From the NCBI GenBank assembly GCA_021204585.1, contig JAJPZC010000151.1:1-43038 (forward strand): a stretch of DNA of 43,038 nt, read 5' to 3'. The DNA is from Clostridia bacterium (GTDB taxonomy: Bacteria; Bacillota; Clostridia; Christensenellales; Borkfalkiaceae). Positions 1 to 43,038 of the stretch are shown here, piece by piece. Both the position numbers and the translations under genes were made by a program. Below the pieces are notes generated by a model that saw only the letters and a list, made by a program, of their open reading frames with translations, was not told the origin of the DNA and did no database searches. The stretch's first letter is position 1. Every line of letters begins with the position of its first letter.

Positions 1-30
1 GGCGGGTGCCATGTAAACAGTGTTCATCAT
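1..30 (-). CDS. N-terminus of a gene cut by the window edge
   Basis: The first 30 bases, read on the minus strand, begin with ATG ATG and translate as MMNTVYMAPA before leaving the window. A GAGG ribosome binding site lies 4 to 5 bases upstream, and a good sigma-70-type promoter stands at 90-119. Only ten codons are visible, so no function can be given. The start codon could be either of the two adjacent ATGs. Confidence 0.5.
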   Translation of the reverse strand, partial: MMNTVYMAPA

Positions 31-89
31 TTAACCTCGCTTATCTGTGAGCTATCCGGTTGCTGCCAGAAGGCTCTTTGGATGGCTTA

Positions 90-119
90 AGTATAGCATG
101 CCAAGGGTGCGGAAATCAA
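90..119 (-). promoter_or_regulatory. Promoter for the gene leaving the left edge
   Basis: On the minus strand a TTGATT -35 box (114-119) and a TATACT -10 box (90-95) are separated by 18 bases. A TGC extension precedes the -10. It points at the truncated gene starting at 30. Confidence 0.55.
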
Positions 120-132
120 TATAGGGAAGAAC

Positions 133-161
133 AAAAAAGCGGATGCGTTAGCTACATCCGC
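133..161 (-). terminator. Rho-independent terminator on the minus strand
   Basis: On the minus strand the stem GCGGATG / CATCCGC with a 9-base loop is followed directly by six T residues. It ends the transcript of the small minus-strand gene at 260-454. It sits 27 bases after a third in-frame stop at 188-190, not directly after the annotated stop. Confidence 0.85.
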
Positions 162-187
162 CAAGGTATTTGCCCAATGTTCAATGA

Positions 188-259
188 TTAGTCATCCCAT
201 TCGATATAATCAGGTGCCCAATCAGGCCATGTCTGCCCATATCTTTTCTATGCAATATG
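188..259 (-). pseudogene. In-frame 3' tail after two stop codons of the small Asn-rich gene
   Basis: Continuing the frame of the 64-residue gene past its TGA gives HIA, a TAG, then KRYGQTWPDWAPDYIEWDD and a TAA at 188-190. The segment is rich in Trp, Asp and Tyr, is free of start codons, and is followed 27 bases later by a rho-independent terminator. This looks like the original C-terminus of a longer protein cut off by two nonsense mutations. Readthrough is possible but not shown. An alternative is chance composition over 19 codons. Confidence 0.4.
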
Positions 260-454
260 TCACTGCTGATGGTTTTTATGAGCGCCAGACTGATTGCCAC
301 TGGATTTATTTCCCTTATAGGCAGCATTGTTAGGGTTCAACTGATTCGCACGGTTGTTTACGTTTGCACGATATGCTGGATTGTTAGGATTATGCTGGTT
401 GGCGTAATTGTTCAACTGTGCCTGAGTATGTGTTTTGCCAGAAACATTTGACAT
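260..454 (-). CDS. Small Asn/Pro-rich protein with two ANQxNPNNxAY repeats
   Basis: This 64-residue protein has a strong ribosome binding site (AGAAGGAGG, about 9 bases before the ATG), which supports real translation. It contains two copies of a motif, at residues about 16-28 and 34-46, of the form N-x-A-N-Q-x-N-P-N-N-x-A-Y. Small proteins with this repeat are familiar from many bacteria as uncharacterised, asparagine-rich polypeptides. It has no signal peptide or membrane segment and is basic and very hydrophilic, so it is probably cytosolic and unstructured. I do not know its function. Oddly, the same frame continues after the TGA through a short TAG-interrupted stretch into a protein-like, Trp/Asp-rich tail ending at 188, with the terminator placed after that tail. 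The ORF may therefore be a truncated form of a longer gene. Confidence 0.75.
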   Translation of the reverse strand: MSNVSGKTHTQAQLNNYANQHNPNNPAYRANVNNRANQLNPNNAAYKGNKSSGNQSGAHKNHQQ

Positions 455-485
455 GCGTTAATACCTCCTTCTAAGCAAATAAAGG

Positions 486-514
486 ACCATACAGCCTATG
501 GTGCATGGTCTCAA
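486..514 (-). promoter_or_regulatory. Possible promoter of the small Asn-rich gene
   Basis: On the minus strand TTGAGA (509-514) and TATGGT (486-491) are spaced by 17 bases and lie about 30 bases upstream of the start codon at 454. The -10 box is a weak match, and the segment can also fold because of the ACCAT/ATGGT arms. Confidence 0.4.
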
Positions 515-616
515 ACTTGCTAACTTAGTTGTGCCTTGCACCACAAAATAGAGCCTTTATTGGCTTAAGATTTTGTCGTGCAAAGCATTGAAACATAGAG
601 GGAACTACTGAAAGTC

Positions 617-747
617 CTATCGTGCTACTTTCTCCATGTCAACGAGTATCTTTAGAGCATGGATGAGTTTCAACGTTTGTCCGTTGTCAGATTCGCAAAT
701 GCGTCGAGGATTTCTTTCGCACACTCGTCCTGCAAACAGATAATCGC
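617..747 (-). pseudogene. Remnant of a decayed gene (frameshifted)
   Basis: On the minus strand two overlapping frames join into one protein-like stretch. The first reads IICLQDECAKEILDAF and onward to LTTD, and then runs into a TGA. After a one-base frame change it continues as GQTLKLIHALKILVDMEKVA and a stop at 617-619. Neither part has a start codon or ribosome binding site. It looks like the last 40 or so codons of a lost gene; the family is not recognisable. Confidence 0.35.
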
Positions 748-1047
748 CTATGCATGATAAGCTCCTCTGACACATTTAGTTTAGCACCTTCATTCGCAGA
801 AATCAATACAGAAAGGGCGATTTAACCTTCCAAAATCAAGAATTTCCGGGGTCTATATGTGCATTTTGTGCATGCATAAATGCAGGTTGTGTTTTGGACG
901 GGACAAGGGTGTCCGGGGTGTGGTAACATGGCGTATATGTAGAGAAAATGATGAGTTTGACCATGGTCAAAACGGGGTATATGGTAGCGGGGTTTTGTGC
1001 AAACTGCACAAAAATTTTTGTCTTTTATATACAAGTGTTTTTTCTGG

Positions 1048-1056
1048 TGTTATAAT
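1048..1056 (+). promoter_or_regulatory. Extended -10 promoter of the ppx-like gene
   Basis: TGTTATAAT is a perfect extended -10 element about 88 bases upstream of the GTG start. No good -35 box is present at the right spacing, which is acceptable for extended -10 promoters. Confidence 0.5.
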
Positions 1057-1143
1057 CTCTACATTGAAAAGTGTTTTTTGTTGCCGGCTTTTGAAGGGGG
1101 ACCGGCAAAATTCGGCAACGGGTAGTACCCGGGGAGTATTGAG

Positions 1144-2661
1144 GTGAGCGAAAAATTAGGCATCATCGATTTAGGCTCAAATTCAGCAAGACTCGTAATT
1201 GTTAACCTCTTTGAAGAAGGGTATTTCATGGTCGTGGATGAGCTGAAGGAAAGTGTCAGACTCGGACAGGACATGGAAAAGGACGGCTTTTTGAAGCCGG
1301 CACGTGTATCTGAGACTATTAAGACCCTCAAGATGTTCAGGCGCCTGTGCGATGCGTCAGGCGTGGACAGAATCATAGCGGTAGCTACGGAAGCGGTCAG
1401 AAGAGCAAAGAATCAGCGCAGCTTCCTGGATGAGATACAGGCAAACTGCGGCATTAAGCTGCGGGTGCTTTCTCCGGATGAGGAGGCGGTACTCGTTTAT
1501 CGTGGTGTAATAAACACAATGGACATCCCCAAGGGCCTCATTTTAGAGATCGGCGGCGGGTCCACGAAGATTGTGTACTATAACAGAAGGAACCTTCTAA
1601 ACCACGTGACCATACCATATGGTGCGGTAACGCTTACGGACATGTTTGCAGCGTCCGGTTTGAAGCCTGAGGAGCAGGCAGCCGAGATAGAAAAGCTCAT
1701 ATCGGAGCAGCTGCAGGGCATAGACTGGCTTAAGAACGTGGATTCGGACGCACAGATGATAGGCGTCGGCGGCTCCTTCAGAAACCTGTTCAAGATCACC
1801 AAGATGGTGCACAAGTATCCTTTGGACACAGTGCACAACTACCGCATGCTCACGGAGGACTTCACCCCCATATATGACATGATCAAGGTCTTGGACCTGG
1901 ACAAGAAAAAGAAGATCAAGGGGCTGTCTGCGTCCCGTGCGGACATACTTCCCGCGGCCCTTGCTGTTATAAATGCCTTCATAAAGTATATGCATGAGGA
2001 TACGATTGCATTCTCAGGCGCAGGCCTCCGTGAGGGCATAATGTTCAACCAGGCGCTGCCGGCTACCATGGAGAAGCCGCTGCAGGACGTGCTGGGCTAT
2101 TCGCTGCAGACCCTTGTAAAGTATTATGAGTGCGATGAAAAGCACGTGGAGCACGTTGTGAACCTCTCCGTGCAGCTCTTCAAGCAGCTCCGTGTGCTTC
2201 ACAAGTTCCCTCGTCAGTATATACGCATCCTCAAGATAGCCGCCTCGCTTCATGACTGCGGCATGAGGATCAAGTTCTACAACCACCAGAGACACAGCTG
2301 GTACATGATTTTGAATGCCACGCTGTACGGTGTCTCCCACAGAGAGATAGTGCTTGCTGCCTTCGTGGCCTGCTGCCACAAGAAGGAAGACATCAACATG
2401 CAGGACTGGGTGAGGTACCGGGACATTGTGTCAGACGATGACCTCGAGATAGTAAGGAAGCTGGGCGTGATCCTCAGAATTGCGGAGAGCCTGGACAGGG
2501 CCAACTCCGGAACAGTGAAGAACGTCAACTGCGATATCCTGGGCGATTCGGTAATCATGAAGACAGAGGTGGAAAGTGATGCCACTCTGGAGATAAAAAA
2601 CGCTATGGCGGCCGCGACGGAGTTCAGAAAGTCTTTCCACAAAAACCTTGAAATACTTTAG
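1144..2661 (+). CDS. ppx: Ppx/GppA family exopolyphosphatase
   Basis: This 505-residue protein belongs to the Ppx/GppA family of the actin-like ATPase superfamily. Members cleave terminal phosphate from inorganic polyphosphate or convert pppGpp to ppGpp. The first phosphate motif is visible at residues 6-17 (GIIDLGSNSARL) and the second at 131-140 (GLILEIGGGS). The C-terminal half carries an HD-type hydrolase module with a clear His-Asp pair at about 370-371 (SLHDCGM). Full length for the two-domain form. The start is GTG at 1144, preceded by a GGGGAG-like ribosome binding site. Transcription probably starts from the extended -10 at 1048 and ends at the strong terminator at 2668. Polyphosphatase versus pppGpp phosphatase specificity cannot be decided from sequence. 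Confidence 0.93.
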   Translation: MSEKLGIIDLGSNSARLVIVNLFEEGYFMVVDELKESVRLGQDMEKDGFLKPARVSETIKTLKMFRRLCDASGVDRIIAVATEAVRRAKNQRSFLDEIQANCGIKLRVLSPDEEAVLVYRGVINTMDIPKGLILEIGGGSTKIVYYNRRNLLNHVTIPYGAVTLTDMFAASGLKPEEQAAEIEKLISEQLQGIDWLKNVDSDAQMIGVGGSFRNLFKITKMVHKYPLDTVHNYRMLTEDFTPIYDMIKVLDLDKKKKIKGLSASRADILPAALAVINAFIKYMHEDTIAFSGAGLREGIMFNQALPATMEKPLQDVLGYSLQTLVKYYECDEKHVEHVVNLSVQLFKQLRVLHKFPRQYIRILKIAASLHDCGMRIKFYNHQRHSWYMILNATLYGVSHREIVLAAFVACCHKKEDINMQDWVRYRDIVSDDDLEIVRKLGVILRIAESLDRANSGTVKNVNCDILGDSVIMKTEVESDATLEIKNAMAAATEFRKSFHKNLEIL

Positions 2662-2667
2662 ACGCTA

Positions 2668-2694
2668 AATGCCGCAGCACCTGCGGCATTTTTT
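2668..2694 (+). terminator. Rho-independent terminator after ppx
   Basis: A perfect 10-bp stem, AATGCCGCAG / CTGCGGCATT, with a 3-base loop is followed by TTTT. It starts 6 bases after the ppx stop codon. Confidence 0.92.
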
Positions 2695-2788
2695 ACCAAG
2701 TGGGCCCCTGCTGTAGCCCAGGCCCGTCTGCAGGATCAGCATGCCGGCCGGGGCCCGGAACCGGGCCGGTTTTAGGGGGAGGTGCACA

Positions 2789-3343
2789 ATGAAATACATA
2801 CTCGCAAGCGCATCCCCAAGACGGAAGGAGCTTCTGCACAGGGTCTTAGAATCCTTTGAGATACAGCCCGCTCTGTCTCCTGAGACGTATAACGATTCCC
2901 TGTTCCCGGAGGACGTGGCCATATCCCTTGCAGAGTCCAAGTGCGATGAAGTCTACGCCCGCAACCCGGGCGCCGTGGTCATTGCCTGTGACACCATAGT
3001 GGTCTTAAACAAGGAGATCCTCGGCAAGCCCGCAAACGAAGAGGAGGCCTCCGAGATGCTTCACAAGCTCTCCGGCAGGACGCACCAGGTTATAACGGGC
3101 GTGTGCGTGCGCTCCTCCATAAAGCGCAAGTCTGCGTATGAGTGCACCGAGGTGCGTTTCAACCAGCTCACGGAGGACTTCATCCGGGACTACATAGCTT
3201 CCGGCTCTCCCTTGGACAAGGCCGGGGCGTACGGCATCCAGGACGCAGGCGTGGTAAAGGAATATTACGGCAGCTACACCAACGTCGTAGGCCTTCCCGT
3301 ATCCCTTGTAAGCCGTCTTATCCAGGAGTGCACAACCATCTAA
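2789..3343 (+). CDS. maf: Maf family nucleotide pyrophosphatase
   Basis: This 184-residue protein is a Maf/YhdE family nucleoside triphosphate pyrophosphatase. The family hydrolyses dTTP, UTP and modified nucleotides and is linked to septum formation. Visible hallmarks are the N-terminal LASASPRRKELL motif (residues 4-15), the central CDTIVVLNKEILGKP motif and the YGIQDAG motif near the end. The chosen ATG at 2789 has an excellent ribosome binding site (GGGGGAGG, 6 bases spacing); an upstream in-frame ATG at 2741 would add a Gly/Arg-rich run unlike the family. A GC-rich hairpin (GGCCCGG-aa-CCGGGCC, 2752-2767) followed by GGTTTTA stands just before the ribosome binding site and may be an attenuator. 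Its neighbour is an MreB-like gene; maf next to mreB is a common arrangement in Bacillota. Confidence 0.93.
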   Translation: MKYILASASPRRKELLHRVLESFEIQPALSPETYNDSLFPEDVAISLAESKCDEVYARNPGAVVIACDTIVVLNKEILGKPANEEEASEMLHKLSGRTHQVITGVCVRSSIKRKSAYECTEVRFNQLTEDFIRDYIASGSPLDKAGAYGIQDAGVVKEYYGSYTNVVGLPVSLVSRLIQECTTI

Positions 3344-3511
3344 GAACGCACATAAGCGCCCGCAAACGGCCTCTTAAGGGCCATACGCCGCAATATATGC
3401 GGCATCCAAACGCAGAGTAACATACTTTAGACACTATACACAGCAGGAACTGCGCAGGGCGCAGTCCCATCCCGCAAAGCGGGGAGCCCGCAGAGCTTTT
3501 GGGAGGCTTTC

Positions 3512-4525
3512 ATGAAAAGATTAGTTATAGACTTCGGGTCCGGTTACACCAAGATTTACATGCCCGGCTGCGGGGTTGTCCTTTTTGAGGCCACCTGCAT
3601 TGCCGTGGAAGAGATGGCAGAGAGCCACTCATACAACATAAAGGCGTACGGGAACAAGGCAAAGGCCCTTTCCGGCCGTGCCGCACGCACCACGCACATC
3701 ATAGAACCGGTGTCCCAGGGAGACATAAGGCACATGAACCTCGCCCTGCAGCTCCTTAGATACTTCCTTGAGAAGATAGAGATACCCGCCCGCCAGGCGC
3801 GCCATGCAGAGGCTCTGTTCCTTCTGCCGTGCGGCATAAAGGAAGACATAGTGGCAAAGTACAAGCGCCTCGCCGAAGAGTGCGGCTTCGCCAACACGTA
3901 CTTTGCGCGCATTCCCTTTGCGGTAATCCTTGGCCACAACATAACCATGAGCGAATCCCGCCCCGTATGCTGCCTGGACATAGGCTGCACCGTCTCAAAC
4001 CTTGCCATAGTGTCCCAGGACGGCATAATATCCGGCAAGTCCGTATACCTTGGCGGAGAGGACATAGACATAAGCATAACGGACTACTTAGCTGCAAACC
4101 ACAACTTCCGCATAGGCACCCTGACTGCCGAGAACCTCAAAAACACCGTCGGCTCTTTGCTTCCGGATGACAACAAGCTCAACAACGTCTATGGCCGCGA
4201 CGGCTCCTCAGGCATCCCCGTCACCATGCCCATATACTCATGGCACCTGACGGGCATAATCTCCAGCCATCTGGACGCCATCATAAAGGAAGTTTCAGAC
4301 ATGCTCTCCAAGGTCTCCCCGGACGTCTCGTCTGCCATAATGCGCTCCGGCATCTACCTTGCCGGCGGCATGATGAAGGTAGACGGCGTGCCGGAGTACA
4401 TCCAGGAAACTCTGGGCATACCCGTTATAATGCCGGAAGATCCCCAGCTGGATGCAGTAATGGGCGGAGGCGCCATCCTCTCGGATGACAAGCTCTTGGA
4501 GCGGCTCACCAAAACCGTAGACTAG
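3512..4525 (+). CDS. MreB-like bacterial actin (divergent)
   Basis: This 337-residue protein has the actin/MreB fold signatures. The phosphate-1 loop is IDFGSGYTKIY (residues 6-16). The phosphate-2 region CCLDIGCTVSNLAIV is near residue 153, and the adenosine motif IYLAGGMMKVDG is near 287. The C-terminal pattern, with PEDPQLDAVMGGGAIL, matches MreB/Mbl proteins, which form membrane-bound filaments directing cell-wall synthesis. The match is looser than in true MreB: the usual DLGTANTLVY start is replaced by DFGSGYTKIY. I therefore give no gene symbol. Ribosome binding site GGGAGG is 5 bases before ATG. The position directly after maf agrees with a cell-shape role. No mreC or mreD follows. 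It could instead be a specialised paralogue. Confidence 0.8.
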   Translation: MKRLVIDFGSGYTKIYMPGCGVVLFEATCIAVEEMAESHSYNIKAYGNKAKALSGRAARTTHIIEPVSQGDIRHMNLALQLLRYFLEKIEIPARQARHAEALFLLPCGIKEDIVAKYKRLAEECGFANTYFARIPFAVILGHNITMSESRPVCCLDIGCTVSNLAIVSQDGIISGKSVYLGGEDIDISITDYLAANHNFRIGTLTAENLKNTVGSLLPDDNKLNNVYGRDGSSGIPVTMPIYSWHLTGIISSHLDAIIKEVSDMLSKVSPDVSSAIMRSGIYLAGGMMKVDGVPEYIQETLGIPVIMPEDPQLDAVMGGGAILSDDKLLERLTKTVD

Positions 4526-4534
4526 CCCCTGCAT

Positions 4535-4559
4535 GTGTCTCCCAGGAGGCACAATTTTT
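4535..4559 (+). terminator. Probable terminator after the MreB-like gene
   Basis: The arms GTGTCTCC and GGAGGCAC pair with one wobble and a small loop and are followed by AATTTTTA. It lies 10 bases after the stop codon. A second hairpin, AAGAGC / GCTCTT, follows at 4565-4582. Confidence 0.55.
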
Positions 4560-4764
4560 AAGTGAAGAGCACCCTGGCTCTTCTTCCCGCGGGCATCATT
4601 CCGGCCCTCCACAGGGCAGAAAACGGTACATACTGCGGGACCAACGCAAACCAAAGCCAAATTCCCCGCAAACGGCCCGTCTGGGCTGTTCATGCAGGAA
4701 TATATACGAAACAACGGCTCTGTAGAGCCACAGGAACACACGCTGGCAGAGATTATACGGACAT

Positions 4765-6573
4765 ATGAGAAAACCGGACAAGAACATAAGAAACTTCTGT
4801 ATAATAGCTCACATAGACCACGGCAAGTCCACGCTTGCGGACAGGCTCATAGAGTACACCGGCACCGTCTCCAAGAGGGACATGGAGAACCAGATTCTGG
4901 ACTCCATGGACATAGAGCGTGAAAGGGGCATTACGATAAAGCTTGCGCCCGTCACCATGTACTATGACGCCAAGGACGGACAGGAGTACAAGTTCAACCT
5001 CATAGACACGCCGGGGCATGTGGACTTCACATATGAAGTGTCCCGTTCCCTTGCTGCCTGCGAGGGGGCCATTCTCATCGTGGACGCCACGCAGGGCGTG
5101 GAGGCGCAGACGCTTGCCAACGTGTATCTTGCCATAGAGAACAACCTTGAGATCCTGCCCGTTATAAACAAGATAGACCTTGCCTCCGCCCAGCCGGAGG
5201 AGACCAAGAAGGAGATAGAGGAAGTCATAGGCCTGGACGCCTCTTATGCGCCCCTGGTGTCCGCCAAGGAGGGCATAAACATAGAGGAGGTCCTGGAGGA
5301 CATAGTAAAGTACTTCCCCTCCCCGGACGGGGACATGGATGCCCCCTTGAAGGCCCTCATCTTTGACAGCTACTATGACAACTACAAGGGCGTAATCCTG
5401 TTCGTGCGCATAAAGGACGGCACGGTAAAGCCCGGAGACCACATAACCACATTCCTTTCAGACAAGATGTACGAGGTAGTGGAGACCGGCACCTTCAGCC
5501 CGTCCTTAACTCCCCGCGCCGGCCTTTCCGCCGGGGATGTAGGCTACATAGCCGCCAGCATAAAGAGCATACAGGACATTGCCGTGGGCGACACCGTCAC
5601 CAATGCAGACAACCCCGCCTCAGAGCCCCTGCCGGGATACATGAAGGCGCAGAGCATGGTCTTCTGCGGCATATACCCCCTGGACGGCAGCAAGTTTGCA
5701 GAGCTCAAGGACGCCCTCATAAAGCTCCAGCTCAACGACGCCTCGCTCCTGTTTGAGCCGGACAACTCGCAGGCCTTGGGGTTCGGCTTCCGCTGCGGCT
5801 TCTTGGGCCTTCTGCACATGGAGATCATACAGGAGCGCATAGAGCGCGAGTTCGGCCTCGAGATCATTACCACGGCACCCTCCGTAAGCTACAAAGTCAA
5901 AAAGACGGACGGCACGGAAATATTCGTGGACAACCCCTCGCACCTGCCTCCGCAGGGCGAGATAGCCTACATGGAAGAGCCTGTCGTGGATGCCGAGATC
6001 TACTCCCCGCCGGAGTACATAGGCTCCATAATGGACCTCTGCAAGGAAAAGAGGGGCGTGTTCAAGCAGATGAACTACCTGGACAAGACCCGTGTCCAGC
6101 TCTCATATGAGCTGCCGCTCAACGAGATCATCTACGACTTCTTCGACTCCATAAAGTCCCGCACCCGCGGCTACGCCTCCCTGGACTACGAACTTGCCGG
6201 ATACAAACAGGCAAAGCTGGTGAAGATGGACATCCTCTTGAACGGCGAAGTCTGCGATGCCCTCTCCATGATAGTCCACGAGGACTCCGCATACCCTAGG
6301 GGGCGGACCCTCTGTGAGAACCTCAAGGAGGCCATCCCCAGGCAGCTCTTCGAGATACCCGTCCAGGCAGCCGTAGGCGGCCGCATCATAGCCCGCGAGA
6401 CGGTCAAGGCCGTCCGCAAGGACGTCCTCGCCAAGTGCTACGGCGGCGACATAACCCGCAAGAAGAAGCTCCTGGAAAAGCAGAAAGAGGGCAAGAAGCG
6501 CATGCGCCAGATAGGCTCCGTGGAAGTTCCTTCCGAGGTCTTCATGCAGATCCTCAAGACCAACAAAGACTAG
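4765..6573 (+). CDS. lepA: Elongation factor 4 (LepA), ribosomal back-translocase GTPase
   Basis: This 602-residue protein is full-length LepA/EF4, a ribosome-bound GTPase that acts on stalled or mistranslocated ribosomes and in 30S biogenesis. The G1 loop AHIDHGKST is at residues 15-23, the switch motif RGITIK near 54-59, G3 DTPGHVDF at 81-88 and G4 NKID at 135-138. The LepA-specific C-terminal part ends with a Lys/Arg-rich stretch of the [20 protein letters not shown] type, typical of the family. The start at 4765 matches family length, but its ribosome binding site is weak. The upstream 240 bases hold a perfect GGCTCTGTAGAGCC palindrome at 4711-4724, which may affect expression. It is followed by 200 bases without a clear gene. 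Confidence 0.97.
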
Positions 6574-6784
6574 CCTTCAGGGCATCATTACGGCCCTTCA
6601 GAGCCCCTGTGGCGGCCTTCAGAGGGCCCGCCGCAAAAGGCTTCACAGCTTTGTTAGAAGCCACTTATAACGACTTACAGCCCCTTATACGGGGCCTCAC
6701 ATATGCACCAGACACACCAGACCAGCCTGCTTTAGGCGGGCGGCAGCCAAAGGCATGTACAGCAAAACCAAGGGGGAAGAGATC

Positions 6785-7378
6785 ATGAAAATACGCAGAG
6801 CCACTGAAGCGGATTATCCGTTCATGAGGGACATTTATGCAGCGTACGTGAACAACACAACGGCAACATTTGAATACGACTCTCCGACTAAGAAGCAGTT
6901 CACGTCCAGGATGAAGAACCTGGAGCTGGACTTCCCCATACTCGTTGCGGATGATGACGGCAAGATAGTGGGATACGTGTATGCGGAAAAGCTTTTCTCC
7001 CGTGAGGCGTACAGGTGGAACGCAGAAATCTCCATTTACATTGCCCAGGGCAGGACCGGCCAGGGCACGGGCAGGGCGCTGGAGTCTGCAGAATCTGCAA
7101 TACTGAAGGCGCTTGGCTTCAAGCGCATATATGCCCTCATTACCACAGAGAATGAGCGCAGCCTTGCTTTCCACAGAGCACGCGGGTACAGGGATGCCGC
7201 CTACTTTGACGCCCAGGGGTTCAAGTTCGGCCGGACCTTAAGCGTCAACTGGCTCAAGAAAGAGGTCAACGGAGACGAAGTGTACGCCAAGGCGCCCACA
7301 CGCCTCGCCGTGTTCCTTGCCACGGAAGAGGGCCGCACAAAGTTCCAGGAGATCCTGGACAGCGCCTTCAACGCATGA
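6785..7378 (+). CDS. GNAT family N-acetyltransferase (phosphinothricin-acetyltransferase type)
   Basis: This 197-residue protein has a GNAT fold: an N-terminal strand-helix MKIRRATEADYPFMRDIY, then the acetyl-CoA pyrophosphate loop near residues 93-100 (AQGRTGQGTGRAL, close to the R/Q-x-x-G-x-G/A rule). The pattern FKRIYALITTENERSLAFH fits the motif of phosphinothricin/RimI-like enzymes that acetylate small amines. The substrate is not predictable. An additional C-terminal segment of about 35 residues after the GNAT domain (from VNGDEVYAK) is not part of the usual fold. The start at 6785 is chosen for its GGGGGAAGAG ribosome binding site; an in-frame ATG at 6755 lacks one. The stop overlaps the next gene's ATG (ATGA), so the two are probably translationally coupled. 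Confidence 0.85.
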   Translation: MKIRRATEADYPFMRDIYAAYVNNTTATFEYDSPTKKQFTSRMKNLELDFPILVADDDGKIVGYVYAEKLFSREAYRWNAEISIYIAQGRTGQGTGRALESAESAILKALGFKRIYALITTENERSLAFHRARGYRDAAYFDAQGFKFGRTLSVNWLKKEVNGDEVYAKAPTRLAVFLATEEGRTKFQEILDSAFNA

Positions 7379-7764
7379 TATACGTAGACCCTTCCGCCCC
7401 TCAGGGCGCACAGACGGACGCTTGTGCAGAATGCACAAACAACGCATCTAAAGGGCCCGCAACCCCCTTCAATAGGGCTGTATATGAGTATCTCAAGACC
7501 GTCCCAAAGGGCAAGGTTGTAACATACGGCCAGGTGGCTAGGGCCATTGGGGCACCCAGAGCCTCCAGGCAGGTGGGAAGGGCCCTGCACATAAACCCGC
7601 AGCCCGGGATAATACCCTGCCACAGGGTAGTCTTTAAGGACGGAAGCCTTGCGCCCGCTTTTGCTTTCGGCGGGATGCAGATACAGGCGGAGCTTTTGCG
7701 CTCCGAAGGCGTGGAAGTTACAGGCGGCAAGGTAGACCTTGCCAAGTACGGATGGAAGGAGTAA
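7375..7764 (+). CDS. Methylated-DNA--protein-cysteine methyltransferase (Ogt/MGMT C-terminal domain type)
   Basis: This 129-residue protein contains the alkyltransferase domain that removes alkyl groups from O6-alkylguanine. The active-site motif PCHRV is present with the acceptor cysteine at residue 82, so it should be an active transferase and not an ATL (alkyltransferase-like) protein, in which this Cys is replaced. The helix-turn-helix with the Arg finger is seen in the region RAIGAPRASRQVGRAL. Domain proper starts near PFNRAVYEYL (residue 31). The first 30 residues are a low-complexity extension that includes CAEC. No alternative start codon lies between, and the ATG overlaps the upstream GNAT stop (ATGA). 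A perfect inverted repeat TTGTGCA-GAA-TGCACAA (7422-7438) sits inside the extension's DNA. Confidence 0.88.
   Translation: MIYVDPSAPQGAQTDACAECTNNASKGPATPFNRAVYEYLKTVPKGKVVTYGQVARAIGAPRASRQVGRALHINPQPGIIPCHRVVFKDGSLAPAFAFGGMQIQAELLRSEGVEVTGGKVDLAKYGWKE
7422..7438. promoter_or_regulatory. Inverted repeat TTGTGCA-N3-TGCACAA
   Basis: A perfect 7-bp inverted repeat with a 3-base centre lies within the 5' coding end of the alkyltransferase gene. The same core with the same 3-base spacing occurs at 995-1011 upstream of ppx. This suggests a shared binding site, though none is proven. Confidence 0.35.
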
Positions 7765-7769
7765 AGAGA

Positions 7770-8888
7770 ATGCCTGGAATATACGTGCACATACCCTTTT
7801 GCAAGTCCAAGTGCTCTTACTGCGACTTCACATCCTTCCCGGACAAGATCTGCTACGCAGACAGCTACATGGCCTGCGTGTACCGCGAGATGGCCATGCG
7901 GAAGGATGAGCTCAAGGGCTACACCTTCGACACCGTCTACATAGGCGGCGGCACTCCGTCCGTCATAGAGCCCAACCTCATTGCCATGCTTATGGCCTCC
8001 GTGCGCAAGAACTTTCAGCTGGCGCCCAACCCGGAGATTACAATAGAGATGAACCCCGGCACCGTCTCTGCCGGAAAGATAGACACGTACCTTCGGAGCG
8101 GCATAAACCGCTTCTCCGTAGGCCTCCAGGCCGCCCAGGACCGCCTTTTGCAGGACATAGGCCGCATACACACCTTCAAGGATTTCCAGCAGTGCGCCCG
8201 GCTTTTGAAGGGCCGCAACTTCAATGCGGATGTCATGATAGGCTTGAAGAGCCAGTCCGTACAGGACATTCTGGACACCATAGACGCAGCCGCGGCTGCG
8301 GGAGCCAGCCACATCTCCATGTACGCCCTCACCCCTGAAGAGGGTACGCCCATCTACACAGACTACCTCAACGGGGAGCTCCCGGACGGGGATACCGTGG
8401 CCGAAATGTATAATGCAGGCGTAAAGAAGCTCCGCTCATTGGGCTTTGAGCGCTATGAGGTTTCCAACTTCTGCAAGCGTGGAAAAGAGAGCCGCCACAA
8501 CCTCAATTACTGGCGGCGAGGGGAGTACATAGGCTTCGGCGTGTCCGCCTCAAGCTGCATAGGGAATGTGCGGTTCACAAACACCTTTGACCTGGATGAA
8601 TACTTCAAGTGCCTCATTTCCGGCCACTTCGCCGTCATAGACAGCGAAGAGATAGACCGGGAAGGGCAGGCAGAAGAGCTTGTAATGCTGGCCCTCCGCA
8701 CAGCCGAGGGGCTGGACACCAACAAGTACTTTGACGTAGCCGGAGAAGAGTTCTTCGTAAAGTATGCGGACGTTTTGGAGAGATACGCAGATTACCTGGA
8801 CGTGCAGGGCGCTGTAGTTAAGATAAAGGACGAATACCTGTTTGTGCAGAACAGCATCATATGCGACTTTCTGCAAGGGGAAAAGTGA
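7770..8888 (+). CDS. hemW: Radical SAM protein HemW (coproporphyrinogen III oxidase-like)
   Basis: This 372-residue protein is of the HemW/HemN-like radical SAM family. HemW is a heme chaperone that inserts heme into respiratory proteins; it is often annotated as anaerobic coproporphyrinogen III oxidase. The iron-sulfur motif CxxxCxxC is at Cys11, Cys15 and Cys18 (CKSKCSYC). The S-adenosylmethionine-binding GGGTPS motif follows near residue 58. True HemN has a longer N-terminus and an additional cysteine (CxxxCxxCxC); here the residue after CSYC is D-F, so HemW is the better name. The start at 7770 has a GGAAGGAG ribosome binding site that overlaps the end of the alkyltransferase gene. An upstream ATG at 7752 is in frame but lies inside that site. 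The next gene begins 7 bases after the stop. Confidence 0.92.
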   Translation: MPGIYVHIPFCKSKCSYCDFTSFPDKICYADSYMACVYREMAMRKDELKGYTFDTVYIGGGTPSVIEPNLIAMLMASVRKNFQLAPNPEITIEMNPGTVSAGKIDTYLRSGINRFSVGLQAAQDRLLQDIGRIHTFKDFQQCARLLKGRNFNADVMIGLKSQSVQDILDTIDAAAAAGASHISMYALTPEEGTPIYTDYLNGELPDGDTVAEMYNAGVKKLRSLGFERYEVSNFCKRGKESRHNLNYWRRGEYIGFGVSASSCIGNVRFTNTFDLDEYFKCLISGHFAVIDSEEIDREGQAEELVMLALRTAEGLDTNKYFDVAGEEFFVKYADVLERYADYLDVQGAVVKIKDEYLFVQNSIICDFLQGEK

Positions 8889-8895
8889 GAGAGCA

Positions 8896-9414
8896 ATGGA
8901 TTTGGAGTTTGAAAAGACACAGATAAAAGAGCTTGCCGGGGTCATGGAGATCTACTCCGAGGCCCAGGCATTCATGGAAGCGAACGGCAACCCGCAGTGG
9001 CCCAAGGGCTTTCCGGATGAGACAGACCTGCAGGGCGCCATATACGGCGGCATCCTGTACTCCGTGCATTCCCACGGGGACCTTGTGGCCGTCTTCTCCG
9101 CAGTAACCTCAGACAACAACTATGACGAAATAGAGGGTTCCTGGCTCACCCAGGGTCACAAGTATCTTGCCGTGCACCGCGTGGCAGTCCGTGCGGACAT
9201 GCGCGGCAACGGCATAGCCAAGTACATCATCAAGGCCGCTGCCCCGGACCTCGCGAGGTCTCTAGACAAGACCTCCATCCGCATGGACACCCACGAGAAG
9301 AACATTCCCATGCGCAGCCTTCTGAAGTCCTGCGGCTTCACCGAGTGCGGCAAGGTCTCCCTGATCCGCGATAACAGCACCCGCCTTGCCTACGAGAAGA
9401 TCCTAACCCAGTAG
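8896..9414 (+). CDS. GNAT family N-acetyltransferase
   Basis: This 172-residue protein is a GNAT acetyltransferase. The central strand and acetyl-CoA loop region read LAVHRVAVRADMRGNGIAKY, matching the V-x-P-x-x-R-G-x-G-I/V-A motif, and the C-terminal part RMDTHEKNIPMRSLLKSCGF is typical of the fold. The substrate cannot be told. The start at 8896 lies 7 bases after the hemW stop with a purine-rich GAGAGAG site; an in-frame ATG at 8842 is deep inside hemW. It is likely the last gene of the GNAT-alkyltransferase-hemW-GNAT operon, ended by the terminator at 9449. Confidence 0.87.
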   Translation: MDLEFEKTQIKELAGVMEIYSEAQAFMEANGNPQWPKGFPDETDLQGAIYGGILYSVHSHGDLVAVFSAVTSDNNYDEIEGSWLTQGHKYLAVHRVAVRADMRGNGIAKYIIKAAAPDLARSLDKTSIRMDTHEKNIPMRSLLKSCGFTECGKVSLIRDNSTRLAYEKILTQ

Positions 9415-9448
9415 ATCTAACCCATCCCATAGACAACACCCAGCTCAC

Positions 9449-9472
9449 GGCCCTTCCGCGGGCTGTTTTCTT
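9449..9472 (+). terminator. Rho-independent terminator after the GNAT operon
   Basis: GGCCC / GGGCT with a 6-base loop is followed by GTTTTCTT, 35 bases after the stop codon. Confidence 0.7.
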
Positions 9473-9653
9473 AATGGAAAAAATGCGCAAAAAGCGCATA
9501 TGTGTGTGTCAATGGCCTCCGGAGGGCTTTTGGCGCGGCTGAAGGAAATTTTACGGGCCGGATATGCGCCGTTTCAGGGCGATCTGGCGAAATGTGCGGG
9601 AGTATCATGGATTTGGTGAATGGTTTACAGCCAAAATATTGAATGCCAAACAG

Positions 9654-9682
9654 TTGCTTTTTGGATGGCAAAGTGTTAGAAT
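9654..9682 (+). promoter_or_regulatory. Promoter of the membrane-anchored protein gene
   Basis: TTGCTT (9654-9659) and TAGAAT (9677-9682) are separated by 17 bases and lie 35 bases upstream of the TTG start at 9717. Confidence 0.6.
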
Positions 9683-9716
9683 ACGATAAATAAAAAAGAG
9701 GCAGGAGCTAAGGGAT

Positions 9717-10343
9717 TTGGCAAAGAACCTTGTTGGCAAGACAATAGCTAAGACGGTTGTAGCGGTCATCATCGTTATAGCGATCATTTATGCTGTCTTG
9801 AGCCTTGTCATCCCGCAGCACCTGGCAACCATGTATTCAAACCTCGGGGCATATTCTGCGGCGGCAAGATATGCCTCGCTTCGTTATACGTACACCGGAA
9901 ACATAGAGGATCTGGACCGCTGCGCAACGTATGCCGTTCTTTCCGGCAAGGACAAGAACATCATAGAGTTCTGCGGAGAGCTTTTGGAGGATGACGGCTT
10001 TGAGGACTACTGCGCCACCAAGGAAGAGTCGGAAAGCTACAGGCAGCACATATACGGAAGCCTTGCGTCCTCGTATTACTCCACAGGCGAGACGGAGACA
10101 GCCATAAGCTATGCAGAGGCAGCGATAGAGGACCTCACGTACTTCCCGGAGTACAACGCAATGGGCACTCTTACCGTCAAGGTTGCTGATGCGAAGGACG
10201 GGTCCACGGCGGCTGTCCTGTATGCATACATGCAGTCCTGGACGGATGACAAGGGGTATGACCCGGAGTCTGCACCGGATGCGGAGCAGACGTATTACAG
10301 CGCCGTAATGGACGTGCTGCTCTATTGGAAGGGCGGCGAATAA
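9717..10343 (+). CDS. Membrane-anchored protein of unknown function with helical repeats
   Basis: This 208-residue protein starts with a short positively charged tip and one strongly hydrophobic segment at residues 13-33, which should anchor it with the rest outside. The remainder is acidic, Ala/Tyr-rich and helical, and suggests TPR-like pairs (for example [18 protein letters not shown] and [20 protein letters not shown]). I do not recognise a family. The start is TTG with an AGGAG site 6 to 8 bases upstream; no ATG lies nearby, and the promoter at 9654 supports this start. The guaB gene follows 115 bases later after a hairpin (GGCTTA / TAAGCC, 10360-10380), so the two may be separately transcribed. 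Confidence 0.75.
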
Positions 10344-10405
10344 CAGCAGCAAGTAATGGGGCTTATCTCGCGGGTAAGCCTGTTTGTATAGATGACATGA
10401 ATTGC

Positions 10406-10433
10406 GGCCTCCGGAACCGTAAGGGAGGAGGCC
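10406..10433 (+). promoter_or_regulatory. Hairpin in the guaB leader
   Basis: GGCCTCC (10406-10412) pairs perfectly with GGAGGCC (10427-10433), 25 bases before the guaB start. The hairpin could limit access to the ribosome binding site or act as an attenuator. It does not resemble a purine riboswitch. Confidence 0.4.
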
Positions 10434-10455
10434 TGCCAGGAAGGGAAAGGAGTGA

Positions 10456-11919
<1,464 letters not shown>

Positions 11920-11950
11920 CTTTAAGCCTTGCCAGATACCGCAACCCAAG

Positions 11951-11976
11951 GGCGTAAGCTTAGCGCTTGCGCCTTT
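11951..11976 (+). terminator. Rho-independent terminator after guaB
   Basis: GGCGTAAGC and GCTTGCGCC form a 9-bp stem with one G-T wobble and a 5-base loop, then TTTAAAT. It stands 31 bases after the guaB stop. Confidence 0.75.
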
Positions 11977-12137
11977 AAATAACCGCACATATGCGCACCA
12001 GACGCCCTGCAGGACGTCTGCATGATGCGGCCGCACTCCGGCCCGCAGGGCGCAAAGACCCCGCAGTATGCGCCATACAGCGCCATATGCGGGCTGCAGC
12101 CCACAGCAGAAACATACAGATTATATAAGAGGCAGCG

Positions 12138-13670
12138 ATGAAACATCAGAAAGTGCTGGTGCTGGACTTCGGTGGACAGTACAACCAGCTGATAGCCAGA
12201 AGAGTCAGGGAGCTTGGCGTATACTGCGACCTGGTTCCCAGCGAGAAGACACTGCAGGAGATAAAGGATTATGACCCCATAGGCATAATCTTCACGGGTG
12301 GCCCCAACAGCGTCTATGACGAAGGCGCCCCCACAGTGGACCCTGGGATCTTTTCCATCGGCATACCCGTCCTTGGCATCTGCTACGGATGCCAGCTCAT
12401 GGCATACCTTTTGGGCGGCACCGTGGAAAAGGCAGACACCTCGGAATACGGCAAGGCGGACATCCAGTACGGTTTCTCCAAGATAACGAAGGACATGCCC
12501 AGGGAGGCAGTATGCTGGATGAGCCACACGGACAGGATAACGGCCCTTCCGGAAGGCTTCAAGAAGATTGCCAGCTCAGACAACTGCCCCTATGCGGCCT
12601 TCGGAGACGAGACCCGCAAGCTCTACGGCGTGCAGTTCCACCCCGAAGTGCAGCACACGCAGCTTGGGATAGTCATCCTCAAGAACTTTCTGTATGCCGT
12701 CTGCGGCGCCCACGGAGACTGGACCATGTCCAACTTCGTTGCCAGCAAGATTGAGGCCCTGAAGGAGCAGATAGGGGACAAGAAGATCCTCTGCGCCATG
12801 TCCGGCGGCGTAGACTCCGCCGTGGCCGCAACCCTCGTCCACAAGGCAGCAGGAGACAACCTCATCTGCGTCTTCGTAGACCACGGCCTCCTCCGCAAAT
12901 ACGAGGCGGACGAAGTCATGCACGTCTTCAAGGACCAGCTGGGCATGAACCTCATAAAGGTTGACGCAGGCCCCGTATTCCTTGAAAAGCTCAAAGGGGT
13001 CACAGACCCGGAGCGCAAGCGCAAGATAATCGGCGAGGAGTTCATCCGTGCCTTTGAGAAGCAGGCCAAGGAGATAGGAGCCGTGGACTTCCTTGTCCAG
13101 GGCACCATTTACCCGGACGTAATAGAGTCCGGCAAGGGCAAGAGCGCCGTCATAAAGAGCCATCACAACGTGGGCGGCCTTCCTTCCGTCGTGGACTTCA
13201 AAGAAATCATAGAGCCTCTCCGGGACCTCTTCAAGGATGAGGTCCGCAAAGTGGGCTTTGAACTGGGGCTCCCTAAGTCCGTCGTAATGCGCCAGCCGTT
13301 CCCCGGCCCCGGCCTTGCCATCCGCATCATGGGCGAAGTCACCGAGGACAAGCTTGAAACGCTCCGTGACAGCGACTACATCCTCCGTGACGAGATTGCC
13401 AAAGCCGGCCTTGACGGCGACATCTGGCAGTATTTCACCGTCATAACCAACTCCAAAACCGTAGGAGTCCAGGGCGACTTCCGCACCTACGAGAACGTCA
13501 TCGCCATCCGCGCCATAACCTCCGTGGACGCCATGACGGCAGACTGGGCACGCATCCCGTACGATGTCCTGGAGACCATCTCCAACCGCATCGTGAACGA
13601 GGTCAAGCACGTCAACCGCATAGTCTACGACATCACTTCCAAACCGCCTGCAACAATTGAGTGGGAGTGA
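12138..13670 (+). CDS. guaA: GMP synthase (glutamine-hydrolysing)
   Basis: This 510-residue protein makes GMP from XMP, glutamine and ATP. The N-terminal glutamine amidotransferase domain has the catalytic triad: Cys82 (GICYGCQL), His168 and Glu170 (QFHPE). The central ATP pyrophosphatase domain has the P-loop SGGVDS at residues 222-227. The C-terminal dimerisation domain ends with the family signature [16 protein letters not shown]. It is complete and typical. The start has GAGG 5 bases upstream. It works directly after guaB in the pathway. The 218 bases between the two genes hold the guaB terminator and several GC-rich inverted repeats, and no riboswitch that I recognise. Confidence 0.97.
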
Positions 13671-13728
13671 CCCCGCCAGCCACAAAAAACGCCTCCAAAG
13701 GCGCCAATCGTTATTCAAATATCTATTC

Positions 13729-13757
13729 GCACGGCCAAACCAGCCGTGCTTTTTTTG
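13729..13757 (+). terminator. Strong rho-independent terminator after guaA
   Basis: A perfect 7-bp stem GCACGGC / GCCGTGC with a 7-base loop is followed by eight T residues. Confidence 0.92.
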
Positions 13758-13827
13758 GCCCAAAACCAGCTTAGACCCCCGGATATGGCCGATTTCAGCC
13801 ACCATTCAGGCGTCATTCGCAAATTGA

Positions 13828-13843
13828 ACAAACAAATGTTTGT
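13828..13843. promoter_or_regulatory. Inverted repeat upstream of the hicB-like promoter
   Basis: ACAAAC-AAAT-GTTTGT is a perfect inverted repeat 40 bases before the -35 box of the HicB-like gene. It is a possible autoregulation site because HicB proteins with a ribbon-helix-helix tail bind their own promoters. Confidence 0.35.
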
Positions 13844-13882
13844 GCAAAAATGTGTACCTTTTGCATATATTCCGTATACCTA

Positions 13883-13911
13883 TTGACAACATTAAAATTT
13901 GGTGCTAAAAT
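13883..13911 (+). promoter_or_regulatory. Strong promoter of the hicB-like gene
   Basis: A perfect TTGACA (13883-13888), a 17-base spacer and TAAAAT (13906-13911). It places transcription start near 13918, downstream of the earliest ATG (13850). This decides that the CDS starts later. Confidence 0.8.
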
Positions 13912-13981
13912 GACTCTCCTGCTCACTCTTCCGGGCCCATGCAGCCGGGCCCGTACACCATCCCAGAGTGGCATAAGACGC

Positions 13982-14347
13982 ATGAGTTCATTAGAAGAAT
14001 ACCTTTCGCTGCACTACCCGGTGCAGATAACCGAAGACCCGGACGAGGGCTGCTTCATCGTGTCCTGCCCGGACCTCCCGGGCTGTCTCACAAGCGGCGA
14101 GACGCTGGACGAGGCCATAACCAACGCAATTGCTGCCAGGTGCCGCTGGCTTGCGGCTGCGTATTCGCAGGGCATTCCCATCCGGGAGCCCGGCACGGCG
14201 CAGCCAGACGTTGCCTGCCTTACTTTAAGCATCTCCAGGAGCCTGCACAGACTGCTCTCCAAGAGGGCCCGCACGGCCGGCATGACCATCAGCCAGTACT
14301 GCGTGGATCTTCTTTCAAGGGCCTCCACAGTGCCCGCAGAGGGGTAA
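13982..14347 (+). CDS. HicB family antitoxin-like protein, no HicA partner
   Basis: This 121-residue protein has the HicB partial RNase H-like fold: HYPVQITEDPDEGCFIVSCP, then DLPGCLTSGETLDEAI (residues about 10-45). It ends in a ribbon-helix-helix-like DNA-binding tail (LTLSISRSLHRLLSKRARTA). HicB normally neutralises the mRNA-cleaving toxin HicA. No HicA-like gene is adjacent; next is a repeat array and an ATPase. It may be an orphan antitoxin used as a regulator. The ATG at 13982 is chosen because the TTGACA/TAAAAT promoter at 13883-13911 lies downstream of the in-frame ATG at 13850. A clear ribosome binding site is missing. Confidence 0.8.
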   Translation: MSSLEEYLSLHYPVQITEDPDEGCFIVSCPDLPGCLTSGETLDEAITNAIAARCRWLAAAYSQGIPIREPGTAQPDVACLTLSISRSLHRLLSKRARTAGMTISQYCVDLLSRASTVPAEG

Positions 14348-14354
14348 GCATGAT

Positions 14355-14542
14355 GTCGGGTTTGTTACAAACCGGCCCCTGAAAAACCGTCGGGATTGTT
14401 ACAAAACAGGGTCCAAAAAACCGTCGGGATTGTTACAAAACAGGGTCCAAAAAACCGTCGGGTTTGTTACAAATCAGCCTCTGGAAACCGTCGGGTTTGT
14501 TACAAATCGGGGCCTGAAATATCGTTGGGTTTTTTACAAATC
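14355..14542 (+). repeat. Tandem array of six 34-bp repeats with TTGTTACAA cores
   Basis: Copies start at 14355, 14389, 14423, 14457, 14490 and 14524, so the period is 34, 34, 34, 33 and 34 bases. Each begins GTCGGG(T/A)TTGTTACAAA, followed by a variable CAGGGTCCAAAAAACC-like part. Copies 2 and 3 are nearly identical; copy 6 is degenerate and truncated. The array fills the 286 bases between the HicB-like gene and the ATPase gene. It has no unique spacers, so it is not CRISPR. A two-copy version of the same repeat occurs at 25287-25333 and a single core at 35573-35581. Confidence 0.9.
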
Positions 14543-14633
14543 AATTATTTGAGTTCTGCCGGGGATAGGCTGAAAGTCGCTATAACCCGCATGAAACGAA
14601 TAAAAACACAGGATACGCTATGGGGGACATTAT

Positions 14634-15998
14634 ATGGCTGTTTTCAAACGCAAGATAATGAAGGAACTGCAGAAATGGAAAGACGGCCGGCGTGACTATG
14701 CTGTCATTGTTTTAGGAGCCAGGGGCGTAGGAAAGACCACGGCCGTGACGGAGTTTGCTAAGCGAAATTATGACAGCTATATCCTTATAGACTTTTCAAA
14801 GCAGCGTGAGGAGGTCGATCAGCTGTTCTGGGACATATGGGACAAGGACGCCTTTTATAAGAAGCTGGAGGCAATATACGACGTTAAGCTGGTGCCCGGG
14901 CACTCAGTCATCATCTTTGATGAGGTACAGTACTTCATGAGGGCAAGGGAGTGCATAGACTTTCTTGTAAAGGACGGCAGGTATGACTTCCTGGAGACCA
15001 GCACACTGGAGCATGTCAGCATCGCGAGAGACAAAATAAGGCTGCCCGGGGAAGAACACTCCGTGGATATGTATCCAATGGACTTTGAGGAGTTCCTGTG
15101 GGCTCTGTACGATAATGATGATTTTATCTGTGAGGGCATCAGGACGGCGTATGAGAGCCTTGTACCCCTGGGGTCAGATCTGCACAGCAGCCTCATGGAT
15201 GCCTTCAGAATATACATGCTTGTAGGCGGCATGCCTAAGGCCGTAGCGGCATATATGAGCGGTGCAGACGAAGGCTTTGCCCTTGCGGAACAGGCGAAGC
15301 AGATGATCTGGGGGGACCATGCCGAGTATCTGGCCAGATTCGGAGGGACTGACGAAGAAAAGACAATGGTGCAGGCCGTGCTGAAGGAGATTCCCGGCCA
15401 GCTGTCTGACAGGGACAAGACGTTTGACATCACAGATCTGTCTCCGGACGCATCATGGGATGACAATTACGTTGGAGCCTTCTGCTGGCTGGATGATGCG
15501 GGGATAATCAATGGATGCCTCCAATGCGCCAAGCCGGAGGGTTATCTCCGGTCTAATCTGGGTGAGACTTCATTCAAGTGCTATGTGGCAGACACGGGTT
15601 TGCTTGTAACACTGTATAATCTGGTAAAGAAGGATACGTACACCCTTTATCATGAGGTTTTGGCAGGCCGTCTTGGAGTAAAGGAAGGCATGCTGCTGGA
15701 GAATGCGGTGGCCCAGATGCTTGCCCCGTCCAGGCGGGATCTGTACTTCTACAGGCACTATGACGGGGTCTCCAAGCTGGCGGACATAGATGCAGACTTC
15801 ATGGTGTATGAAGACCACAGGATATGTCCCGTCGATGTTAGGGCTGTGGATGCAACTGGTCGCGGTTCTGCCTCACTTGAAAGACTTAAGGCCAGGTATG
15901 AGCGGTATATCGGCAAGGGCTACGTCCTGCACACAGGGAATGTGGCCGTGAAGGATGACATCATATATCTTCCCGTCTATATGGCAATGTACCTGTAG
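14634..15998 (+). CDS. AAA ATPase with DUF4143-type C-terminal domain
   Basis: This 454-residue protein belongs to the large, mostly uncharacterised group of ATP-binding proteins with an AAA_14 domain and a C-terminal DUF4143 domain. Walker A is GARGVGKTT at residues 28-36; Walker B is VIIFDEVQ at 92-99. The C-terminal part has the features of a PD-(D/E)XK-like fold: GMLLENAVAQML, then DIDADFMVYED and CPVDVRA. The usual Glu-x-Lys end is here Asp-x-Arg, which may mean reduced or absent nuclease activity. The ATG at 14634 has GGGGGA upstream. It is bracketed by a 34-bp repeat array before it and a 10-bp repeat array after it, which makes me suspect a mobile or self-regulating unit. Function is not known. 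Confidence 0.82.
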   Translation: MAVFKRKIMKELQKWKDGRRDYAVIVLGARGVGKTTAVTEFAKRNYDSYILIDFSKQREEVDQLFWDIWDKDAFYKKLEAIYDVKLVPGHSVIIFDEVQYFMRARECIDFLVKDGRYDFLETSTLEHVSIARDKIRLPGEEHSVDMYPMDFEEFLWALYDNDDFICEGIRTAYESLVPLGSDLHSSLMDAFRIYMLVGGMPKAVAAYMSGADEGFALAEQAKQMIWGDHAEYLARFGGTDEEKTMVQAVLKEIPGQLSDRDKTFDITDLSPDASWDDNYVGAFCWLDDAGIINGCLQCAKPEGYLRSNLGETSFKCYVADTGLLVTLYNLVKKDTYTLYHEVLAGRLGVKEGMLLENAVAQMLAPSRRDLYFYRHYDGVSKLADIDADFMVYEDHRICPVDVRAVDATGRGSASLERLKARYERYIGKGYVLHTGNVAVKDDIIYLPVYMAMYL

Positions 15999-16009
15999 CC
16001 CGGCAAAAT

Positions 16010-16079
16010 GAAACGAGTTGAAACAAGTTGAAACAAGTTGAAACGAGTTGAAATGAGTTGAAATGAGTTGAAAGAAGTT
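16010..16079. repeat. Seven tandem 10-bp repeats, GAAACAAGTT type
   Basis: Seven consecutive copies of GAAA(C/T/G)(A/G)AGTT follow the ATPase stop codon by 11 bases. The exact 10-bp period, close to one helical turn, places each copy on the same DNA face. Variation is restricted to positions 5 and 6 (CG, CA, CA, CG, TG, TG, GA). Confidence 0.92.
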
Positions 16080-16129
16080 TGTCCGCTCCGGACAGGCTCC
16101 TTTGGAATCTCCGTTCCGCAATAATTTTG

Positions 16130-16144
16130 CTATACAATGTATAG
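16130..16144. promoter_or_regulatory. Inverted repeat before the relB-like promoter
   Basis: CTATACA-A-TGTATAG is a perfect 7-bp inverted repeat around one central base, ending 8 bases before the -35 box. It is a likely operator, possibly for autoregulation by the antitoxin. Confidence 0.45.
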
Positions 16145-16152
16145 AAAAATGA

Positions 16153-16181
16153 TTGACAGCGTTAGGGCGGCGCAATATAAT
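16153..16181 (+). promoter_or_regulatory. Consensus promoter of the relB-like gene
   Basis: Perfect TTGACA (16153-16158), 17-base spacer and perfect TATAAT (16176-16181). It predicts a start site near 16188 and rules out translation from the upstream in-frame ATG at 16180. Confidence 0.9.
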
Positions 16182-16215
16182 GGAGTCCACAGATTTTAAT
16201 CTTGTGAGGGAAGGT

Positions 16216-16434
16216 ATGACACAGATATGCATAAGGGTTGATGAGGAGGTAAAGGCGCAGGCCGAGGCGGTATGCGATGAGCTGGGAATGTCTCTCTCCA
16301 CGGCCATCAACATATATTTGAAGAAGCTTGGCAGGGAGAAAAGGATACCCTTTGACCTCTCTGTGGACCCGGAGGAAAGAGTCAGGCAGAGAAGGAACAC
16401 AAGGCTTGCAGAGGAGTATGAGCTGCAGCGCTAG
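16216..16434 (+). CDS. RelB/DinJ family antitoxin-like protein, no toxin partner
   Basis: This 72-residue protein has a ribbon-helix-helix N-terminus of the RelB/DinJ type: TQICIRVDEEVKAQAEAVCD, then ELGMSLSTAINIYLKKLGRE and the family's typical IPFDLSV. RelB antitoxins bind and inhibit RelE/YafQ-like mRNA interferases and repress their own operon. No toxin gene follows; the next gene is a PPC-domain protein 100 bases away. The start at 16216 has a GAGGG site 5 bases upstream and lies 28 bases after the predicted transcription start. Longer versions would begin at or before the -10 box. Confidence 0.85.
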   Translation: MTQICIRVDEEVKAQAEAVCDELGMSLSTAINIYLKKLGREKRIPFDLSVDPEERVRQRRNTRLAEEYELQR

Positions 16435-16533
16435 CGTCCGGGCCGGCATGCGGATCTGAAGTATTTGAGGCAGGGAAATTTGGTGGCAAATCAGGCATAA
16501 TCCCGCATGAATTGCGGGGAAGGAGTGCGTTGT

Positions 16534-16965
16534 ATGGAATACAAGGTTTGCGGAGGCAAGGTGGTTGTCCGCATAGACAGAGGCGAAGAGATAGTGGAGC
16601 AGGTTGCGGCAGTGTGCGCCGCAGAGGGCATCAGGCTTGCGGAGGTGTCGGCTCTCGGCGCCATCAACAAGCTTGAGGCAGGGGTCTTCATGACGGACAC
16701 GAAGCAGTACAAGGCCAACTGCTTTGATGGCTATTATGAGATAGTGTCCCTCTGGGGCACCGTCACCACAAAGGACGGCCAGTTCTATTCACACCTTCAC
16801 ATGAGCGCCGGGGATGAGAACGGCAAAGTCGTAGGCGGGCATCTCACCAGGGCGTGGGTGTCTGCGACGTGCGAGATGGTAATAACGAAGATGGACGGCA
16901 TCGTTGAGAGGACCTTCAACGATGACGTGGGGCTCAATCTGTTTGACTTCCACAAGGAGTCATAA
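16534..16965 (+). CDS. PPC (DUF296) domain DNA-binding-like protein
   Basis: This 143-residue protein is a stand-alone PPC/DUF296 domain. The pattern GGKVVVRIDRGEEIVEQV at the start, the ISALGA-like VSALGAIN, the GYYEIVSLWGTV strand and the HLHMSAGDENGKVVGGHL segment (histidines that bind a metal in known structures) are visible. In plants this domain sits in AT-hook nuclear proteins; bacterial single-domain forms trimerise, and their role is unknown. ATG at 16534 with GGAAGGAG 8 bases upstream; an earlier in-frame ATG at 16507 lacks a site. Downstream are 235 bases with a CCGGGC-ctt-GCCCGG hairpin near 16988 that may end the transcript. Confidence 0.85.
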   Translation: MEYKVCGGKVVVRIDRGEEIVEQVAAVCAAEGIRLAEVSALGAINKLEAGVFMTDTKQYKANCFDGYYEIVSLWGTVTTKDGQFYSHLHMSAGDENGKVVGGHLTRAWVSATCEMVITKMDGIVERTFNDDVGLNLFDFHKES

Positions 16966-17168
16966 GAAAGCACTCCGTCCTGCTGTTCCCGGGCCTTGCC
17001 CGGAAGATACCGGGCTTTACACCGGAGCCGCAGGGCGTCGCAAGGATGCCGCAGGGGCTCTGTACGGGGCCTTGCGGGATTGCCAATAAGTAGTCATAAG
17101 CCCTTGTGCGTGCCGGGGCTTGTGGCGCAATGTGAGGCACGCAGGACTGCATGAGAAAGTAAACAGAG

Positions 17169-17187
17169 GGCCGCAAAGGGTGCGGCC
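17169..17187 (+). promoter_or_regulatory. Hairpin before the sbcD-like gene
   Basis: GGCCGCA and TGCGGCC form a perfect 7-bp stem with a 5-base loop, 13 bases ahead of the ATG and touching the GGGGGA ribosome binding site. It may tune translation. Confidence 0.35.
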
Positions 17188-17200
17188 TGCGGGGGATTTT

Positions 17201-18265
17201 ATGAGAATCATACACACGGCGGACATACATCTGGGGTCCCCGATGGACTCCAAGTTCCCGAAGGAGATAGCCGAGGTTCGCAGGGGAGAGCTGAGGAAAA
17301 GCTTTGCGAACCTTGCGGACTATGCGAGAGACAACGGCGTGAAGGCCGTTATGCTCTGCGGGGACGTGTTTGACAGGGACCAGCCTTACAAGAAGGACAA
17401 GGACTTCTTTTACAGCGTGGTAAAGAGCCATCCCATGGTGGACTTCCTGTATCTGAGGGGCAACCATGACAGGGAGGCCTCATATGAGGGTGTGGAAATA
17501 CCCAACCTCAAGCTGTTCGGGACTTCGTGGACGAAGTACTCGTACGAGAACGTGGACATATACGGCATAGAGAGCTGCGAGGAGAACGCAGTCTCCATGT
17601 ATGCAACGCTGGAGCTGGACCCCGGCAAGATCAACATTGTCATGATGCACGGCCAGGTGTCGGACGTGCCGGGCAAGGATCTTGTATGCATACCAAAGCT
17701 CCGCAACAGGAACATCAACTATCTGGCACTGGGGCATATCCATATGCCTTCTTACACCATGCTGGATGAGAGGGGCGTGTACGCCTATTCCGGCTGCCTG
17801 GAGCCCCGCGGCTTTGATGAGCTTGGCCAGCATTTCTTCAACTTCATAGGCGCCAACGGCAAGTTCTTCGTGAAGAGAGTGGACGGTGCGGAAAGGCAGA
17901 TACTGGAGTACAGCGTGGATATATCGGGGCTGAAGGATGCATATGCGGCGGCTGAGAGGGTGAAGGCACAGGTGCAGTTCAACCCGAAGTTCATATACAG
18001 GGTTAACCTCACGGGCGAGGTGGACTGTGACACGGACCTCTTTGAGGATGACGTGTACAGCTACCTCAAGGACCAGTGCTTCTTCCTCATCGTAAGGGAC
18101 AGGACCAAGAAGAAGATAGACCTGGCATCGTATGAGAAGGACATGTCCTTGAAGGGCGAGTTCGTGCGCTATGTGACGGAGAGCGGAGACTTTACGGACG
18201 AGGAGAAGCAGATGATAGTTCACTGCGGCCTCAGAGTGCTTGAGGGGGAGGACTGCGACTTATGA
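17201..18265 (+). CDS. SbcD/YhaO-type metallophosphoesterase nuclease
   Basis: This 354-residue protein is a DNA-repair exonuclease subunit of the SbcD/Mre11 type, closest in layout to B. subtilis YhaO. The calcineurin-like metal-binding motifs are in place: Asp8 and His10 (HTADIHLGS), GDVFD at 54-58, GNHD at 87-90, the MMHGQ motif and GHIHMP with the last histidines. Mre11-type subunits cut DNA ends and hairpins in complex with an SbcC/Rad50-like ATPase, which is here the next gene. The start at 17201 has GGGGGA four bases upstream; a longer TTG-start version would enter the leader hairpin. The stop overlaps the ATG of the ATPase (ATGA), indicating coupling. Confidence 0.9.
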   Translation: MRIIHTADIHLGSPMDSKFPKEIAEVRRGELRKSFANLADYARDNGVKAVMLCGDVFDRDQPYKKDKDFFYSVVKSHPMVDFLYLRGNHDREASYEGVEIPNLKLFGTSWTKYSYENVDIYGIESCEENAVSMYATLELDPGKINIVMMHGQVSDVPGKDLVCIPKLRNRNINYLALGHIHMPSYTMLDERGVYAYSGCLEPRGFDELGQHFFNFIGANGKFFVKRVDGAERQILEYSVDISGLKDAYAAAERVKAQVQFNPKFIYRVNLTGEVDCDTDLFEDDVYSYLKDQCFFLIVRDRTKKKIDLASYEKDMSLKGEFVRYVTESGDFTDEEKQMIVHCGLRVLEGEDCDL

Positions 18266-20820
18266 AGCTTTTATCATGCGTAATACAGGGCTTCGGCAAG
18301 TTCAAGTCCGTAAAGATTGACTTCAACGAAGGCCTCACCTGCATATGCGAGGACAACGGATACGGGAAGACCACGCTTGCGGCCTTCCTCAAGGCCATGT
18401 TCTACGGCATGGACAGCAGCACCAAGAAGAGCAAGTTCAACGACAGGACGCACTATCTGCCCTTTGACTCCGGCGCATACGGCGGCGTTGTAATCTTTGA
18501 GTACGGCGGCATAAAGTACAGGATAAAGCGCACCTTTGACTCTTCATCCAGCACCAAGGATACGTATGAGCTCTCTGCGGACAGGGATAATGCGCCCTTC
18601 CTTGCAGACCCCATAGGGGAGAAGATATTCGGCATAGACAGGGACTCCTTTGAGCGCACCATATTCATAACCTCACAGGAGATAGACTTAAACTCCACGG
18701 ACAGCATCAAGACCAAGCTCAACAACTTCGTGGAGGGCACGTCGGATGACACCAACCTCCAGCAGGCCATTAAGAAGCTGGAAGGCCGCGCCAAGGACTA
18801 CTCATACAAGTCCGGCAAGGGCGGCCTCATATACGAGGAGAAGTGCAGGGCGGACAAGATCCGCAGCGAGATAGCCAACCGCGACAAGATTTCCGCAAGC
18901 CTCCAGGGGAAGTACACAAGGCTGAATGACCTGGACAGGCAGATAGCGGACCTTGGGCATGCGGTATCCGCAGCGCAGACGGAGAACACCCTTCGTGCGG
19001 ACTGGGAGCACTACGATGAACTCGTGGGAAACGTGAACGCCGCTGCGGAAGGATACAACGGAATACTGGACAGGTACCCGTACGGCGTGCCGGAGGTAGC
19101 CGATATAAGCGATGCCCGCAAGGCCATAGCAGCGTGCGAGACGGAGTGTGCCGTACTGGAGAAGAAGACCTTCACTGAACAGGATGAGGCAGACCTTGCG
19201 GCTCTTACCGCAAAGTTCCAGCCCGCTCCGCCCAACGAGAAGCAGCTGGACCTTGTTTCAGCGGACGTGCACGCCGTGCAGGATGCGGACGTGGCCATAG
19301 CGGGCCTTATGGCACGCACTCCCACAGAGACGGAGACCGCCTTGAAGAAGCGCTTTGACGGCCGTCTCCCGGAAGATTCTGCCCTGGAGGCCCTTGGCAC
19401 ATACGAGGCGCAGTACAAGGAGGCGGATGAGGCATACAGCACCGCCCCGGACGTGCTGGCGGCATCTGCCGGCGCAAAGTTCGGCAAGTTCAACATCATG
19501 CTGCTGATCATTGCCGCCGTGGTGCTTGTGGCGGGCATAGGAGTATGCTTTGCACAGCTCATAGCCGGCATAGTCCTCATCGTTGTTGGCCTCATTGTTG
19601 CCGTTCTGGACTGCTTCCTGTACCTCAACAAGAAGTCTTCAAGCCAGCATAGTGCGGGGGCTTTGAATGCAAGCAAGCTTTCGTACAAGGACAAGAGGGA
19701 TGAGGCGGCAAACCGTATTGGCGCCATCATAATGCCGTACGGATACAGCTTTGAAGGCGGTGTGCTCTTCGGGGCAAGCTCCTTTAAGAAGGACTTCAAC
19801 ATGTACCTGGAGTATGCGAAGGAAGATGCCGTCCGCACAGGGGAGATCCGCACAAACCAGCAGTCCAGGGAAACCAAGGCTGCAACCTTGCGCCTGTTCT
19901 TCCGCAGGTACGGAATAGAGGGGGATGCCTTCGCAGACAACCTTGCGGCCATCCGTGACCAGATAAACAGGTACAACACTTTGAGGGAGCGCAGGAACTC
20001 CTCCCAGAAGAGTGAGGAATCCACGAGGGACAGCATGCAGAAGCATTTTGGCTTTGCATGCGACTTCTGCAACAGGTACGGCCTGCCCTCAGACACAGTT
20101 GAGAACATCAAGGAGGCCTTGGCCGAGGCGGAAGAGGACTCCCGCCGCTTCAGCGGATACAAGGAGGCGTACCAGAACGCCGCCGCCAAGGCAAACGATT
20201 TCAAGGCCCACAAGAACCTCGTGTCGCGCCCCGAGGGCATCTCCGTGGACATAGAGGAGCTCAACGCAGAGATATCCTCCGTCAGCAAGGAAAGGAGCCA
20301 GCTGGCCCTGGAGATCAATTCGGCTGAGAAGGACATTGAGACCAAGCAAAGCCTGAACAACGACCTCGAGGAATCCACGGCGAAGATAGCAAGGTATTCC
20401 GCAAACTATGACATCATAGTAAAGACAAGGGACGCCCTGAAGGCTGCGGATGACAGGCTCAAGGACAAGTATGCCAACCCCATAAGCGGCTCATTCGCTG
20501 CGTATGAGAACGCCCTGCGCAAGAGCACAGGGGAGAAGATCTACATGACAAGGGACCTCACCGTGCGCTTTGAGCATGCGGGCGAGGAGAGGGGCGAGGA
20601 ATACCTCAGCTCCGGCCAGCGTGCCGCCTGCGCGCTCTGTTACCGTCTTGCCATCCTGGACAACATGTACTCCGGCGAGAAGCCCTTCCTCATTCTGGAC
20701 GACCCGTTCAGCACCATGGACGCAGCCCACTTCGCCTCATCCAAGGCGCTCCTTTTGGATCTGTCCCGCACCTTCCAGATAATCTATCTCACCTGCCACG
20801 AGAGCAGGATGATAATTTGA
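18262..20820 (+). CDS. YhaN-type SMC-like ATPase (Rad50/SbcC relative) with membrane hairpin
   Basis: This 852-residue protein has an ABC/SMC ATPase head split by a long coiled-coil region. Walker A is NGYGKTT (residues 32-38), the signature is LSSGQ (782-786) and Walker B is ILDDPF (811-816). Between them are charged helical segments and, at about residues 411-458, two adjacent hydrophobic segments. YhaN-like proteins carry such a membrane segment, unlike cytosolic SbcC, so the complex may act at the membrane. It is coupled by an ATGA overlap to the SbcD/YhaO-type gene; together they should form a DNA end-processing complex. It is shorter than typical SbcC (about 1000 residues). The next gene starts 18 bases after the stop. 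Confidence 0.88.
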   Translation: MKLLSCVIQGFGKFKSVKIDFNEGLTCICEDNGYGKTTLAAFLKAMFYGMDSSTKKSKFNDRTHYLPFDSGAYGGVVIFEYGGIKYRIKRTFDSSSSTKDTYELSADRDNAPFLADPIGEKIFGIDRDSFERTIFITSQEIDLNSTDSIKTKLNNFVEGTSDDTNLQQAIKKLEGRAKDYSYKSGKGGLIYEEKCRADKIRSEIANRDKISASLQGKYTRLNDLDRQIADLGHAVSAAQTENTLRADWEHYDELVGNVNAAAEGYNGILDRYPYGVPEVADISDARKAIAACETECAVLEKKTFTEQDEADLAALTAKFQPAPPNEKQLDLVSADVHAVQDADVAIAGLMARTPTETETALKKRFDGRLPEDSALEALGTYEAQYKEADEAYSTAPDVLAASAGAKFGKFNIMLLIIAAVVLVAGIGVCFAQLIAGIVLIVVGLIVAVLDCFLYLNKKSSSQHSAGALNASKLSYKDKRDEAANRIGAIIMPYGYSFEGGVLFGASSFKKDFNMYLEYAKEDAVRTGEIRTNQQSRETKAATLRLFFRRYGIEGDAFADNLAAIRDQINRYNTLRERRNSSQKSEESTRDSMQKHFGFACDFCNRYGLPSDTVENIKEALAEAEEDSRRFSGYKEAYQNAAAKANDFKAHKNLVSRPEGISVDIEELNAEISSVSKERSQLALEINSAEKDIETKQSLNNDLEESTAKIARYSANYDIIVKTRDALKAADDRLKDKYANPISGSFAAYENALRKSTGEKIYMTRDLTVRFEHAGEERGEEYLSSGQRAACALCYRLAILDNMYSGEKPFLILDDPFSTMDAAHFASSKALLLDLSRTFQIIYLTCHESRMII

Positions 20821-20838
20821 CGCACGGGAGGGCCTGAC

Positions 20839-21300
20839 ATGAGCGATGAAGAACTGAACGGATTTTTCCGGCTGGAGCAGTGCATGCTGCAGGCAGAGGT
20901 CTTCGGGATGTCCGCAGAAAGGGGATATGACAGCAAAGCCTTCATAAGAGGTTTCATGAGATCTGAGACCGCAAAGTATCTGGATGCGGATTTCAGCCGC
21001 ATGCAGAACGAGGTGCCAGCTTATATCATGGAGACCCTGGAAGACGAAGACAGAAAGTATGTCCACCCGGGCGTCTGCTTCCCTTTGGAGGAGATGCAGT
21101 GGGCAGGCTATCTGTACCGCTTGTGGCATCTTACGACAGGCGAGACCAGCAGGGAGATATACCGGCAGGCCAGCGCCACCGTGGTACACTCCGCATACAG
21201 TAAATACCGTACTCTGGACGGCCACGAGGTCATCCGCATACTGAAAGATGCATATGCAGCAAGGCAGGAAGAACGCAAGGCCGGCCGCAAGTCCGTCTGA
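20839..21300 (+). CDS. Conserved small protein of unknown function
   Basis: This 153-residue protein has a GGGAGGG ribosome binding site 6 bases before its ATG and follows the YhaN-like gene by 18 bases, so it is probably cotranscribed. It is acidic and helical, with the recognisable pattern DSKAFIRGFMRSETAKYLD followed by a W-x-G-Y-x-Y-R-x-W-H...TGE-x-S-x-E-I-Y-R-Q block (residues about 94-113). I associate this block with small uncharacterised Bacillota/Actinobacteria proteins, sometimes near toxin-antitoxin loci. No catalytic motif, signal or membrane segment is visible. The end of the gene runs into a 35-bp repeat array and a terminator. Confidence 0.8.
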   Translation: MSDEELNGFFRLEQCMLQAEVFGMSAERGYDSKAFIRGFMRSETAKYLDADFSRMQNEVPAYIMETLEDEDRKYVHPGVCFPLEEMQWAGYLYRLWHLTTGETSREIYRQASATVVHSAYSKYRTLDGHEVIRILKDAYAARQEERKAGRKSV

Positions 21301-21338
21301 GACGCGGCAGCTCATCCAGGCGCCTTCATACGCCAGCT

Positions 21339-21465
21339 GCCGCCAGCCTCAACCCTGCTTTATGCAAAAGCATACGGCCAGCCCTAACCCCGTTTCATAT
21401 GCAAGCATGCCGCTAGCCCTAGCCCAGCTTCATATGCAATCCACCGCCAGCCCCAGTCCGGCTGG
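21339..21465. repeat. 35-bp tandem repeats, 3.6 copies
   Basis: Copies start at 21339, 21374, 21409 and 21444 with an exact 35-bp period. Each has the core CCAGCC(C)TAACCC followed by (T/C)TTCATATGCAA. The last, partial copy contributes the left arm of the terminator at 21446-21470. The array lies between the small unknown gene and the IS630-like gene. Confidence 0.88.
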
Positions 21466-21470
21466 CTTTT
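21446..21470 (+). terminator. Rho-independent terminator after the YhaO/YhaN operon
   Basis: GCCAGCC / GGCTGGC forms a perfect 7-bp stem with a 7-base loop, followed by TTTT. Confidence 0.85.
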
Positions 21471-21617
21471 GAATTTCTGCAATGCTTTCATGGCCGCAGA
21501 AGACCCAGAGAAAACAGGGCTGGGGAGAAATAGGCATATACCATGACACAAGCCTGCCATGCGGCCCTGCGGCGTTAACGAAAACTGCAAAATATCTTCA
21601 AATTTGGCCGTTTTGAC

Positions 21618-21646
21618 TTGTATAAACGCGGCGCCATGTGTATAAT
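21618..21646 (+). promoter_or_regulatory. Promoter of the IS630-like/acidic-tail gene
   Basis: TTGTAT (21618-21623), 17-base spacer and perfect TATAAT (21641-21646). It lies 28 bases before the chosen ATG and makes longer N-termini impossible on this transcript. Confidence 0.7.
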
Positions 21647-21674
21647 GTACATAGACCAGAACAGGGGTGGTGTT

Positions 21675-22691
21675 ATGGCAGGCAGAACGACGCTCAAGCT
21701 GACTGAAAAGGACAAGGCTTACCTGAAGAAGATCACACGCAGGAGATCTATGGAGGCCAGGGCTGTCTCACGCGCCAAAATACTGCTTCACAAGGCTGAG
21801 GGGTACACCATAGACGAGATCGCCCAGCTCATGAAGATACACCGCAACACCGTCATTCTCTGCCTCAAGAAATACAATGAAGGCGGCATAGAGTACGCCC
21901 TCAATGACAAGCCCAGAAAGAGCATGGGCCGCGGCCACGGCGTCTCTGCAGAAGCCCGTGACTGGGTCATCTCCGTAGCCAGCAGGGAGCCGCAGTATGC
22001 AGGCTTCCTGGATTCCAGCTGGTCCTACGAAGGGCTCACGTCATACCTCAGCAAGAATGCAGAAAAGTTCGGCTTCCCGGAGCTTGAGAACGTAAGCAAG
22101 ACCACCGTCCGCCGCATCCTTTCCACGGCAGACAACTCCACGCTCAAGATCCGCCGCAACGACCTCTCGCAGCACCGCCATGACGGCGACGTGCAGCTCT
22201 CCATAGCATTCGACGACATCCTTTCATCCGGCTCCGACTGGGAGAACCACGGTCCCGGCGAACAGCTCTCCATGTCCATGATGTTTGACCTCTGCGCCTC
22301 CGACTTCGCCGGGGAGCCAGACGAGACCCCTGAGTCCGAAGACGATCTGGATGACATTGATCTTGCCCTGGACGAGGCCGAAGAGGCAGAAGAAGCCCTG
22401 GAGGACGAAGACATCGCCCTGGACGAGGACATAGCCGAAGATGACGCCCTTGAGGACGACATCCAGGAGCAGGAGCCTATACTTGAAGAGCCGGCCGCAG
22501 AAAACCTTGCCGCTGCAGAAGATCCTGTTGCAGCAGAAGAGCCCGTTCCGGACGCAGAGCCTGCCGCAGAACCTGCAGAAGATACACCCGCAGAGGAGCC
22601 TGCAGCAGAGCCCGCAAATGATTCCATTCCAGAGAGTGTCCCTGAGACAGAGCCTGTGGAAGAGCACACTGAGGAGCCCACGGAAGAGTAG
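21675..22691 (+). CDS. IS630-type transposase DNA-binding half fused to a long acidic tail
   Basis: This 338-residue protein starts with about 155 residues like the paired helix-turn-helix region of IS630/Tc1-mariner transposases (EARAVSRAKILLHKAEGYTI, then DEIAQLMKIHRNTVILCLKK, then a second HTH with SKTTVRRIL). The catalytic DDE/DDD domain that should follow is absent. Instead, after a short linker, about 130 residues are almost wholly Asp, Glu, Ala and Pro (EEPAAEPAEDTPAEEPAAEP-like). This looks like a domesticated DNA-binding protein with an acidic tail, not a broken insertion sequence: the frame is intact, it has its own promoter and terminator, and no terminal inverted repeats were seen. 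The ATG at 21675 has a GGGGTGGT purine-rich site. Function unknown; a transcription or nucleoid factor is possible. Confidence 0.82.
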   Translation: MAGRTTLKLTEKDKAYLKKITRRRSMEARAVSRAKILLHKAEGYTIDEIAQLMKIHRNTVILCLKKYNEGGIEYALNDKPRKSMGRGHGVSAEARDWVISVASREPQYAGFLDSSWSYEGLTSYLSKNAEKFGFPELENVSKTTVRRILSTADNSTLKIRRNDLSQHRHDGDVQLSIAFDDILSSGSDWENHGPGEQLSMSMMFDLCASDFAGEPDETPESEDDLDDIDLALDEAEEAEEALEDEDIALDEDIAEDDALEDDIQEQEPILEEPAAENLAAAEDPVAAEEPVPDAEPAAEPAEDTPAEEPAAEPANDSIPESVPETEPVEEHTEEPTEE

Positions 22692-22714
22692 TTTATTCAG
22701 ATCATAATAATCAC

Positions 22715-22752
22715 AAAGCAGCCGTCTGTTGAAATGGACTGCTGCTTTTGTT
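22715..22752 (+). terminator. Terminator after the acidic-tail gene
   Basis: AAAGCAGC pairs with GCTGCTTT across a loop that includes a further GTC/GAC pairing. The second arm ends in TTTTGTTG. It begins 23 bases after the stop codon. Confidence 0.65.
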
Positions 22753-22764
22753 GATTTTGCCATA

Positions 22765-22784
22765 TGTGCCCATGTATGGGCACA
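22765..22784. promoter_or_regulatory. Strong inverted repeat upstream of the first helD-like gene
   Basis: TGTGCCCATGTATGGGCACA is a perfect 9-bp inverted repeat around a 2-base centre, 36 bases before the helicase ATG. Its size and placement fit an operator for a dimeric regulator. It is not present before the second helicase. Confidence 0.55.
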
Positions 22785-22820
22785 ATACACTTTGATATTA
22801 GCTATAGGGGGATACTGTTT

Positions 22821-25190
22821 ATGGACAACAATCAAATGCGCAAGCTTAAGCAGGTTATTAGCCCAAACAAACATCCTGACAAGCAGTTCTTCCATGATTT
22901 TAAAGATCATGATAGGCAAATGCAGATTGAGAACGACCATTTGAATGCTGTCTTGACACTTGCTGATCTGAAGATCGCTGAACAAAAAGGCTGGGAAGGG
23001 CGCAAGGAGAAAGAAAGGGATGATGAACGGGAAACACCAGGCTCTGATAAGTACAAAGTTGAGCGTATGACGCAACTGAAAGCGCAAATCAAAAGAGATG
23101 ATGCTAAGGTTAAAGATCTGGAGTCAATTAAGGTAGATCCCTATTTTGCAAGGGCAGATTTGTATGATGAAGACGGAGGATATAACAGCTACTATATAGG
23201 ATATACTTCTAATACAGATTTAGAGATTGTCGGATGGGAAAGTCCTTTTGCAAAGGCATATTATGCATCACAGCAGCCTTTATACCATGTGAATGGTATA
23301 GATTATCATGTTATTCTTCGAAGGGTGTTAGAACTCGATAAAGATAAGGTGAAGAGAATTGCAGATGATGGGCCTTATCTTGGAGATTACTTTTCGAGTG
23401 AAGAGTTGGCTGATGTAAATGAGACCATGGTCTTTGACTCTTATTTAAAGGATGTTCTTAAGAGTCGCAAAGAGAAGACTGAGATTGTTGATATAATCAA
23501 GACTATACAAGCAATACAGTATGAGATTATTTCACTTCCCGCCTCAGATCAGTTTGTGTGTCAAGGTGTGGCAGGTTCAGGCAAAACTATGGTCTTGTTA
23601 CACAGACTTGCATACTTGCTGGCCAGTAATAAAGACAAGATCCAGTCTGTTAATGTTCTTGTGATTTCGCCATCAGATTCCTACAATGATTTTATCAAAG
23701 GCATTTCCAAAGTGCTGAAAATATCAAACCTTCACACTAGCACAATTGATAGCTATTTCATGTCTGTTCTAAAGAACGCAGAACTGGATTTTTCCGATAA
23801 AATAGACTTGTCAGTCTCACCTAAGAGGGCCTATCTCGAATATCTTTACTCGATGTCGTTTGTCAAGAATGTTGAGGATTATATTGGCAAAACATATGGT
23901 GGGATCACTAAGCTAATTGATCAGGAGAAAGATCTTATCATTAGGATTCTTGAAGCATGTACGCAGCAGATTAATGCATATGGTAAGATTAAGAACAGTT
24001 CCATTCGTGTACAGAGTACTGTCTTGGGAGAGATTACGGATGATACCAATTACTCAAAGCCATTTACCAAAATGGTTGATTGCATCAGGGATGTGTTGGA
24101 ATTTAGCTCATTAGCTTCCATTGACGAGTTAAAAAAATATTCGTATGCTTCTCTTATCGAAAGGTTCTCTTCATTCTACAAGGCAATATGTTATCTCGAA
24201 TCTGATTCCCGCAAGATATGTACGGACGCCCTCAATGATTTGCTTGCACTTAAGAACAATGTTCAGAATGATTTGTTGGATGCTGAATATGGCAAAAAGA
24301 AGTCCAGTACGGATGATGAACCGCGTAGTGCTCAAACAGTCAGATATAAGAATCTTGTTTCGGAGATAGATTCTGCCTGTTCTCTTGTTCAGAGGGTATC
24401 AGATGGGCTTGCCCCGATACTGTATTTTGCTCATGTAATGCATGATGCTGAGTCCCTGGATGATATCGGGAAGTGCAAGAAGGCCAAAGATGTTATAGAA
24501 CATTTTTACAACTTCTTCGTGCTACCTAGGAAGAAGGAATATAAAGTTAAAACAACGTCGTTCATGAAGTGTGATGTGTATACTTTTGCGTACATTCTCT
24601 CAGAACTTGGATATGACCTTACACCTAAGTATGCGTACATGTTCATAGATGAGGCACAGGATATCTCATGGCCGGAATACCATATTTTGAAGACCATAAA
24701 CAAGAACGCCGTCTTCAATATTTATGGCGATCTAATGCAGAATATAACACCATTCCGAGGACTTAAAAGCTGGGACAGTATTGGCCTCGATGTTTACAAT
24801 CTAGATATAAACTATCGTAACACTAATGAGATAGTAAACTATGTGGCCAGCGAACTGCGAATTGACATGAAACCCGTTGGAGTTAGCGGGGAACCGGTCA
24901 AGACTCTTTCTGCCAAAAACGCAGCTGCGTATCTTTCTCAACGGAAGGGACTTAAAGCAATTATCTGTTCTGATGAAAGCTTACATGCCTTTAAAGACGC
25001 TTCATATAATCTTCTCAGAAGGACCAATAAGGTTGCCAAGGATAGGATCAATGTCATGACGGTCTATGAAAGCAAAGGCCTTGAGTTCTCAGCTGTTGTC
25101 GTTTGTGATAACGACCTTTCCGCCAACGAAAAATACATAGCTTATACAAGAGCACTTAGCGAACTTATCGTTGTCCATGATAAGGTATAG
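22821..25190 (+). CDS. HelD-like superfamily 1 helicase, copy 1 (AT-rich)
   Basis: This 789-residue protein is a UvrD/Rep-fold ATPase of the HelD group. HelD proteins of Gram-positive bacteria bind RNA polymerase and release it from nucleic acids, using an N-terminal coiled coil and ATP. The N-terminus here is charged and coiled-coil-like (about residues 1-95). Walker A is GVAGSGKT at 249-256; later motifs are FIDEAQD, GDLMQNITPFRG (motif III), NYRNTNEIV and VYESKGLEFS (motif V) and AYTRALSEL (motif VI). The ATG at 22821 has GGGGGA 8 bases upstream; an in-frame ATG at 22764 lies in the inverted repeat. Its base use is much more AT-rich than its paralogue at 27681, suggesting separate acquisition. 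HelD versus another SF1 helicase is not certain. Confidence 0.85.
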   Translation: MDNNQMRKLKQVISPNKHPDKQFFHDFKDHDRQMQIENDHLNAVLTLADLKIAEQKGWEGRKEKERDDERETPGSDKYKVERMTQLKAQIKRDDAKVKDLESIKVDPYFARADLYDEDGGYNSYYIGYTSNTDLEIVGWESPFAKAYYASQQPLYHVNGIDYHVILRRVLELDKDKVKRIADDGPYLGDYFSSEELADVNETMVFDSYLKDVLKSRKEKTEIVDIIKTIQAIQYEIISLPASDQFVCQGVAGSGKTMVLLHRLAYLLASNKDKIQSVNVLVISPSDSYNDFIKGISKVLKISNLHTSTIDSYFMSVLKNAELDFSDKIDLSVSPKRAYLEYLYSMSFVKNVEDYIGKTYGGITKLIDQEKDLIIRILEACTQQINAYGKIKNSSIRVQSTVLGEITDDTNYSKPFTKMVDCIRDVLEFSSLASIDELKKYSYASLIERFSSFYKAICYLESDSRKICTDALNDLLALKNNVQNDLLDAEYGKKKSSTDDEPRSAQTVRYKNLVSEIDSACSLVQRVSDGLAPILYFAHVMHDAESLDDIGKCKKAKDVIEHFYNFFVLPRKKEYKVKTTSFMKCDVYTFAYILSELGYDLTPKYAYMFIDEAQDISWPEYHILKTINKNAVFNIYGDLMQNITPFRGLKSWDSIGLDVYNLDINYRNTNEIVNYVASELRIDMKPVGVSGEPVKTLSAKNAAAYLSQRKGLKAIICSDESLHAFKDASYNLLRRTNKVAKDRINVMTVYESKGLEFSAVVVCDNDLSANEKYIAYTRALSELIVVHDKV

Positions 25191-25217
25191 TCAGTTGATC
25201 GTGATCAAAACAACTGA
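25191..25217 (+). other. Hairpin directly after helD-like copy 1
   Basis: TCAGTTG (25191-25197) pairs with CAACTGA (25211-25217); inside lies TTGATC-GT-GATCAA, giving an alternative fold. There is no T tract, so this is a processing or pausing hairpin more than a terminator. Confidence 0.4.
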
Positions 25218-25242
25218 TGAGTAATCAAACAAGCATAACAAT

Positions 25243-25275
25243 ACAGCCGCCCAGGACATACCCGGACGGCTGTTT
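25243..25275 (+). terminator. Terminator-like hairpin after helD-like copy 1
   Basis: ACAGCCG-c-CC pairs with GG-a-CGGCTGT and is followed by TTTC. The same hairpin recurs at 25634-25662 and 25857-25888 as part of the 226-bp repeat. Confidence 0.6.
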
Positions 25276-25286
25276 CAGCTCCAAGA

Positions 25287-25333
25287 AAATTGTTACAAGA
25301 CACCCCTGAAAACTTGAGAATTTTGTTACAGAT
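25287..25333 (+). repeat. Two-copy version of the TTGTTACAA repeat
   Basis: The cores TGTTACAAG (25291) and TGTTACAGA (25324) are 33 bases apart, with CACCCCTGAAAA between them. This closely matches the first unit of the 14355 array (TTGTTACAAACCGGCCCCTG), so both belong to one dispersed repeat family. Confidence 0.7.
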
Positions 25334-25428
25334 TTTACGCGTGAAGCGCTAATATGATAATATATATTAAACTTTTGATTGATTCAAATAATGCGTGTAA
25401 TTTTATAGCGTCAATCAGTGAACCGGCA

Positions 25429-26030
25429 CGGCTGTTTCGTTATTATATGCAATCATTTTCATCTGAATCATGCAGAACTGCAGGGATTTTGCCCCTGCGA
25501 ATTATGCAGATTTGTAAAAACCTTCACATATTCCGGCATTTCCGAGTAAACCCAGAATCCTGATTACTTCATTACTCGTCTTACTTTGAAGGGCCATAAA
25601 TTGTTAAACATTACCAAACAAGCACAACAATGCAGCCATCCAGGACATACCCGGACGGCTGTTTCGTTATTATATGCAAGCATTTTCATCTGAATTATGC
25701 AGAACTGCAGGGATTTCGCCCCTGCGAATTATGCAGATTTGTAAAAACCCTCACCTATTACGGCATTTTCGAGTAAACCCAGAATCCTGATTACTTCATT
25801 ACTCGTCTTATTTTGAAGGCCTTAAATTGTTAAACATCACCAAACAAGCACAACAAAGCAGCCGCCCAGGACATTCCCGGACGGCTGTTTCGTTATTATA
25901 TGCAAGCATTTTTATCTGAATCATGCAGAACTGCAGGGATTCCGCCCCTGCGAAATATGCAGATTTGCTGGGCTTTTGCCTCTGCGAAATATGCAGATTT
26001 GCTGGGCTTTTGCCTCTGCGAAATATGCAG
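25429..26030. repeat. Three tandem copies of a 226-bp repeat between helD-like copy 1 and the MATE gene
   Basis: Copies begin at CGGCTGTTTCGTTATTATAT at 25429, 25656 and 25882, so the period is 227 and 226 bases. The first two copies are almost identical over their full length. The third diverges after about 95 bases into the 34-bp array. Part of another unit precedes the first copy (25225-25275). Each copy has a GCAGGGATTTTGCCCCTGC-like hairpin, a conserved stretch ATCCTGATTACTTCATTACT and the CAGCCG/CGGCTG terminator-like hairpin. No convincing coding potential: short frames across it have no ribosome binding site. With the 47 bases at 25287, this explains the 872-base gap. Confidence 0.85.
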
Positions 26031-26035
26031 ATTCG
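25950..26035. repeat. 34-bp tandem repeats inside the third 226-bp unit
   Basis: The unit AAATATGCAGATTTGCTGGG-CTTTTGCCTCTGCG is 34 bases long and occurs twice exactly, then a third time truncated (AAATATGCAGATTCGTAAAA). Each unit can fold through GCAG / CTGC and GGC-TTTT-GCC. The array ends 28 bases before the MATE stop codon. Confidence 0.85.
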
Positions 26036-26062
26036 TAAAAGGCCCCATATATTCTGCCATTT

Positions 26063-27406
26063 TTAGGCTGTCTGCAGTGTTCCCGTAGGCTTCCTCCTGG
26101 CGGAGACAATCATCATTATGACGGCAAAGACTGCCACAAGGAGCTCTGTTATGGGCATTGAGTACCAGATGGCGGAAGGGGAGATGAGGGGCAGGACGAA
26201 GAGCAGGATGCCGCTTATCACTATGCCCCGGCCTATGGAGATTATGAAGGATATGCCGTTCTTTAGGATGGCCTGGAAGTAGTATGTGGAGAAGACGTTG
26301 AATGGAAGCAGGATGAATGAGATGGCGTAGATTCGTATTATGGCGGGGGCAACGTCCAAAACTTCCTGCGTGGGTGACATGAAGATCCAGGTGAACCAGT
26401 TGGGCCCGGCCTCGCAGAGGACTATCCAGATGACGCCGAAAACCAAAGCCGTGCCTATGGCATACCACATGATCTTGCGGATGCGGTCCGGGCGGCGGCC
26501 TCCGTAGTTCACGGACAGCATTGGCTGGGCAGCCTGGCCTACGCTGTTGGAGCAGCACTGGACGAACATTACGATGTTGCCTATGACGCCGTATACTGCA
26601 AGGGTTGTGGAGCCGAGGTACTTCAGGATCTGGTTGTTGAAGATGATGGTTATGATCCCTGCGGCAATCTCTATGAAGAAGGCGGCGAAGCCTACTACAA
26701 CAATCCTGCCAAACTGCCGGAAGAAGTGAGCGGGGAGCTCCAGGCGGAGGGTGTTCTTTTTGGAGAAGAAGTGGCATACGAGGACTATGATGTTCAGCAC
26801 TCCTCCGCCTGCGGAGGCTATGCCTGCTCCCATGGCACCCATGTCAAGAGTGAAGGTGAATACGAAGTCTCCCACGATGTTGAACACCCCGCCGGCCACA
26901 ACGCACCAGGTGGCAAGGCCAGGGGCGCCGTCATTGCGGAGGAAGGCTATGAGCGCCTGGCCGAAGACGAAGAAGGGCACGGACCAGCGGACATACGTCA
27001 TGTACTCACGGGCTATGGGAAGGACGTTCTCATCCGCCCCGAAGAGGGTGAGTATCTGGTCCTCGCAGGTGAAAAGGAGCACCATTATTATGACGGTGAA
27101 GATGAGGCAGCCAATTAAGGAGACCGTGAAGAACTCGTTGGACTGCTTTTTGTTTGCGCTACCCTGCCCGCGGAGCGAAGAGAAGACCACGGCGCCGCCC
27201 AGCCCCATGAGAAGCCCTAAGCTTATCATGATGCTCCAGAAGGGGGCCGTGACCACCATGGAGGAGGCTCCGTCCGGGCCGTAATACTGGCCCACGACCG
27301 CAGAGTCTATCATGCTGTACACGCACGCGATAAAACTGCTGCCGAAGGCGGCGGCAAGATAGCGGAAGTATACAGGTCTTATTCTGCAGTCAAGGAAGTC
27401 TTCCAT
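26063..27406 (-). CDS. MATE family efflux transporter
   Basis: This 447-residue membrane protein is of the MATE (multidrug and toxic compound extrusion) family, which exports cationic drugs and dyes in exchange for Na+ or H+. About twelve hydrophobic segments are visible. The N-terminal region has the family's R-P-V-Y-F-R-Y-L pattern and SMIDSAVVGQYYGPDG, and the middle repeat has NNQILKYLGSTTLAVYGVIG. Typical lengths are 440-470 residues, so it is complete. The start at 27406 is chosen for the AGAAGGA site 8 bases upstream; the open frame extends further to 27565 without one. A TTGACA/TACAAT promoter at 27490-27519 drives it. It is divergent from helD-like copy 2. The substrate is unknown. 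Confidence 0.92.
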   Translation of the reverse strand: MEDFLDCRIRPVYFRYLAAAFGSSFIACVYSMIDSAVVGQYYGPDGASSMVVTAPFWSIMISLGLLMGLGGAVVFSSLRGQGSANKKQSNEFFTVSLIGCLIFTVIIMVLLFTCEDQILTLFGADENVLPIAREYMTYVRWSVPFFVFGQALIAFLRNDGAPGLATWCVVAGGVFNIVGDFVFTFTLDMGAMGAGIASAGGGVLNIIVLVCHFFSKKNTLRLELPAHFFRQFGRIVVVGFAAFFIEIAAGIITIIFNNQILKYLGSTTLAVYGVIGNIVMFVQCCSNSVGQAAQPMLSVNYGGRRPDRIRKIMWYAIGTALVFGVIWIVLCEAGPNWFTWIFMSPTQEVLDVAPAIIRIYAISFILLPFNVFSTYYFQAILKNGISFIISIGRGIVISGILLFVLPLISPSAIWYSMPITELLVAVFAVIMMIVSARRKPTGTLQTA

Positions 27407-27489
27407 GCGTTGCATCCTTCTGAGGGGCATTGCAGACGGCCTCTTTAGAGCCGTCCCCGGGGCCGCACAAGGGCCCTCCGGGCGGCTGT

Positions 27490-27519
27490 ATTGTACAAAA
27501 TGGCGGGGAGGGATGTCAA
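27490..27519 (-). promoter_or_regulatory. Promoter of the MATE gene
   Basis: On the minus strand perfect TTGACA (27514-27519), 18-base spacer, TACAAT (27490-27495). The leader of about 77 bases can fold a GACGGC / GCCGTC hairpin before the ribosome binding site. Confidence 0.8.
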
Positions 27520-27629
27520 GGCATACGCCATCCGGAAAGGCTCCATGAGGGCAAAATACGCACATATGTGCGGGGACTGAGGCTTATTGCAGAATTTTAG
27601 ATTGAGGGCAAATTTGTTTGCATTTTGTC

Positions 27630-27658
27630 TTGATTATTGCAGTTTTGTATGGTAAAAT
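27630..27658 (+). promoter_or_regulatory. Promoter of helD-like copy 2
   Basis: TTGATT (27630-27635), 17-base spacer and TAAAAT (27653-27658). The leader is only about 16 bases to the ATG at 27681. Confidence 0.7.
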
Positions 27659-27680
27659 CAGTTATCAGGACACTATTTTT

Positions 27681-30092
27681 ATGGCAGACATTGAGAAGCT
27701 TAAAAACTTCATAAGCCCCCATAAAGAGCCGGACAAGCAGTTCTTCATGGACCTTCTGGACATGGACAAGCAGGTGGAGTATGAGAACACTCATATAGCC
27801 GCCGTTATGGCCACGCTCAAAGGGCTGTACCTAAAGAAGCTCCAGGACAAGGAGAAGGCCGCCAAGGCTGAGAAGGAAGAGCTCCGCACGGGCCCGGACT
27901 ACAATGCGGAGAAGTACAGAAGGACGCTGGAGCTGGACGAGGAGATAGCGAAGGTGAGGGCAAAGATGAGGGAGTACAAGCCCTTCTTCGATGAGCCCTA
28001 CTTTGCCAGGATGGACCTTACGGACCCCATAGAGGGCTACAACAGCTACTACATAGGAAAGCGCGGGGATGAGGGCCTGGAGATAGTGGACTGGCGCGCG
28101 CCGCTTGCACGCAGGTATTACCAGAAGAGCCGCACGTCTTTTTCCATAAACGAGTATGATTACAAGCTCATTCTGCGCAGGGCGGTTCATACCCACAGCG
28201 GCAAGGTCACAGAGATACGCAACGAGTACCTGTCCGTGGATGACTATCTTTCCAAGGAAGAGATAGCTGGCAGGGATGAGACCCTCATATTTGACCCCTT
28301 CCTCAGGGAGATTTTGGAGAGCCGCCGCGAGAAGCAGGAAATAACAGACATAATAGAGACCATACAGGAGAAGCAGTATGAGGTCATAACCCTTCCGGAC
28401 AAGGATGAGTTTGTGCTGCAGGGTGTTGCCGGAGCCGGCAAGACCATGGTTCTTCTGCACCGCCTCTCATACATAATGTACAACAACGAGAGCATTCATC
28501 CCACGGACGTACTCGTAATTACTCCTTCGGACTCATTCAACGCCTTCATAGACGAACTCTCAGAGATCCTGGAGCTGGAAAAGGTGCGCACCAGCACGCT
28601 TGACAACTACTTTGGCATGGTCCTGAAGAACGCAGGCGTGGAGATAGAGGACAAGATAGACAGTCACCTTCACGTGTCCGCAGACTACCTTACCTATCTC
28701 TATTCCAACGACTTCATGGAGGACATAGACAGCAAGTTAGCTAAGATATATGACGGGGTCTTTGGCATATTCTCCGCCCCCGAGTGCCGTGACATGGTGG
28801 ACGGCGTCATGCGTGCCTGCGATGAGCAGTGCGCAGAGTATGACAGGATTAAGAACAGCTCCGTCCGTGTCCGCAGGTGCGTTTTAGGCGAGATAAAGGA
28901 GCGTGCCGGGAGCCTGTACTACACCAAGCGTTTCCGCAACATGTTCAACTGCGTGCAGGACATCCGCGAATTCTTAGGCCTCATCTTCACGGATGAGCGC
29001 ATGAAGGGCTACGCATACTTCTACCGTGAGCTCTTCTCGTTCTACAAGTCCATCCGCTACATCGCATCCAACTCCGGCAAGATATGCGCGGAGGCCATGA
29101 CAGATTTGCAGACTCTCCGCTCCAACGTGGAGAAGGAGATAGCCGATTTGAAGCGGTACAAGATACGGGACTTCGGCGTGGAGCAGTATCTGTATGCAGA
29201 CGGCATAGAAAAGCGCGAGGCCCTGGTGAAGGAGATAGGATCAGCCCTCATCTGGGTGCAGGCCATTGCAGACAAGTTCGCCCCCGCCCTGGACTTTGCA
29301 TACGTCCTGAAGGGCATGAAGGACCTCGTTGCCATCGGCAAGAGCGAGGGCACCATAGACGTGCTCCGCTTCTTCTACCGTGAACTCGTCCGGCCGCTCA
29401 AGATAAAGTACGGGGTAGTCACGAAGCCCCTTATAAAGTCGGACCTCTATGCCCTGGTCCTCATCCTCACCAAACTCGGCTATGACCTCCTTCCGAAGTA
29501 CGCATACCTCTTCATAGACGAGGCGCAGGACATCTCGGAGCCGGAGTATTACATCTTAAAGACCATAAACACCCGTGCAGTCTTCAACGTCTTCGGAGAC
29601 CTCAAGCAGAACATAACGCCCTTCCGCGGCCTCAAGAGCTGGGATCTCTTAGGCTTTACCGTATACAACCTGGACATCAACTACCGCAACACCAACAACA
29701 TCGTAAACTTCGTATCCGAGAACCTCGGCGTCCAGATGCTGCCCACAGGCTTTGACGGCGAACCGGTCAAATACCTTCCATCCCGCGGCATCACCTCATA
29801 TCTGTCCGGCAAGAAAGGCCTCAAGGCCATCATATGCTCCGCAGACAACCTCGAGGCCCTGTCCCGCACCACGTACAACATCCTCCGCAAGACGGGCAAA
29901 GTGTCCAAGGACAAAATAAACCTCATGACCGTCTACGAGTCCAAGGGCCTCGAATTCTCCACCGTGGCCGTCTATGACGCAGACCTCACGGACAACGAGA
30001 AGTACATAGCCTACACCAGAGCCCTCAAAGAGCTGGTCATAATCTGTGACACCGCTCCCAAGCCCGCTCCCGCAGACAAAACCGACTCCTGA
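27681..30092 (+). CDS. HelD-like superfamily 1 helicase, copy 2 (GC-richer)
   Basis: This 803-residue protein is a paralogue of the helicase at 22821: the N-terminal motif KNFISPHKEPDKQFF versus KQVISPNKHPDKQFF and most helicase motifs match along the whole length. The N-terminus is a coiled-coil-like, Lys/Glu-rich region. Walker A is GVAGAGKT at residues 248-255. Motifs FIDEAQDIS, QNITPFRGLKS, NYRNTNNIV and VYESKGLEFS follow. HelD-group proteins remodel RNA polymerase complexes. The start at 27681 has only a weak AGGA site but lies directly after a good promoter. Codon use resembles the core genes (ATA and GC-rich third positions), in contrast to copy 1. Copy 2 is therefore the more likely resident copy. 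Confidence 0.87.
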   Translation: MADIEKLKNFISPHKEPDKQFFMDLLDMDKQVEYENTHIAAVMATLKGLYLKKLQDKEKAAKAEKEELRTGPDYNAEKYRRTLELDEEIAKVRAKMREYKPFFDEPYFARMDLTDPIEGYNSYYIGKRGDEGLEIVDWRAPLARRYYQKSRTSFSINEYDYKLILRRAVHTHSGKVTEIRNEYLSVDDYLSKEEIAGRDETLIFDPFLREILESRREKQEITDIIETIQEKQYEVITLPDKDEFVLQGVAGAGKTMVLLHRLSYIMYNNESIHPTDVLVITPSDSFNAFIDELSEILELEKVRTSTLDNYFGMVLKNAGVEIEDKIDSHLHVSADYLTYLYSNDFMEDIDSKLAKIYDGVFGIFSAPECRDMVDGVMRACDEQCAEYDRIKNSSVRVRRCVLGEIKERAGSLYYTKRFRNMFNCVQDIREFLGLIFTDERMKGYAYFYRELFSFYKSIRYIASNSGKICAEAMTDLQTLRSNVEKEIADLKRYKIRDFGVEQYLYADGIEKREALVKEIGSALIWVQAIADKFAPALDFAYVLKGMKDLVAIGKSEGTIDVLRFFYRELVRPLKIKYGVVTKPLIKSDLYALVLILTKLGYDLLPKYAYLFIDEAQDISEPEYYILKTINTRAVFNVFGDLKQNITPFRGLKSWDLLGFTVYNLDINYRNTNNIVNFVSENLGVQMLPTGFDGEPVKYLPSRGITSYLSGKKGLKAIICSADNLEALSRTTYNILRKTGKVSKDKINLMTVYESKGLEFSTVAVYDADLTDNEKYIAYTRALKELVIICDTAPKPAPADKTDS

Positions 30093-30121
30093 GCCCGTTC
30101 AATCCAGCAGCCATACCTCAA

Positions 30122-30150
30122 GCCCGGCACCCAACCAGCGCCGGGTTTTC
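30122..30150 (+). terminator. Terminator after helD-like copy 2
   Basis: CCCGGC (30123-30128) and GCCGGG (30140-30145) form a stem followed by TTTTC. A second hairpin GCCCGG / CCGGGC follows at 30155-30174. Confidence 0.82.
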
Positions 30151-30243
30151 TATTGCCCGGATCCTCTTTCCGGGCTTCAAAAGTGGCCCATTTCCGGGTC
30201 TTTCCGGCCTCAAAAATTCTTTCTGCGCGGAGGGATATCCGTT

Positions 30244-30271
30244 TTGAGATAAAGAAGATGCGGCTTATAAT
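30244..30271 (+). promoter_or_regulatory. Promoter of the tandem antitoxin-like genes
   Basis: TTGAGA (30244-30249), 16-base spacer, perfect TATAAT (30266-30271). It lies 36 bases before the ATG at 30308 and excludes the open frame from 30272. Confidence 0.75.
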
Positions 30272-30307
30272 GTGGCCCTAAACAGCTGCATGAGGAGGAT
30301 TTTGCAT

Positions 30308-30649
30308 ATGGAAGAAGACGGGAAGTGTGACTGGGAAATTGAAGTGGACGCAGACCTTTTGGAGAAGGTCAGAGCTGTCCTTGCAGAGTACGGCATAACC
30401 GCAGAGGAGCACATTGTCTGGGTCATCAAGGAGATTGTGAGGTGCCAGGGCATGCCTGCATTCATGCTTCCGGCCCTTCTGGAGATGGTGCTGGAGCAGG
30501 ACAATGTGACGGACGACAAGACTCTCGCCGCAGTTCATGAGGCCAGCCGGCTTCTGGATGACGGCGAACGCATACCGTATGATGCTTTCATCTACGGCCT
30601 GTGCGACAGGTACAGAGTCCCCAAGGAAGGGGTATTCAAATGTGAATAA
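30308..30649 (+). CDS. RelB/DinJ-like ribbon-helix-helix protein, first of a tandem pair
   Basis: This 113-residue protein has a RelB/DinJ-like N-terminal half: WEIEVDADLLEKVRAVLAEY, GITAEEHIVWVIKEIV and then RCQGMPAF, the position where the family normally reads R-x-x-x-x-P-F. The C-terminal half differs from known antitoxins and ends with the Y-D-A-F-I-Y-G-L pattern. It should bind DNA and/or a toxin. No toxin gene is next to it: the following gene is a second, different member of the same family. ATG 30308 is preceded by GGAGG 9 bases upstream, and a promoter at 30244 fits this start. Confidence 0.7.
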   Translation: MEEDGKCDWEIEVDADLLEKVRAVLAEYGITAEEHIVWVIKEIVRCQGMPAFMLPALLEMVLEQDNVTDDKTLAAVHEASRLLDDGERIPYDAFIYGLCDRYRVPKEGVFKCE

Positions 30650-30670
30650 CAATGATACAAGGAGGTTAAT

Positions 30671-31006
30671 ATGTTAGAGACTTTCAGCATAGAGGTTACG
30701 ATGGAGCCCGAGACCAGGGCGAAGGCGGAGGCCATTCTCAGCGAGATGGGTATTCCCGTCTCAGTGGCCGTATACTTGCTGTATACGCTGATCATAGCCC
30801 GCAACGGGCTTCCGTTTGACGTGCACATGCCCGGTTCCATAGACACGGACGGCATGTCCAGGGAAGAGGATGATGCCATATCTCTCATGACGCTCAACGA
30901 TCTGCGGAACGGCAAGGCCGTACCCTTTGAGGAGTTTGTGGACAAGATACGTGAGAAGTACAACATCCCCACGGAAGATCTTATGCCCAAGAAGGATGAA
31001 ACGTAA
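30671..31006 (+). CDS. RelB/DinJ-like ribbon-helix-helix protein, second of a tandem pair
   Basis: This 111-residue protein has a perfect AAGGAGG site 5 bases before ATG. It reads as RelB/DinJ-like: FSIEVTMEPETRAKAEAILS, EMGIPVSVAVYLLYTLIIAR, NGLPFDV. The linker SIDTDGMSREEDDAISLM joins to a C-terminal stretch (NDLRNGKAVPFEEFVDKIRE) that may bind a toxin. It lies 21 bases after the first copy and is probably cotranscribed from the 30244 promoter. No RelE, YafQ or other toxin is nearby; a hairpin terminator follows at 31035. It may be a regulator or an orphan antitoxin. Confidence 0.75.
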   Translation: MLETFSIEVTMEPETRAKAEAILSEMGIPVSVAVYLLYTLIIARNGLPFDVHMPGSIDTDGMSREEDDAISLMTLNDLRNGKAVPFEEFVDKIREKYNIPTEDLMPKKDET

Positions 31007-31034
31007 GACATCGCATATCATACCCATACACCAG

Positions 31035-31064
31035 ACCCGGTACTCTTTGAGAGCCGGGTTTTCT
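31035..31064 (+). terminator. Terminator after the tandem antitoxin-like genes
   Basis: ACCCGG and CCGGGT pair, with CTC-TTT-GAG inside the loop, followed by TTTTCTG. Confidence 0.82.
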
Positions 31065-31231
31065 GTTCTCGTTTTTTCGTTGGGCAGACTGCACAAAACT
31101 GATCTTCGCAAGACGCAAAACATAGCCCACAGAGCAAAAGGGGTCGCAGTATGGCTCATGCACGGGTTATTAGACACTCTGTATAAGATCTGCCAACCGG
31201 GCTGTGTGACAGAAATTTCACATGAAATCGG

Positions 31232-31260
31232 TTGACTTTCACCATCTTCGGACATATAAT
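31232..31260 (+). promoter_or_regulatory. Promoter of the arsR-type/cadA operon
   Basis: TTGACT (31232-31237), 17-base spacer, perfect TATAAT (31255-31260), start site near 31267. It is followed directly by the operator at 31269. Confidence 0.88.
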
Positions 31261-31268
31261 CGTTTCAA

Positions 31269-31290
31269 CATATGAACAACAATTCATATG
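31269..31290. promoter_or_regulatory. ArsR/SmtB-type metal-responsive operator
   Basis: CATATGAA-CAACAA-TTCATATG is a perfect 8-bp inverted repeat around 6 bases. It contains TGAA-N6-TTCA, the known core of ArsR/SmtB/CadC family operators. It covers the predicted transcription start, so bound repressor would block initiation; metal binding would release it. Confidence 0.88.
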
Positions 31291-31313
31291 ATTACGCTAT
31301 ACGAAGGACAGCC

Positions 31314-31661
31314 ATGTTACACAGCGAAGATGAAGAGCTTCTGCATGAAGCGAGAGTGCATTCTGTTCTGGAGAAGATGCCCACGGATACTTATATTGAA
31401 GAGATGGCGGCAAGGTTCAAGGCGATTTCGGAGCCTTCAAGGGTCAAGATTCTTCTGGCTCTTTCGGACGGAGAGCTTTGCGTGGATCATATTTGCGAAG
31501 CGGTCGGCGGAAACCAGAGCGCCGTTTCGCACCAGCTCAGGATTCTCAAGGACAACAGGATGATCAAGTGCAGAAGGGAAGGAAAGAAGATACTTTATTC
31601 TGTTGCGGACAGTCATATAATGATTATGGTGGAGATGGCGAAGGAGCATTGCAATGAATGA
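31314..31661 (+). CDS. ArsR/SmtB family metal-responsive repressor
   Basis: This 115-residue protein is a winged-helix ArsR/SmtB repressor: helix-turn-helix ELCVDHICEAVGGNQSAVSH, then QLRILKDNRMIKCRREGKK and the wing. The C-terminal helix ADSHIMIMVEMAKEHCNE has Asp, His, His and Cys at positions like the alpha5 zinc site of CzrA/SmtB, suggesting Zn/Cd/Pb sensing. The start at 31314 is chosen for its GAAGGA site 5 bases upstream; an in-frame ATG at 31272 lies inside the operator with no leader. The end overlaps the cadA-type gene by 8 bases, so the repressor and pump are one autoregulated operon. Confidence 0.88.
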   Translation: MLHSEDEELLHEARVHSVLEKMPTDTYIEEMAARFKAISEPSRVKILLALSDGELCVDHICEAVGGNQSAVSHQLRILKDNRMIKCRREGKKILYSVADSHIMIMVEMAKEHCNE

Positions 31662-34005
31662 TTACACATTGCAGCTGACCGGACTGGACTGCGCCAACTG
31701 CGCCAGGGAACTGGAGGAGGAGCTGGAGCGCATTCCGGGGGTGGACAGAGCCGCCGTGGACTTCATGGGACAGAAAGCGAGGCTGGTGTGCAGCCCCGAG
31801 GCCTTGAAAGAGGTCAAGGACTGCTGCAACCACTTTGAAGACGTCCAGGTGGTCGGAGATACGGCGAACGTGCCCACAGGCCCTAGAGTGGAGAAGCTCA
31901 AGGTCAAGGACCTGTGCTGCGCCAACTGCTGCAGAATACTGGAGGGAGACCTCAACAAGCTTGAGGGCGTGGAAGCCTCTGTGGACTTTGTCAATGAGCA
32001 GATTATGCTCAAGACGGAGAATGAGAATGCGCGCGCCCAGGCGATATACACGATAACTCACTTTGAGGACGTCAAGATCGTGTCCGGGAACCAGCACAAG
32101 GTGAGCCTTGCAAAGGAGCACAAGTGGGACATCATATGGATAATAGTGTCCGTGGTGTTCTTCATACCGCCCCTTGTAATGGACCTCATGGGGCTGGATG
32201 ACAAGTCCCTGGCGCTGAAGATTGTCATATACTGCCTGTACGGTGTCGCATACCTTGCGGCAGGCTGGAAGGTTTTAGTCAAGACGGGCAAGAACATTAT
32301 AAAGGGCAAGATCTTTGACGAGAACTTCCTCATGACCATAGCCTCCTTAGGCGCCATAGTCTTAGGGATACTGGAGGGAGACGGCTTCTTTGAAGGCGTT
32401 GCCGTAATGCTCCTGTACTCCGTGGGAGAACTTCTCCAGGCCGTGGCCGTAGGGTCTTCAAGGTCATCTATCGCTGCCCTCATGGACCTCAAGAGCGAAC
32501 ACGCCACACTCCTCGTGAACGGGGAGCAGCACATAGTGGCTCCGGAAGAGCTCAATGAAGGGGACATGATCCTGATAAAGGCCGGCGAAAAGGTGCCCGT
32601 GGACTGCCGCATAACGAACGGCGCAAGCTCACTGGACCTAAAGTCCTTAAACGGAGAGCCGGCGCCCAAGGACGTGAAGGAAGGGGATGACGTCCTCTCC
32701 GGATCCATCAACTTGAGCGGCGTCCTGGAAGCGGTTGTAGTCCGTGCGTACAAGGACTCTGCCGTTGCCAAGATTCTGGAGCTTGTGGAGAACAGCTCTG
32801 CAAACAAGTCCAAGTCTGAGCAGTTCATAACCAAGTTTGCAAAATACTACACGCCCATAGTATGCGCCCTGGCGGTAATCATTGCCGTCATCGTGCCCAC
32901 TATAATCTGCGGCGTATCCGCAGGGGGGTACCTCTGGGAGACATACCGCCAGTGGATATACACCGGTCTCAACTTTCTCGTAATCTCATGTCCCTGCGCC
33001 CTGGTCATCTCGGTGCCCCTTACATACTTCTGCGGCATCGGAGCCTGCGCCCGTCTCGGCGTCCTCATAAAGGGAGCCACCTCCCTGGATGCCCTGGCCC
33101 TTGCCAAGGTTGCCGCATTTGACAAGACCGGAACCCTCACCGAAGGCACATTCACCATAACGGACAGCACGGATGACAGAACCCTCCAGCTTGCAGCTGC
33201 CGCTGAGAAGTTCTCCACGCACCCCATAGCAGAGGCCTTCAAGGACATACGTACTGTCATCTCCGTGGATGACGTCACAGAGCTTGCCGGCCGAGGCCTC
33301 AAGGGCGCTTCAGAGGGCAAAACGCTCCTTTGCGGCAACGCAAAGCTCCTCACAGAGAACGGCATCTCATTTGAGCCCGTGCAGAGCGAAGACACCATAG
33401 TATACGTTGCATTGGACGGCGAATATATGGGATTTGTGGCCATAGGCGACACCATCCGTCCCGAATCTCCCGAAGCCGTTGCCGCTCTCAAGGCAGAAGG
33501 CATAGAATACACCGTAATGCTTACCGGAGACTCCTCCGGCAGAGCGGAGAACATAGCATGGCGCACCGGCCTGGACGAGTGCATGGCCGGCCTCCTGCCG
33601 GACCAGAAGCTGGAGGCTGCGGAAAAGCTCAAGGAGCGCGGCAAGCTCCTCTACGTTGGCGACGGCATAAACGACGCCCCCGTCATGACCACGGCGGACT
33701 GCTCCGTCTCAATGGGCAAAGTAGGTTCCGACGCCGCCATAGAGGCCAGCGACTTAGTCCTCATCTCGGACAAGCTCACCCTCATCTCCAAGGGCCGCCA
33801 GATAGCCAAAAAGACCCGCTCCATAATGTACGAGAACATCATAGGCTCTTTAGTTATCAAGCTTGCCATCATGATCCTCGCACTCTGCATCTACGACTTC
33901 CCGCTCATCATAGCCATCGTGGCGGATGTAGGAGTAATGCTCCTGGCCGTTCTCAACGCCCTGCGCGCCTCCTTCATGTCCCGCAAGCGGAAACAGCAGG
34001 CTTAA
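31654..34005 (+). CDS. Zn/Cd/Pb-exporting P1B-type ATPase (CadA/ZntA-like)
   Basis: This 783-residue membrane ATPase exports heavy metals. Two N-terminal metal-binding HMA domains carry CxxC motifs at Cys13-Cys16 and Cys89-Cys92. The metal-transport motif Cys-Pro-Cys is at 446-448, the phosphorylated Asp is Asp490 (DKTGT) and the GDGINDAP hinge is at 669-676. The last helices carry the P1B-2 signature: a Lys in NIIGSLVIK and an Asp in ADVGV, which indicates Zn2+, Cd2+ or Pb2+ and not Cu+ as substrate. ATG 31654 has AAGGAG 7 bases upstream inside the regulator gene. It is under the ArsR-type repressor of the same operon. Confidence 0.95.
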   Translation: MNDYTLQLTGLDCANCARELEEELERIPGVDRAAVDFMGQKARLVCSPEALKEVKDCCNHFEDVQVVGDTANVPTGPRVEKLKVKDLCCANCCRILEGDLNKLEGVEASVDFVNEQIMLKTENENARAQAIYTITHFEDVKIVSGNQHKVSLAKEHKWDIIWIIVSVVFFIPPLVMDLMGLDDKSLALKIVIYCLYGVAYLAAGWKVLVKTGKNIIKGKIFDENFLMTIASLGAIVLGILEGDGFFEGVAVMLLYSVGELLQAVAVGSSRSSIAALMDLKSEHATLLVNGEQHIVAPEELNEGDMILIKAGEKVPVDCRITNGASSLDLKSLNGEPAPKDVKEGDDVLSGSINLSGVLEAVVVRAYKDSAVAKILELVENSSANKSKSEQFITKFAKYYTPIVCALAVIIAVIVPTIICGVSAGGYLWETYRQWIYTGLNFLVISCPCALVISVPLTYFCGIGACARLGVLIKGATSLDALALAKVAAFDKTGTLTEGTFTITDSTDDRTLQLAAAAEKFSTHPIAEAFKDIRTVISVDDVTELAGRGLKGASEGKTLLCGNAKLLTENGISFEPVQSEDTIVYVALDGEYMGFVAIGDTIRPESPEAVAALKAEGIEYTVMLTGDSSGRAENIAWRTGLDECMAGLLPDQKLEAAEKLKERGKLLYVGDGINDAPVMTTADCSVSMGKVGSDAAIEASDLVLISDKLTLISKGRQIAKKTRSIMYENIIGSLVIKLAIMILALCIYDFPLIIAIVADVGVMLLAVLNALRASFMSRKRKQQA

Positions 34006-34206
34006 CCTTTTTCCCCAACGGCCCTTCCGGGTCCTTCCAGAGCCTATCCGGGCTCCGTCCAGGACCTCTACAGGCCCATCCATAGCCCCGTCCAAGGCCT
34101 ATTCAGGTCCATACGGCGGCCTGTCCAGCGGCCTGCACGCCGGCCAGCAAAGCGCCAATGTGCATAAGTGTGGGTTCACACACCCCTAAGCAGCGGAGAT
34201 TACGCT
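34006..34206. other. Spacer after the metal pump
   Basis: These 200 bases hold many short GGCC/CCGG repeats (such as GGCCTATTCAGGTCC-like pairs) and a GCCGGCC stretch, but no clear T-tract terminator or promoter. I see no gene. Confidence 0.5.
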
Positions 34207-34422
34207 ATGACGATTCATCATGACAAGTTTGCATACGGAAAGCTCAAGAGCTGCGATGAACAGCTCTCCCAGGATGCTCTCTCAAAGCTCATCCGGCAGA
34301 TGAACTCCGGGACCGCAGACACGGACTCTGCATCCCAGGCGCCTTCTGCAGACACTACGGAGACTCCTGCCGCACCTGCAACAGAGAGCCCCACGCCGGG
34401 GGCAGAGCCCGATGGAAAGTAA
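34207..34422 (+). CDS. Small protein with Thr/Ala/Pro/Glu-rich tail
   Basis: This 71-residue protein has a GCGGAG site 8 bases before ATG. Its first 35 residues, with HHDKFAYGKL and LSKLIRQMN, look like a compact conserved unit known from small uncharacterised Bacillota proteins; the last 35 are a low-complexity Ala/Pro/Thr/Glu-rich tail. The tail is like a shorter version of the acidic tail on the IS630-like protein at 21675. No signal peptide or membrane segment. A longer frame from 34168 has no good ribosome binding site. A GCCCCGG / CCGGGGC hairpin follows at 34454. Function unknown. Confidence 0.6.
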   Translation: MTIHHDKFAYGKLKSCDEQLSQDALSKLIRQMNSGTADTDSASQAPSADTTETPAAPATESPTPGAEPDGK

Positions 34423-34453
34423 CACAATCTCATACAACAACACACATACCAGT

Positions 34454-34472
34454 GCCCCGGCAAGCCCGGGGC
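34454..34472 (+). terminator. GC-rich hairpin after the small protein gene
   Basis: GCCCCGG and CCGGGGC form a perfect 7-bp stem with a 5-base loop. The following bases (ATTAGCTTTG) are a poor T tract, so termination strength is uncertain. Confidence 0.5.
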
Positions 34473-34547
34473 ATTAGCTTTGCCCACAACAGGGCAGACT
34501 GCACAGCTTCAGTGTGCGTTATGAACAAACATCGCTTCATACCCGCC

Positions 34548-34570
34548 TCAAACAGCCCGGGTGTGTTTGA
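34548..34570. promoter_or_regulatory. Candidate operator overlapping the bioY promoter
   Basis: TCAAACA and TGTTTGA are perfect arms around a 9-base centre that contains CCCGGG. The right arm overlaps the -35 box of the bioY promoter, so a bound regulator would compete with RNA polymerase. It does not match the known BirA consensus (TTGTTAACC half-sites). Confidence 0.5.
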
Positions 34571-34596
34571 CTTCCTCCCAAGCCCGCTGGTATCCT
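34567..34596 (+). promoter_or_regulatory. Promoter of bioY
   Basis: TTGACT (34567-34572), 18-base spacer and TATCCT (34591-34596), 35 bases before the bioY start. Confidence 0.5.
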
Positions 34597-34630
34597 GTAC
34601 CGGAGAATATGAAGGGAAGCGGTACATATA

Positions 34631-35287
34631 ATGGCTGAGGAAGAAGAACACAAGCCGCTGGACGAGAACGGCCAGCTGGAAAAAGCGCAGAGCAAGAAGA
34701 AGGGCAAGGGGCGCAGGGCACTCCTGGACCTGTGCTACATAGCCATATGCGCAGCCGTCATAACGGTGTGCTCATACATCTCAGTGCCTGTGGGAGACAT
34801 TCCCGTAACCCTGCAGACGCTGGCCATTTGCCTCACGGCAGGCCTCCTGGGCTGGAAGAGGGGCACGCTGTGCGTCCTGGTGTACATCCTCATGGGCATC
34901 ATTGGCATCCCCGTCTTTGCAAACTTCAAGAACTTCTACGCCCTCATAGCATCTCCGTCTGCAGGATACGTTGTTGGCTTCATCTTCACGGCACTCCTCA
35001 CAGGCTTCGCATCCGACAACCTCAAGCGCCTCGGCGGCAGGGCCAAGCGCAAGGGAGCCGTCTGGGCCATACAGTTCTCCGTACTGCTTCTGGCCATGAT
35101 AATAGGCGTCCTGGTGTGTTACTTCTTCGGCACCCTCTGGTACATGCTGATCTACAAGGGCAGCGCCACAACGGATAACCTGCAGTTCGCCCTCACCTGG
35201 TGCGTATATCCATACATCCTGCCGGATCTCGTAAAGGTAGTCCTTGCCGCCGTGCTTGCAGACCGCTTGAAGCGCTTCGTAAAGTAG
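34631..35287 (+). CDS. bioY: BioY biotin transporter substrate-binding component
   Basis: This 218-residue membrane protein is a BioY family S component, which captures biotin and works with the ECF energising module (EcfA, EcfA', EcfT encoded elsewhere). Six hydrophobic segments follow a charged, 29-residue N-terminus. BioY hallmarks are SVPVGDIPVTLQTLAICLTA, GLLGWKRGTLCVLVYILMG, GIPVFANF and SPSAGYVVGFIF. The N-terminal extension (EEEEHKPLDENGQ and KKKGKGRR) is longer than usual. The start at 34631 has GAAGGGAAG 11 bases upstream, somewhat far. No bio genes are beside it. The promoter overlaps an inverted repeat, suggesting regulation. Confidence 0.9.
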   Translation: MAEEEEHKPLDENGQLEKAQSKKKGKGRRALLDLCYIAICAAVITVCSYISVPVGDIPVTLQTLAICLTAGLLGWKRGTLCVLVYILMGIIGIPVFANFKNFYALIASPSAGYVVGFIFTALLTGFASDNLKRLGGRAKRKGAVWAIQFSVLLLAMIIGVLVCYFFGTLWYMLIYKGSATTDNLQFALTWCVYPYILPDLVKVVLAAVLADRLKRFVK

Positions 35288-35313
35288 CATTCATCCTCAT
35301 ATATCATCCATCC

Positions 35314-35340
35314 AAGGCACCCTCAGGGGGGCCTTTAATT
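35314..35340 (+). terminator. Terminator after bioY
   Basis: AAGGC-a-CCC pairs with GGG-g-GCCTT across a TCA loop and is followed by TAATT. It begins 27 bases after the stop. Confidence 0.7.
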
Positions 35341-35368
35341 GGCCCAAGATACTCACGCAGGGATAAAA

Positions 35369-35388
35369 GTGCAAAGTATACTTTGCAC
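35369..35388. other. Perfect 20-bp palindrome
   Basis: GTGCAAAGTATACTTTGCAC is a perfect palindrome and the first part of the 34-bp repeat array that follows. It could be a strong hairpin or a dimer-binding site. Confidence 0.7.
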
Positions 35389-35488
35389 AAAACTGGAGAA
35401 ATCTGCAAAGTATAGTTGGCAGATTTCTGGAAAATCTGTAAGGTGTACTTTGCAGTAAACTGCATAAATTTATAAAGTCTGCTGTGCA
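35369..35488. repeat. Imperfect 34-bp tandem repeats rich in palindromes
   Basis: Units begin TGCAAAGTATACTTTGC (35370), TGCAAAGTATAGTTGGC (35404), TGTAAGGTGTACTTTGC (35437), and a decayed fourth; the period is about 34. Each repeat pairs with itself: AAATCTGC with GCAGATTT around the second unit, and TGCAGT-AA-ACTGCA after the third. No spacers, so not CRISPR. It lies in the gene-poor part after bioY. Confidence 0.75.
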
Positions 35489-35957
35489 CTTATCCGGGGA
35501 AAACGGACTAGCGTCACAGGGAAAACACAGACTATCTCATATGGGCGTGCATGACGGAGCTTCCAGGAATGTTACAAATTCTCAAAAGTGCACAATAGTT
35601 GGGCCATAAATGAAAATTTTTTTCATTTTCAAGCCGTTTAGAAACATTTGGTTATATAAATTTTGGAAAGAAAGATGGTTGGCCAATGGTGCATTGAAAA
35701 TTCTGACGCTTGTTGGAATTTTGAACCAAGCACCCGCCCGAATCGGAAGGAATGCAATCTTATAGAATGCATTGCAATATTTTTTGACGAAATGAGGGGG
35801 TGCTATAGTGCAGGATGTATTGTGATGCAGAGGGTATTTTTACCCCTTGGCAATGCGCCAGCCCGGAAACCGCCTGAGGGCCACAGGCAAGTTGAACGGG
35901 ACGGAGAAAAGTACATAGACAATAGGTAAATCTACCGTAAACAAACTTTTTTTCTAC

Positions 35958-35989
35958 GAAAAAAAGTGGCACGTGCTATGCCCGTGCCA
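35958..35989 (-). terminator. Strong terminator-like hairpin read on the minus strand
   Basis: Read on the minus strand, GTGGCACG and CGTGCCAC form a perfect 8-bp stem and are followed by TTTTTTT. No minus-strand gene is seen on its right side, so either it stops antisense transcripts entering from the GH3 leader, or it ends an unrecognised RNA. On the plus strand the same stem is preceded by ACTTTTTTT / AAAAAAAGT arms. Confidence 0.65.
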
Positions 35990-36001
35990 CATACACTTAT
36001 A

Positions 36002-36116
36002 CAGCCTCAACACACTAAGCTGGGAAATCGTATAGGCTGGATTTAAGTGATATGCAGGGGTTTAAACCCCGGCGAGTAGTAGAAAACGGGATGCGGCAGT
36101 ATCCCGCTTTTCTTTT
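36002..36116 (+). ncRNA. Structured leader or small RNA before the GH3 gene
   Basis: Three successive hairpins are visible. CAGCCT (36002-36007) pairs with AGGCTG (36034-36039). GGGGTTTAAACCCC is a perfect palindrome at 36057-36070. CGGGAT (36087-36092) pairs with ATCCCG (36101-36106), followed by CTTTTCTTTT. The last is a plausible intrinsic terminator about 98 bases ahead of the GH3 start, which is the layout of a riboswitch or attenuator. I cannot match it to a known class. It may instead be a free-standing small RNA. Confidence 0.4.
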
Positions 36117-36213
36117 ATATAAGGAATTGTAAGCAGCAGCGTGCAGAGAAGCCATTGTCGCATCGACAGGACGGCCGGAGGACGTCTTTGTCAGGGATTC
36201 TAGGAGAGATTGA

Positions 36214-39200
36214 ATGGCTAAAAACAAGAAACCGGTCACGAAGAAGCGTGCTGTTACGTATACAACGATACTGAGCGTGGTCATTGCGATTCTTCTCGTA
36301 ATCATGATACTTCTGCCATTTGTGGCCAAGTATTTTGACGGCGTTCTCCGTGACTTCGTAGGCACTACGAAATCCGGCGGCACAGACGGCGAGATGACAT
36401 ACAACAACCCCGTGCACACTTCATTCGATGATCTGTATGCGGATGAGCAGACATATGTGAGGGAGGCCGCCGGAGAAGGATTCGTCCTTTTGAAGAACGA
36501 CGGCGGGCTTCCCCTGGCAACAAGCGCAGACAACAAGGCAAAGATAGCCTTCTTCTCACAGTCTTCCGTTGACTTCGTAATAGGCGGCACCGGATCAGGC
36601 ACATCCACATCCGACGTAACGCTCAAGCAGGCCTTCGAAGACTGCAATTTTGATGTCAATACAGACCTTTGGAATTACTATTTAAAGTCCGGTTATTCCA
36701 GGGGCGGCGTAACGCTCACAGGCTGCAGCTGGGCCATAAACGAGGTTCCCTGGTCAACTCTGGAGAGCAAGGTTTCAAATTTCAGCAGCATAGCTTCAAG
36801 CAACACCACGGCAGTCTTCATTATGTCCAGAGTGGGCGGCGAGAGCCATGACGAGGCCAGGTTCATGGGAGGCTATGCCACCACGGATGAAGATAAGTCC
36901 AAGAGTTACCTGGAGCCGGATTCAGTTGAACTGGACGTCATAAGCCATCTTAACGAAAGCTTCAACAACGTAATCCTGGTGGTCAATTCCACAAACATGA
37001 TGGAACTCGGCTGGACGGAAGACTATGAAAACATCAAGTCCATCATCTGGGCTCCGGCAGGCGGAGACCAGGCGGCATACGCCCTTGCAGACATCATAAG
37101 CGGCACAACAACCCCTTCGGGACACCTTGTGGACACCATGGCATATGATGTCTTTTCATCCCCTGCAATGCAGAACATGGGAGACATCACTTACACGTAC
37201 ACAAGCAAGGAAACGGAAACGGGTTATTATGGTGTCTCTTATGACGAGGGCATCTACGTCGGATACAAGTATTACGAGACCCGCTACTATGACCAGGTAT
37301 TAGGTAAAGGCAATGCATCAACCCCTGTGACCTCTGCCATATACAACTCCACAGGCAGCAGCTGGAACTATGCGGATGAGGTGCAGTATCCCTTCGGATA
37401 CGGCCTCTCATACACAACCTTCTCATGGAGCACCCCGGAGTTCTCATATGATGCATCCAGCGATACTTTCACCATAACCCTCACGGTAACCAATACAGGA
37501 GACTATGACGGCAAGGATGTAGTCCAGGTTTACGTCAGCGTGCCTTATACACAGGATGACATAACAAACCATATAGAGAAGTCTGCCGTATCCCTTGTGG
37601 GATACGCAAAGACAGGCATCCTTGAGGCTAAAGGCGGAAATGAAGAAGTAACCATAACCGTCTCCGGCAGTGACCTCACCACCTATGATGACGTCAACAA
37701 CAAGACCTACATCTTAGAGGCCGGTAATTACTATCTCACTGTTGCAAAGGACGCCCACGAGGCCGTGAACAACATCCTCACAAAGGACACCACCGTAACA
37801 TACGACGCAAAAGTGGCCAACGGACTTGCGGAGATAGGCCATTATCCCGCAACAGAAGGTGAGACCACCATTGGCGACTCTGATTTTGTATACACCCACA
37901 AAGTAGACGAGACAGACGCCACCACATACAGCGTATCTGCATCCGGAACGGAGATAACCAACAGGTTTGAGATGGCGGCTACAGAAAGGGGCGCTAAAAC
38001 TGAGGCATCAGATGTTACCAGCAACTGCAACTACATAGACCGCAACACGTATCTTACGAGGAATGACTGGGCAGGCTCATGGCCCGTAACACACGGCTCA
38101 CAGGACGCCCAGACAGCTTCAAAGTATGACGAGGTAAACGGGTACCAGTACAAAGAGCGCATATCCCAGGCTTTGTATACCAAGCTTGAAGAGAAAGGTG
38201 ACGCCGAGGCTGCCAACAGCCCTGTTGCGGACAGCGATATTACAGCGGACATGGCCGGCTCCTACGGCGTGGAAAATACAGAGGGGCTGCAGCTTATAGA
38301 CTACCGCGGAATTCCGTATGACGAGGCGGACTGGGATGCACTTGTAAGCGTCATGACAACGGCAGAGGTCGGAGATCTCATCAACCTTTCCGGATACCGC
38401 ACCATAGTCGCAGTGAGCATAGGCAAGCCCCAGGCAAAGGATCTGGACGGTCCTGCAGGCCTCAACGGAATGGTCAACCAGACATCATACTCCATTGCAT
38501 ACTGCACCGAGGTGTGCATGGCCGCTACATGGAACACAAGGATTGCATACGCCCACGGATACTACGTAGGGCAGGACGGGCTCACGTTCGATGACAAGGT
38601 GAGCGGCTGGTACGCACCCGCAATGAACATCCACAGGACTCCGTTCGAGGGCAGAAACTTTGAGTACTACTCCGAAGACAGCTTCCTCTCCGGCGAGATG
38701 GCCTCCCATACAGTACGGGGAGCTGCTAGCCAGGGAATGTATGCCTTTGCCAAGCACTTCGCCCTCAACGAACAGGAAATCCACAGGGATGACAACGGCG
38801 TATGCTCATGGGTTAACGAACAGGCAATGCGTGAGATCTATCTCAAGCCTTTCCGCATGGTGTCCGAATCCGGCACCGTGGAGATCAAGTGCTACCAGAC
38901 GGATGAAGACGGCAACCAGGTTATGGGCACGGCTGAGATTCCCGCAATGCAGGCTCTCATGACATCCTTCAACCGTGTGGGCGCCACATGGACAGGCGGC
39001 AGCTACCAGCTTATTCAGGAGATACTAAGGGACGAATGGGGCTTCAACGGCTTCGTAATAACCGACTACACGCAGGGCGCCACGTCCTACATGCACTCCG
39101 AACAGATGCTCCGTGCCGGCGGCGATGCGCAGCTTACACAGTTTGGCAACACTTTCAAGCTCACAGGCTCAAAAGCTACTGCCAATACCTATTATACAAA

Positions 39201-39393
39201 GAAGGCTATATCCCATATTCTCTACACCGTAGTCAACTCCAACGCCATGAACAGTGATGTCTATGTAGCGTTTGCTTACTACATCCTGGTTGAGATAGCC
39301 TTCGAGATTGTCTTCGCAGGACTGATCGCATTATGCGCCGTCTTCATAGCGAAGAAGTGGAAGAAGTACAAAACAGCCATTCCGGCTAACTGA
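36214..39393 (+). CDS. Membrane-anchored GH3 glycoside hydrolase with reversed domain order
   Basis: This 1059-residue protein hydrolyses a terminal sugar (beta-glucosidase or beta-xylosidase type) and is anchored twice. Transmembrane segments are at about 15-38 and near 1022-1048 with a Lys-rich cytosolic end, so the enzyme faces outward. Domain order is swapped: the GH3 C-terminal domain comes first (EGFVLLKNDGGLPL, residues about 80-95), then an FnIII-like region (TITLTVTNTGDYDGKDVVQV). Last comes the catalytic barrel with GRNFEYYSEDSFLSGEMA, AKHFALNEQE and the nucleophile Asp951 (FVITDY). This reversed order is known in some rumen and gut Clostridia enzymes. AGGAGA lies 6 bases before ATG. 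The lipoprotein gene follows 63 bases later. Confidence 0.92.
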   Translation: MAKNKKPVTKKRAVTYTTILSVVIAILLVIMILLPFVAKYFDGVLRDFVGTTKSGGTDGEMTYNNPVHTSFDDLYADEQTYVREAAGEGFVLLKNDGGLPLATSADNKAKIAFFSQSSVDFVIGGTGSGTSTSDVTLKQAFEDCNFDVNTDLWNYYLKSGYSRGGVTLTGCSWAINEVPWSTLESKVSNFSSIASSNTTAVFIMSRVGGESHDEARFMGGYATTDEDKSKSYLEPDSVELDVISHLNESFNNVILVVNSTNMMELGWTEDYENIKSIIWAPAGGDQAAYALADIISGTTTPSGHLVDTMAYDVFSSPAMQNMGDITYTYTSKETETGYYGVSYDEGIYVGYKYYETRYYDQVLGKGNASTPVTSAIYNSTGSSWNYADEVQYPFGYGLSYTTFSWSTPEFSYDASSDTFTITLTVTNTGDYDGKDVVQVYVSVPYTQDDITNHIEKSAVSLVGYAKTGILEAKGGNEEVTITVSGSDLTTYDDVNNKTYILEAGNYYLTVAKDAHEAVNNILTKDTTVTYDAKVANGLAEIGHYPATEGETTIGDSDFVYTHKVDETDATTYSVSASGTEITNRFEMAATERGAKTEASDVTSNCNYIDRNTYLTRNDWAGSWPVTHGSQDAQTASKYDEVNGYQYKERISQALYTKLEEKGDAEAANSPVADSDITADMAGSYGVENTEGLQLIDYRGIPYDEADWDALVSVMTTAEVGDLINLSGYRTIVAVSIGKPQAKDLDGPAGLNGMVNQTSYSIAYCTEVCMAATWNTRIAYAHGYYVGQDGLTFDDKVSGWYAPAMNIHRTPFEGRNFEYYSEDSFLSGEMASHTVRGAASQGMYAFAKHFALNEQEIHRDDNGVCSWVNEQAMREIYLKPFRMVSESGTVEIKCYQTDEDGNQVMGTAEIPAMQALMTSFNRVGATWTGGSYQLIQEILRDEWGFNGFVITDYTQGATSYMHSEQMLRAGGDAQLTQFGNTFKLTGSKATANTYYTKKAISHILYTVVNSNAMNSDVYVAFAYYILVEIAFEIVFAGLIALCAVFIAKKWKKYKTAIPAN

Positions 39394-39401
39394 GATGCAA
39401 T

Positions 39402-39425
39402 CCCAGTCAGGCCGGACTGGCCTGG
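39402..39425 (+). terminator. Hairpin between the GH3 and lipoprotein genes
   Basis: CCAGTC pairs with GACTGG across AGGCCG; CCAGCC / GGCTGG-like pairing continues. Without a T tract it is more likely an attenuator or mRNA-stability element in an operon. Confidence 0.35.
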
Positions 39426-39456
39426 CTGGCTTTGATAGACAAATAGGAGGAAAGAA

Positions 39457-41376
39457 ATGAAGAAAGCATTCAAGCTTGTCATAGCTCCAGTACTTGCAGT
39501 CTGCCTTGCCGGCTCTCTGTGCCTTGCAGCCTGCAGCAGCAACAGTGATGACGGCGGTGATGACGGCAATACTCCCGCAACCGAAAAGATCTACACATTC
39601 GAGGCTGAAAAGGCTCAGCTTAGTGCTGACGAGTCTGAGCTGCTTACCACACTCAGCAATACTGAGTATGGAGAATATGTAACGGATTGCGTGTTCAACG
39701 TGCAGTATGATAATGGTTTTTCTGGCGGTGCATCGGTAGGATATCTCGCCGAGAACAATCCTACGATAACCTTCGTTATTAACTCAGATGTAGCAGTCTC
39801 CGGTGCTCAAATATCAATTAAGGCTGCGTCAATGGACCTTGAGCTGTCCTCCATGTCCAGCATATTAGGCGGTATATATGGACTTGCTGCAGCTTCAATC
39901 AATGATTACAAAGGCGAAGACCACGACATTCTGAAGGTTAATGGAGAATCCGTTGCGCTTTCCGGAACTCTGGAAGGATCTGAAACTGTATTCAAGGATG
40001 TGGATTCTCTTGATGATATTTTAGGTTCTCTTTCTTCAGGGATAGGCGCACTCTTAAGTAATCTCAACTTTGACAACTTTGGAACACTTACAGCAACAGT
40101 TGACCTTAAAGCGGGCGAGAATACATTTGTATTCACAATTGAAAACGGCGCAGGCCTCAACTTCGACTACATGCAGATTACCACAACTGCAACCCTTACA
40201 TGGACAGAAACAGACAACTCTGATTTTGTCAACGGTACCGTGTCAACTGTCATACCTCCGGATGACGATGATGAAGAAGGAAATGAAGGTAATGAAAGTG
40301 CATATGACAACACTTTAACCCTTGGGGCCGAGTATGCAGCATTGTTTAACGCTGAAGGATCATCTGCAGGATCTACCGAAGCAATAGCAACTGAAACATC
40401 CACTGTTGACGAGGAAGAGATCACAAATGTCAAGAACTTCAATGTAGAAGGTGACAAAATTGTATTTGAAGTCTTAGCAAGTGCTGATATTGAGGATGTA
40501 GCTTTAACCATAATGGCTAAATGGACATCATCTAGCAGTAACTATAACGCAAGTGGTGATTCAACGCTTCTTTCTGTAAATGGAGAGACGGCTACCCTTA
40601 CTGGTTCATTGACATCTGGTTCATATCAGGCAATGACAGCTACAATTTCTCTTGATGCCGGTATAAATCACATAGTGCTTACAGCGGACGGCAGCGGATC
40701 ATATCTCGGTACATTGAATCTTGGATGGATGAATATATGGAAAATCGATCTTGGCTGGGATGGTGAGGAAACTATAACAACAAACGCTGTAGCTACCAAT
40801 CTGACGAAACTTGATTCATCTACAGGGACTGCCACAATTGAACTTGAGGAGGCATCTCTAATAAATGCAGCAGGGAAGACGGATGGCTTAACAGATGGTT
40901 TGCTTAAAACAGAGACAATAAGCCAGACTACTACAGATGAGGATTCGGGCGAAGAAACAACAGAATATCGCAGCAGTGCAAGCATTGGAAACTTCAACAC
41001 GCAAGGAGATACGGTTGTTGTGGCTGTTTACTCAGATGCAGATATTGAGAGTGTGACATTGACATTAACCGCAGGCACGGCCATATACAAAATATCGTTA
41101 TCTGGTGGGTTTAAGGCATATCTTGGAGATTATGTTGGCTCAGAACATGATATCCTTTCTGTAAATGGCACTTCTGCAGCATTATCTGGAACAATAACAG
41201 GGAATGAGGACACACTGGATTACTATAACTGTTTCGGCACGCTCTCTGCTACAATTTCTCTTAGCAAGGGTATTAACTATATAGTGTTCACAGCCGATTC
41301 GACTGCAGGTATCAATCTTGACAGCATAACACTCACATGGACCGTTGCTTCTGATGATGCAGAGGCAACAACCTGA
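39457..41376 (+). CDS. Lipoprotein with three beta-sandwich (CBM6/35-like) repeats
   Basis: This 639-residue protein has a Lys-starting signal peptide and a lipobox LAAC at residues 23-26, so Cys26 is lipidated and the protein sits on the outer face of the membrane. After an Asp/Gly linker are three related modules of about 180-200 residues. They start near YTFEAEKAQL, LTLGAEYAAL and ATIELEEASL and end in TATVDLKAGENTFVF, SLDAGINHIVLTA and SLSKGINYIVFTA. These are patterns of CBM6/CBM35-type sugar-binding folds. Ribosome binding site AGGAGGAAAG is excellent. It lies directly behind the GH3 gene, suggesting a role in holding carbohydrate near the enzyme. Its third modules are more AT-rich than the GH3 gene. 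Confidence 0.85.
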   Translation: MKKAFKLVIAPVLAVCLAGSLCLAACSSNSDDGGDDGNTPATEKIYTFEAEKAQLSADESELLTTLSNTEYGEYVTDCVFNVQYDNGFSGGASVGYLAENNPTITFVINSDVAVSGAQISIKAASMDLELSSMSSILGGIYGLAAASINDYKGEDHDILKVNGESVALSGTLEGSETVFKDVDSLDDILGSLSSGIGALLSNLNFDNFGTLTATVDLKAGENTFVFTIENGAGLNFDYMQITTTATLTWTETDNSDFVNGTVSTVIPPDDDDEEGNEGNESAYDNTLTLGAEYAALFNAEGSSAGSTEAIATETSTVDEEEITNVKNFNVEGDKIVFEVLASADIEDVALTIMAKWTSSSSNYNASGDSTLLSVNGETATLTGSLTSGSYQAMTATISLDAGINHIVLTADGSGSYLGTLNLGWMNIWKIDLGWDGEETITTNAVATNLTKLDSSTGTATIELEEASLINAAGKTDGLTDGLLKTETISQTTTDEDSGEETTEYRSSASIGNFNTQGDTVVVAVYSDADIESVTLTLTAGTAIYKISLSGGFKAYLGDYVGSEHDILSVNGTSAALSGTITGNEDTLDYYNCFGTLSATISLSKGINYIVFTADSTAGINLDSITLTWTVASDDAEATT

Positions 41377-41420
41377 TATCATATGTGCAATGATTTTTGA
41401 TTTATAACTTGAATGGCAAT

Positions 41421-41442
41421 GGCGGAAGCACTTGCTTCCGCC
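41421..41442 (+). terminator. Hairpin after the lipoprotein gene
   Basis: GGCGGAAGC and GCTTCCGCC form a perfect 9-bp stem with a 4-base loop, 44 bases after the stop. There is no T tract. Confidence 0.55.
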
Positions 41443-41525
41443 TGCCTGATAGTATATAGCACGCTTTAACTTAATGTGTGAATGAGATGGTTAAGTAGGC
41501 TATATTAGCCATTTGAGATGTTGTA

Positions 41526-42047
41526 ATGGAAGATAGTGAGGGCAAGGAAAACAAGGAACGGACTGATATCACATTGGCACAGTGGCAAACCTGCGTTGAG
41601 ATGGCCAATGCAGCCAGTCAAAGAAGAGATGTCATGAATGGGCTGTTTGTTACAGTGAATCTGGCATTAGTTGCTGCTGTATCAATTGTATGGGACGTCA
41701 AGGCGGTGTGTATAAGTGTTGCGGGCTTTTGTATCTGTTTTGTTTGGTTAATATTCATTATTAGCTATAGGAAGCTTAATACAGCAAAATATGAGGTTAT
41801 CAACAAGCTTGAGGAAAGTCTTCCTTATGCACCTTTCACAGAAGAATGGAAGGCATTAAAGGAAGGGAAAAAGAATCGTCGGTTTTCCAAATCGACACAA
41901 AAAAGTGAACTTAATCAATGTTCAGATTCACCGAAAAGCAAGAAGAGTCATTATATTGAACAGACTTGGATAGAAGGGATTTTATCAGGTGTATTCATGG
42001 CAGGCTATATCATTATGCCAGTTATAATAAGTATTTATGGAGGTTAA
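41526..42047 (+). CDS. Small three-helix membrane protein (RipA/SLATT-like) linked to a TIR gene
   Basis: This 173-residue protein has a soluble N-terminus, two close transmembrane segments (about 41-57 and 60-80), a soluble middle and a third at the C-terminal end (about 148-170). The pattern EMANAASQRRDVMNGLFVTV and SYRKLNTAKYEVINKLEESL-P-x-x-PF-x-x-EW is that of RipA-like/SLATT-like small membrane proteins, which occur with TIR or nucleotide-signalling proteins in defence islands. It would be the candidate effector that damages the membrane when activated. The ribosome binding site is weak (GAGATGTTGT). The TIR gene starts one base after the stop, so the two are certainly linked. Codon use is AT-rich, unlike the core genes. 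Confidence 0.72.
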   Translation: MEDSEGKENKERTDITLAQWQTCVEMANAASQRRDVMNGLFVTVNLALVAAVSIVWDVKAVCISVAGFCICFVWLIFIISYRKLNTAKYEVINKLEESLPYAPFTEEWKALKEGKKNRRFSKSTQKSELNQCSDSPKSKKSHYIEQTWIEGILSGVFMAGYIIMPVIISIYGG

Positions 42048-42048
42048 G

Positions 42049-42480
42049 GTGTCGTACATATTTTACAACCAGGGAAAAAAATATTACAATTTATTCATCA
42101 GCCACTCTTGGAAGTACGCAGATCAATATGATCGCCTTGTTGCACTTTTGGACGCAAAGGATAATTTTGATTTCAAGAACTATTCAATACCTATGGATGA
42201 TCCCATCAATGATACTGATAGTGACAAGGAATTGAAGGAAGCCATAAGAAATCATATCAGTCCGGCGAGTTGCGTAATAGTTTTAGCAGGAGTATATGCT
42301 ACATACAGCAAGTGGATTAATATTGAAATAGAACTGGCTCAGGAAATGGGGAAGAAGATTCTAGCGGTTAAGATTAGGGGTAATGTAGAAGTTTCTACAG
42401 TGGTTAGTGATGCGGCAGACGAAATTGTTAACTGGAACACAGATTCTATTGTCGAAGCCATACGTAGGCTATGTGATTAG
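42049..42480 (+). CDS. TIR-like protein of the ThsB (Thoeris, DUF1863) type
   Basis: This 143-residue protein is a TIR-fold domain of the DUF1863 group that includes ThsB of the Thoeris anti-phage system. Marks are YYNLFISHSWKYAD (residues 12-25), KNYSIPMDDPI (43-53) and SCVIVLAGVYATYSKWI (74-90) with candidate catalytic Glu93 (INIEIE), and IVNWNTDSIVEAIR at the end. ThsB-type TIRs make NAD-derived signal molecules when phage infection is sensed. The start is GTG 42049 with a perfect GGAGG site 5 bases upstream inside the end of the membrane protein gene; an ATG at 42037 lacks a site. No ThsA (SIR2/SLOG or Macro) gene is present, so the membrane protein is the likely effector. Confidence 0.82.
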   Translation: MSYIFYNQGKKYYNLFISHSWKYADQYDRLVALLDAKDNFDFKNYSIPMDDPINDTDSDKELKEAIRNHISPASCVIVLAGVYATYSKWINIEIELAQEMGKKILAVKIRGNVEVSTVVSDAADEIVNWNTDSIVEAIRRLCD

Positions 42481-42548
42481 AATAGCAAGTTCTTATGACT
42501 TTCATTCCGCAGCTTAATATGTCATAGCATCATAGTACACAGCGAAGG

Positions 42549-42577
42549 CAGGGATTAACTAACAATCCCTGTCTTTT
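42549..42577 (+). terminator. Terminator after the TIR gene
   Basis: CAGGGATT (42549-42556) pairs with AATCCCTG (42564-42571), then TCTTTTG. It closes the two-gene transcript. Confidence 0.8.
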
Positions 42578-42929
42578 GCGTTTACGATTTTACAGTTCCC
42601 CAGTCTCAAATCTGCACATATTACAGCCTTTGCCGGAGGCCGTTCCAACAATATGTGAACTTGCGGGTTCTAGACCATTCCGGCATCATCAGGTTTTTGC
42701 ATGAACATTCGTTTGAACGGACTTGTATGCAGTTAAAGGCACTTTATGACGGTGAAGTGAAATATTAGAAACTTTTGGCCAAAGTATTGACTTTTTTGCC
42801 ATATATCACTTATTATAGAAACAAGGTTATTAAGAAATAACTGTCGTTAGATGCGACTTATAAGCACTTATAGGCCAAATTGGCATGTGCTATGGTCGCA
42901 CAGTCCAATAAATATGAAAGGGGTCCGTT
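42578..42929. other. Spacer before the last gene
   Basis: About 350 bases with no gene that I can support. A perfect palindrome TTTGGCCAAA (42774-42783) touches the promoter at 42787; a GCCAA-A-TTGGC repeat is near 42873. Confidence 0.55.
42787..42816 (+). promoter_or_regulatory. Promoter of the last gene
   Basis: TTGACT (42787-42792), 18-base spacer, TATTAT (42811-42816). The TTTGGCCAAA palindrome (42774-42783) lies just before the -35 and may be an operator. Confidence 0.65.
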
Positions 42930-43038
42930 ATGTTAAGTAGTTTATTGCTTTCCGCCACTATGACGATGGTTGTCGGTGTGTGTGTCGTTCTGGTGTTTGT
43001 TATCGCCGCTGTAATTGCATCATCCGTTTTATATTCAC
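42930..43038 (+). CDS. N-terminus of a membrane protein cut by the window edge
   Basis: ATG 42930 has an AAAGGGG site 6 bases upstream. The visible 36 residues are MLSSLLLSATMTMVVGVCVV and then LVFVIAAVIASSVLYS, a continuous hydrophobic stretch that should be a signal anchor or first transmembrane helix. The rest is outside the window, so the family cannot be named. Confidence 0.7.
   Translation, partial: MLSSLLLSATMTMVVGVCVVLVFVIAAVIASSVLYS

Follow-up and report, generated by a model that had tools for sequence, protein, structure and literature searches.

A TIR gene and a small membrane-protein gene stand side by side near one end of a 43,038-nucleotide stretch of Clostridia DNA (the window, meaning that whole stretch), and they raise the question of whether such a pair can be a Thoeris-like defence system in which the place of ThsA is taken by another effector. 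This was the reading proposed by a first-pass annotation, which had also described a ThsB-type TIR, a three-helix membrane protein of RipA/SLATT type, a terminator belonging to the unit and an AT-rich island of transferred origin. The open reading frames confirmed a two-gene unit at 41526..42480, with the membrane-protein gene first and the TIR gene second, and the same two genes were found together in other genomes. The membrane protein belongs to the Pfam family 8xMP. The reading towards which we lean, by a small degree, is that the two genes form a Thoeris-like abortive-infection module in which an ADP-ribose-type signal made by the TIR protein would open an oligomeric 8xMP membrane protein.

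The two-gene unit in the window

The 8xMP gene occupies 41526..42047 on the forward strand and encodes 173 amino acids, with a TAA stop codon at 42045-42047. The TIR gene follows on the same strand at 42049..42480. Its start may be the GTG at 42049, one base after the TAA as originally described, or an in-frame ATG at 42037 that would overlap the 8xMP gene; most TIR relatives begin with M(T)TYNLFISHSW and do not have the N-terminal extension seen in the window TIR, so that either start is possible. A GGAGG ribosome-binding site for the TIR gene was indeed located inside the 3′ end of the 8xMP gene (42039..42043, forward strand), five bases 5′ of the GTG. Among the 10 loci of alignments A1/A2, the distance from the 8xMP end to the TIR start was −4 to +13 bases, which suggests translational coupling. 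At locus L060 80 bases separate the two genes, and at L061 an extra TIR gene intervenes.

The TIR protein matched Pfam PF08937 (ThsB_TIR) with an E-value of 3.5e-19 and 69.5 bits against a cut-off of 21.2, and PADLOC called it ThsB at 1.5e-19, so the HMM searches bore out the assignment to the ThsB/DUF1863 type. An AlphaFold2 model had a pLDDT of 86, and in its Foldseek list EcThsB (8wcf) ranked 6 and the B. cereus TIR (8fz9) 13 and 17, with other Rossmann-like folds ranking as high or higher. The glutamate of the W-x-x-x-E stretch was kept in all 53 aligned TIR domains. In the window this is the putative catalytic Glu93, numbered from the GTG (codon 42325..42327, forward strand), which we take to be the catalytic residue of TIR NADases.

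The 173-residue protein matched Pfam PF24838 (8xMP, ‘Octameric membrane protein family’) at an E-value of 3e-29 and 102 bits against a cut-off of 30, over profile positions 2-133 of 136 and thus over the whole domain. Hydropathy revealed three hydrophobic segments (about 38-56, 62-80 and 149-171), and the AlphaFold2 single-chain model was all helix at a moderate mean pLDDT of 74.8, in agreement with the three-helix description. The SLATT/RipA label, on the other hand, had to be given up: the Pfam assignment is 8xMP, no Pfam SLATT model matched the protein up to E 1, no RipA model was encountered, and a profile comparison of 8xMP with three SLATT-type proteins returned a probability of 0.3%. 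A remote relation between the two families could still exist because one distant 8xMP member had a sub-threshold SLATT_1 match (6.6e-4). No PADLOC model matched the protein up to E 1, Pfam gave no Macro match, and phmmer, profile and fold searches yielded no solved 8xMP structure. The Foldseek and VIA-align rows obtained for the model were generic long helices and were rejected as relatives.

The alignments placed the most conserved parts of 8xMP in the N-terminal helix before TM1, which carries QWxTCVEMAxxxSxRRxxxN, and in the loop between TM2 and TM3, which carries LNxAKYxVIxxIExxLPxxPFxxEW. We infer a topology in which the N-terminus and the TM2-TM3 loop are cytosolic, and the conservation of these two parts would fit the binding of a signal or contact with the TIR protein. 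The protein may form an octamer, as the family name alone implies.

Unit GC content was 0.386 against 0.518 for the whole window, and the upstream gene (39457-41376) was likewise AT-rich at 0.438. The AT-richness of the proposed cassette was therefore observed, but its transferred origin agreed less well with genome G045, from a species of the same genus, in which related genes flank the pair at the same position. Protein identities of 60 and 61% for this same-place pair suggest inheritance from an ancestor common to G045 and the window host. Between the two genomes dN was 0.29 and 0.31 and dS 2.0 and 1.4 for the two genes; both look to be under purifying selection, with dS near saturation. 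The upstream gene was matched in 8 of 93 genus genomes, strongly in the host genome and G045 only. The proposed terminator fared in a similarly divided way. RNA folding identified a terminator-like hairpin 3′ of the unit (42542..42579, forward strand) with a T-rich 3′ arm, at −20.2 kcal/mol and z −5.9 for 42538-42585, but a scan for consensus terminators found none; it is plausible that the hairpin is the unit's own terminator. Farther away in the window there are two genes of similar size with UvrD-helicase domains (22764-25190 and 27618-30092), the first of which is AT-rich (GC 0.397) within a GC-rich stretch.

Pairing and fusion of TIR and 8xMP

A scan of the genome_contigs set with the 8xMP protein matched 20 stretches, eight of which encode relatives, and at all eight loci the next gene was a TIR gene. 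These loci come from Clostridia, an Erysipelotrichaceae, a Lentisphaerae and a Neisseriaceae bacterium; all are metagenome-assembled except Clostridium porci, and one (L019) is a contig of G045. The sole match in viral contigs (L027) was also paired with a TIR gene, and phage records gave no 8xMP match. Among 391 class genomes there were nine 8xMP matches, and the five intact copies were all paired with a TIR gene (window genome, G851 and G803) or fused to one (G647 and G121). G623 (L064) carries a truncated 8xMP remnant with no TIR beside the same hsdR-like neighbour as the intact pair of G851 (L060), and this is a decaying copy. Three weak class matches (L065-L067, with E-values of 1e-4 to 6e-4) were left out of the count of relatives after inspection of the reading frames at L065 and L067.

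A search of plasmids retrieved 27 records, of which 19 regions were examined, the other eight being close to these in score and organism. In 14 of the 19 a ThsB-type TIR gene lay upstream of 8xMP, the reverse of the window's gene order. Nine of these pairs are haloarchaeal, and one each comes from Novosphingobium, Synechococcus, Polaromonas, Paenarthrobacter and Paracoccus, with the 8xMP gene interrupted on the Paracoccus plasmid. The two genes overlap or are adjacent, except in L028, L068 and L069, where about 210 bases lie between them. In a fifteenth region, Rhizobium leguminosarum pRL22b6 (L033), a TIR_2-NB-ARC-WD40 gene lies directly upstream of 8xMP, which is a STAND-type version of the partnership; its TIR_2 match scored 24.5 bits, below the cut-off of 28, and the name NB-ARC is taken from the record's annotation. 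The remaining four regions (L031, L036, L037 and L038) had no adjacent TIR. The paired TIR proteins of haloarchaeal loci L028 and L069-L073 have an N-terminal extension of about 120-190 residues, and in the three scanned (L028, L071 and L073) it had no Pfam match under E 0.01. On Paenarthrobacter plasmid pYJN5-2 (L035) a TIR-caspase pair and a TIR-8xMP pair lie about 1.7 kb apart, and second TIR genes were seen near the pair at L022, L061, L030, L039, L070 and L071.

Fusions gave a further form of the association. The 10 8xMP matches among 200 relatives were the window, the G045 pair and eight single-chain fusions of 290-319 residues with the TIR part N-terminal and the 8xMP part C-terminal. 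Nine fusions were found in all (L003-L010 and L062). Seven belong to the window's genus, where 9 of 93 genomes hold TIR and 8xMP as a pair or a fusion. In the eight fusions scanned out of nine, 8xMP was always over the Pfam cut-off; a TIR-type match under E 0.01 was obtained in seven and one over a curated cut-off in five, leaving three below every curated TIR cut-off. The TIR part of L010 was matched only by a profile built here from unfused TIRs. Given the topology proposed for 8xMP, a TIR at the N-terminus of such a fusion would lie in the cytosol.

With 8/8 genome_contigs loci, 14/19 plasmid regions and the fusions, the neighbourhood survey suggested by the first-pass annotation upheld a conserved pairing, and because of this conservation a chance association is excluded. 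The same 12 loci (window, L019-L027, L060 and L061; hereafter the window clade) clustered both in the tree of TIR domains (95/94) and in that of 8xMP proteins (95/64). In the latter, 40 of 45 proteins formed one clade (100/98) with 35 members linked or fused to a TIR, one following the TIR-NB-ARC gene and four with no TIR. TIR and 8xMP distances were correlated over 26 two-gene loci (r 0.66, permutation p 0.0001), and weakly so within the window clade (r 0.38, p 0.078). Judged from these sequence comparisons, TIR and 8xMP appear to be inherited as a unit.

The fusions bear on how the TIR protein would act. They could point to gating by direct contact, the TIR protein being a sensor or scaffold that opens 8xMP from the cytosolic face with no diffusible signal and with NAD cleavage secondary. 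In all nine the conserved N-terminal helix of 8xMP adjoins the TIR, the unfused genes are closely coupled, and the fused TIRs keep the glutamate and have lost other signature residues, namely those of FISHSW and the W of W-x-x-x-E. Yet a glutamate kept in every domain aligned is more than scaffolding needs, and pairing of the same TIR clade with caspase-like proteins suits a diffusible signal. We consider gating by contact unlikely, though worth keeping in view.

The genes around the pair speak to whether it serves immunity at all. Restriction-modification or BREX genes lie within two genes of the pair in 9 of the 12 loci of the window clade: BrxL and GmrSD (L020), HsdS and GmrSD (L021), a Res-type subunit (L022 and L025), HsdR (L023 and L060), a DNA methylase (L024), HsdS (L027), and Eco47II with a C5 methylase (L061). 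Among the neighbours inspected in the window, G045 and L026 no such gene was recognised. Of the window neighbours scanned, one was a glycoside hydrolase family 3 enzyme and the other had no Pfam match, and neither was recognised as a defence protein. A housekeeping or stress-signalling pair would be compatible with the window and G045, where the flanking genes have no recognised defence role, but it sits poorly with the defence genes of the nine loci and with the patchy distribution within the genus in either architecture, and we regard it as very improbable.

The Pfam family 8xMP is wider than its TIR-linked use. Among 398 phylum genomes 19 had an 8xMP match and eight were over the cut-off; a TIR lay within about 1.5 kb in two of these eight (window and G208) and was missing in six. 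One 8xMP gene with no TIR lies near a KAP-family NTPase gene (L040, in G581), and for others, judging by the frames, a nearby gene is GmrSD-like (L044) or DNA methylase-like (L045).

Other partners of related TIR proteins and the Thoeris types

A search of viral contigs with the TIR alignment gave eight loci, one of which (L075) had already been found as the pair L027. At six of the eight (L076-L081, L077 and L079 being near-copies) the TIR was 47-55% identical and adjoined a caspase-like gene; at L082 it was 44% identical and the type of partner was unclear. The closest TIRs found away from 8xMP, at 52-55% identity, were those on viral contigs that adjoin caspase-like genes. A plasmid TIR search had 105 matching records, and six non-8xMP regions were examined among the 40 listed. 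Among the matches listed, a Thiolapillus plasmid (L083) carries a TIR of 51.5% identity with a caspase partner, and more distant TIRs (38-42% identical) face a DUF4231 protein. The Pfam caspase domain was present in all four partners scanned (L076, L080, L083 and L014), and the DUF4231 partner was SLATT_3-SLATT_1 in the one scanned (L088). On the Serratia, Enterobacter and Klebsiella plasmids (L084, L086 and L088) the TIR gene is convergent with the DUF4231 gene.

In a tree of 53 TIR domains, 36 fell into one clade (99/98) in which 8xMP, caspase and SLATT partners were intermixed. Five changes were needed for the caspase label and six for the TIR-then-8xMP label; well-supported branches forced three and four of these, respectively. 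The intermixing indicates repeated exchange of effectors, in a tree whose bootstrap had not settled and which has several long branches. That the closest TIRs away from 8xMP adjoin caspase-like genes likewise suggests that one TIR clade has exchanged effectors.

This exchange also bears on a toxin-and-partner reading, in which the TIR protein itself would be a toxic NADase that 8xMP only anchors, restrains or localises. Bacterial TIRs can be NAD+-depleting effectors (PMC12847820, in the text available), and the compact overlap of the two genes resembles toxin-antitoxin pairs. However, 8xMP also occurs with no TIR, in some cases near genes that look defence-like from their frames, as expected of an effector module, and the wider TIR family switches partners among caspase, SLATT and 8xMP proteins. 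A toxic TIR held by 8xMP is in our judgement improbable.

How the unit relates to the known Thoeris types was considered for each in turn. In the available text of PMC12847820, type IV Thoeris is a TIR and a caspase-like protease in one operon with N7-cADPR as signal, and type II a TIR with a TM-macro ThsA and His-ADPR as signal. The unit resembles type IV in its two-gene layout and in that the caspase-linked TIRs, whose loci we call type IV by architecture alone, share a supported clade with the window TIR; it differs in that the effector is a small membrane protein and not a caspase-like protease. No caspase-like gene lies beside the window TIR, and no Peptidase_C14 was found in the host genome (93% complete; control positive). 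With type II the unit shares a TIR and a membrane effector, but 8xMP is a different membrane family with no Macro match. Type I, in which ThsB is paired with a SIR2-SLOG ThsA, is resembled in the ThsB-type TIR (PF08937) and in the second TIR gene that sometimes lies near the 8xMP pair, but from 36000 to the end of the contig (43038) no SIR2-SLOG ThsA frame was present. The earlier statement that no ThsA accompanies the TIR thus stands, as no SIR2-SLOG, TM-macro or caspase gene was recognised next to it. Elsewhere in the host genome a SIR2-like frame cut by a contig end (L090; G000:C101, 1-816, minus strand) is 30% identical to ThsA over the SIR2 part only and adjoins what from its frame is a threonyl-tRNA synthetase-like gene. 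Two genomes of the same genus (G024 and G052) have TIR and SIR2-type pairs with a distant TIR, as judged from frames.

Two further systems were compared. The TIR-DUF4231 loci of enterobacterial plasmids likewise put a TIR of the same wide ThsB-type family beside a small membrane protein, but that protein was SLATT_3-SLATT_1 and not 8xMP in the one scanned, the genes are convergent and the TIR is only 38-42% identical. Csx28 of Cas13b systems is described, in the available parts of PMC12669027 and PMC13153721, as an octamer that forms a pore and so depolarises the inner membrane. It is similarly a small defence-associated membrane protein and an octamer, as 8xMP is by family name only; but 8xMP matches no solved chain by profile or Foldseek, and the likeness is one of analogy.

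What was found on the TIR side agrees with Thoeris, namely a ThsB-type TIR, the conserved glutamate, an effector-candidate gene in the same operon and a conserved pair, whereas the window unit has none of the effectors known from types I, II and IV. For these two reasons the unit was not filed under a Thoeris type. In the text available from PMC12847820, PMC12948488, PMC13232231, PMC13373217, PMC12390725, PMC13153721 and PMC12669027 there is no mention of 8xMP or of a TIR-8xMP pairing, and the papers found to contain the string ‘8xMP’ deal, by title and abstract, with other subjects than this family. A search on PF24838 or type V Thoeris, mostly of literature outside the subscription journals, had no match, and the only statement on type III Thoeris in the accessible text of the literature searched was that a phage gene protects from it. 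We conclude that the TIR-8xMP unit is a variant outside Thoeris types I, II and IV, of which an earlier description in print is possible.

A model for the TIR-8xMP module

In the slightly favoured reading, an abortive-infection module with a diffusible signal, the ThsB-type TIR would sense an infection cue and, by means of its conserved glutamate, turn NAD+ into an ADP-ribose-type signal. The NAD-derived signalling to the membrane protein that the first-pass annotation had proposed is a reasonable hypothesis. The signal may be N7-cADPR, since the closest TIRs found outside the pairing adjoin caspase-like genes. Its target would be 8xMP, on the side that faces the cytosol; the 8xMP protein would assemble in the inner membrane, possibly as an octamer, and would then depolarise or permeabilise it, so that growth stops before phage release. 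We infer the signal chemistry, octamer, pore and anti-phage activity of the module from the comparisons above. A bolder proposal, which we put forward tentatively, is that of an undescribed Thoeris type across bacteria and archaea, in which a ThsB closely related to the caspase-linked TIRs gates an octameric channel and which, in the window's genus and class, includes a fused protein that would both make its ligand and be gated by it.

The carriers include several named isolates (Clostridium porci, Synechococcus elongatus IITB6, Halorubrum lacusprofundi, Novosphingobium sp. ES2-1 and Polaromonas sp. H8N), which makes the idea directly testable, and structural studies of how a TIR is coupled to the membrane could use the natural fusions as a compact system. 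If the model is correct, one TIR signal clade would serve effectors unrelated to each other, a caspase-like protease and 8xMP, with SLATT membrane proteins adjoining more distant TIRs. It would then be possible to ask whether signal and effector specificity co-evolve. The 8xMP family would likewise gain a function and a likely ligand.
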